Of a stretch of DNA of 37,220 nt, positions 1 through 37,220 are shown piece after piece. The position numbers were made by a program, and so were the translations under genes. Origin of the DNA: Nitrospirae bacterium GWC2_57_13 (lineage in GTDB: Bacteria; Nitrospirota; UBA9217). The stretch covers positions 5,624-42,843 of the forward strand of contig MHDZ01000100.1 of the NCBI GenBank assembly GCA_001805055.1. Direction: 5' to 3'. The first letter of the stretch is position 1. Every line of letters begins with the position of its first letter. The notes below the pieces were generated by a model. That model was not told the DNA's origin. It saw nothing but the letters and a program-made list of their open reading frames with translations, and did no database searches.

Positions 1-389
1 TTGTCGAAGCCGCAAAGCCCACAAAGCAGCAAACAATCAATGCAACGTGGCGCGTTGAGGCGCTCTGGACCTTGCTTTGGGCCTTGGGGAAAGTGGAGAG
101 TCTGGATTTTCCCATCGCGCCCTGCGATCCGCAGAGGATCCATGGTCTGATGCCGAATCCGGAAGAAGCCAAGGGATTCATTGCCTCGGCCAAACTGCGC
201 AATATCGAGGCGATCCTGGATGAGACTGACAAGATATACCGCATCCATTGGGCCGTTCGAGATGCTCAGCTCAACAAAAAGACGGTACCCGCGAAACTTG
301 ATTCCGGAGTCGTTGTGGAGCGCCACTATGCCTTGAATTGGCTCATATGGTACGCAGATGAGTGGGATGAAATCACGACGGACACATAG
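1..389 (+). CDS. DUF4272 domain protein, C-terminal part (5' truncated by window edge)
   Basis: The ORF track starts this at a TTG (72), but the frame is open back to base 3 and the upstream residues (NATWRVEALWTLLWALG) continue the same protein, so the gene begins outside the window. The ending, with ERHYALNWLI followed by a Trp/Asp-rich tail and TTDT, is the pattern I associate with the C-terminus of DUF4272 proteins. That family has no established biochemical role, and its members often sit alone or near polymorphic-toxin or immunity-type loci. There is no visible signal peptide or membrane segment in the part seen. It is followed by a 64-bp gap and a secreted orphan gene on the same strand. 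The family call comes from memory of the C-terminal motif only. Confidence 0.7.
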   Translation, partial: VEAAKPTKQQTINATWRVEALWTLLWALGKVESLDFPIAPCDPQRIHGLMPNPEEAKGFIASAKLRNIEAILDETDKIYRIHWAVRDAQLNKKTVPAKLDSGVVVERHYALNWLIWYADEWDEITTDT

Positions 390-453
390 ACATGCCTTTC
401 GACGCGCTGCCGAAAGCAGCGCCAGCTGTTCTTTTATTATGGGAGTTTAAATC

Positions 454-1248
454 ATGAAGTTCTTGCATCCTGTCCTGCTGAGTGTCTTCATATCATTTTC
501 TGTTTCATCAGCAACTGCAGCTGAATCATCCCCCTTTTATTTCGGACTATCGAATGCGAAAGGGGATCAGGTCATCCTGTACAATCACGATGAGAATATT
601 CCCGGTCAATTGCATGCAATTTTGCCATCAGGCGGAAATTGCCTGCTGACCTTTGTTGAAAAAAGGGCCAGGAAGCCCGAGGACACGGGACGCCAAACAG
701 CGAAAAACTTCGACAACCTGGGAGGCGTTGTTTTTCAGGCGCCGAAAGAATGCCTTGCCGGCGACCGAACAGTTGTACTGATCGACTCGGATCATCTCGA
801 CAAACATACACCTGTCCCGGTCAAGCCCGATGAATTTTCACCAGTTGACAGTGCTGATATCACCCGCATTGAATCTGCAAAAAAAATGAAGGTCCAGTCT
901 TCCTGGAACCTGGCCGGCCTGGGTCCTGATGCAACCATCGCACTCGTTCAATTCCTCCCTCAAAGGAATAAAAATATTGCCAGCCTTGTATTGATCACAA
1001 AAAAGCATCTCGTCTTTGAGGACTACCGAGGCAGCACAAAAAATAACAACTCAGTATGGCGGGTAGACGATGGTGGTATTTTGAATCCCCGCGATTTTCA
1101 AATTCTTGCCGCCTTTCGGACCCCTTCCGGCATTGAGCTCATACGGGCCTGGGCCGGCTTTGAAGGCGAAAGCGCGGCGCTCTTGCGGGAAGAGGGCGCA
1201 AAGTTTTTGACTGTGCTCACTCAGTATCGTTATTGGGTCGGCCTGTAG
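454..1248 (+). CDS. Secreted protein of unknown function
   Basis: This 264-residue protein has a classical signal peptide (about residues 1-23: positive start, hydrophobic core, Ala-rich end TATAAE), so it is probably periplasmic. A GGGAG ribosome-binding site lies about 9 nt before the ATG. I do not recognise a family. The mature part is mixed alpha/beta-like, with no cysteine cluster, no repeats and no further membrane segment. The next gene starts 23 bp after its stop, so the two may be co-transcribed. A periplasmic inhibitor, or a lipoprotein-less relative of the small envelope proteins nearby, cannot be excluded. Confidence 0.7.
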   Translation: MKFLHPVLLSVFISFSVSSATAAESSPFYFGLSNAKGDQVILYNHDENIPGQLHAILPSGGNCLLTFVEKRARKPEDTGRQTAKNFDNLGGVVFQAPKECLAGDRTVVLIDSDHLDKHTPVPVKPDEFSPVDSADITRIESAKKMKVQSSWNLAGLGPDATIALVQFLPQRNKNIASLVLITKKHLVFEDYRGSTKNNNSVWRVDDGGILNPRDFQILAAFRTPSGIELIRAWAGFEGESAALLREEGAKFLTVLTQYRYWVGL

Positions 1249-1271
1249 CAGCAGCCAGGCATAGGTAAACG

Positions 1272-1721
1272 ATGCGAATAACCTCCACAGACAGCAAAGC
1301 ATGGGTAGAGATCACACCGGGGAAGAGCTCCCTGTCTTTTACCATCGAATGTATGGTCATTGGCGGAGAAAGCACGCTCCATGGAAAGAACGCCGATCTT
1401 TACCTCCAGAATATTGAGGCGTTTGCAACGGACCTGGACAAGTTCATTCTCGACAGGAATCTGCGGCCCCAGCTGAATGGAGTATATGGACCGTGCCTGG
1501 AGTTCTACCGGTCCAAAACAAATGCCACAGCGGTGATGGTGCGCTTCATTGTTGTCGATGACTCCAGCGCGTATGCGGAAAACGTGGAATTCAAGACAAC
1601 AGGCGCATTTGAGATCAATGCCGAATTTCTTAATGAATACGTTAGCGGGTTCGAAGAGCTGGCAAAAGCCTGGCCCGCACTTCGCGATCGACTCGCTGCG
1701 TCAGCGCTAAGCAGAGAGTGA
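1272..1721 (+). CDS. Small cytosolic protein resembling WapI/DUF6228-type immunity proteins
   Basis: The 149-residue product has no signal peptide. Its layout is an N-terminal beta-rich segment, a helix with NIEAFATDLDKFI, a central aromatic strand and a C-terminal FEELAKAW helix. This resembles small immunity-type proteins of polymorphic toxin systems, but the resemblance is to the overall pattern only. It begins 23 bp after the preceding secreted gene, so a shared transcript is likely. No toxin gene is visible in the window. A simple conserved hypothetical protein is equally possible. Confidence 0.55.
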   Translation: MRITSTDSKAWVEITPGKSSLSFTIECMVIGGESTLHGKNADLYLQNIEAFATDLDKFILDRNLRPQLNGVYGPCLEFYRSKTNATAVMVRFIVVDDSSAYAENVEFKTTGAFEINAEFLNEYVSGFEELAKAWPALRDRLAASALSRE

Positions 1722-1892
1722 CTCCCTGATGAGGAACTAAATTAGAACTTGACGACATCATTCAATCCGGCGACTCCTGCTCATATTTTGTCTGTGTCTA
1801 TTGACCCGAACGGAAAGCCACTGACATGCTCACCTGCAGGCGATTGCGGTCAGTTCGGCTTCGCCTTACAGGAAACAACGCTCAACTCTGCG

Positions 1893-1974
1893 GGCGAAGC
1901 GAAGCAATCTCGCAGCGCGGCAATACATTGACTAACGGATTGCCGCGTCGAAAAAACGTCCCTCGCAATGACAA
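1893..1974. repeat. REP-like palindromic intergenic repeat
   Basis: The 495-bp gap between the genes ending at 1721 and starting at 2216 contains a dispersed-type palindrome. A perfect 9-bp stem CGCGGCAAT/ATTGCCGCG (1916-1924 with 1939-1947) is flanked by GCGAAGCAATCTCG on the left and CTCGCAATGACAA on the right. This arrangement is common in repetitive extragenic palindromes of many bacteria. ORFs called across it (1749-1931, 1826-2134) look like read-through of the repeat. The rest of the gap shows nothing else I can support. Confidence 0.65.
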
Positions 1975-2215
1975 GGAAGGGATTTTCAGCCGCCTATACA
2001 TGGGTGACCCTGTGAAATTATGGATATGCTCAAAAAGACATCGCGAACCATCTCGAAATTCACTATACTCCAATAAGCAACCTGATGAACGTTTTGTTGG
2101 CAACGCGATATCTCAAGACCTGATGATCATATAAAAGGCATGTCCTTAGACATACACGAAAGCTGAGGCTTAAAATATGAACCGCACAAGGACCGACAAT
2201 CAGGAGGATCGCACG

Positions 2216-2569
2216 ATGATGAAACGCTTCGCCGTTATTTCCGTAATTTCCGCATTGCTTCTTAGCGCCTGCGGAGGCCGCATGGCGAGACCGATCAAGG
2301 CTGTATGGCCCGATGACGCGACCATGACATGCGAGGACCTCAGCTCCGAACGGCGGCGCAATAACGGGGAGATTGCGATGCTGAGGGCGGAAAAAGCGAG
2401 GAGGATAAAACACAATGTTGACTCCCTCTGCCTCTTCTTCTGCATCATCCCTCTGTTCACTTTGGATTTTAACGACACCCAGGATATTGAAGTTGATGCA
2501 TATAAAGAGAGAAACAGGCGGCTGGATGACCTGGCTCGCCAAAAGAACTGCCCGGCGGTTCAGAAATAG
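2216..2569 (+). CDS. Small lipoprotein
   Basis: The ORF track starts at 2177, but an AGGAGG at 2202-2207 sits 8 nt before the ATG at 2216, so I use that start (117 residues). The N-terminus is a lipoprotein signal with lipobox LLSAC-G, placing it in the envelope as a lipid-anchored protein. Downstream come a conserved-looking MTCEDL segment, a Glu/Arg-rich helix, a short hydrophobic stretch with two cysteines (about residues 68-83) and a second charged helix ending KNCPAVQK. Helix, hydrophobic patch and helix with end cysteines is a pattern seen in short uncharacterised proteobacterial lipoproteins. No function can be assigned. A minus-strand ORF (2063-2572) is its shadow. Confidence 0.7.
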   Translation: MMKRFAVISVISALLLSACGGRMARPIKAVWPDDATMTCEDLSSERRRNNGEIAMLRAEKARRIKHNVDSLCLFFCIIPLFTLDFNDTQDIEVDAYKERNRRLDDLARQKNCPAVQK

Positions 2570-2602
2570 CATAAGCTCGGATGGTATGGGTGACGCTCTT
2601 TC

Positions 2603-2920
2603 GTGATCGCCTTAGCATGGCCCAGGCTTGCACCTGCTGTCGGTAAAAAAGCTGATCGATTGCCCGCTGAAATGGGAAGTTTTATTGATCGACGGGCGTC
2701 GGGTTGGGGTCACATGAGATTCCCTGGTCTTTCACATACAAGAGGAAACACTTCGAACACCTGCAAGCTGCTCTTTCAGTGCGCCGAGACCATCGGGAAG
2801 GACGTAGCGGAATGGCTCCAGAAACCGACCATGAACGCCCAGCTGGGCACCGCAGGAAAACTGCAAGAGGACGAGGGGAAATCAACGGATACTGAGGCAA
2901 AGGATCCTGCCGATAAATAG
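2603..2920 (+). CDS. Doubtful small ORF
   Basis: The frame is open from a GTG at 2603, with an internal ATG at 2714. There is no good ribosome-binding site for either start. The N-terminal third looks unlike a natural protein. The C-terminal half (KLLFQCAETIGKDVAEWLQ, then a Glu/Lys/Asp-rich tail) looks more protein-like and ends 13 bp before the next lipoprotein gene. It may be a short real gene starting at 2714 or a remnant. No family is recognised. Confidence 0.3.
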   Translation: MIALAWPRLAPAVGKKADRLPAEMGSFIDRRASGWGHMRFPGLSHTRGNTSNTCKLLFQCAETIGKDVAEWLQKPTMNAQLGTAGKLQEDEGKSTDTEAKDPADK

Positions 2921-2933
2921 CGAGCTGCTGATT

Positions 2934-3392
2934 ATGAAACTCTCACACACGCTCATAGTTGTTGTCTTTCTGGGTGGCTTCGTCGGCTGCACTGCAACCA
3001 CGCCGATGCTCGGCCCCTCACCTCCACACCCCTCGGAAGTGTCATCCATTCGTGTCGTTCCGATAACTCCGGCCGAAGGCGCGCCCTATGATATTTCTGA
3101 CCGCGTAGCCTCGATCGTCTCGTCCTATGCCTTTTCAGAGCAGGGATGGACGCCATCGAAAGGGCGCGTTCTTGCGCCGCTCTATCGCCTTGACTTTATC
3201 AAGGGACCAAAGACCGTGGCTGTCTATTGGCTTGGGACAAACTCCCACCCTCCGGAATTTCCCTGCTACTCCCTCTGCTCCGGGTGGTGGGTGGGCAGCT
3301 CGACGGCTGCCGGCGCGCTCGACAGCACTCGCTACAAGGGTCTGACCTCTTCGACCTATCTGTATCTGCTGCGCGACCTTGAAAGGCCATGA
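2934..3392 (+). CDS. Lipoprotein of unknown function
   Basis: This 152-residue protein starts with a lipoprotein signal and lipobox GFVGC-T (Cys at about residue 19), so it is predicted to be lipid-anchored. The mature part has a Pro-rich linker, then a beta-rich domain with two cysteines in FPCYSLCSGWW near residue 115, possibly disulfide-bonded in the periplasm. It lies 20 bp before a VOC-family gene on the same strand. The domain is not recognised. The ATG has only a poor Shine-Dalgarno match, so translational coupling to the preceding weak ORF is possible. Confidence 0.65.
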   Translation: MKLSHTLIVVVFLGGFVGCTATTPMLGPSPPHPSEVSSIRVVPITPAEGAPYDISDRVASIVSSYAFSEQGWTPSKGRVLAPLYRLDFIKGPKTVAVYWLGTNSHPPEFPCYSLCSGWWVGSSTAAGALDSTRYKGLTSSTYLYLLRDLERP

Positions 3393-3411
3393 ATGCGGGA
3401 AAGGAGGACCC

Positions 3412-3789
3412 ATGACAGAACAAAATCCTTTCATTTGGCATGAGCTGGTCACTCTTGACCAGAAAAGAAGCGGAGTGTTCTTCAGTCATCTGTTCGGCTG
3501 GACTTGCAAGGAAGTTGATGCAGGGCCATTCGGCATCTACACCCTTTTCCAGAAGAATGGCCGCGATGTCGCCGGAATGATGAACCCCACACCTGAGACA
3601 CCGGGCAAGGGGCCGTTCTGGCATTCCTATATCGCAGTAGAAGACGTCGAAGACTGCGCCAGGCGCGCTCCTTCGCTCGGCGGCAGCGTCATAGTCCCTC
3701 CCCATGATGTTCCGGATGTTGGACGGATCTGTATTGTGGCCGACCCCACCGGGGCCATAACGCATGTGATGCAGCCTCTGAGTAAATGA
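3412..3789 (+). CDS. VOC-family (glyoxalase/bleomycin-resistance/dioxygenase fold) protein
   Basis: The ORF track starts at 3379, inside the preceding gene. An AAGGAGG at 3401-3407 just before the ATG at 3412 fixes the start, giving 125 residues. The sequence shows the VOC pattern: NPFIWHELVT at the start, FFSHLFGW in the first helix-strand unit, FWHSYIAVEDVE opening the second beta-alpha-beta-beta-beta module, and a typical end, ADPTGAITHVMQP. Single-copy VOC proteins of this length resemble the CFP30B-like subgroup, whose substrates are mostly unknown. Catalytic metal ligands cannot be assigned with certainty from the sequence alone. It follows a lipoprotein gene by 20 bp. Confidence 0.85.
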   Translation: MTEQNPFIWHELVTLDQKRSGVFFSHLFGWTCKEVDAGPFGIYTLFQKNGRDVAGMMNPTPETPGKGPFWHSYIAVEDVEDCARRAPSLGGSVIVPPHDVPDVGRICIVADPTGAITHVMQPLSK

Positions 3790-3980
3790 AGCATAACCGT
3801 GCCTTCAAGCATCTGCCGATGATCGTTCAAGCTGTTCCTGGTTTATCGCGGCGAAATTTAGGCTGTTACGGGTTTGCAGGTCGGATAGAGAGAATCAAAG
3901 CTTGATAAAAAGCCTAACCATCTGGACAAGCGGCTGATTCACGCGCCGGAATGGTTGGTAAATATAAAGGAGCGCAGAAC

Positions 3981-4919
3981 GTGAGACGAACATTAACGAG
4001 ATTATTCATATTGGTCATTTCTTGCTTTATACTGAATCTTGGATGCGCCGATAAATCCCTGAAAACAGAATCACCAGAAACGCAGCGAAATGATGACGCT
4101 GATGGCCATTTGAAATTACTTGAGGATCGTACTTTTGAGACACCTGAAGCAAAGAAATTCGGGCCATTCAATATTGGACAAAAACGCTTCTTCCTTACAT
4201 ATCATTATGTCGGCCCAACCACAGGTGCGTTACTAGAGATAAAAGATCAATCAGGCGTATCGTTTTTTAAAGAAGCCCATCACATAAGTCATGATTCACT
4301 GCTGGATGTTGAGGGCGCTTTTAAGCTTGAGGGCAGAAACGGAGAAGGCATTATCGTCTATTATGATGCAGGGCCTAACGCGCCCCCGTGCGGACCTGCA
4401 TTTCAAATTTTCAGTCTGGCAAGAGATTCATTTAAGCCATTGTCGACGCGCATATCGTTTTGCGGCCACTTTGAGAAATTATCTGAAGGAGCACCTGACG
4501 AGATCGTAATGCTGCCGGATGGCAACATTCTCAACGTAGGGGTCTGGAGTGATTCGTTTGGCATTCGCATTCCACTTAAAGTTGATTTTCAAAAAATGAC
4601 AATTACGCCCTCTGTGTCACAGGGCATATTTGATATCGACATCCCCTATTCAGTTGAGCCAATCAACACTTTTTCTGGACATGAGCTCACAATCTATGGC
4701 GCTCATAGTAGAAATGCAAAAAACGTGTCAATTGGCGCGGCAGAAATTCATACAATTGAATTTGTTAAGGCATATGCAGAAGTTCAATTAACAATAGTGA
4801 GCGAGTCCCAACTTAATATACAACTATCAAATGAATGGCTGAAAGTTAAAGTAAACGGGCATGAAGGATGGGTAAATGGAACAAATGATTATCGGTTATT
4901 AGGATTGCCGTTGTATTAA
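3981..4919 (+). CDS. Lipoprotein with C-terminal SH3-like segment
   Basis: I prefer the GTG at 3981 over the ORF-track start at 3951, because AAAGGAG (3966-3972) lies 8 nt upstream; the product is then 312 residues. The N-terminus is a lipoprotein signal with lipobox LNLGC. The centre is a beta-rich domain of unknown family. The C-terminus (QLSNEWLKVKVNGHEGWVNG, then LLGLP) looks like a bacterial SH3-type domain, a module often used to bind peptidoglycan or other cell-wall ligands. The gene is visibly more AT-rich than the genes to the right, suggesting recent acquisition. It stands alone, and a T-rich run follows the stop without a clear hairpin. Confidence 0.65.
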   Translation: MRRTLTRLFILVISCFILNLGCADKSLKTESPETQRNDDADGHLKLLEDRTFETPEAKKFGPFNIGQKRFFLTYHYVGPTTGALLEIKDQSGVSFFKEAHHISHDSLLDVEGAFKLEGRNGEGIIVYYDAGPNAPPCGPAFQIFSLARDSFKPLSTRISFCGHFEKLSEGAPDEIVMLPDGNILNVGVWSDSFGIRIPLKVDFQKMTITPSVSQGIFDIDIPYSVEPINTFSGHELTIYGAHSRNAKNVSIGAAEIHTIEFVKAYAEVQLTIVSESQLNIQLSNEWLKVKVNGHEGWVNGTNDYRLLGLPLY

Positions 4920-5151
4920 TCTTTTTTTTAAGTCTGGTAGAACACGACGAAACCCGATACATTAGACAGCCTGTCGCTCCACTTCTTCCACTTCATAGCA
5001 CGTAAGATCTCCGCGCTACTTCGCTGCTTGAGGGGAGGGGAGTACCGGGACGCGAAACCGATGTCCCTGCGGATCATGGCTCAGGCCCGCAGTGGACCGG
5101 CAAAGAAAAATGACAATGATGGGCAACACTTTTTATGGAGATTCAAAAAAC

Positions 5152-5622
5152 GTGAAACGCACATTGAGGAATTCATTCTTCTTTGCTATTTTCAGTCCCC
5201 TCATCATTGCTATCCATGTAACAACGTTTTTCCTGGGGAAGAAAAGAAGCTTCCGCTTCTGGGGGCCGCGCATAACCCATACTGCGAAACTGGTGGTGAA
5301 GCTGTTTGTCCCTGATATCCCAACGTCACAGCATTTTGATCAACTATCTGCAAAGATAAGACCACGGATCCCGCTTTGGGGTTTTGTCTGGGATATTAAA
5401 ATAACGGAAGACACAAAGGATGTTCTCCAATTACACATCGGGAATTGTCCCTTTTGCGAGGTCTTTGCCTTTGCAGGTTTGTCGGAATTGAACCCCTATG
5501 CCTGCGAAGGCGACTGGGCGTATGCCGGAGAGAAAAGCGATAAATGGAGTTTCGACAGGAAACATCAGATCGGCACAGGCGATAGCTTTTGCGACCACAC
5601 GTATAAAAGGCTGCATAAATGA
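5152..5622 (+). CDS. L-2-amino-thiazoline-4-carboxylate hydrolase-like protein
   Basis: The C-terminal half carries the family's hallmark: NCPFCEVF, then a Leu-Pro-Tyr-Cys segment (NPYACEGDW), then IGTGDSFCDHTYKR. These conserved cysteines match the ATC-hydrolase family (PF14196) as I know it. The reference activity opens the thiazoline ring of ATC on the route to cysteine, but most family members are uncharacterised. The N-terminus has a hydrophobic helix (FFFAIFSPLIIAIHVTTFF), so this member may be membrane-anchored. The start is uncertain: GGAG 11 nt before GTG 5152 favours 157 residues, while GTG 5092 and ATG 5110 are alternatives. The gene is isolated, with a convergent small membrane-protein gene downstream. 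Confidence 0.65.
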   Translation: MKRTLRNSFFFAIFSPLIIAIHVTTFFLGKKRSFRFWGPRITHTAKLVVKLFVPDIPTSQHFDQLSAKIRPRIPLWGFVWDIKITEDTKDVLQLHIGNCPFCEVFAFAGLSELNPYACEGDWAYAGEKSDKWSFDRKHQIGTGDSFCDHTYKRLHK

Positions 5623-5629
5623 ACTTGGG

Positions 5630-5673
5630 TCAAAAAAGGGACCGCTTCTCGATGACCTGTCGTGAAGCGGCCC
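5630..5673 (-). terminator. Rho-independent terminator of the 51-residue membrane-protein gene
   Basis: Read on the minus strand, a stem CCGCTTC/GAAGCGG (5664-5670 with 5642-5648) with a 15-nt loop is followed by a T-run (CCCTTTTTTG). It lies 46 bp past the minus-strand stop at 5719 and, on the other strand, just past the stop of the convergent gene at 5622. Confidence 0.6.
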
Positions 5674-5718
5674 TATGCATTCATATACTCCCCGGCGGCA
5701 TGCCTGCCGCCGGCCGAA

Positions 5719-5874
5719 TCACCGGTCGAGAATAAGCATGATGCCGGCGGCGATGGCAAGGATCGCCATGACCGTGCCGCTTCCCCGGAAGCTCAGCCCC
5801 AGCAAGGGCATGAGGCCTTTCGCAATAAGCCAGATAGCGAGAAGAAAAGTCCCCACATTGCGCGACAGTTTCAT
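5719..5874 (-). CDS. Small two-helix membrane protein (51 aa, absent from the ORF track)
   Basis: This gene is below the ORF-track length cut-off. On the minus strand an AAGGAGG (5881-5887) stands 6 nt before ATG 5874. The frame runs 51 codons to a TGA at 5719-5721 and is followed by a good terminator. The product begins MKLSRNVGTFLLAIWLIAKG and continues with a second hydrophobic segment (VMAILAIAAGIMLIL) before a short Asp-Arg end. Two membrane helices with a Gly-Ser turn is typical of conserved short inner-membrane proteins of the DUF3096-like kind. The strong ribosome site, codon usage and terminator make it more credible than the longer overlapping ORFs (5662-6042 +, 5681-5920 -). Its role is unknown. 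Confidence 0.75.
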   Translation of the reverse strand: MKLSRNVGTFLLAIWLIAKGLMPLLGLSFRGSGTVMAILAIAAGIMLILDR

Positions 5875-5968
5875 AGTCTTCCTCCTTGGATGATCGAAGT
5901 GATGTTAAACGTTTTGCCACAGAATTGCTTAGCGCAGCGCCACATCAGGCCAACGAGCCGAGTCCGAA

Positions 5969-6053
5969 ACCCCTCACCCCCGCCCTCTCCCCGAAGGGGC
6001 GAAGGGATTTTTATTTCCTCTCCCATCAGGGGAGAGGATTGAGGTGAGGTCCA
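5969..6053. repeat. Dispersed C-rich intergenic inverted repeat
   Basis: The stretch contains CCCTCACCCCCGCCCTCTCC, a short spacer and the complementary-type GGGGAGAGGATTGAGGTGAGG. This matches a widespread intergenic inverted repeat (CCTCACCC...CTCTCCC / GGGAGAGG...GGTGAGG) found in many bacteria. It occupies most of the 319-bp gap between 5874 and 6193. I see no promoter or RNA gene in the remainder. Confidence 0.65.
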
Positions 6054-6192
6054 TTATTTTCTCTGCCGTGCCTGTCAGGTGAACATCTCTAGACAAGCAC
6101 ACGATCTTTTATTCCGTCCTTATCGAACGTTATCCGCTCTTTCCGTGTCCCTATAGGATCTCTTCAGGATCATTAACTTCTTCGTATTGCTG

Positions 6193-7038
6193 TTATTGTA
6201 GCACAGGATTTGACTCGGCAGGGACATCGGAGCGGGAAAATGACAGGACGTTCGGGCTGCCGTCCGTTTTTTTCCTGACAAAGGTCCGGACCGGCTCGAA
6301 GTCATGCCGGTCCATCAGCGTTGCGATGCGGCGAGCCTCGCTGTCCGACACATCGGCGGGAGAGATCGAGGAGATCTCGGGAATGATGAATATGCTCTCA
6401 GGTTTTACGTACGTCGCGAGCTGCTTGAAAAAGGACTCCTGGCACCGTCCGACGAACCCGCCGCCGATCATCACTTTCTCTGAGCGGACGGAGTTCAGGT
6501 ACTGATAGAGCAGCAGCATATCCTCCTGGGCAAGCGCTCCGTTCGTAGTTGACTCGGAATATACGTAGAACACCCTGCCTGCACCGTTGATCTGCCTGTT
6601 GAGATAGGCCCCATAGCCCGCCGCCGCATCCTGCCCCGTGATCGATCCGGCAGGCAGCACCAGGATCATGACCGCGTTGTCGCTGCCGGCGTTGTTCTCC
6701 AGAAACTTCGCCTCATTCCGAAGCTGGTTCCTGACCAGCCTGGCCCTGCCTCCGGAATATTCCCGTGCATTGTCTTCCGGAAAGAACAGCGCATAGGCGG
6801 GATGAACGATTATCGCAACGTGCGCAGGCTTGCCGGACAGGGACGCATCAACGACAGCTTCCCTGAGGTGAGGTATGGCTTGCGTTCCCTCGGTCTGTCG
6901 CTGATACCGGACGCGCTCCGCTGCCGTGGAAAGAAGCGGCCCGTCGCCTGCCCTGTGCCCCTGACATCCCGCAGCCGCGATGAAGAGGACGAGCACAATA
7001 TACCTGCTGGTCACGATTATAGATGTACGAAACTTCAT
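6193..7038 (-). CDS. Lipoprotein of unknown function
   Basis: The 281-residue protein has a lipoprotein signal with lipobox IAAAGC-Q (Cys at about residue 25). The mature part looks like an alpha/beta domain with alternating hydrophobic strands: AHVAIIVHPAYALFF, NAVMILVLPAGS, RVFYVYSES, EKVMIGGGFVGRC and ESIFIIPEISS. This resembles a Rossmann-like or hydrolase-type fold, but I recognise no named family. It is transcribed divergently from the outer-membrane protein gene at 7178 across a 139-bp gap. Its ribosome site is weak (GGGAG very close to the ATG). Confidence 0.7.
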   Translation of the reverse strand: MKFRTSIIVTSRYIVLVLFIAAAGCQGHRAGDGPLLSTAAERVRYQRQTEGTQAIPHLREAVVDASLSGKPAHVAIIVHPAYALFFPEDNAREYSGGRARLVRNQLRNEAKFLENNAGSDNAVMILVLPAGSITGQDAAAGYGAYLNRQINGAGRVFYVYSESTTNGALAQEDMLLLYQYLNSVRSEKVMIGGGFVGRCQESFFKQLATYVKPESIFIIPEISSISPADVSDSEARRIATLMDRHDFEPVRTFVRKKTDGSPNVLSFSRSDVPAESNPVLQ

Positions 7039-7177
7039 TGCTCCCGGGCCCTTTCCTTGACGGCTGTATAAAAATACCTAATTTTCGAGGTGATGTAAAC
7101 TCATTTTATTGCGGCAGAATGCTCTCTGGCGGTAATTAGCACTTTACAAACTCTTGATCCGATGCTATTTTTCATTC

Positions 7178-8041
7178 ATGTTTATCGACCGCTGCCCGGG
7201 GAAACATCTTCTGCGTACAATTCCTTTCTTGACCGCTTTCGGCATCGCACTGTTTTATATGGCCTTTCTTGACCTCCCACTCCTTCACGCCTCGGAACCG
7301 GACATACGGAATGAGCGGATCGTGAATAGCGCGCCCTTTACGGGCCAACGTTTTCTGATCGCGCAGAACAACTCTGAAAGCAACACAACAGGCGCCGCAA
7401 TATCCGGAACATCCGACGGCATGACCTTCTGGGAATGGCTCTGGGACTATCTCTATACTGGTGCGAGTCTCACTGTTGGCGTTGGCACGCGCCAGGCCGA
7501 ACTGGAGGTAACGCGCAAGAGCGACGATGCCACCGGCAAGATCGTCCAGCGCGACGAAGAGGCCTATTTCATAAGCTACAGCACGCGACCCTCGTTATTC
7601 AGAAATTCGAAGTTCGGGTATACCTTCCTGCTGAACTACACGACCTTCAAACTGGACCAGCAGGAAATTTCCAAGGACGTATACGAGGACCTCGGGACCC
7701 GCATCCGGGGAAAAACCGCCTACGTAGTGCCGTCCTTTTTCTATCAGTGGGGGCAGCATGAACCTTATGCCAAGTTCGTACGGCTCGGCATCGGGATCGG
7801 ACTCGGTGTTGCGAAGTACCAGGGCGATATCATCATGACCGATGCCTTGCCCTACGGAGCTCCCATTTCCATATCGAACGGCTCCTACGACCTGAAGGCA
7901 GCGGCTGGTTTCTTCCTTGATGCCCGGTACCGCTTTATCGGGCTGAACATAAGCAGCGCAGGACCATCCTATAAGGACGACACCTACAAGTATGACGTCC
8001 GCGACATCGCCGTGTACCTCGGCTTCACCTACTATTTCTAG
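7178..8041 (+). CDS. Outer-membrane beta-barrel protein
   Basis: I prefer the ATG at 7178 to the TTG at 7154 of the ORF track, giving 287 residues; neither has a strong ribosome site. A hydrophobic signal segment (about residues 12-33) is followed by a variable N-terminal region. The rest is built of alternating amphipathic strands with aromatic girdle residues (AYFISYST, YTFLLNYTTFKL, YVVPSFFYQWG). It ends GFTYYF, a C-terminal phenylalanine beta-signal of the type read by the Bam machinery. Size and pattern suit an 8-10 strand barrel. Ligand or role is unknown. It precedes acdA by 105 bp. Confidence 0.75.
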   Translation: MFIDRCPGKHLLRTIPFLTAFGIALFYMAFLDLPLLHASEPDIRNERIVNSAPFTGQRFLIAQNNSESNTTGAAISGTSDGMTFWEWLWDYLYTGASLTVGVGTRQAELEVTRKSDDATGKIVQRDEEAYFISYSTRPSLFRNSKFGYTFLLNYTTFKLDQQEISKDVYEDLGTRIRGKTAYVVPSFFYQWGQHEPYAKFVRLGIGIGLGVAKYQGDIIMTDALPYGAPISISNGSYDLKAAAGFFLDARYRFIGLNISSAGPSYKDDTYKYDVRDIAVYLGFTYYF

Positions 8042-8146
8042 CTTTCCGCAATGATGCTTTACAAGCCTGATCATCCATGATACAGTCTCCTTCAACCTGG
8101 CCTGTCGAACAGTACCTTTTCCTGCAGCGTTCAAGACTATATATCG

Positions 8147-9517
8147 ATGACCCACTTCCTCCACGAATTCTTCTATCCCAGGACCGTCGCCGTTATCGGC
8201 GCCACGGACAAGCCCACGAAACCCGGCCGGGCGATCATGGAGAACCTTGCCGGCTTCACCGGTGAGGTCTTTCCCGTAAACCCGAAGCACACCGAGCTTT
8301 TCGGCCGACGCTGCTACCCCTCGATTACCGACATTCCCGGAACCGTGGACCTTGCCGTTATCGCGCTTCCCGTCATCGCTGTTGAAGCGGCCTTCGCCGA
8401 GATCGTGATGAAGAAGATCCAACGGCTCATCATGATCACCTCGGGCTTTGCCGAGGCAGGGGAAGAAGGCAAGAGGCTCCAGGAGCGTCTTCGCCAGGCC
8501 GCGATCAAATACGGGATCCGGATCATCGGCCCCAACTCCCTCGGCGTCTTCAATACGAAAAACGGCTTCACCAGCTTTTTTGTATCGCCTGAACGCATCA
8601 TGAAGCCGCAGCCGGGGAACCTCTCCATCATCTCCCAGAGCGGGGCCATTGCCGTCATCATGATGGAGGCAATGGCGCGGAACGGCATCGGCATTGCCAA
8701 GGCCATCAACTACGGCAATCGTGTTGACGTGGACGAGGCCGACGCCCTCGACTATCTGACCGAAGACGACCAGACTTCCGCGGTCGTGATGTACATCGAA
8801 TCCGTCGGCGACGGCCGAAAGTTCCTGCAGACCGCAAAGAAATTCGCTTCCCGCAAACCGCTCATCGTCTGGAAGGCGGGAAAGCAGGAGATGGGCGCAT
8901 CTGCCGTGGCTTCGCACACGGCCACGCTTGCGGGCAGATACGCGCTGTACGAAGCGGCGATCCGTCAATCCGGCGCCGTCGAGGCCTACTCCTTTGAACA
9001 CGCCCTCGACGCAGCCAAGGTCGTATCGCTCCTGCACCATACCTGTGTGGGCAACCGGCTGCTGATCGTGACGAACGGCGGCGGCATGGCCGTTGCTGCG
9101 GCCGACGCGGCCGCGCGGGAAGGGTTCGTCATGCCTCCTGTGCCCGAGGGCGTCCGTGAGGTCCTGCGGCGGTCCTTCCCCGCCTTCTTCGTGCTGAACA
9201 ATCCCATCGATATCACGGGGAGCGGCAGCGACGACGACTATTACCGCGCGCTCACCGAGGCCCTGCCGCACTACGACGCGGCCGTCGTCATCGTGCTCAC
9301 CGGGACCACGACGGTAACCGAAAAAAGCGCCGAAATAATCGCCCGGGCCTGCAAAGAACTGAGGAAGCCTGTGGCGACCTGCATGCTTCAGGGCATGCGC
9401 TACGCCGAGGATGTGGAGAAAAGCGTCCAGAAGCTGGGCATCCCGGCCTTCCCTTCGCCAGAGCGGGCTGTGCGGGCCCTGGCGGTGCTGCGGCGCTCGG
9501 GGTGCACGCTGAAGTAG
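8147..9517 (+). CDS. acdA: ADP-forming acetate-CoA ligase, alpha subunit
   Basis: This is the alpha subunit of ADP-forming acetyl-CoA synthetase, which converts an acyl-CoA plus ADP and phosphate to the free acid, CoA and ATP in the cytosol. The order is a CoA-binding Rossmann domain (about 1-130; VAVIGAT near residue 15), then two succinyl-CoA-synthetase-like domains. The phosphohistidine falls at His257 (ASHTATLAGR) and the partner Glu at 218 (YIES). Both positions match the numbering reported for the archaeal ACD1 enzyme, as I recall it. Its 456 residues are typical of separate alpha subunits. The beta subunit follows 264 bp downstream, separated by a palindromic repeat. The ATG has a poor ribosome site. 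Confidence 0.92.
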   Translation: MTHFLHEFFYPRTVAVIGATDKPTKPGRAIMENLAGFTGEVFPVNPKHTELFGRRCYPSITDIPGTVDLAVIALPVIAVEAAFAEIVMKKIQRLIMITSGFAEAGEEGKRLQERLRQAAIKYGIRIIGPNSLGVFNTKNGFTSFFVSPERIMKPQPGNLSIISQSGAIAVIMMEAMARNGIGIAKAINYGNRVDVDEADALDYLTEDDQTSAVVMYIESVGDGRKFLQTAKKFASRKPLIVWKAGKQEMGASAVASHTATLAGRYALYEAAIRQSGAVEAYSFEHALDAAKVVSLLHHTCVGNRLLIVTNGGGMAVAAADAAAREGFVMPPVPEGVREVLRRSFPAFFVLNNPIDITGSGSDDDYYRALTEALPHYDAAVVIVLTGTTTVTEKSAEIIARACKELRKPVATCMLQGMRYAEDVEKSVQKLGIPAFPSPERAVRALAVLRRSGCTLK

Positions 9518-9574
9518 GGGCGGCCATGGCCGCCCGTGTTTGACAGGCATTTGGGCGAGCATGCTCGCCCCTAC
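9515..9574. repeat. Nested palindromic repeat in the acdA-acdB gap
   Basis: An outer inverted repeat GTAGGGGCG/CGCCCCTAC (about 9514-9523 and 9566-9574) encloses two perfect palindromes, GGGCGGCCATGGCCGCCC (9518-9535) and GGGCGAGCATGCTCGCCC (9553-9570). It overlaps the acdA stop codon. This 'GTAGGGGCG' type of structure is known as a dispersed intergenic repeat in many genomes. It could also fold in the acdA-acdB transcript and attenuate read-through or shield the mRNA end. Confidence 0.7.
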
Positions 9575-9698
9575 GTATGCTTGACATGTTCACACGATTG
9601 TTGCAAACAGCATGGCCTTAGTTACTAAAGAATCAAAAGCTCCTCAGAACGGGTAGAATATTTTCAATAAAAGCAAAAATGCCCTGTAAATAAAGGAT

Positions 9699-9727
9699 GA
9701 AACGGCTGCTTTTGAACCGCCGTTTTC
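9699..9727 (+). terminator. Possible weak terminator hairpin upstream of acdB
   Basis: AAACGGC/GCCGTTT form a 7-bp stem with a 12-nt loop, followed by a short T-run. If used, acdB would need its own promoter in the 55 bp that remain. The T-run is short, so this is a weak call. Confidence 0.3.
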
Positions 9728-9781
9728 CGTCAATTTGCACTTTCCAATTTACAATTTCCCATTGCGGCAGGAGGCCGCACC

Positions 9782-10489
9782 ATGAGATCCCCATCAGGCA
9801 TCATACGCGCTGCCCTCAAACAGGGCCGCACCCATCTGCTGGAGCACGAGGCAAAGGAACTCGCCCATGCCGCGGGGATTCCCGTGCCGGACCATGTCGT
9901 TGTTCGCGCAAACGATGACGCCGCACTGAGAGCTGCGTCACGGCGCCTCGCCTTCCCCCTGGCCCTCAAGGCCGTATCGCAGGACATCCTGCACAAGACC
10001 GATGCAGGCGCGGTGATGCTCGACATCCTTGACGAGCGCTCCCTCGCTGCCGCTGCATCGAATATACAGCGTTCCGTATCTCAGCACCTGCCGGGCGCGA
10101 AGATAGAGGCGTTCCTGCTGGAAAAGATGATGCCCCCGGGCCTTGAGCTTCTCATAGGCGGCCTGCGGGACGAGCAGTTCGGACCGAGCGTGGCCTTCGG
10201 CCTGGGCGGAGTGTGGGTCGAGGCGCTGAAGGACGCGGCCTTCGGCATTCTGCCCATGACGAGGGATGAGCGGCTGGAGATGATGCACCTGACGCGGGCC
10301 TGGACGTTCCTGAAGGGATTTCGCGGGAGCCCGCCCCTGGACCTCGAAACCGTGCTCACGATCATGGATGCCATGTCCCGGCTGCTGGAGCAGGTTCCGG
10401 AGATCCGCGAGATCGATCTCAATCCGGTGAGAGTATACGAAAGCGGCGCAGTCGCTCTGGATGTACGGGTGGTGCTGAATTCGCGTTAA
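9782..10489 (+). CDS. acdB: ADP-forming acetate-CoA ligase, beta subunit (ATP-grasp)
   Basis: This is the ATP-grasp beta subunit that pairs with the upstream alpha subunit to make ATP from acyl-CoA. The 235-residue length is that of a stand-alone beta subunit. The second phosphohistidine lies at His71 (DILHKTDAG). The catalytic Asp is at 212 in EIREIDLNPV, and a Gly-rich nucleotide loop is seen in VAFGLGGVWVE. His71 and Asp212 coincide with the positions reported for the archaeal ACD1 beta subunit, as I recall them. An AGGAGG (about 9769-9774) precedes the ATG at good spacing. Together with acdA this suggests acetate or another organic acid made with substrate-level ATP gain, or the reverse reaction for acetate use. 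Confidence 0.92.
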   Translation: MRSPSGIIRAALKQGRTHLLEHEAKELAHAAGIPVPDHVVVRANDDAALRAASRRLAFPLALKAVSQDILHKTDAGAVMLDILDERSLAAAASNIQRSVSQHLPGAKIEAFLLEKMMPPGLELLIGGLRDEQFGPSVAFGLGGVWVEALKDAAFGILPMTRDERLEMMHLTRAWTFLKGFRGSPPLDLETVLTIMDAMSRLLEQVPEIREIDLNPVRVYESGAVALDVRVVLNSR

Positions 10490-10844
10490 AATAAAAGGGA
10501 CCGTCCCCTTTGGTTCCCAGGGGCTGTCCCGGTCATAAACCTGAAAAGATCATGTCTTTCTCTGCGCACTCTCTCCGTCCCGCATCAAATGCTTATAGAA
10601 GCGCCCGCCCCGGATCAGATACTACTATGATGCGGGTCCCGCACCTTTGCCAAGAATAGCGGATGCGGGACTCACGAAACGGAGCCGGGGAAACGGAGCA
10701 GGGGAAGCGGGGGCGTCTCCGCGAGAAAAAAGTCTTTGCTTTCCTGCGTGCCTTCGCGTTCTTAGTGTAGTGGAATATTTGGTTCTGAATTTCCAGGGCA
10801 GGATACAGCTATAAAACCATCAACACTCTGATGCGCCCCCTTCC
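10490..10844. other. Intergenic region between convergent acdB and response-regulator genes
   Basis: A short hairpin AAAGGG/CCCTTT just after the acdB stop (about 10495-10512) could terminate acdB weakly. Around 10735-10775 is CCTTCGCGTTCTTAGTG, a degenerate form of the 'cttcgtgttcttcgtg' intergenic repeat, also seen near 34.0 kb. No ORF or RNA gene is supported. Confidence 0.4.
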
Positions 10845-11882
10845 TCAACCCGCGGCCTTTTTCTCCTCAGCCTTCCGGCCCGCGGCCTGGCGCTCCATCC
10901 GTTTCGGCACCCGATCCATCCCTTCCAGCGCCCTGCTGCAGGCATCGACCGCGGCATCGATCAACTTCTGCTCCGTATCGATATTCGGGTCCGGCAATCC
11001 TGCAACACCGATGCTCATGGTGATCCGCGTGGCATCGGGCCAGGAGAAGGGATGGGCAGCCACGGCTTCCAGCACCCGCGCCGCGGCCTGCACCGCATCG
11101 CCGCGCAGCGTGTTGGGAAACAGGATCACGAATGATTCGCCGGTCCACCAGGCTATGGTGTCCACCTCGCGTATCGTGCTCTGCACCAACCCGATGATCG
11201 ACTTCACCAGCTCCTCATCGGCTGTCCGGCCCATCATGCGGCCGTCAAGATTGATCATCATACAGCTCATCTGCTGCATGAAGCGCACGCACTTCTTGAA
11301 CTCCTTCGAGAACATGGCCTCGAACTGCCGCCTGCTGAACAGTCCCGTTGTGGGGTCTATGATACTATTCCGCTCTTCCGGTTCCGCGGTCAACGCATCA
11401 GTGTCACCGGACGGGGTTCTGGGCACGAGCCGCAGCACAGGACGCCGCACCGCCATCGGCGTCGGTTCAGCGGCCGGGGGGGATGCCTGCTCTTCCGCAG
11501 CCCTGTCCGCCGTCTGATCGAGCAATCCAGCGACCATGACATTCAGTGCCCGCTCCGTATAGGGCTTCTCAAGATATTCGTCAGGCCTGTTCTCGGTGTG
11601 GGCGAAGGAGGCGGTTGAGAACCCTCGGCCCACTGTCAGGATGAGGGGCTTCCCGCGCGTGCCGGCATTATTCCGGAATCGCCTGCACAGGTCCATACCC
11701 TCGGTGCCGGGAAGCGCCGTGTCGATGAGGATCAGATCGAAGGGCTCATGGCTGGCGGTTATGAGCGCGGACATGCCGGACCCTGCCCAGAGCACATCGT
11801 AACCGGCACTCTCCAGGAAATCACGCGCACCATTACCCTTGGTCTCGATGTTCTGGACCAGCAGTATCCTCACCTTTTTCAT
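10845..11882 (-). CDS. Response regulator with degenerate receiver and degenerate GGDEF domain
   Basis: I use ATG 11882 (AGGGGG about 8 nt upstream) rather than the ORF-track TTG at 11906, giving 345 residues. The receiver domain (about 1-118) keeps the phospho-acceptor Asp54 (LILIDTALPG) and Lys106 (LEKPY), but the acidic pair after strand 1 is missing (LLVQNIE). A Pro/Ala-rich linker leads to a GGDEF fold (about 175-330) starting IDPTTGLFSRRQF. The active-site signature reads WTGESF instead of GG[DE]EF, so diguanylate cyclase activity is doubtful; it may bind GTP or act by protein contacts. The C-terminus is Lys/Ala-rich. No kinase lies next to it. Confidence 0.85.
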   Translation of the reverse strand: MKKVRILLVQNIETKGNGARDFLESAGYDVLWAGSGMSALITASHEPFDLILIDTALPGTEGMDLCRRFRNNAGTRGKPLILTVGRGFSTASFAHTENRPDEYLEKPYTERALNVMVAGLLDQTADRAAEEQASPPAAEPTPMAVRRPVLRLVPRTPSGDTDALTAEPEERNSIIDPTTGLFSRRQFEAMFSKEFKKCVRFMQQMSCMMINLDGRMMGRTADEELVKSIIGLVQSTIREVDTIAWWTGESFVILFPNTLRGDAVQAAARVLEAVAAHPFSWPDATRITMSIGVAGLPDPNIDTEQKLIDAAVDACSRALEGMDRVPKRMERQAAGRKAEEKKAAG

Positions 11883-12183
11883 AAAGAACGCCCCCTGGTC
11901 ACCCAACCTGCCCTGAACGGCCGGTTTCGGATGACGCTTAAGTCTACCACCGGTTTAAATGGTAAGTCAAGAGATTTTTGGTTATTAATCACTGCATGGT
12001 GAGGCGGGTACTACTTCACGGAAACGGGGCAGGACAGATACTTGTCTAAAAGCATATCCGTGACCTCTGAACCCAACCAGGCGTTCGCGATAAAATGCAT
12101 TTTTTCATGCTCCGGCTGAGAAGAAATACGATATACTAGACAAATAGTGCCGTTACTATAGTTACTTTAAAGGAGGAATCATC
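11883..12183. other. Divergent intergenic region upstream of the exported-protein gene
   Basis: A TATACT at 12132-12137 could be a sigma-70 -10 box for the gene at 12184, but no convincing -35 lies 16-18 bp upstream. GTTACT occurs twice, 3 bp apart, at about 12152-12166. An AAGGAGG precedes the ATG. Nothing else is evident. Confidence 0.3.
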
Positions 12184-13074
12184 ATGCGATCCAGGATCAC
12201 AGCAGTTCTTGCAGTAGTTGTCCTCGCCGTGTCCCTGTTCACGACGCCGGCGATGGCTGCCGACCCGGCACTGAAACCCTTTGTGCTCGGCTCCAGCGGC
12301 CCCGGAACGATCGATGCAAAGCTGGCGGAGGTGAAAGCCGCTCTGGCGCTGGAGGGATTCGAGGTGGTCGGTGAATACACGCCCTACAAGGGAGCGCATG
12401 TCGTTGTCGTCACGAGCGAGGCACTCAGGAACAACGCGGCAAAATCCGGGTTCGGCGCCTATGGCGCGGCGCAGCGCATCTCCCTGACCGAAACGGCCAA
12501 AGGGCTCCAGATCGCCTATACGAACCCGCTCTACATGGCCCAGGCGTACCGCATGAAGGACGGCCTTGCCGATGTGGCCGCGGCCATGGAAAAGGCGCTG
12601 GGCAAAAAGAATGAGTTCGGGTCCGAAATTGGGATAACGGCCGGCAAGCTGCGCAAGTACCACTACATGATGATGATGCCCTACTTCGACGACCAGGTGA
12701 AGCTCGGGACCCATACATCGCACGATGAGGCACTGCAGGCCGTGGAGGCCAATCTCGCGGCGCGAAAAGGCGGCTGCGCCAAAGTCTACCGCGTTGATGT
12801 ACCGGGCAAGAAGGAATCGCTCTTCGGCGTGGCGATCACGGAAGGCGACGGCGCCGACGCCACGGTTATGAAGATCATCGATACTGCCGAGCTGAAGGCC
12901 ACGGCCCATCTCCCTTATGAGCTGATCGTGTCCGACGGGAAGGCCTATATGCTGCACGGCAAGTTCCGCATTGCCGTGAACTTTCCCGACCTCGCCATGG
13001 GGACGTTCATGAAGATCTCCGGCGCACCCGGTGACATCGAGGACAAGTTAAAACTGGTGGCCGGAGGGAAGTAA
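12184..13074 (+). CDS. Exported protein of unknown function
   Basis: The 296-residue protein has a clear signal peptide (about 1-25, ending PAMAAD), so the mature protein is periplasmic. AAGGAGG lies 7-8 nt before the ATG. The mature sequence starts with a segment recalling the DUF302 fold (IDAKLAEVKAALALEGFEVVGEYTP, then a GAHVVVVTS strand). It continues with a Met-rich stretch (YHYMMMMPYFDD) and a second alpha/beta part with one cysteine (KGGCAKVYRVDVPG). I cannot assign a family with confidence. The Met/His-rich patch might bind a metal. It is monocistronic, ended by a strong terminator, and directly precedes the cytochrome control region. Confidence 0.75.
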   Translation: MRSRITAVLAVVVLAVSLFTTPAMAADPALKPFVLGSSGPGTIDAKLAEVKAALALEGFEVVGEYTPYKGAHVVVVTSEALRNNAAKSGFGAYGAAQRISLTETAKGLQIAYTNPLYMAQAYRMKDGLADVAAAMEKALGKKNEFGSEIGITAGKLRKYHYMMMMPYFDDQVKLGTHTSHDEALQAVEANLAARKGGCAKVYRVDVPGKKESLFGVAITEGDGADATVMKIIDTAELKATAHLPYELIVSDGKAYMLHGKFRIAVNFPDLAMGTFMKISGAPGDIEDKLKLVAGGK

Positions 13075-13112
13075 GCGGACCAAGACCCGCTTCAACATAT
13101 GGACTGGATGAC

Positions 13113-13152
13113 AGGCCCTGTTCGAGAACCTTGGAGCAGGGCCTTTTCTTTT
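13113..13152 (+). terminator. Rho-independent terminator
   Basis: AGGCCCTG/CAGGGCCT form an 8-bp stem (13113-13120 with 13137-13144), followed by TTTTCTTTT, 39 bp after the exported-protein stop. Confidence 0.85.
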
Positions 13153-13277
13153 GGCGCAGCTTTGGATGCCCGGACCCGGAAGACCTCATGGGTTCGGGAC
13201 ATGATGCTGATCAGTGATTCCCAAGCCTCACCCCCCCCCGTGAGAGCCCTCATCGCCTGCCGAAAAATTGCCTCGGT

Positions 13278-13312
13278 GAGCGAAATCCCGCAACTCAGAG
13301 CGATTACGCGCA
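13278..13312 (+). promoter_or_regulatory. Putative enhancer: two 15-bp direct repeats upstream of the first cytochrome promoter
   Basis: GAGCGAAATCCCGCA (13278-13292) and GAGCGATTACGCGCA (13298-13312) are separated by 5 bp (20-bp period). Each contains the dyad GCG-N6-CGC. The pair ends 54 bp before the GG of the sigma-54 promoter. The same pair, period and distance recur at 15849-15883 before the second cytochrome, so this is very likely the binding site of a sigma-54 activator. Confidence 0.75.
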
Positions 13313-13366
13313 GCATATCCCATATTCAATAAATCTAACCTATGAAAATATAAACGGATTGCCCCC

Positions 13367-13380
13367 GGCACGCTTCTTGC
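13367..13380 (+). promoter_or_regulatory. Sigma-54 (-24/-12) promoter, first cytochrome
   Basis: GGCACGCTTCTTGC matches the sigma-54 core TGGCAC-N5-TTGC with the required GG-N10-GC spacing. Only the T before GG is changed (to C). Transcription should start near 13392. Confidence 0.8.
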
Positions 13381-13391
13381 TTAATATTGTA

Positions 13392-13523
13392 GCTGCACAA
13401 GTTATAACATCATAATATTGCTCTCAGGGCCTGACGCTTGCGACGGCGGCAGGTCACTGTGAAGGTCTAGAAGCCTTCTTGGCTGTCATCATCAGATGAC
13501 GCACGGGAAGGCTTTTTTATTTT
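13392..13523 (+). ncRNA. Leader RNA 1: conserved hairpin plus antiterminator/terminator
   Basis: This predicted leader of about 130 nt aligns without gaps over 77 nt with leader RNA 2. A stem CCTGACGC/GCGGCAGG (one A-G mismatch) holds the loop TTGCGACG (13438-13445). Twenty-three nt from the loop start, GAAGG (13461-13465) can pair with CCTTC (13474-13478). That CCTTC is also part of the 5' arm of the terminator at 13471. The pairings exclude each other, as in a transcription-attenuation switch. The first cytochrome starts 248 bp past the terminator. It could instead be a separate sigma-54 small RNA. I do not recognise a known riboswitch class. Confidence 0.6.
13471..13523 (+). terminator. 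Intrinsic terminator/attenuator in leader 1
   Basis: AAGCCTTC/GAAGGCTT (13471-13478 with 13507-13514) and an inner GTCATC/GATGAC stem are followed by TTTTTTATTTT. It lies between the sigma-54 promoter and the cytochrome gene, and its 5' arm overlaps the alternative GAAGG/CCTTC hairpin. Confidence 0.8.
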
Positions 13524-13770
13524 CTTGCCCTGAAAGATCTTCCCGATGGTCCACAGTACGGCAGAAGCTTGCTTCTCGCGGTCCAGAGACAACTGCGTCA
13601 TGGGTAACTACATGCTGCTTTTTGTGATCTACCGGATTTACAGGAAGAAGCACCGTCCCTTGCCGAAAGCGGCACAGGCAAAAAACGAGAAAGGGGGTAT
13701 TGGATATCTCGGAATACGTACGTTTTGAAGAGCATAGCACTACACAAAACGAGATGAAAAGGAGCGACAC

Positions 13771-15768
13771 ATGAGAAAAGTATTGTTTGTTGCAATGGCA
13801 TTCGCTTTCCTCGCAGTCAGCGCCCATGCCGGAGACAGATCGATCATTATGTCTGTCAATCCGGAACCAGCGCTTCTCGGCAGCACCGTCCGCTTTATAT
13901 GCACCGGTACCGGTGACTGGGAACACGACAGAATTACCAGCGGGAAAATGACGCTCTGGAATGCATCCAGCGTCAGGCTCCTCAGCGGCGTTTCGATGAA
14001 GGTCACCGAACTCACGGCGACCTATGATTACACGATCAAGAGTACGGAAAGCGTAGGCACGTGGAGGTTCGAGTGTACAATCGGTGACGGCGATCATACC
14101 GCTGTCAGGCAGGATACGTTTCTCGTTGCCGCGGCCGGCGGCGGGGGCGGATCCGGAGGGACAAGCCCGATCACGGCCCACCAGTCTATTACCTCATACA
14201 ACGGCCCCGCTACCTGTATTGCCTGCCACAAGACCGCCGGTACGGACATGCTGAACAGCCTGCACATGAAATGGTCCGGTCCGACTCCTGAGGTGACGAA
14301 CGGCGGCGGCGCAACGCTGGGGAAGGCGATCAAAGGCATCAACACCTTCTGTACCTATGCAATGTCTTCAAAGGGCACCTGCTTCGCTTGCCACGTCCGC
14401 TCTGATGGAAACGCGCCCCATGCACCGACGGTGAACGACGTTGACTGTCTCATGTGCCATAATGACACCTACCAGCGGAAGTTTGTCGTGGACCCGAACA
14501 GCAGCGTTACGGTAACAAATGTGCTTGGGATAGTCAAAACATACTCCTTCGGCCTTGTGGAGCCGGACGGCGACTATGTGACCGAACCCGACTTCACCGT
14601 GATGCCTCCGGACGTGACGATGGTTGATATAGCCAAGAACGTCCACAAGCCTACGAGAAAATCCTGCCTGCGCTGCCACGCGAAGGCCGGCGGCTCCGAT
14701 TGGGCGAAGCGCGGTGACATGGGGCTGAATTCCGTGACCCCGACCCGCGACCAGGACGTCCATATGTCTCCCGACGGCGCGAACCTGTCCTGCACGAAAT
14801 GTCACACAACGGCAAGCCACAAGATCGGCGGCCGCGGCATTGACCTCCGCCAGACCGAAGCCGCTGATCCGACCTGTCAAAGCTGCCATACCGCAGCTCC
14901 TCATCGATCGAGCGCTACGATGAACCGGCACGCTGCCGGCCAGGTCGCCTGCCAGGTCTGCCATATCCTCACCTTCGGGAAAGGCGGCGCAACCGAGATG
15001 TCCCGTGACTGGAAAAGCCCCGTCTGGAGCCCGCCCTTCTGCAATGCACAGGGCGGTTTCGTGGGTCATGAGGTCAAAACTTCCAACGTGAAGCCCGAAT
15101 ATGTCTGGTTCGACGGGACTTCGTATGTCTACAACATCGGCGAGGTCATCATGCCCAATGCGCAGGGCATCTACAACATGGCCAAGGCGAACGGCAGGGC
15201 CTTTGACGGCACGTCAAAGATCGTACCCATCAAGCGCCACTTCACCGACACGGCCCTGCATGAGTCCGGCAAGATCGTTCCCCCCATGATCATGTGGATG
15301 TTCATGACCGGCGATTTCGACCTTGCTGTTCAGAAGGGCATGGAAGAGCAGAACATGACCGGCAGATACACGATGGTCACCGCAGACGCCGAAATGCTGA
15401 TAACTCATGGCGTTGATCCGAAGACAAAGGCCCCGACCTGTACGGCATGTCACAATACGTATGGAACGACTCCGGACGGCACCAAGATGATACCTTTCGA
15501 TAAATTAGGGTACCACGTCTGGCCGGCAAAGGTCAGGGCCTGCACGCTCTGTCACTCATCCGAGACCATGTCATGGGAATCCATGCATGAGAAGCATCGC
15601 AGCAAGATCAGAAGCTGCAAAAACTGCCATACCACGGAGCCGATAGGCCTGGTGAAGCCCCAGAGCGACTTGTGCAACGACTGCCACAGCATGAAATCAT
15701 GGAGCGGCGCCAGCACGCACAAAAAACACGTGGAAAAGTATGATTGCACGAAGTGCCATAAGTTCTAA
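13771..15768 (+). CDS. Dodecaheme c-type cytochrome with extra N-terminal beta-domain
   Basis: The 665-residue protein has a signal peptide (about 1-20, AHAG) and twelve CXXCH heme motifs, the first at Cys149 and the last in the final residues (CTKCHKF). It is thus an exported multiheme electron carrier of the periplasm or cell surface. Residues about 21-120 form an Ig-like beta domain, joined to the heme part by a Gly-rich linker (GGGGGSGG near 123-130). The second cytochrome (16511) lacks this domain but aligns over the remaining ~530 residues with nearly constant heme spacing. AAAAGGAG lies 6 nt before the ATG. Upstream are an enhancer, a sigma-54 promoter and an attenuator-type leader. 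Its redox partner is not visible; extracellular electron transfer or respiratory reduction is plausible but inferred. Confidence 0.92.
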   Translation: MRKVLFVAMAFAFLAVSAHAGDRSIIMSVNPEPALLGSTVRFICTGTGDWEHDRITSGKMTLWNASSVRLLSGVSMKVTELTATYDYTIKSTESVGTWRFECTIGDGDHTAVRQDTFLVAAAGGGGGSGGTSPITAHQSITSYNGPATCIACHKTAGTDMLNSLHMKWSGPTPEVTNGGGATLGKAIKGINTFCTYAMSSKGTCFACHVRSDGNAPHAPTVNDVDCLMCHNDTYQRKFVVDPNSSVTVTNVLGIVKTYSFGLVEPDGDYVTEPDFTVMPPDVTMVDIAKNVHKPTRKSCLRCHAKAGGSDWAKRGDMGLNSVTPTRDQDVHMSPDGANLSCTKCHTTASHKIGGRGIDLRQTEAADPTCQSCHTAAPHRSSATMNRHAAGQVACQVCHILTFGKGGATEMSRDWKSPVWSPPFCNAQGGFVGHEVKTSNVKPEYVWFDGTSYVYNIGEVIMPNAQGIYNMAKANGRAFDGTSKIVPIKRHFTDTALHESGKIVPPMIMWMFMTGDFDLAVQKGMEEQNMTGRYTMVTADAEMLITHGVDPKTKAPTCTACHNTYGTTPDGTKMIPFDKLGYHVWPAKVRACTLCHSSETMSWESMHEKHRSKIRSCKNCHTTEPIGLVKPQSDLCNDCHSMKSWSGASTHKKHVEKYDCTKCHKF

Positions 15769-15836
15769 AAAGCAATACAGCTCAAGTATCTGAAAGCAGC
15801 AAAAGGATGCCCCGCAATTCGGGGCATCCTTTTTTT
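15762..15836 (+). terminator. 3' UTR and terminator of the first cytochrome (duplicated unit)
   Basis: From the last coding codons on, the sequence is almost identical to that after the second cytochrome for about 50 bp (AAAGCAATACAGCTCAAGTA and onward). It ends in the stem AGGATGCCCC/GGGGCATCCT (15804-15830) with a T7 run. Strong terminator. Confidence 0.85.
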
Positions 15837-15848
15837 GGGAATATTGCT

Positions 15849-15883
15849 GAGCGAATCTACGCACGGCAGAGCGTTCTCGCGCA
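15849..15883 (+). promoter_or_regulatory. Putative enhancer: two 15-bp direct repeats upstream of the second cytochrome promoter
   Basis: GAGCGAATCTACGCA (15849-15863) and GAGCGTTCTCGCGCA (15869-15883) have the same 15-bp unit, 5-bp gap, GCG-N6-CGC dyad and 54-bp distance to the -24 GG as the pair at 13278-13312. The flanking DNA has diverged, so the conservation is probably functional. Confidence 0.75.
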
Positions 15884-15937
15884 CTGTTTCTTATATGCTA
15901 AATCATGAAACTCAGACAATCCAATGGCTTGGCTCCG

Positions 15938-15951
15938 GGCATATTTTTTGC
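15938..15951 (+). promoter_or_regulatory. Sigma-54 (-24/-12) promoter, second cytochrome
   Basis: GGCATATTTTTTGC has GG-N10-GC spacing and the TTGC half. Transcription should start near 15963. Confidence 0.75.
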
Positions 15952-15962
15952 TTCTATAGTAG

Positions 15963-16088
15963 ATGTTTTTTCGAAAAGTGAATAGTACTTTAGCCTCTAC
16001 TGCTCGCGACGGCAGTAAAGCAAAACGAAGGTCATGAAGCCTTCCTGAGAGTCATCTTTCGATGGCTGTCGGGAAGGCTTTTTTATTG
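15963..16088 (+). ncRNA. Leader RNA 2: conserved hairpin plus antiterminator/terminator
   Basis: This predicted leader of about 125 nt carries stem TACTGC/GCAGTA around loop TCGCGACG (16004-16011). The stem bases differ from leader 1 while pairing and 8-nt loop are kept, which is covariation. GAAGG (16027-16031) can pair with CCTTC (16040-16044), competing with the terminator arm at 16037. Distances loop-GAAGG (23 nt) and loop-terminator (33 nt) equal those of leader 1. The cytochrome start lies 423 bp beyond. Function (attenuator, riboswitch or stand-alone sRNA) is not determined. Confidence 0.6.
16037..16088 (+). terminator. Intrinsic terminator/attenuator in leader 2
   Basis: A 9-bp stem AAGCCTTCC/GGAAGGCTT (16037-16045 with 16072-16080) with inner GTCATC/GATGGC pairing is followed by TTTTATT. 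The geometry is that of the leader 1 terminator. Confidence 0.8.
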
Positions 16089-16120
16089 CCATTGGATTGG
16101 AATTCATATAAAGGTCGAAA

Positions 16121-16168
16121 CTGAAGCGGTCTATCTGAAATTGATGAGTCAAAAAATGACCGCTTCAG
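16121..16168 (+). repeat. Perfect 11-bp inverted repeat in the second cytochrome's 5' region
   Basis: CTGAAGCGGTC (16121-16131) pairs with GACCGCTTCAG (16158-16168) around a 26-nt AT-rich loop. No T-run follows, so it is not a terminator. It could be a protein-binding site or an mRNA structure. The rest of 16169-16495 holds no supported gene; the ORF at 16250-16480 looks spurious. Confidence 0.6.
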
Positions 16169-16510
16169 CATGCCGGCAGCATCTACGTTTTCAGACGTGC
16201 GGTCAATGCATAAGAAAGGAGGCAAAAAAGTCCTATCACCCGTGGTCACATGCAGGAAGGGAGTCACGAAGGGCCTTTATATCCGATAATGCGTAATAAA
16301 GGACATGCGGGTGTCAGCAGAGAAGCTCTGCTCTTCATGACTTCGGAGGCAGGGACATTCGCAGCAAGCCGCTGGAGGGACAGCGGAAACGGTTCGATGG
16401 CGGAAGCCTTTCCGGGCCGCATCATACAGCGGCCGCCGTCCCGGCTTACTGCGGATGGAAAAGCAGTGATCTTGCATTGAGATGGATGCTTAAAATTCCA
16501 AGGAGGAACA

Positions 16511-18181
16511 ATGAAAAGGCTTCTCATCGCTCTATCTGCGATCACGGTTCTGGCCGGCTTTGCATCTGTCGGAAGCGCGGCTTCTACACATCTGACGATC
16601 ACGTCCTACAATGGCCCGCAGACATGCATCGCCTGCCACAAGACAGCGGGCCAGGAAATGCTGAACAGCCTGCACATGAAATGGGCCGGCCCCACGCCGA
16701 ACGTGACGAACGGCGGAGGCGCGGAGCTCGGCAAGGCCGTCAAAGGCATCAACACCTTCTGCACCTATGCCATGTCCTCAGCCGGCGCCTGCTTCAATTG
16801 CCATGTGCGTTCTGATGGAAATGCGCCCCATGCGCCGTCGGAAGCAGACGTTGACTGTATGATGTGCCATAACGATACGTACCAGCGGAAATTCGTTGTG
16901 GACCCGAACAGCGGCCTGACCGTAAAGAACGTTCTTGGCCAGACGAAAACATACTATTTTGGCCTCCAAGACGCGCTCGGAAATTATTCGATCGAACTGG
17001 ATTATGCCTTAATGCCTGCAGGAACAACGCCGGTCAGCCTCGCCCGTACCGTGCACCGGCCAACGAAAAAATCCTGCCTCCGCTGCCACGCGAAAGCAGG
17101 CGGCGGTGACTGGACCAAACGCGGGGACATGGGCGTGAACAGCGCGGCCCCGACCGTTGACCAGGATTTCCATATGTCCGCGTCAGGCGCGAACCTCTCG
17201 TGCACGTCCTGTCATAAAACCACGGCCCACAAGATCGGCGGACGCGGCATCGACCTTCGCCAGACCGAAGCTCCCAACCCGACCTGCACCCAGTGCCATC
17301 CCTCGTCTCCGCATGCTAATACCAAGTTGAACCGGCATGCCAGCCGCGGCAGGCTCACTTGCCAGGTCTGTCATATCCGCACCTTCGGCAAGGGCGGCGC
17401 AACCGAGATGTCGCGCGACTGGAGAATCCCCGTCTGGAACGCCGGGTTCTGCAATGGCCAGGGCGGATTTGTAGGAGAAGAAGTAAAGGTTGCCAATGTG
17501 AAACCCGACTACGTCTGGTTCGACGGGACCTCGTATGTATACAACGTGGGCGAAACGATCACGCCCAATGCCTCGGGAGTTTATACTATGGCAAAGGCGA
17601 ACGGCACGCCCTTCGGCCTCAATTCAAAGATCGTCCCGATCAAGCGCCACACTTCCATTATGCCCTTGCACACAAGCGGCAAGATAGTTCCCCCAATGAT
17701 CAACTGGATGTTCATGACCGGCTATTTCGATGACGCTGTCCAGAAAGGCATGGCCGAGCAGGGCCTGACCGGCGGCTACTCGCTCGTACCTGTTGATGCA
17801 GAGATGCTGATCACCCACGGCGTGGATCCGAAGTCAAAGGCGCCGGCCTGTTCAAACTGCCACAATCTCAGCGGAACGACTGCCGACGGCGGTTCGTACA
17901 TGGTGCCCTTCGACAAACTGGGCTATCATGTCTGGCCGGCAAAGGTCAAGGCCTGCACGCTCTGCCACTCTGCCTATAACTTGTCATGGGAAGCAATGCA
18001 TGATAAACATCGTGACAAGATCAGGAACTGCACCAACTGCCATACCAAAGAGCCGACAGGCCTGGTGAAGCCCCAGAGCGACCTGTGCAACGACTGCCAC
18101 AGCCTGAAAACCTGGAGCGGAGCCAGCACCCACAAGAAACACGTTGAGAGGTATGATTGCACAAAATGCCATAAGTTCTAA
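16511..18181 (+). CDS. Dodecaheme c-type cytochrome (paralog of the gene at 13771)
   Basis: The 556-residue protein has a signal peptide (about 1-23, GSAAS) and twelve CXXCH motifs, the first at Cys39 and the last at the C-terminus. Heme spacing matches the paralog almost residue for residue over ~530 residues, and long blocks are identical (for example WSGASTHKKHVE). It lacks the paralog's N-terminal beta-domain and Gly linker. AAGGAGG lies 4 nt before the ATG. Like the paralog it should be translocated, matured by the cytochrome c system and act as a multiheme electron conduit outside the inner membrane. It has its own enhancer, sigma-54 promoter and leader, and shares the paralog's 3' UTR. 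This indicates a whole-cassette duplication. Confidence 0.92.
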   Translation: MKRLLIALSAITVLAGFASVGSAASTHLTITSYNGPQTCIACHKTAGQEMLNSLHMKWAGPTPNVTNGGGAELGKAVKGINTFCTYAMSSAGACFNCHVRSDGNAPHAPSEADVDCMMCHNDTYQRKFVVDPNSGLTVKNVLGQTKTYYFGLQDALGNYSIELDYALMPAGTTPVSLARTVHRPTKKSCLRCHAKAGGGDWTKRGDMGVNSAAPTVDQDFHMSASGANLSCTSCHKTTAHKIGGRGIDLRQTEAPNPTCTQCHPSSPHANTKLNRHASRGRLTCQVCHIRTFGKGGATEMSRDWRIPVWNAGFCNGQGGFVGEEVKVANVKPDYVWFDGTSYVYNVGETITPNASGVYTMAKANGTPFGLNSKIVPIKRHTSIMPLHTSGKIVPPMINWMFMTGYFDDAVQKGMAEQGLTGGYSLVPVDAEMLITHGVDPKSKAPACSNCHNLSGTTADGGSYMVPFDKLGYHVWPAKVKACTLCHSAYNLSWEAMHDKHRDKIRNCTNCHTKEPTGLVKPQSDLCNDCHSLKTWSGASTHKKHVERYDCTKCHKF

Positions 18182-18249
18182 AAAGCAATACAGCTCAAGT
18201 ATCTGAAAGCAGCAAAAGGATGCCCTGTAAATTGGGGCATCCTTTTTTT
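18175..18249 (+). terminator. 3' UTR and terminator of the second cytochrome
   Basis: This is a near-identical copy of the 3' UTR at 15762, ending in the stem AGGATGCCC/GGGGCATCCT (18218-18242) with a T-run. It lies between convergent genes and may also serve the minus-strand selenoprotein gene. Confidence 0.85.
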
Positions 18250-18290
18250 ATGCACACGGGCGGGAGACTATCTTCAGTGTCCTGCTCCCC

Positions 18291-18887
18291 TCACGCCAGT
18301 GACCGCAAGGTCTTCCGGAACACTTCGATGGGCTGGGCGCCGACTATGGTCCGCTGCGGCCCGAGAAGAAAGGTCGGCACGCCGGTCACGCCGGCGCGGG
18401 ACGCTTCGTCCTGCATCTCGTTCAGCCTGAACAGGTAGGTCCCCTCGTCCAGGGCCTTCTCGAGGGCCGGGACATCGAGGCCCGCATCCCTGCCGAGCTG
18501 CGCGATCACCTCGCGGTCGCCGATATCCATGCCTGCGGCAAAGTAGGCCTGCAGGACCGCGTCGTGAAAAGCGTCGAACCTGCCCTGGTCCTTGCTGAAC
18601 TCTGCTGCCTGGAGCGCCAGGCGCGAGTTGGATATTGTCGTGATATCGGAGAAGATGATCCCGAAAGGAGCGCCCATGCTGCGCAGGTTCTGCATCATGC
18701 GATCCACGTCCTCGGGCCTGAACATCTGCTCGATCAGCACTCCCTCCCGCGGCGTGTCGGGATGGATCTCGATGCCGAGCCATTCCACCTGAAGGTCGAA
18801 TTCCTGCCGGAGCTGTTCGACAAGACCCTTGCCGATATAGCAGAAGGGTCAGATATAGTCGGAGACGATGCGGATAGGTATGCTCAT
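18291..18887 (-). CDS. FrnE/DsbA-like thiol oxidoreductase, probable selenoprotein (U-P-F-C)
   Basis: The ORF track begins at 18788, but the family's N-terminus lies upstream in the same frame: ATG 18887, MSIPIRIVSDYI, then TGA (18849-18851), then PFCYIGKGLVEQL. FrnE/DsbA-like proteins (COG2761) have Cys-Pro-x-Cys exactly here, so TGA replaces the first redox cysteine, giving Sec13-Pro-Phe-Cys. A SECIS-like hairpin follows at the right distance. The full length, 198 residues, suits the family. Downstream come the helical insertion and the conserved cis-Pro region (GVTGVPTFLLG), then GAQPIEVF. It has no signal peptide, so a cytosolic dithiol/selenol oxidoreductase is expected. It is convergent with the second cytochrome. 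A TGC-to-TGA point mutation (pseudogene) is the main alternative, and needs the chance hairpin to be explained. Confidence 0.85.
18817..18835 (-). promoter_or_regulatory. Bacterial SECIS-like hairpin of the selenoprotein gene
   Basis: Read on the minus strand, UCGGCAAG-GGU-CUUGUCGA forms an 8-bp stem (one G-U pair) capped by a GGU triloop. Twenty-one nt separate the UGA codon from the GGU. The E. coli fdhF SECIS also presents an apical GGU, about 18 nt after its UGA. The accepted spacing range for bacterial SECIS loops is about 16-37 nt. No obvious bulged U is seen. Confidence 0.75.
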
Positions 18888-19080
18888 GGGTACCCCGTTA
18901 GCAGCTAAAAACCTCCTGGACACGGATCAAATCTGATCACATCTGATAATGAGCAAAAAGACCACCGGTAGTTCCTGTAAAAAAGATTTTGATTTAACTC
19001 TGCGTCCTCCGCGCGCTCTGCGAGAGATGTCCTTTTGATTCCAGATTGTCCGGTTCAGGCTGACCCGAGATGCCGCGCTG

Positions 19081-19686
19081 CTATTGATAGGCGGACTTGT
19101 CGCCGATATCAAAGGCAATGGGCATGAAGACCTTTCGCAGCGTGAAGAGGACCAGAAGGACGGCGATCACCACCAGCCCGAAGGACGCGCCCCCGTTGGC
19201 GAGGCGGCCGGCCGAGACCAGCAGCAGATAGAACGGCATAATCATGGCAAGGAGATAGCCCTCGAAGAGCCTGAAGCAGAAGGCCTCCTTGGCGGCCACG
19301 AATCCCAGACATCCGGAAAGCGGCAGCAGGAGCAGCGCACTGGCAGGTGTCTGCAGGAGCGCGCCGGACAAGGACCCCTTGCCGATGAGCAGAAGCGCGG
19401 CAAGACAAACAAGACTGATGTAGAGCAGATTTTTCAGGTATATTTTGAACTTGCCCACATAGAGATGAATGAAGAAGACGCTCAACGCGACCGATGCATA
19501 GAGGCCGTAGAGTAGAATGTCCCCTGACACGCTCTTAAGCACTGGTGGAGAATCTGCGGGAGCCGCCGTGAGCAGATAGGCCAGGATGCTCATAAAGATG
19601 GCGGACAGAACGATGCCCACACGGTAGATCACGACCGTTATCTTGTCTTCCTTTGTCAGCGGCTGGAATGCCTGTTTTTCGCCCAT
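19081..19686 (-). CDS. DUF2301-type integral membrane protein
   Basis: The 201-residue protein has about six to seven hydrophobic helices and short polar loops, and is an inner-membrane protein. The segment GCLGFVAAKEAFCFRLFEGYLL, with a Lys-Glu-Ala-Phe-Cys-Phe core, is the hallmark I associate with the DUF2301 family, found in cyanobacteria and other bacteria and without a known function. The N-terminus is cytosolic and polar (GEKQAFQPLTKEDK). It lies 52 bp downstream of a small gene on the same strand (19739-19927), so the two probably form an operon. The ORF 19084-19515 (+) is its shadow. Confidence 0.8.
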   Translation of the reverse strand: MGEKQAFQPLTKEDKITVVIYRVGIVLSAIFMSILAYLLTAAPADSPPVLKSVSGDILLYGLYASVALSVFFIHLYVGKFKIYLKNLLYISLVCLAALLLIGKGSLSGALLQTPASALLLLPLSGCLGFVAAKEAFCFRLFEGYLLAMIMPFYLLLVSAGRLANGGASFGLVVIAVLLVLFTLRKVFMPIAFDIGDKSAYQ

Positions 19687-19738
19687 GGATCATCCTTTCC
19701 CTGCAGGAACCTTTGACCGCTGCAGCGCGGCCCGGAGT

Positions 19739-19927
19739 TTAATCCTTTTTGTCTTTCTTCCAGAAGGCAAGGTCGTTGAACATGGTCCTGAGCAGCTCCC
19801 GGGGCGACATCTCCGAGACCTCCTTGCACCTGCAGTCCTCTTCGCTCTTTGCGCCTGCCTGCGGTGAAACAGCCTTCTTCTTCCCCGGACCGGCAGGATC
19901 AGTGGTCGTGTGCTTATGCATGCTCAT
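19739..19927 (-). CDS. Small soluble protein upstream of the DUF2301 gene
   Basis: GGAGG about 5 nt before ATG 19927 (MSMHKHTT) favours this start over 19948, giving 62 residues. The N-terminal half is Lys/Pro/Ala-rich and low in complexity, with Cys-Arg-Cys. The C-terminal half (EMSPRELLRTMFNDLAFWKK) is a compact amphipathic helix that looks conserved. No family is assigned. The ribosome site, spacing and strand suggest an operon with the DUF2301 gene. Confidence 0.6.
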   Translation of the reverse strand: MSMHKHTTTDPAGPGKKKAVSPQAGAKSEEDCRCKEVSEMSPRELLRTMFNDLAFWKKDKKD

Positions 19928-19984
19928 GGTCTCCTCCACGTGCCGCATTATACCACCCTTGCAGGAGCAAGGGGAAACCCTTTG

Positions 19985-20079
19985 CCTGCTGCCTGCTTTC
20001 AGGTATCAGCGGTCAGCTTTCAGCTCTTAGTTCCGCACTCCGCGCTCCGAACTCCCCACTCCGTACTCGCGCCCTCCCC
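19985..20079. repeat. Low-complexity intergenic repeat tract
   Basis: The tract consists of short imperfect repeats: first TCAGCGGTCAGCTTTCAGCTC, then units around CCGCACTCCGCGCTCCGAAC. Comparable 'ttcagctttcagctc' sequence recurs near 24690-24710. Such tracts are common between genes in related genomes. No gene is supported here. Confidence 0.5.
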
Positions 20080-20916
20080 TCATTCGGCCCGCGGACGGGT
20101 TATGACCTGGCCCGACCTCAGGTCCTTCAGGGTGAACACGATAGACCCTATGGCGACGCTGCTCTTGATGCGCACCGGCACCTTCCGGCTGTCATCGGTG
20201 AGCCAGACAAGGACCTCGCCCTCGCCCAGGAATATCCCGCCTGAGGCCTTGATCTTGATCGTATTGAACTCTCCGGCAGGCGTCTTTACCTTCTCCCTGC
20301 CCATTGTCAGGACTTCGATGGACCTGCTCGTTCTGCCGTCAAAGACTTCTATGATCATGGGCCTGTCAACGGCAAAGTCATTCCTCGTCCGCAGATAGTA
20401 GAACGCCGACAGGGTGTCCTGCGCCTTGGCGGGAATATCCAGGGTCGTCGGCGGATCATCATTCACCCTGCTCACGACCTTTCGGTTGGCGTGGTCGAAG
20501 ACCATTTCTCGCCGCCGCGTCCTCTTGCCGTGCCGCGCCTCGAGCGTGTACGAAAGGCTTTGCATGAGCTTCAGGTCGAAGACGCTCTGCACCGTGTCGC
20601 CCAGCGGATAGACCCTGCCCATGATTCCCTCGGTGCGGGACGTAACGATGAACCGGAGGACCTCCCTGCCGTCAGGGAGCTCTTCCCCCCGCACCTCCAT
20701 GACCGCGGTCCCCGCCTTCACGGCCTTTGACCAGCTGATATTATAGGTCAGCGCTTCTCCCGGCAGAAAGGCCTCACCGCGCGGCGCAGGGGAGATCGCT
20801 GCTCTTTTTTCCGCGCTGAACGCAGCAGGGACGACCATGAGCACCCCTGCGAGAAGGCACAGGGCGGCAATGGACCACTGTGTCCAACAGATCCCTTTGA
20901 GCAGGCTAGTATACAT
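20080..20916 (-). CDS. DUF3108 domain protein, exported or membrane-anchored
   Basis: The internal ATG at 20916 is preferred, because the 24 residues before it look unnatural, giving 278 residues. A hydrophobic segment (about 15-35, ending AAFSAEK) acts as signal peptide or anchor. The rest is a beta-sandwich typical of DUF3108: GEALTYNISWSKAVKAGTAV near the start, then RFIVTSRT, a DTVQSVFDLKLMQSLSYT block, a KTPAGEFNTIKI segment and a final VWLTDDSRKVPVRI. These proteins are periplasmic and uncharacterised; some occur beside lipopolysaccharide or lipid-transport genes. Here it stands alone, with no strong ribosome site. Confidence 0.8.
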   Translation of the reverse strand: MYTSLLKGICWTQWSIAALCLLAGVLMVVPAAFSAEKRAAISPAPRGEAFLPGEALTYNISWSKAVKAGTAVMEVRGEELPDGREVLRFIVTSRTEGIMGRVYPLGDTVQSVFDLKLMQSLSYTLEARHGKRTRRREMVFDHANRKVVSRVNDDPPTTLDIPAKAQDTLSAFYYLRTRNDFAVDRPMIIEVFDGRTSRSIEVLTMGREKVKTPAGEFNTIKIKASGGIFLGEGEVLVWLTDDSRKVPVRIKSSVAIGSIVFTLKDLRSGQVITRPRAE

Positions 20917-21060
20917 GGAGACAAGGTACCACGGGCGGGCGGAAAAGTGAAGTACTATGGCGTGGCTGCGGGGTGTCCGGTGTTGCACTGTGGCGAGTGG
21001 TCGGTCTTCGCGGCCGGTGAAGGGAAGCGTAGCAGCTGATGGAGCAGGCCCGTTATTGAG

Positions 21061-21109
21061 GCACTACGCCTTCCCTAGCACTAAGTTGCTGATCGTAGAG
21101 CAATGCATC
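21061..21109 (-). repeat. Degenerate partial copy of the 97-bp dispersed repeat
   Basis: It aligns with the right-hand half of the copies at 28105 and 34929 (CTTCCCT.. CACTAA.. TGCTGATCG). Read on the minus strand it encodes the same end peptide, STISNLVLGKA-stop, as the other copies. Confidence 0.55.
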
Positions 21110-21136
21110 CGGAGAAAAGACCGGGCCCCAAATATA

Positions 21137-21167
21137 TTCGAGGCGGGAAATATTCTCCCGCCTCGAA
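21137..21167 (-). terminator. Strong terminator of the LVIVD-repeat gene
   Basis: TTCGAGGCGGGA/TCCCGCCTCGAA form a perfect 12-bp stem with a 7-nt loop, 10 bp after the minus-strand stop at 21177. The T-tract is weak (ATATATTTGG on the minus strand). Confidence 0.75.
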
Positions 21168-21176
21168 CGATACCCG

Positions 21177-24100
21177 TTACTTGAAGAACACCAGACCTCC
21201 GCTCCCGTCGGCAGCGTAGAGCCTGCCATTCGAGATCGTCACAGCCGTGCAAGCGCCCGCAGTAGGCGCAATGCCGGCGAGAAGAGGCGATGCGGGGTCG
21301 GTCCAGTCGATCGCAAGCACACCCGCCTCGGCAAAAGCCGCGTACAGCACGAGCCTTCCGTTCACAAGCGTGTAGCCCATCTTCACGGCGCCGCCCGCCT
21401 TTTCTTCATACCCGGCAACGAACTGAAGCTTGAAGCGGGAAAGGGCAACGGGACGATGGTCATAGGTAAGCGTTCCGGTGAGGCTCTTCTTCCAGACCTC
21501 CGTGGGGCTGATCCCCGCCGGCAAGGGCGCGATCAGGTCCGCAAGGCGGTAACAGACCACGCCGAAACTGTCGTAGGAGAAATACGCATGCTGGCCCACG
21601 ATGATGACGTCAACGGCCTGGCCGTCAGCCGCGCCGACCTTATCGTCCTCCATCTTGATCGGCTCGAAGACCTTCACGAGCTTCATGGCGAGCACGTCCG
21701 TGATGTCCACGACGCCCACGCCCCGCGGTCCTGCGGCAATCAGGGCATAGGACCGCGTTGTGGCCGAATCGGTCCAAAGCGCGATGCCCGACGCTGTTCC
21801 GAGCGGCGGCTTGAGCGTTCCGGCGCCGATGTTCGACACCAGGAATCCCGTCGAGGCCGACGTGGGCTCCTTGGTGATGTCGTAGACCGTCAGGCCGTTG
21901 CTGCCGTCAGCCACAAAGGCGTAGTTCCCGCGGATCTCGACGTCGTAGGCATGGTCCTGGTACTGGACGGGCATCACCGTGCCCCACGCGGCGTTGTGCT
22001 CGAAGGCGTCGGAAAGCGACAGTGGCAGGAGCAGCGGGCTGCCGACGGAGCCCTGGCCCGCCTCCACAGCGCCGATCTTCACGCGACGAATTCCCAGGCT
22101 GGCGCTGCCGGACCATGCCACGTTATTCACCGGGTCGTAGACCACGTTCGTGGCGTGCGACGCCGGGTAGATGGTCACCCCGTTCACGACCTCGGGATAC
22201 TCGTCCTGAAGCGTATTCGCCACGAGATGGACCGCATCGGTCGGATAGCCGAGGGTGTCCGTGATACTCCAGGCCGAGATGCCGTGCGGCCCGTCCGCCA
22301 CGTACACATAGGAATCAGACGACGCGATCCCTGCGGAATGGCCGATGGCGATGGTCTGCGTCGGCGAGCCGTCGGCTGCCGCGCCGATCTCGTCCGTGGT
22401 CGGGAAGTAGACCGGCACGGCATAACGGTCCGACATCAGCTTCGCCCGAAGGTTCACAATGTCGACGAAGTTGAAGCCGCCCGCTCCCGCGCACTCGAGG
22501 ATGTCCACGTTCCCCGCTGCGGTGATATTCATCGCGTCCATCAGCAGCAGCCGGTTGCCATGGCCGTTGAGCTCCGCGGTCACGAGCAGGCACGGCGCCT
22601 GGTACATCCAGGCGGGCATGGATTCGTTGTCCAGCGCGTCGTAGGCCGTCATGTCGTAGGACTTCACGAATTCATAGTCCGGCCAGTGGTTGCCCGGGAT
22701 GCCATCCGTGTCGTTATTGTAGGGCGCCTTCGACCCCCGCCAGCTCTTTTCCGGCGTTGAGGCCCCGTCGATAACAAGGAGACCCGCGAAATGGTCCGTC
22801 ACGTAAGCGTAATTGCCCCGGATCTTGACGTCAATGATGCCGGAATCCTTCAGCATCCCTGCGCCATAGTACGGCAGGATGCTCTGAGACTGTGTGCCCG
22901 TGGGGTCGCTGGGACCGTTGGCCGGCACGGCCGGGACATACCCGAGGTACCTGCCCTTCAGGAACGCTCCCGGTGTTGCTGCCTGGTAACCGGTGACGTC
23001 CACGGCGATCAGGCCGCCAAGTGAGTAGGCCAGATAGGCGATGGTCCTGTTCTTGAACTGCGCCAGATCGATTCCCTGCGCCTTGTAGTAGAACTTGCCG
23101 TACCGGTCGAAGTCGGCCCAGGGCGTGGGCGCGGCAACGTTGTTTTTCATGACCTGCAGGATCTCGAAGCTCGTCTGGCGATAGTCCGGCAGTCCCGTGA
23201 AATCATCCACGTAAGGATCACCCGTGGCCGGGTCCTTCTGCACGGCCTGGGGTGCATCCATGCCGATGAACCAGTCTTCGAGCACCAGGACGTCGGTGTA
23301 CAGATTGTAACTGCCCACCTGCTCCAGCGTCGAAGGATCGAAGATGCCGAGGCCGAGTTCTTTCATGCAGGCAAACAGCCTGCCTCCGAAGAGTTTGAGG
23401 TCGATCGGCCCGCCCCAGGGGTTTTCGCCCGCATACTGGAGCGTATACCTTTCGGTCTCGATCAGCAGCGTTCCATCGGCCTCCAGCACGGGCCCGGCCG
23501 CGTTCAGAAGATTGTCGAGCGCTGTCTTGTGGATGCCGTACTCCGGATCGGCGATGAAGAGGCTCACGCCGTCCGTGGCCAGGGCCGCCACCGGCGCCTG
23601 GATGCTCGAGATCACGTTGTTATACAGGATCGATCCGCCGCCTTCGGTGAAGGTGATGCCGTCCTGATAGTAATTGAGATGCACGGTCCTGACCACGGAC
23701 AGCAGCGTCGGGTCCGTCATGTCCACGACCACGACGCCCTCGGTGCCTGCCGACAGGAGCGCGTAGTTCCTGCCGTTGTAGGCCACGAGATCGATGTCGT
23801 TGATGAATCCCGGCACATACACCGAATACACGGGCCCCTTCGCAGCGCTTATCGGCGTGGCGATCAGCCTGCTGCCGATGTTGAAGATCGCCCATTCCGC
23901 GCCGTTGTACAGAAATTTGTTGACCGCCGTCGTGGCGCCGCCGACCTGCACGTTCACGCCCAGGAAGGGAAACATGTCCACGGGCTGCACGAAGACCGAC
24001 ACGTCCTGCGTGACCGCGCTCCCGTCAGCGCCCGTGACCACCAGCCGGAACCCGAGCTCCGTGTCCACGGCCACGGCCAGAGTTGCTACATCTGCCGCTG

Positions 24101-24365
24101 CCGCCGCAGCGCTCACCGCAGTGAGCGGCACCTTCGGGCCCTTCGTCTGAGACCATGAGAAGGACGCCACATCGCCGCCGATGAGCGCCGAGAACGTCAC
24201 GGTCGTCGTGCTCCCTTCAGAGAAGGACGCCGGCGCTGCCGTGAGCGACGAGATCGTTGCCGCCTGTGCTGCGCGATGCACGGCCAAAACCGCCCCGATC
24301 TGAAGCATGAACCCCATCATCAAGAACCACGCACTTCTGCCTATGACAGTCCATACGCTGCGCAT
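21177..24365 (-). CDS. Large exported LVIVD-repeat (beta-propeller-like) protein
   Basis: ATG 24365 is chosen because GGGAGG lies 8 nt upstream (ORF track: 24386); the product has 1062 residues. An N-terminal hydrophobic segment (about 8-30, ending AVHRAAQAAT) is a signal peptide. Residues about 30-110 form an Ig-like domain (SFSEGSTTTVTFSAL). Most of the rest consists of LVIVD-type repeats: a Gly/Asn-Tyr-Ala-Tyr-Val strand, then a Gly-Leu-x-Val-Ile-Asp strand, as in RGNYAYVTDHFAGLLVIDG, RGNYAFVADGSNGLTVYDI and NGRNYALLSAGTEGVVVVDM. Such proteins fold as propellers on the cell surface or in the periplasm, and are often found near cytochrome or metal-related genes. It is monocistronic. Ligand unknown. 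Confidence 0.85.
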   Translation of the reverse strand: MRSVWTVIGRSAWFLMMGFMLQIGAVLAVHRAAQAATISSLTAAPASFSEGSTTTVTFSALIGGDVASFSWSQTKGPKVPLTAVSAAAAAADVATLAVAVDTELGFRLVVTGADGSAVTQDVSVFVQPVDMFPFLGVNVQVGGATTAVNKFLYNGAEWAIFNIGSRLIATPISAAKGPVYSVYVPGFINDIDLVAYNGRNYALLSAGTEGVVVVDMTDPTLLSVVRTVHLNYYQDGITFTEGGGSILYNNVISSIQAPVAALATDGVSLFIADPEYGIHKTALDNLLNAAGPVLEADGTLLIETERYTLQYAGENPWGGPIDLKLFGGRLFACMKELGLGIFDPSTLEQVGSYNLYTDVLVLEDWFIGMDAPQAVQKDPATGDPYVDDFTGLPDYRQTSFEILQVMKNNVAAPTPWADFDRYGKFYYKAQGIDLAQFKNRTIAYLAYSLGGLIAVDVTGYQAATPGAFLKGRYLGYVPAVPANGPSDPTGTQSQSILPYYGAGMLKDSGIIDVKIRGNYAYVTDHFAGLLVIDGASTPEKSWRGSKAPYNNDTDGIPGNHWPDYEFVKSYDMTAYDALDNESMPAWMYQAPCLLVTAELNGHGNRLLLMDAMNITAAGNVDILECAGAGGFNFVDIVNLRAKLMSDRYAVPVYFPTTDEIGAAADGSPTQTIAIGHSAGIASSDSYVYVADGPHGISAWSITDTLGYPTDAVHLVANTLQDEYPEVVNGVTIYPASHATNVVYDPVNNVAWSGSASLGIRRVKIGAVEAGQGSVGSPLLLPLSLSDAFEHNAAWGTVMPVQYQDHAYDVEIRGNYAFVADGSNGLTVYDITKEPTSASTGFLVSNIGAGTLKPPLGTASGIALWTDSATTRSYALIAAGPRGVGVVDITDVLAMKLVKVFEPIKMEDDKVGAADGQAVDVIIVGQHAYFSYDSFGVVCYRLADLIAPLPAGISPTEVWKKSLTGTLTYDHRPVALSRFKLQFVAGYEEKAGGAVKMGYTLVNGRLVLYAAFAEAGVLAIDWTDPASPLLAGIAPTAGACTAVTISNGRLYAADGSGGLVFFK

Positions 24366-24807
24366 ATGCCATACCTCCCTTGCCATGGTCTATCCTCACG
24401 CGGCAGTTGCTCCGGCCATTCTATCCGAAAGGGTTCGCCATCCGCGGAGAACGAACAATATCTGTGATGTCGGGATGCTCGTGCACGCTGGTGTCTATAA
24501 GATTCGATACTGTGATTATTCAGGAGTGAATTTGTACAGATTCCTGGAGAGATAAAAGCAAGACCTGTACCACAGCGAGGAATGAACGCAAGTCTCTGAA
24601 AAAACAATAGGGAGGTGGAAGAACGAGGAACTGCGGGGTCAGCAGCCTGGTGAAATCACCGGGGGACATGGCCGTATTCCCAGGCGTACATTCAGCTTTC
24701 AGCTCTTTTCGCCGGTTCTCAGAATCCTTTTTACTTCACGTCATGCGGCATCCCCGCGTAGCCCTGTCGAAATGTCTCACCCTCGGGATCTATACGGACG
24801 ATCCAGC
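24366..24807. other. Intergenic region between the LVIVD-repeat and NosL-like genes
   Basis: The region contains the LVIVD gene's ribosome site at its left end and a TTCAGCTTTCAGCTC tract near 24690-24710 similar to the one at 20011. ORFs here (24276-24555 +, 24341-24607 -) have no ribosome site or natural-looking sequence. No promoter was identified with confidence. Confidence 0.4.
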
Positions 24808-25263
24808 CTACTTGAATGTCATGGCATATATCTTTTCATATGCCAGCGCACGGCCCTTTTTCTGCTGCGCAATGAACCTCTCTGCCGCTTCGGCGCTCTT
24901 GAAGACCACGATGCCCGACTCCATGGGAGTTGCTACGCCTGCATCAACCACATAGACGGCCTTTTCGACGCTTACCTGCTCCCCGGTGCTGTAATCATAG
25001 ACATAGGCATTCTCGTCAAAGGCTGCCTGGCGCATGGCGCATTCGCCGCTCCGCCACATCATGGCGCAGCTGATGTCGTCAAAGGCCGAGCGCTCCATCC
25101 CCTCCATCACGACCGCCGAGAACCTGCGGTCCTTTTCCGCGATCTTCATGTCGCAGACCTTGCACATGGACGGCACCGTCATCTCTTTCGTCACTGCCGC
25201 GACCACTGCTGCCAGCGCCATGACCGGCAGTACCACTCCGACCCATATCAAGACTTTTTTCAT
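24808..25263 (-). CDS. NosL-like copper-binding protein
   Basis: The 151-residue protein has an N-terminal membrane anchor or signal (about 4-24) without a clear lipobox. CKVCDMKI follows at residues 34-41, then the block AFDDISCAMMWRSGE (about residue 60). Cys-x-x-Cys-x-Met close to the N-terminus and FDDI.C..W are the NosL/DUF-type metal-site pattern; NosL itself delivers Cu(I) to nitrous oxide reductase. GGGGAGG lies 5 nt before the ATG. No nosZ or other nos genes are in the window, so it may serve another copper or thiol function. The nearest upstream gene, 246 bp away on the same strand, is unrelated. Confidence 0.8.
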   Translation of the reverse strand: MKKVLIWVGVVLPVMALAAVVAAVTKEMTVPSMCKVCDMKIAEKDRRFSAVVMEGMERSAFDDISCAMMWRSGECAMRQAAFDENAYVYDYSTGEQVSVEKAVYVVDAGVATPMESGIVVFKSAEAAERFIAQQKKGRALAYEKIYAMTFK

Positions 25264-25509
25264 CTTTTCCTCCCCTGAACGCCTCCGGTTCGGACATTCT
25301 CTGACTGCCGCAGCCGGCTGGCAGTCTCTCTTCTAGAACCGTAATCCCGCATGCTAAAAAAATCAAGCGGGAAGTCGAACAGAATGACATTTTGTCGAGT
25401 GCGAACAGAACCGCGGCAGGGTTCAGGGAGCAGTCAAGTCTCTGCTGCCGGACTCTCACCTTATTTGCGGAACGTACAACCATAGAGACCTGGCGCCGCG
25501 GATTTTTGA

Positions 25510-26916
25510 TCACAACAACACTTCAACACGCTGCTTCAACTCGAAAGATTCGTTCATGCCATTGAAATAAATGCAACGCTTCTTCCCGTCCCATTGCATG
25601 GGCCTGCTGGCATACGGGTCCGCATACCGCGGCCCGGCAGTCCCGAGGAGGTGCTCAACCTGGGAGTCCGGTACGGCCTTTTGCTTTACCAAGACCTTCA
25701 GCGCGACCAGGCGCATGAGCCCGTCGAGGTCATGCCCGCGTCTTGAGTAACCATACAAAACCTGCACCGCCGCATCGATGTAAAATTTCCCCACAGGATT
25801 GTAGACCATGTCCAGCCTGATCCTCGACCGATCGCGTTCAACGGTCAGTCCTCTGCGCTCTTTCAAGCGGGCCGAATAATCCGGACCCTTCATCGCGTCA
25901 AGCGCCATCACGTCGATGAACGTCCTGCCGGCAATATTGAACGTTGCATTGGGCTTAAAAAAGAGCCTGAAAAAAAACTGTCCCACTCTGCTCACGACAC
26001 CGGGTTCACCGCTTTTCGTCGGCTCTGACAGTCCTTGCAGGATCGAAGCATTCCCGTCCCGGGCCATGGTAGACACCAGATTCCTGACATATCGCGCTTC
26101 GAACTGACAGACTCGCGCCAGGCTCCGCTCCTGGTCCGTGAGCGGCTGCACGATGTTGTTCGCCATGACAATATCAGCGGGGGTTAGTTTTTGCAGGGAT
26201 ATGATCTCGGATAAGGCACGTATGTCCGCACTCAGGAGGGAGAAAGCGACCAGTTTACCGAGCAGCGCATTGCCTTCCGCCGCCATACGGCGCAGAAAGA
26301 CAGTGTCCTGCCGGATCATCGCCAGGGCAGCTGAGGTCTTACCGTTTTTCACGTGCATCGCTATCTTTGCCAAAAAAAGCTGGTGCGCTGTCCGTATCGG
26401 GGAAGTGATATTAAAAGCGGTTGCTGTGACAGGCGGCAGTGTTTCCTGAAAATGCGGATATGCGATCAACTGGACATAGCGGTCCAGCATGAGCGTATTG
26501 TCCGCAAGAATGCGGGTCGTCTCCGCACTCCGGCCAAGGTAATATGCCAGGCATCGGTAAGGATCGGGAGCACTATGGCACAGGTCTTTACCGCCTCCGA
26601 CAAGTTGAAGGCGTTTCTCGCCAAGCATGGCAACGGGAAAGAGGACGGCCTGGCTAGTGGGATCGGCCTGAATGATCTTTTCGTATTCAGCGACCATCTC
26701 GACCCCGCGGGCATGCATGTCCTCCCCGGAAGGAGCCTGAAATCCGAAAATTGCGAAGTAGGCGTTCTCGCCCGGCGGAATGGGGGCGGGAACAGAACCT
26801 AGCTCGGCAACCTCGGGAGCGAGTCTTTCATCAACGGCATTGATGGCCGGCAGCAACACCAAAATGGCCAGAATCACCACACCTGTCCATTTGAGGATCT
26901 TTCCAACGTTTTTCAT
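25510..26916 (-). CDS. Membrane-anchored protein of unknown function
   Basis: ATG 26916 (MKNVGKILKWTG) follows a GGGGG about 9 nt upstream and gives 468 residues; the ORF-track extension to 26985 looks unnatural. One N-terminal membrane helix (about 12-30) is followed by a large domain on the far side of the membrane. It is rich in helices, with recurring YLGRSAETTRIL and ALLGKLVAFSLLSADIRALSEII type helices. Two cysteine pairs (LCHSAPDPYRC, and Cys near the C-terminus) are visible. I recognise no family. It may form an operon with the membrane protein gene upstream (27088-28074), 171 bp away, since both are membrane-associated orphans. Confidence 0.7.
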   Translation of the reverse strand: MKNVGKILKWTGVVILAILVLLPAINAVDERLAPEVAELGSVPAPIPPGENAYFAIFGFQAPSGEDMHARGVEMVAEYEKIIQADPTSQAVLFPVAMLGEKRLQLVGGGKDLCHSAPDPYRCLAYYLGRSAETTRILADNTLMLDRYVQLIAYPHFQETLPPVTATAFNITSPIRTAHQLFLAKIAMHVKNGKTSAALAMIRQDTVFLRRMAAEGNALLGKLVAFSLLSADIRALSEIISLQKLTPADIVMANNIVQPLTDQERSLARVCQFEARYVRNLVSTMARDGNASILQGLSEPTKSGEPGVVSRVGQFFFRLFFKPNATFNIAGRTFIDVMALDAMKGPDYSARLKERRGLTVERDRSRIRLDMVYNPVGKFYIDAAVQVLYGYSRRGHDLDGLMRLVALKVLVKQKAVPDSQVEHLLGTAGPRYADPYASRPMQWDGKKRCIYFNGMNESFELKQRVEVLL

Positions 26917-27087
26917 AGCGGGAACCCCCTTTTTTCGCAGTCCTGGAGCGCGCTGAAGTCCCTTGGCGGTCTCACAATCCTGCATCCGTCAACCTTCGCG
27001 CGATGCGTCTTCATTGAAAGCGACAACGAGCAGCCCGCCGGCAGAATAACAGACCGGGTAGAGCGTACGCTTCCGGCAGCCGCACCA

Positions 27088-28074
27088 TCATCTGCCGGTC
27101 GCTGTTGTTCCCGTCCCCTGCGCCATTGCCGCGTTTCCCTCTCCCCGCCATCCAGCCGCACGGAGGATCTCCGGAAGATACAGTCCATTCGGAACACTGC
27201 GCAAAGAGATCTTCGTTGTCTTACTGTCGGTTTCAAAGTGCACATAGCCTGCTTTCAAACCGACCTGCCGCAGCTCCGTAAACCTGATCTGCTGTGTGCT
27301 CCCCAGACGCCGGCCGATCGACACCATATCGTTCGCGATCTCGATCGGCCCCAATGTGATCGAGCCCTGCAACCGGATCTGCTTGACGGTCCAGTCAACG
27401 GCGGCAGGTGCCATAAGAGGATAGCTGATCGTAACCCATCGCGACGCATTTAAATCAGGCCCGCCGACCCTCCGATAGGGGGGTGTCCCGAGCATGATCG
27501 TTTTCCCCTTTCCCCGCACCACAAGCCTGTTCTTCTGATCGGTCATTCCATAACTCTCTCCCACGAGCCGTGTCGTTATCATACGCATGTCTGCGGTTAC
27601 CGTCTCGATCTCATCCCAGCTGATGAGCACACGTTTCAGCAGAGGAAACCGGGAGATCATCAGGAAGCCTGTTTCGGAAATCTCTACCATGATTCCCTGT
27701 TCGTAGAAAAAAATATATGCGGCGGCAAGGACGGCAATGATCGAAACCGGCGGCACGAGCTCCGGCAACATGAACGCGCTGACGACGCCAAGCGTCAGTC
27801 CGACCATCGGCACCATGATAAAATATTGCGCGGCAATGGTGGACATGCAGAGAAAGCGCAGGAGCACGAATGCGGCGAGGAAGCCGATCGCTCCCGTAAG
27901 GGATGGGATCCGCAGCGACGCGTCCTCGGCTAACGCGGGGATCAAAGGACTGAACAAGGCAAAACCTGCAAGAGCAAGCGCCAGGAAGGCCAGTATCTGG
28001 TACATGCGGCCGCGCCGGAACACCAGAGAAGGACTGACGGGATGGCTGGTGTATGCCGCTGAAGCATTTTCCAT
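27088..28074 (-). CDS. Multi-pass membrane protein with C-terminal cytosolic PH-like domain
   Basis: The 328-residue protein has four hydrophobic segments between about 25 and 125 (LAFLALALAGFALF, GFLAAFVLLRFL, YFIMVPMVGLTLGVV, VSIIAVLAAAYIFF). The remaining ~200 residues are a soluble beta-rich region with the flavour of bacterial PH-like domains (EISETGFLMISRFPLLKRVLISWDEIETV, then RLVVRGKGKTIML). The C-terminus is low complexity (GTGTTATGR). The function is unknown. A dispersed repeat begins 31 bp before the gene. It sits upstream of another membrane orphan on the same strand. Confidence 0.7.
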   Translation of the reverse strand: MENASAAYTSHPVSPSLVFRRGRMYQILAFLALALAGFALFSPLIPALAEDASLRIPSLTGAIGFLAAFVLLRFLCMSTIAAQYFIMVPMVGLTLGVVSAFMLPELVPPVSIIAVLAAAYIFFYEQGIMVEISETGFLMISRFPLLKRVLISWDEIETVTADMRMITTRLVGESYGMTDQKNRLVVRGKGKTIMLGTPPYRRVGGPDLNASRWVTISYPLMAPAAVDWTVKQIRLQGSITLGPIEIANDMVSIGRRLGSTQQIRFTELRQVGLKAGYVHFETDSKTTKISLRSVPNGLYLPEILRAAGWRGEGNAAMAQGTGTTATGR

Positions 28075-28104
28075 GTAAGCCGCCTTTCTCTCAACAGATC
28101 ATTG

Positions 28105-28201
28105 AATGATATTTCCTCGGTCAGTGCAGGTAAAGGGCAGAGGGTCATGGCTCATACTGTGGTGTCAGTCCTTCCCTCTCACTAAACTGCTGATCGATGA
28201 G
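28105..28201. repeat. 97-bp dispersed repeat, copy A
   Basis: It aligns end to end and without gaps with copy B (34929-35025), with roughly 85-90% identity by eye. The central part (GGGCAGAGGGTCATGGCTCA and the following ~30 bp) is identical. On the minus strand it encodes SSISSLVRGKD-stop in one frame and MTLCPLPAL..EISF in another. The remaining 150 bp to the kinase gene show nothing further. Confidence 0.8.
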
Positions 28202-28356
28202 CACTGCATGTCCTGGTGAACAGCTATCTGCTGTTGAGTATAGCCACATTTCCGTACGGCCTCAATGATCTTTCCGCCTCAAATAAGAGAAAGGTAACGG
28301 GTAAAGACGTGAGCCTAAGATGTTATCAGGTATTCCTGACAAGGGCCTTGTATCAT

Positions 28357-30981
28357 TCATGGGGTGCCGAGGATTTCCCCGATCTTCCGGGAAAAAGCAT
28401 GCAGACTGAACGGCTTTTGAATGAAGTGTACGCCTTCTTCCGGGATGCCGAGGTTGAGAATTACATTCGACGTGTATCCGGACATGAAGAGCACCTTGAT
28501 TTCAGGCCGTATAATCTTGATCCGGTCTCTCAGCTCTTTGCCGTTCATTTCCGGCATCACGACATCCGTGAGAAGGAGATCGATAGGACTGTGGTTCTTT
28601 TCGCAGAGAGATATGGCGTCGGCAGAATTATTCGCGATCAGGACTGTGTAGCCGATTGCTTTCAGCATCTCCGCTGTCATCCCGCTCACCAAGGCATCAT
28701 CTTCCACCAGCAAGACGGTCCCGGTGCCGAAAACGAGCGGCGCCTCATCGGGTCTTGCAGGCACTTCTTCCGGGTCAACGCCTTTTGGGATGTACACTTT
28801 GAACGTTGTCCCGGCGCCCGGCTCACTGGAGACATGAATGAATCCGCCATTCTGTTCGATGATGCCGTGGACCGTGGCAAGCCCGAGCCCCGTTCCTTCA
28901 CCAACGCCCTTCGTCGTGAAAAAGGGCTCAAATATATACGTAAGGGTCTCCGTATCCATGCCGATCCCGTTATCGCTCACTTCCAGGAGAACATAGTCTC
29001 CCGGCAGAAGCCCGCCCTGTTCACGGCAGCATGCCTCATCAAGTTCGATGTTGGCCGTTTTGATTATCAGGTTGCCCCCGGAGGGCAAGGCATCCCGGGC
29101 ATTGACCGCCAGATTAACAAGGACCTGCTCGATCTGTGCCGTATCGAACATGATGTTCCAAAGGGCGGCCCCTGGATAAAACTGAAGCTCAACGTCCTCG
29201 CCGATAAGTGGAGCAAGCGTTTCTTTTGCACTTGAGATACTATCATTCAGGTTTATCGACCGGGGCGCAATAAGCTGCTTTCGGGAAAAAGCAAGGAGCT
29301 GGGCGGTTACGTCCCGGGAATGAGAGGCTGCTTTTTCAATTGCCTGGAGATCCCGAAGGAGCGGATCATGAGCGGGAAGGCGGGCTGCGATCAATTCCGT
29401 GTAGCCAAGAATGACGCAGAGCATATTGTTAAAATCGTGGGCCACTCCCCCTGCCAGGCGGCCGATGGATTCCATCTTCTGTGACTGCACTAATTGGGAC
29501 TGGAGTTTTTCTTTCTCTTCCTCGGCATGCTTGCGGTCGGTGATGTCCCGCAGGACCGCCAGGACGCGGCCTTCCCCGCCGATTCGCGTGGTTGACAGAA
29601 GCACTTCGACCCAGAACAGTTCACCACTCTTTCTCCTGGATAACCACTCAAATGACTGAGTGCCGCCCTGGAAAGCCTTTTGTATCCATTGCCGTGCTTC
29701 CTCCAATGAGTACGGCGGCTCTCCTGAGCTTATCTTCTGTACCGTCTGATGAAGCAGTTCTTCCCGGGTATAGCCGAACATTTCCTCGACGGTCTTGTTC
29801 GCTTCCACGATGTTGCCGGATTCCGCATCGTGGACGAATATCGCATCTTTTGAGGCATTAAAGATCTCGCGGTAGTTTCTCTCGCTTTCGACGAGCGCCT
29901 TCTCCCGCGCTGCAAGCTGATCGGCCATATGATCGAAGGTGCGGCCCAGACTCCCCAATTCACCGCCGACGACAAGATCTGAAATCCTGACCTGAAGATC
30001 ACCATCGGCAAGATCTCGTGAGGCTTTTTCCAGGAGGGTGACGCGGTCCGCGATCGAACGCTTGCCGATGACGGAGGCGATAAAAAACGCCAGCACGAGG
30101 AACGAAGTGTACAACGTCAGATTGTACCAGAGTGACTTATTGGCGCTCGACAGGACAACATCAACCGGCAGCCCTGCCCGGATATACATGTAGGGAGACT
30201 CCTCGCCGGCAAGACGCAGTTTGCGATAGGTTATGATGCGTTCAACGCCGTCAAGGTCGAGGATGGCAAGCGTATCGACATCAGCACCCTCCTGCATGCG
30301 CTTGAAAAGCCCCAGGTCGAGTTGTTTCCCGACGTATTTTTTGGAGTTCATGGCGCTGCTCATGACCACGCCGTTGTGGTCTAGAAGCATATAGCTCGCG
30401 CCGGGCGGCAGTTTGGAACGCTCCAGCACGGGCTTGAAAGAATCAGGGATGAAGCCGACGCAAATGGTCCCGCTGACCGCACCGCGTTCATTTTTTTGGG
30501 GATAGGCCAGATTGAAGGACGGCCTGCCCGTGGCCCTGCTGACAATGAATTCACCCGATGATAGCTGCCCGCTTGCCAGCGCATTCCTGAAGTACCGTCG
30601 GTCGGATATGATAAAAGGAGGTTTTACGGGAACCGCCGTTGCCCAGACCAGGCCGCTGCGATCGGCCATGAAGATGTTCGAATACTGGGCGTGCAGCGCG
30701 AGGATGTCTTTCAGGACCGGCTGCACCCGTGCGGTATTCTGCTTCCTTACATCAGGCAGTTGCGCCAGGGCGGTGATCAGCTGCCGCGCGGCAATGACCA
30801 GACCCTGCTGTTCCGCTGCGATGCTCTCGGCAAGCTTCTGGGTCTCCCTGCGAGCGTCCCGGATCGCCTCTTCACGCAGGTTCATGCCTGAATTGATGAT
30901 AATGCCCGCAGCGGGCAGGGCCACGATAAGAGTGATGAGAAACAACTGTGCTCGTATTGACAGTGAAAATAATCCGGCCAT
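28357..30981 (-). CDS. Hybrid sensor histidine kinase (dCache-HAMP-PAS-HisKA-HATPase-REC)
   Basis: The 874-residue inner-membrane sensor has a first membrane helix (about 11-30), a periplasmic double-Cache sensor (about 35-285, including SDRRYFRNALASG) and a second helix (about 288-306). HAMP (about 308-362) and PAS (about 366-485, YREIFNASKDAIFV) follow. The dimerisation domain carries phospho-His515 in GGVAHDFNNML. The ATPase domain has the N box (NLAVNARDA, about 624) and the G boxes DNGIGM and GEGTGLGLA. The C-terminal receiver has phospho-Asp806 (LLLTDVVMPEMNG), the acidic pair VEDD and Lys856. All catalytic residues are present. Cache domains of this kind bind small organic ligands. No separate response regulator lies nearby, so it is an orphan hybrid kinase. 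ORF 28216-29235 (+) is its antisense shadow. Confidence 0.95.
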   Translation of the reverse strand: MAGLFSLSIRAQLFLITLIVALPAAGIIINSGMNLREEAIRDARRETQKLAESIAAEQQGLVIAARQLITALAQLPDVRKQNTARVQPVLKDILALHAQYSNIFMADRSGLVWATAVPVKPPFIISDRRYFRNALASGQLSSGEFIVSRATGRPSFNLAYPQKNERGAVSGTICVGFIPDSFKPVLERSKLPPGASYMLLDHNGVVMSSAMNSKKYVGKQLDLGLFKRMQEGADVDTLAILDLDGVERIITYRKLRLAGEESPYMYIRAGLPVDVVLSSANKSLWYNLTLYTSFLVLAFFIASVIGKRSIADRVTLLEKASRDLADGDLQVRISDLVVGGELGSLGRTFDHMADQLAAREKALVESERNYREIFNASKDAIFVHDAESGNIVEANKTVEEMFGYTREELLHQTVQKISSGEPPYSLEEARQWIQKAFQGGTQSFEWLSRRKSGELFWVEVLLSTTRIGGEGRVLAVLRDITDRKHAEEEKEKLQSQLVQSQKMESIGRLAGGVAHDFNNMLCVILGYTELIAARLPAHDPLLRDLQAIEKAASHSRDVTAQLLAFSRKQLIAPRSINLNDSISSAKETLAPLIGEDVELQFYPGAALWNIMFDTAQIEQVLVNLAVNARDALPSGGNLIIKTANIELDEACCREQGGLLPGDYVLLEVSDNGIGMDTETLTYIFEPFFTTKGVGEGTGLGLATVHGIIEQNGGFIHVSSEPGAGTTFKVYIPKGVDPEEVPARPDEAPLVFGTGTVLLVEDDALVSGMTAEMLKAIGYTVLIANNSADAISLCEKNHSPIDLLLTDVVMPEMNGKELRDRIKIIRPEIKVLFMSGYTSNVILNLGIPEEGVHFIQKPFSLHAFSRKIGEILGTP

Positions 30982-31124
30982 CAGGGCTTATCCTTCTTGA
31001 ACGGCATCCGGGCTGATGATCTCGAGAATTTCTGTGTCAATTATATCAGGTTTTTAGCGGTCAATGAGGCCGGCGGCGGAAAACGACGCTGTCAAATAAC
31101 ATATAACTCCGGCTTGACCTTTGC

Positions 31125-31973
31125 TTACGGGACCTGCTCGCTCTCATCCCTCGCGGACACGTTCCCGCCGGAGTCGCGTATTTCCTCGTTCCTGAAGCGC
31201 ATCTGCTCCTCCATGACGAGGGAGGTAATCTCTTTCTGAAGGTAGATGAACCGGGGAGAACTCACCTCCCGGGGCCGGGAAAGCTCTACGGGGACGATCT
31301 GCTTGATCGTGCCGGGTCGATAAGTCATCACAACCACACGGTCGGCAAGATAAATCGACTCCTCGATGCCGTGGGTAACGAATATGACCGTTTTTTTGAG
31401 CTCCATCCAGATCCGCAGAAGTTCATCCTGCATCGTGCGGCGGGTCAGGGCGTCGAGTGCGCCGAAGGGCTCATCCATCAGCATCATGGGCGGATCGAGC
31501 GCCAATACCCGGGCGATCGCCACGCGCTGCTTCATGCCGCCGGAAAGGTCCTTGGGAAAGCGATCCCGAAAATCAAGGAGTTGAAGTTTCGCCAGCAGCG
31601 CATCCACCTTTTCCTTGATTATCTGCTTCGGCAGCTTTTTGATCTCGAGGCCGAAGGCGATGTTCTCCGCCACCGTCATCCAGGGGAACAGTGCGTATTC
31701 CTGAAACACCATTCCCCGGTCCGGCCCCGGCCGCGTCACTTCCGCACCATTTGCATACACCCTGCCTGATGTGGGCAGGGAAAAACCGGCGATGGCGTTC
31801 AGAAGCGTCGACTTCCCGCATCCGGAAGGCCCCAGGATGGCAACAAACTCGCCGTTATAGATCGTAAGATTGATCTCCTTGAGGGCAATGACCTCCTTGT
31901 CACCGCTGCTGAAGACCTTATCAACGTTTTTAATAATTACGTGCGGAGCTTGCATGTTTTCAGTGTTGTTCAC
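31125..31973 (-). CDS. ABC importer ATPase (SsuB/TauB/NrtD type)
   Basis: The 282-residue nucleotide-binding subunit has Walker A GPSGCGKST (about residue 50), Q-loop VFQEYALFPW, signature LSGGMKQRVAIA, Walker B MLMDEPFGALD and switch His in VTHGIEES. The FPWMTVAENI stretch after the Q-loop is typical of sulfonate/taurine/nitrate-type importers. The start is either GTG 31973 or ATG 31955; neither has a strong ribosome site. It is the last gene of a substrate-binding protein-permease-ATPase set on the minus strand, 57 bp after the permease. It energises uptake by hydrolysing ATP at the inner face of the membrane. The substrate cannot be read from this subunit. Confidence 0.95.
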   Translation of the reverse strand: MNNTENMQAPHVIIKNVDKVFSSGDKEVIALKEINLTIYNGEFVAILGPSGCGKSTLLNAIAGFSLPTSGRVYANGAEVTRPGPDRGMVFQEYALFPWMTVAENIAFGLEIKKLPKQIIKEKVDALLAKLQLLDFRDRFPKDLSGGMKQRVAIARVLALDPPMMLMDEPFGALDALTRRTMQDELLRIWMELKKTVIFVTHGIEESIYLADRVVVMTYRPGTIKQIVPVELSRPREVSSPRFIYLQKEITSLVMEEQMRFRNEEIRDSGGNVSARDESEQVP

Positions 31974-32030
31974 GTTCAGTACTTTCTTCTGGTGCTTGAG
32001 ATTTGCTATGTATCCTCTTTCTCGTCACTG

Positions 32031-32855
32031 TCAATCATGCCCGCTGTGCCACCGGAGCAGATAGTGATTGATCCTGCTCATGGCCGTATCGATGGCCAAG
32101 CCTAACAGGCCGATGGTGATCATGCCGGCAATGATCTTGTCCGACCAGAGAAACTCCCTCGCCTCGAGAATGCGGTAGCCGAGGCCGCTATTTACCGCGA
32201 TCATTTCTGCCACGATCACGACGATAAAGGCCACGCCGATCCCAACCCGAAGGCCCGTAAGAATGTACGGCATCGCCGCAGGGAGAATGATGCGCAGGAA
32301 CAGGGTATGGCCGCTGGCACCCAGGTTTCTCGCGGCGCGGATGAGCAGCCGGTCCACATGGCGGACCCCGGAAATGGTATTCATCAGCACCGGGAAAAAA
32401 GCCCCAAGACTGATCAGGAAGAACGCCGGCGGATTGCCGAGACCGAACCAGAGGATGGCGAGCGGGATGTAGGCAATGGGGGGTATGGGCCGCAATATCT
32501 GAATCAGCGGATTGAACAGGTGGTAAATAAAGGTACTGGCCCCCATAAGAAGGCCGAGCACCAGGGCAGGTAGTGCACCGATTACAAAGCCCCCCAACAC
32601 GCGCATACTGCTGGCAAGAACATCATGGGGCATCTCGCCGGAAAAGAGCCAGGCGACAAAATGTGTTTTCCCGGCATCGTAAGGCTCATGAGGCAGTGCG
32701 TAATCGATCCACCGGAGAAAGACCCGGGACGGGGACGGGAGTATATGAGGGCTGATAATGCCTCCCCGGGAAAGCGCCTCCCAGAGGACCAATAAGATGG
32801 CCGGCAGGAGGATCGCGTACAACAGTTTCTTGAGCAGAGAAGATCTGTCTTTCAT
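32031..32855 (-). CDS. ABC importer permease (SsuC/TauC type)
   Basis: The 274-residue inner-membrane permease has about six helices and the BPD-transport fold. The N-terminal LLVLWEALSRGGIISPHILPSP is characteristic of SsuC/TauC/ThiX-like permeases. The EAA loop, which couples to the ATPase, is visible as RAARNLGASGHTLFLRIILP near residue 175. It stands between the binding-protein gene (90 bp upstream) and the ATPase gene (57 bp downstream), so the three should be one operon. The GGGGT motif is a modest ribosome site. Confidence 0.95.
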   Translation of the reverse strand: MKDRSSLLKKLLYAILLPAILLVLWEALSRGGIISPHILPSPSRVFLRWIDYALPHEPYDAGKTHFVAWLFSGEMPHDVLASSMRVLGGFVIGALPALVLGLLMGASTFIYHLFNPLIQILRPIPPIAYIPLAILWFGLGNPPAFFLISLGAFFPVLMNTISGVRHVDRLLIRAARNLGASGHTLFLRIILPAAMPYILTGLRVGIGVAFIVVIVAEMIAVNSGLGYRILEAREFLWSDKIIAGMITIGLLGLAIDTAMSRINHYLLRWHSGHD

Positions 32856-32945
32856 GGAACAGGCACCCCGTGTTTACCCCATCACTGCAAAATACTGCCC
32901 GCAACGGGAAGACGGACCGGCTTCCCTGTCATGCAACTACAGGAT

Positions 32946-33911
32946 TTATTTCACTTTCAGTTCCTTTTTAGCCTTTTCCAAAAGGTCGAGTTTCACATAC
33001 TCCTTTGCTTTCGGCGGTTTGGCCATTTTCCCGATGCCGTATTTCACCATCATGTCCGTGGAGACCTGCACCTGCTGCACGGTCACATCATAGGTGAAGG
33101 TGGAGTTGTCGATGGCATCGTGATAATCCTCGGCGGTCAGCTGGCCTTTGAACATCTTTTCCCGGACGTATTGTTCCGCCGCCTTCGGGTTGTCGATGAA
33201 ATACTTCGTGGCATCAACAAAGCATTTCATGAACCGTTCGGCCACGTCCTTCCTGGTGTTGTACATCGCCTCGGTCATGATCAGTGTCCGCACCGGCTCC
33301 CCGATGGGCGTATCATACGGCTTGATGATCTCCACGCCGAAGCCCTTGCTGATGGCTTGGGTGGACTGCGGCTCCGACTGGCACATGGCGTCGATATTCT
33401 TTGCCATCAGCGCCTGGTTCATATCGGCATAGGCCATGTAGACGATTTGCACGTCTTTGTCCGGCTTTTCCGAAAAGGTGAGATTATATTTCCCCAGCTC
33501 AGCCAGGAGGACCAATTCCTGCGCCCCGCCGCGCGGAACGCCGACTTTTTTCCCCTTCAGGTCGGCCACCGAGCTCCACTTCATGTCGGACCGCCCGACG
33601 ATGCGCGCTCCACCTTTGGCAAACCCCGCCACGATCACGATAGGAACATCGCTGGCGCGGGCGACGATGGCCCCGTCCACAGCGCTGGCGGCGACATCGA
33701 TCTCTCCGGCAATGATCGCCGGAATAATATCGATCCCCTTGGGGAACACGCTCTCCTTGATCTCGAGATCATATTTCGGGGCTATTTCCTTCATGTACCA
33801 GACAGCGCCATAGTGGGCGAACTTCAAGGTCCCCAGACGGACCACATCCGCGGCGGAAGCGGAAGAAGCCCCGACCATGACCAGCAAGAAGCAAAGCAGC
33901 ATCTTTTTCAT
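32946..33911 (-). CDS. ABC importer substrate-binding protein (SsuA/TauA/NMT1 type)
   Basis: AAGGAGG five nt before ATG 33911 fixes the start (ORF track: 33983); 321 residues. The signal peptide (about 1-20, ASSASAAD) has no lipobox, so it is a soluble periplasmic binding protein. NMT1/SsuA-like features are seen in the VRLGTLKFAHYGAVWYMKE start, the GIDIIPAIIAGEIDVAASAVDG ligand loop, DLKGKKVGVPRGGAQE and a C-terminal hinge domain. The family covers sulfonates, taurine, nitrate, thiamine precursors and aromatic acids, so the substrate remains open. It is the first gene of the three-gene transporter operon. Confidence 0.9.
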   Translation of the reverse strand: MKKMLLCFLLVMVGASSASAADVVRLGTLKFAHYGAVWYMKEIAPKYDLEIKESVFPKGIDIIPAIIAGEIDVAASAVDGAIVARASDVPIVIVAGFAKGGARIVGRSDMKWSSVADLKGKKVGVPRGGAQELVLLAELGKYNLTFSEKPDKDVQIVYMAYADMNQALMAKNIDAMCQSEPQSTQAISKGFGVEIIKPYDTPIGEPVRTLIMTEAMYNTRKDVAERFMKCFVDATKYFIDNPKAAEQYVREKMFKGQLTAEDYHDAIDNSTFTYDVTVQQVQVSTDMMVKYGIGKMAKPPKAKEYVKLDLLEKAKKELKVK

Positions 33912-33999
33912 TGTTTCCTCCTTGTGCTTATAGAATCGTTCATAACGCGTCCCAACCCGGACAAGCCCCGATTCTCGGGACAAGCCTAAGCAAAATCCA

Positions 34000-34071
34000 C
34001 CACGAAGACACGAAGAAGTGCATTGTCCCTGATTTTAAGTTCAATTCTTTTTTTTCTTCGTGCCTTCGTGG
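34000..34071. repeat. Inverted repeat of the 'cacgaagacacgaag' class
   Basis: CCACGAAGACACGAAGAA (34000-34017) is nearly complementary to TTCTTCGTGCCTTCGTGG (34054-34071), 36 bp apart. This motif is a frequent intergenic repeat in many genomes; a degenerate half occurs near 10750. It lies upstream of the transporter operon, and ORFs crossing it are spurious. Confidence 0.65.
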
Positions 34072-34145
34072 CAGTCTTTTGTTTTGCCTCTGTTCTTGGT
34101 GTCTTTGTGGTAAAACATTCAAACCATTTTGAGAAGAATTCGGTC

Positions 34146-34715
34146 CTAACCCACGATCACTTCATCGAGCGAGCGTTTGGGCACATGGTGGACGCCTTGA
34201 GCGTCCCTCCAGTATTTTATGTCCCCTGCAGGGCCGACCGGCCCTATCACAACAGTCTCTTTGGGCTTTCCGAGAGCGATCACCAGAAGAACCTCGAAGT
34301 GGTCAGGTATCGCCAGCGACTGGCCCAGGGCCGGCTGCCGGATCGTCGCTATGATGCAGCCGCCCAGACCCTTCTCCGTAGCGCCCAGCAGGATGCTTTG
34401 CGCCGCAATGCCGTGATCGCAGCCGAAGGACGGCTTAATTCTCTTGTCTCCCAGGAGAATGATGTACGCAGAGGGCCGCTCGCCTTCCGCAGGGCCGGGC
34501 CACTCCTTCAGATAAGCCGCCCACCCTAAGTGCGGGAAGATCAGGGCATTCCGGGAAGCATCACCGGACACTATGAACTTCAACGGCTGCATATTGCCGC
34601 CGGTCGCGGAAAGCCTGGCGAGATCGACCAGTTCCTTCAGTGTCTCCATGCTCACGCTTGCGCTCTGATGGAAGCGCCGGCAGCTCCTGTTTTTCAAGAC
34701 AAGGTCTTTCATCAT
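34146..34715 (-). CDS. Nitroreductase-family FMN oxidoreductase
   Basis: The 189-residue protein has the nitroreductase start: VLKNRSCRRFHQS (the Arg-Ser-x-Arg phosphate-binding motif near residue 10) and LARLSATGGNMQPLKFIV, the FMN-contacting Asn-x-Gln-Pro segment near residue 40. A helix with AAQSILLGATEKGLGGCII and the strand VLLVIALGKPKE follow, as is typical. Such enzymes are FMN-dependent homodimers reducing nitro or quinone compounds, or acting in cofactor chemistry, with NAD(P)H. The natural substrate is unknown. GAGGAGG lies 9 nt before the ATG pair. It is monocistronic, with about 240 bp to the transporter operon downstream. Confidence 0.9.
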   Translation of the reverse strand: MMKDLVLKNRSCRRFHQSASVSMETLKELVDLARLSATGGNMQPLKFIVSGDASRNALIFPHLGWAAYLKEWPGPAEGERPSAYIILLGDKRIKPSFGCDHGIAAQSILLGATEKGLGGCIIATIRQPALGQSLAIPDHFEVLLVIALGKPKETVVIGPVGPAGDIKYWRDAQGVHHVPKRSLDEVIVG

Positions 34716-34928
34716 CAGATAAGGCCTCCTCTAGGGATTACTGGTCCTGACCCGGGCATGCTGGAACCAAGATGTACGACGAAGACAGGCCGAGCACTCG
34801 CAACATTTGGATCCACGGGTGCCTCGCACGCACCGGGCTTCTCCGCGTCCAAAATGCCTTGTTGAGATAATTGATTATACGTTTTCGGGAGTATATCAAA
34901 CTTGACAGGGAAAAGGAATCGAAAGAAA

Positions 34929-35025
34929 AATGATATTTCCACGGCCATTGCCGGTAACGGGCAGAGGGTCATGGCTCATACTGTGGTGTCAGTCCTTCCC
35001 TCTCACTAAATTACTGATCGCCGAG
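34929..35025. repeat. 97-bp dispersed repeat, copy B (overlaps a gene's 3' end)
   Basis: This is the counterpart of copy A (28105-28201). Its right part supplies the last codons (SAISNLVRGKD-stop) of the minus-strand membrane protein gene at 34989-35273. The related partial copy at 21061 encodes STISNLVLGKA-stop. Confidence 0.8.
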
Positions 35026-35273
35026 TGGTTATCCGGGGCCTTCTTCCGGTCTATGACCATAGAGAACGCCGTAGTCGCAACGCCGAGCCCGACAATACCA
35101 AAGAGAACGAGCATGAGCGGGTCTTTCGAGAGTGCGTAAAAAGCCATGAGCGCTGCGAGAATGAGGGACCGCACAATGATGGTTGTCGCGTACAGGACTC
35201 CGGCCCGCTGCCGGATGATCTGCGCCACGAAGATCCCGGGGGACAAGAGCAGGACCCCTGCGAATCGGACCAT
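34989..35273 (-). CDS. Small membrane protein, possibly 5'-degraded
   Basis: The 94-residue ORF has three hydrophobic segments (FAGVLLLSPGIFVAQII, LYATTIIVRSLILAALMAFYAL, LMLVLFGIVGLGVATTAF), consistent with an inner-membrane protein. In-frame sequence upstream of the ATG remains protein-like (PLLIWSTGTYNDI) but offers no start codon before a TAG near 35352, so the true N-terminus may have been lost by mutation. No good ribosome site precedes ATG 35273. The last 12 codons lie in dispersed repeat copy B, so the original C-terminus was probably replaced. The family is not recognised. Confidence 0.5.
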   Translation of the reverse strand: MVRFAGVLLLSPGIFVAQIIRQRAGVLYATTIIVRSLILAALMAFYALSKDPLMLVLFGIVGLGVATTAFSMVIDRKKAPDNHSAISNLVRGKD

Positions 35274-35348
35274 GATGTCGTTGTACGTTCCTGTTGACCA
35301 GATTAATAACGGCTGCGACGAGTAACAAGGGACGAGGTTAAAACTCCA

Positions 35349-35450
35349 CTAGTAGCCGAGCGGATCCCAGGCTTTCAACCTGATCACATCCACGCCGGGG
35401 TTCGGCAACCCGGCGATCTTCCAGGCCTTGACCGGATCAATGAATTTCTT
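35349..35450 (-). pseudogene. C-terminal remnant of an unidentified protein gene
   Basis: On the minus strand 33 codons read as natural protein (KKFIDPVKAWKIAGLPNPGV and onward, ending KAWDPLGY-stop). An in-frame TAG stands two codons upstream, and no start or ribosome site is present. It is probably the tail of a decayed gene. The parent family is not recognised. Confidence 0.4.
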
Positions 35451-35516
35451 TAACTACGGCAATCTCCTGCTCTTGTCGAGCGGCCCGGAAAGACCTCCAA
35501 ATACGCCCAATTTCAA

Positions 35517-35546
35517 TTGCGCGCCCCCCCGGTGCCGTGTTATACT
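35517..35546 (+). promoter_or_regulatory. Sigma-70-type promoter of the glutaredoxin-ftrB pair
   Basis: TTGCGC (35517-35522) and TATACT (35541-35546) are separated by 18 bp, about 30 bp before the glutaredoxin ATG. Confidence 0.5.
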
Positions 35547-35575
35547 GTGGCAACTTTGAACCCGGGAGGGCTTGC

Positions 35576-35839
35576 ATGGCCGCAAACAGCGAAAAAGTGA
35601 AGCTCTACGCGCTCAGCACCTGTTCCCACTGCAAACGTACGAAGCAATTCTTCCAGGAGTGCAAGATCGTTGTCGATGTCGTGGACGTGGACCTGCTGAC
35701 AGGGAAGGAGCGGGAAGACATCATCGAGGAAGTGAAGAAGTACAATCCCAGCTGCAGTTTCCCGACGATCCTGGTCGGAGACCGGGTGATCGTGGGATTC
35801 AATGAGCCGGAACTGCGGGAGGCGCTGCACCTGTCATGA
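35576..35839 (+). CDS. Glutaredoxin-family thiol-disulfide protein
   Basis: GGGAGGG five nt before ATG 35576 gives an 87-residue protein (ORF track: 35537). It has a thioredoxin fold with active site CSHC (Cys16-Cys19) after strand KLYAL, the cis-Pro segment CSFPTILVGD and a C-terminal GFNEPELREAL helix, the glutaredoxin layout. It has no signal peptide. Its stop overlaps the start of ftrB by 4 bp (ATGA), so the two are translationally coupled. The glutaredoxin is then a likely electron acceptor of the reductase encoded next. Confidence 0.9.
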   Translation: MAANSEKVKLYALSTCSHCKRTKQFFQECKIVVDVVDVDLLTGKEREDIIEEVKKYNPSCSFPTILVGDRVIVGFNEPELREALHLS

Positions 35840-36168
35840 CAGCGGAAGAGCTCTACCCCATCCTTTCGAAGTATGCCGAATCGCAGCGCATCAGGTTGAA
35901 CAAGGACCGGGAGACGGTTATGGACATCCTGCGGGGCCTGCTCACGAACGAGGAACGGTACGGCTATCGCTCCTGCCCCTGCCGTCTGGCCTCGGGGATC
36001 AATGACCGGGACAAGGACATCATCTGCCCCTGCGTCTACCGCGACCCGGACATCAAGGAATACGGGAGCTGCTACTGCGAGCTCTACGTCTCCCTGGAGT
36101 GGAACGAGGGAACGGTCCCGCACCGCCCGGTGCCTGAGCGGCGGCCTGCGGAAAAGAGCCGGCTGTAA
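35836..36168 (+). CDS. ftrB: Ferredoxin:thioredoxin reductase catalytic (beta) chain
   Basis: The 110-residue protein shows the three Cys-x-Cys motifs of the family: CPCR (Cys47, 49), CPC (Cys64, 66) and CYC (Cys79, 81). By analogy with the plant-type enzyme, Cys47, 64, 66 and 79 hold the [4Fe-4S] cluster, and Cys49 and Cys81 form the redox-active disulfide. The enzyme passes electrons one at a time from ferredoxin to a thioredoxin-like disulfide. No variable (alpha) chain gene is nearby, as is usual outside phototrophs. Translational coupling to the glutaredoxin-like gene upstream points to that protein as substrate. Confidence 0.93.
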   Translation: MTAEELYPILSKYAESQRIRLNKDRETVMDILRGLLTNEERYGYRSCPCRLASGINDRDKDIICPCVYRDPDIKEYGSCYCELYVSLEWNEGTVPHRPVPERRPAEKSRL

Positions 36169-36224
36169 AAGCCGCGGCACAATTTGCGTCTTTATCTATT
36201 ATACTGTGAAAGGCTTTTACGACA

Positions 36225-36617
36225 ATGAAAAAGAAAAAAAAGGACACAAAGAAAGCGGACATGCCTGAGTTCGAGTTCAAGGAATTCACTCCCGAAGAGG
36301 ACGCCGTCTATCACGAAGCGGTCGAGAAGTTCCGGGCCGCTGTCGACTCCGGCAGAACGCTGCAGCAGGCCTATGACAGCTTCCCCATCGCCGACAAATC
36401 GCTCGAGACGATCATCCGGGCGGATTTTCTGAAGATCATGATCGCCGAGCTGCACTTCGGCAAGGGCATGACCATCGACGACCTGGCAGGCAAGTTCGGC
36501 GTGGGCACGACGCTGATCCAGGACACCATGAAGCGGATGCTCCAGGAGGCTGGAGTCTCGGCTGCGAATCAGTTCGGACAGGAATTCGGCAGCCTCGAAC
36601 AGCCGACGAACGACTAA
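36225..36617 (+). CDS. Conserved hypothetical protein with possible helix-turn-helix
   Basis: The 130-residue protein has a Lys-rich start (MKKKKKDTKK), an acidic stretch (EFTPEEDAVYHEAVEKF) and a helical C-terminal part. There, MTIDDLAGKFGVGTTLIQDTMKRML has the spacing of a helix-turn-helix, suggesting a DNA-binding or regulatory role. No family is recognised. A TATACT at 36200-36205 may be its -10 box, with no good -35. It follows ftrB by 56 bp and is convergent with the DsrE-like gene. Confidence 0.65.
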   Translation: MKKKKKDTKKADMPEFEFKEFTPEEDAVYHEAVEKFRAAVDSGRTLQQAYDSFPIADKSLETIIRADFLKIMIAELHFGKGMTIDDLAGKFGVGTTLIQDTMKRMLQEAGVSAANQFGQEFGSLEQPTND

Positions 36618-36629
36618 GCTCCGGCGAGG

Positions 36630-36983
36630 TCAGGGCTTGATGTAGGCGAACCCTTGGGCCTGGCGCTTTACCATCTCCGTCATGCTCGACGCCACCACGG
36701 TGACAAAGGCCGGCAGTTCCTGAGCATCGATCTTCTGGGCAACAAGCGCGTTGTTGCAGGCAAAGAACTTCACACTGCGCTTCGCCAGCTCTTCCATCCG
36801 CTCGATCTCGCTCTTCACAGCCTCATCATTCCTCGCAACGTAGCCATTGACGCCCCGGCCGTTCGAGATGACGTGCGTTTCGATGCTCCTGCCCTCATCG
36901 TCCTTCAGCATATTCGTGATGTTGTTCAACGCAATATGCCAGCGTTCCGGCTCGTTCACATGGATCAGCACCTTGAGTGACAT
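36630..36983 (-). CDS. DsrE/DsrF-like protein
   Basis: The 117-residue cytosolic protein has the DsrE fold pattern. Strand LKVLIHVNEPERW is followed by ALNNITNMLKD, then the ETHVISNGRGV strand, a helix and the conserved KFFACNNAL segment with a single Cys near residue 75 at the position of the sulfur-carrier cysteine in DsrE/TusD-type proteins. It ends AQGFAYIKP. Single DsrE-like proteins may carry persulfide sulfur or be structural homologs without that role. It stands alone, convergent with the gene at 36225, with no dsr or tus genes in the window. Confidence 0.8.
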   Translation of the reverse strand: MSLKVLIHVNEPERWHIALNNITNMLKDDEGRSIETHVISNGRGVNGYVARNDEAVKSEIERMEELAKRSVKFFACNNALVAQKIDAQELPAFVTVVASSMTEMVKRQAQGFAYIKP

Positions 36984-37095
36984 GGATTATGCACCTCCGT
37001 TGTCTGAATTCTGGAGTGAGCTCAGTTCCCGTCCCACCGCGGGGTGACTGCGGGGAGTTTCAACCCAAAAAAAGAGCTGTTGGACGCGGATCAAA

Positions 37096-37220
37096 TCAGG
37101 ACTGTCTAATAAAGTTAAAAGGAGTTCTCCTGTTCTTCGTCTTGCAATCTCCGGCATATTCTAATTCCTCCCGAGCTCTGTTGATGAAGCAGTCAAAAAA
37201 ACAATGGCTCTTCTCCAAGT
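37096..37220 (-). CDS. Possible 3' end of a gene entering from the right edge
   Basis: On the minus strand the frame is open from the window edge to a TGA at 37096-37098. It reads naturally (EKSHCFFDCFINRAREELEY, then a basic tail ending FIRQS). Only about 40 codons are visible. The family is not recognised. Confidence 0.35.
   Translation of the reverse strand, partial: LEKSHCFFDCFINRAREELEYAGDCKTKNRRTPFNFIRQS

Follow-up and report, generated by a model that had tools for sequence, protein, structure and literature searches.

Putative sigma-54 promoters, paired activator sites and ANTAR-like leader RNAs upstream of multiheme cytochrome genes in an uncultured Nitrospirota bacterium

ANTAR proteins bind RNAs with two hexaloop hairpins, the second of which is mutually exclusive with a terminator (PMC3369931, PMC3369936). 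In the targets studied, position 1 of the loop is A and position 4 is G (PMC3369931, PMC7496416). In Klebsiella oxytoca, the nasFEDCBA operon for nitrate assimilation is controlled by the Ntr system (NtrC/sigma-54) as well as by antitermination through the ANTAR protein NasR (PMC5424462, PMC3369936). The nasT gene of Paracoccus is itself controlled by NtrC (PMC5424462), and in Bradyrhizobium the ANTAR protein NasT controls nap and nos (PMC6759348). The control of large multiheme cytochromes in uncultured metal- and sulfur-cycling bacteria is mostly unknown. A literature search that included few subscription papers returned no paper on multiheme cytochromes under ANTAR control, nor any on Nitrospirota with ANTAR leaders.

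Here we describe multiheme cytochrome genes that are very probably each subject to two serial controls, a sigma-54 activator step and an ANTAR-type attenuator; the ANTAR protein may also gate the gene of a candidate activator. The arrangement resembles Klebsiella nas, where Ntr-system control and an ANTAR-read dual-hairpin leader act on one operon. It differs in that NasR is a NIT-ANTAR protein, whereas the protein here is a receiver-ANTAR regulator, and also in its multiheme cytochrome targets, in its loop letters and in the leader borne by the activator gene itself. The EutV/eut system of Enterococcus faecalis likewise has a receiver-ANTAR protein, two hexaloop hairpins of which the second excludes the terminator, and several leaders per regulon. 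The eut loops, however, have A at position 1 and G at position 4, whereas the loops here have a pyrimidine at position 1, G at position 4, A at position 5 and mostly a U.G closing pair; function and phylum differ as well. With NasT of Paracoccus denitrificans and Bradyrhizobium diazoefficiens (nas, nap, nos), the common point is that ANTAR control in Bradyrhizobium reaches respiratory genes (nap, nos), but the NasT systems concern nitrogen oxyanion respiration, employ NasS as a partner and include no OTR-like multiheme cytochromes.

The window is a stretch of 37,220 nucleotides on contig C100 of an uncultured Nitrospirota draft genome (G000; 3.32 Mb, 105 contigs). It contains two tandem paralogs on the plus strand, both 12-heme and OTR-like: cytochrome A (13771..15768, 665 aa) and cytochrome B (16511..18181, 556 aa, 72% identical to A). 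Similarity to the TIGR04315 model extends over ~400 residues, and similarity to PDB entry 1sp3, the Shewanella OTR, over ~280 residues. The scores against TIGR04315 are 239, 218 and 183 bits, below the cut-off of 375. Octaheme tetrathionate reductase (TIGR04315; Shewanella OTR) has 8 hemes, whereas the proteins described here have 10-12 CXXCH hemes and score 182-239 bits.

Upstream of each cytochrome gene is a predicted sigma-54 promoter preceded by two putative activator sites, an assignment that is strongly supported by the comparisons below. Promoter A (CGGCACGCTTCTTGCTT, 13366..13382, plus strand) has its -24 GG at 13367, and promoter B (GGGCATATTTTTTGCTT, 15937..15953, plus strand) at 15938, which confirms the GG-N10-GC elements named in a preliminary description of this DNA. 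Scored for GG-N10-GC and for TTGC at -12, they reach 13/14 and 12/14, respectively, and the promoters of relatives score similarly. The distal site A1 (TGAGCGAAATCCCGCA, 13277..13292, plus strand) and the proximal site A2 (AGAGCGATTACGCGCA, 13297..13312, plus strand) have a 20 bp period and end 74 and 54 bp before the -24 GG. At promoter B, the distal site B1 (TGAGCGAATCTACGCA, 15848..15863, plus strand) is followed by the proximal site B2 (AGAGCGTTCTCGCGCA, 15868..15883, plus strand), which again ends 54 bp before the -24 GG. The preliminary description had presented these sites as pairs of 15-mers with a 20-bp period at this fixed distance. The pairs lie at 13278-13312 and 15849-15883, and period and distance both hold. 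The complete site, TGMGC-N6-RCKCA, begins one base earlier (13277) and forms a dyad of 16 bp.

The pair GAGCGN6CGCA-N5-GAGCGN6CGCA occurs with no mismatch at only two places in 3.32 Mb, both in the window. A genome search allowing up to three mismatches revealed a third pair, with one mismatch, on the minus strand of contig C27 (C27:11428-11462); its second copy ends in CTCA, not CGCA. All remaining matches have three mismatches and are noise, and a reversed-pattern control gives one. A GG-N10-GC element begins exactly 54 bp after the C27 pair, and a 10-heme cytochrome paralog lies downstream. The C27 site is an independent check, because the preliminary description was made without knowledge of it; the scan for the 15-mer pair that it had proposed yields this one extra copy, again before a multiheme cytochrome and again at 54 bp. 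The single 15-mer occurs five times in the window, four times inside the two pairs, and is therefore not a dispersed repeat, which the genome-wide pair search likewise rules out. The preliminary description did less well with the spacer between repeat and promoter, which it had called diverged. The spacers of the three promoters are identical at 24-27 of 54 positions, compared with ~14 for shuffled sequences (P 0.0002-0.002), and therefore retain residual homology. The three promoters stand at paralogous loci, and their likeness is partly due to descent. IHF sites in the spacer are not claimed; there are two exact matches, and the rest are weak.

The family comparison set consists of 14 genomes, and the leader-bearing genomes among them are related. 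Cytochrome homologs are present in four further genomes of the family, with the same elements in their upstream regions; these homologous promoters were reached via the cytochrome genes. A sigma-54-like promoter lies upstream of thirteen leaders, in five genomes. At 12 of these 13 promoters, a dyad with a score of 8/10 or more ends 53-56 bp before the -24 element; in 2000 shuffles this was seen at no more than one of the 13. The dyad motif and the sigma-54 picks were defined in part on the same data. The thirteenth promoter, behind the ANTAR gene of G000, has a dyad pair at 62 bp. At most of the 13 promoters a second dyad lies 19-22 bp farther upstream, and the tandem dyads are placed on one helix face at a fixed upstream distance. 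Two promoters (G001 C164 and G002 C142) have AG instead of GG at -24. The consensus of 25 sites is TGMGCR-N4-YRCKCA, with N4 mostly A/T. Across the five genomes, dyads occur in both orientations, before unrelated genes and with diverged spacers; the genes behind them include OTR-like and c7-type cytochromes, an ANTAR-adjacent operon and a GGDEF-regulator locus in G013. Searching the relatives with the exact letters of the A and B sites, mismatches allowed, returned noise only, and over the 14 genomes the combined dyad and sigma-54 pattern gave matches beyond the known promoters at the level of a reversed control.

Between promoter and gene at the A, B and C27 loci are two short hairpins and then an intrinsic terminator, with the 3' arm of the second hairpin doubling as the 5' arm of the terminator. 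In leader A, the first hairpin P1 (13428..13453) has the hexaloop UGCGAC with a U.G closing pair, and the second hairpin P2 (13461..13478), a putative antiterminator, has the hexaloop CUAGAA and overlaps the 5' arm of the terminator (13469..13518). Leader B, on the plus strand like leader A, has P1 at 15998..16017 (hexaloop CGCGAC), the putative antiterminator P2 at 16027..16044 (hexaloop CAUGAA) and a terminator at 16034..16084 with the same overlap. Energy folding of the two window leaders gives the 6-nt loops and the terminator, with z scores of -6.3 and -5.4. The preliminary description, whose sigma-54 promoters and paired activator sites are strongly supported by five genomes and by the presence of rpoN, had missed this ANTAR-type leader downstream. 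No Rfam family matches the leaders at its gathering threshold, only chance matches being found, which rules out a known riboswitch or RNA family.

A covariance model built from eight leaders was run on the 14 genomes, and all matches at E<1e-5 are in the five genomes with the cytochromes. Over 22 leaders, 97.3% of the cells in the hairpins are paired, compared with 89.5% in shuffled alignments. Double-sided changes affect five pairs and 21 cells, compared with 2.6 and 4.2 in shuffles. The first hairpin accounts for most of this covariation. The second hardly varies, as would be expected if the same letters had to serve the terminator too. Of the two halves of the control region, the leader is the better conserved.

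All 22 leaders have G at position 4 of both loops, and position 1 is C or U in both, never A. Position 5 is nearly always A, and the closing pair is mostly U.G. The linker between the hairpins is 4-15 nt long in 21 of the 22 leaders, within the ANTAR-target range of 2-25 nt. The leaders thus agree with canonical ANTAR targets in their tandem hexaloop hairpins, G at position 4, terminator overlap, linker and the ANTAR protein in the genome, and depart from them in lacking A at position 1. Because a pyrimidine replaces this A, we do not file the leader as a canonical ANTAR-target RNA, and propose by analogy that it works like an ANTAR attenuator. The linker of the C27 leader (L092:1501-1628) is 40 nt long and contains a strong, near-perfect AT-rich internal hairpin, which could hold the two loops close.

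The source genome encodes one receiver-ANTAR response regulator (C43, domain 48211-48369, PF03861 E 7.7e-22). A receiver-ANTAR regulator is present in each of the five leader genomes, with a second, sub-cut-off match in G011, and an ANTAR domain was not found in the other nine of the 14 genomes. Leader and ANTAR protein hence co-occur in 5/5 versus 0/9 genomes (P = 1/2002, or 0.0005). In the phylum-wide set of 396 genomes, of which 151 encode ANTAR, leaders were found in nine, each of them with an ANTAR gene. Because the genomes are related, neither count represents independent events. In G000, G001 and G002 there is a leader immediately behind the ANTAR gene, and G002 has another one before it; the stop codon of the ANTAR gene and the first dyad overlap in G000 and G001. 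The ANTAR-less genome G004 has a decayed leader (L077:1501-1602, C39) in which pairs of the first hairpin are broken and the second loop is changed, with the sigma-54-like element retained; it stands before the same small gene as some intact leaders. This gene, found just after leaders in G000, G001, G002 and G013 and after the decayed leader of G004 (L088:1781-2002 on G000 C43, L054, L058, L093 and L077), encodes a small protein in which four cysteines are conserved (CKLF...LC...CEGC, no Pfam family) and which may serve the system as a redox or metal-binding partner.

The genome of G000 contains rpoN (C77) and genes for ~23 proteins with a full-strength sigma-54 activator domain, the machinery that the preliminary description presupposed. 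As far as it could be tested, none of the findings that this description had named as speaking against it, such as a genome lacking rpoN, was made. It had left the activator unidentified, which no longer wholly applies: one gene of the RR-AAA-Fis type (C18:86579-88045) is tied to the system through a leader of its own (C18:88231-88334) and through co-occurrence. Its product is the best candidate for the dyad-binding protein. The G001 ortholog, 68% identical to that of G000, is also behind a leader (C153). Orthologs of the C18 activator (67-68%) are present only in G001 and G002, the latter without a leader; the other 11 family genomes have only paralogs of at most 45% identity, or none at threshold. 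In the activators of G000, G001 and G002 the Fis-type recognition segment is identical, and the GAFTGA loop reads GAFTDA. The two activator genes with a leader stand behind sigma-70-like promoters (TTGACA-18-TAAAAT/TATAAT); dyads were found at neither. A leader in G013 (C342, L096:1501-1578) is cut by the contig end and, like the activator-gene leaders, has no dyads upstream.

From the parts, their conservation, their covariation and their co-occurrence, we infer binding, phosphorylation, antitermination and the choice of activator in the following scheme. The RR/Fis-type activator would bind the two TGMGC-N6-RCKCA dyads, whose centres are ~two helical turns apart, ~62 and ~82 bp before the -24 GG, and would open RNA polymerase-sigma54 at the -24/-12 promoter. 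The transcript would fold into the two small hexaloop hairpins. If the RR-ANTAR protein, presumably phosphorylated, held both hairpins, transcription would reach the gene; otherwise P2 would yield to the overlapping intrinsic terminator and transcription would stop before the gene. The presence of the same leader before the activator gene in two genomes suggests a coherent feed-forward loop, in which the activator and its targets would both depend on the ANTAR protein: this protein would permit production of the activator, and both proteins would then be needed for the cytochromes.

Parts of this scheme have rivals. It is very improbable that the repeats and their spacing are functionless relics of a duplication of the cytochrome locus. 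Tandem paralogs with spacers 44-50% identical are what a duplication would leave, but the architecture recurs at promoters of other genes in five genomes (the c7-type cytochromes, the ANTAR-adjacent operon and the GGDEF locus), where the spacers have diverged, sites are inverted and the coding genes are unrelated. The leader might also be read by another RNA-binding protein or by a ligand, the sigma-54 promoters and sites being real and the ANTAR co-occurrence reflecting shared ancestry. The pyrimidine at loop position 1, which is A in the studied targets (PMC3369931, PMC7496416), and the restriction of the family comparison to 14 genomes, with related leader genomes, would fit such a reader. 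We consider it unlikely, given that the dual hexaloop with overlapping terminator is the described anatomy of an ANTAR target, that G at position 4 and the linker length are so constant, and that leaders adjoin the ANTAR gene, match nothing in Rfam and have decayed where ANTAR is absent.

Whether the C18 activator is the protein that binds the dyads is much less settled, and there is close to an even chance that another sigma-54 activator does so. About 22 others in the genome could bind, the C18 gene has no dyads of its own, and no ortholog was found in G011 and G013 (83-85% complete), both of which keep dyads. Activators beside the cytochrome homologs of Desulfobacterota are not C18 orthologs either. 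On the other side, the genome-wide leader search finds C18 as the single activator gene behind a leader, and only ANTAR genomes have close orthologs of it. The assembly of G013 may lack the activator gene, which leader L096 at the contig end could precede.

Serial control by a sigma-54 activator and an ANTAR-type attenuator would amount to a concrete circuit made up of one ANTAR protein and one candidate activator, with a short list of regulon members in each genome and defined nucleotides. It would carry ANTAR control, known mainly from nitrogen metabolism, over to a phylum and gene class with no such report in the literature searched, and loops that break the rule of A at position 1 make the ANTAR-RNA recognition rule testable. 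More tentatively, and with somewhat more chance of being wrong than right, a receiver-ANTAR protein of altered loop specificity (Y1-N-N-G4-A) may be the master switch of an electron-transfer regulon, in feed-forward with the sigma-54 activator. If true, this would represent a new RNA-recognition code as well as ANTAR control of multiheme cytochromes.

Outside Nitrospirota, 29 of 52 cytochrome loci, from Desulfobacterota homologs, have a strong sigma-54 element within 500 bp. The -24/-12 elements are often ~100 or 220 bp upstream, and some loci have a sigma-54 activator gene nearby (L126-L196). These adjacent activators were considered as support for the identity of the C18 activator and set aside, the C18 activator not being their best match in G000. 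No dyads and no confident leader were found at the 52 loci, and sigma-54 control of this cytochrome family may therefore be older than both. The window also encodes a hybrid histidine kinase with dCache, PAS and receiver domains (28357-30981, minus strand). Finally, in leaders of family f6 (L121, L122 and L123) each of the two hairpin loops is one base longer, both having changed in parallel; these leaders are located behind sigma-70-like promoters and before an outer-membrane gene that is FadL-like by resemblance.
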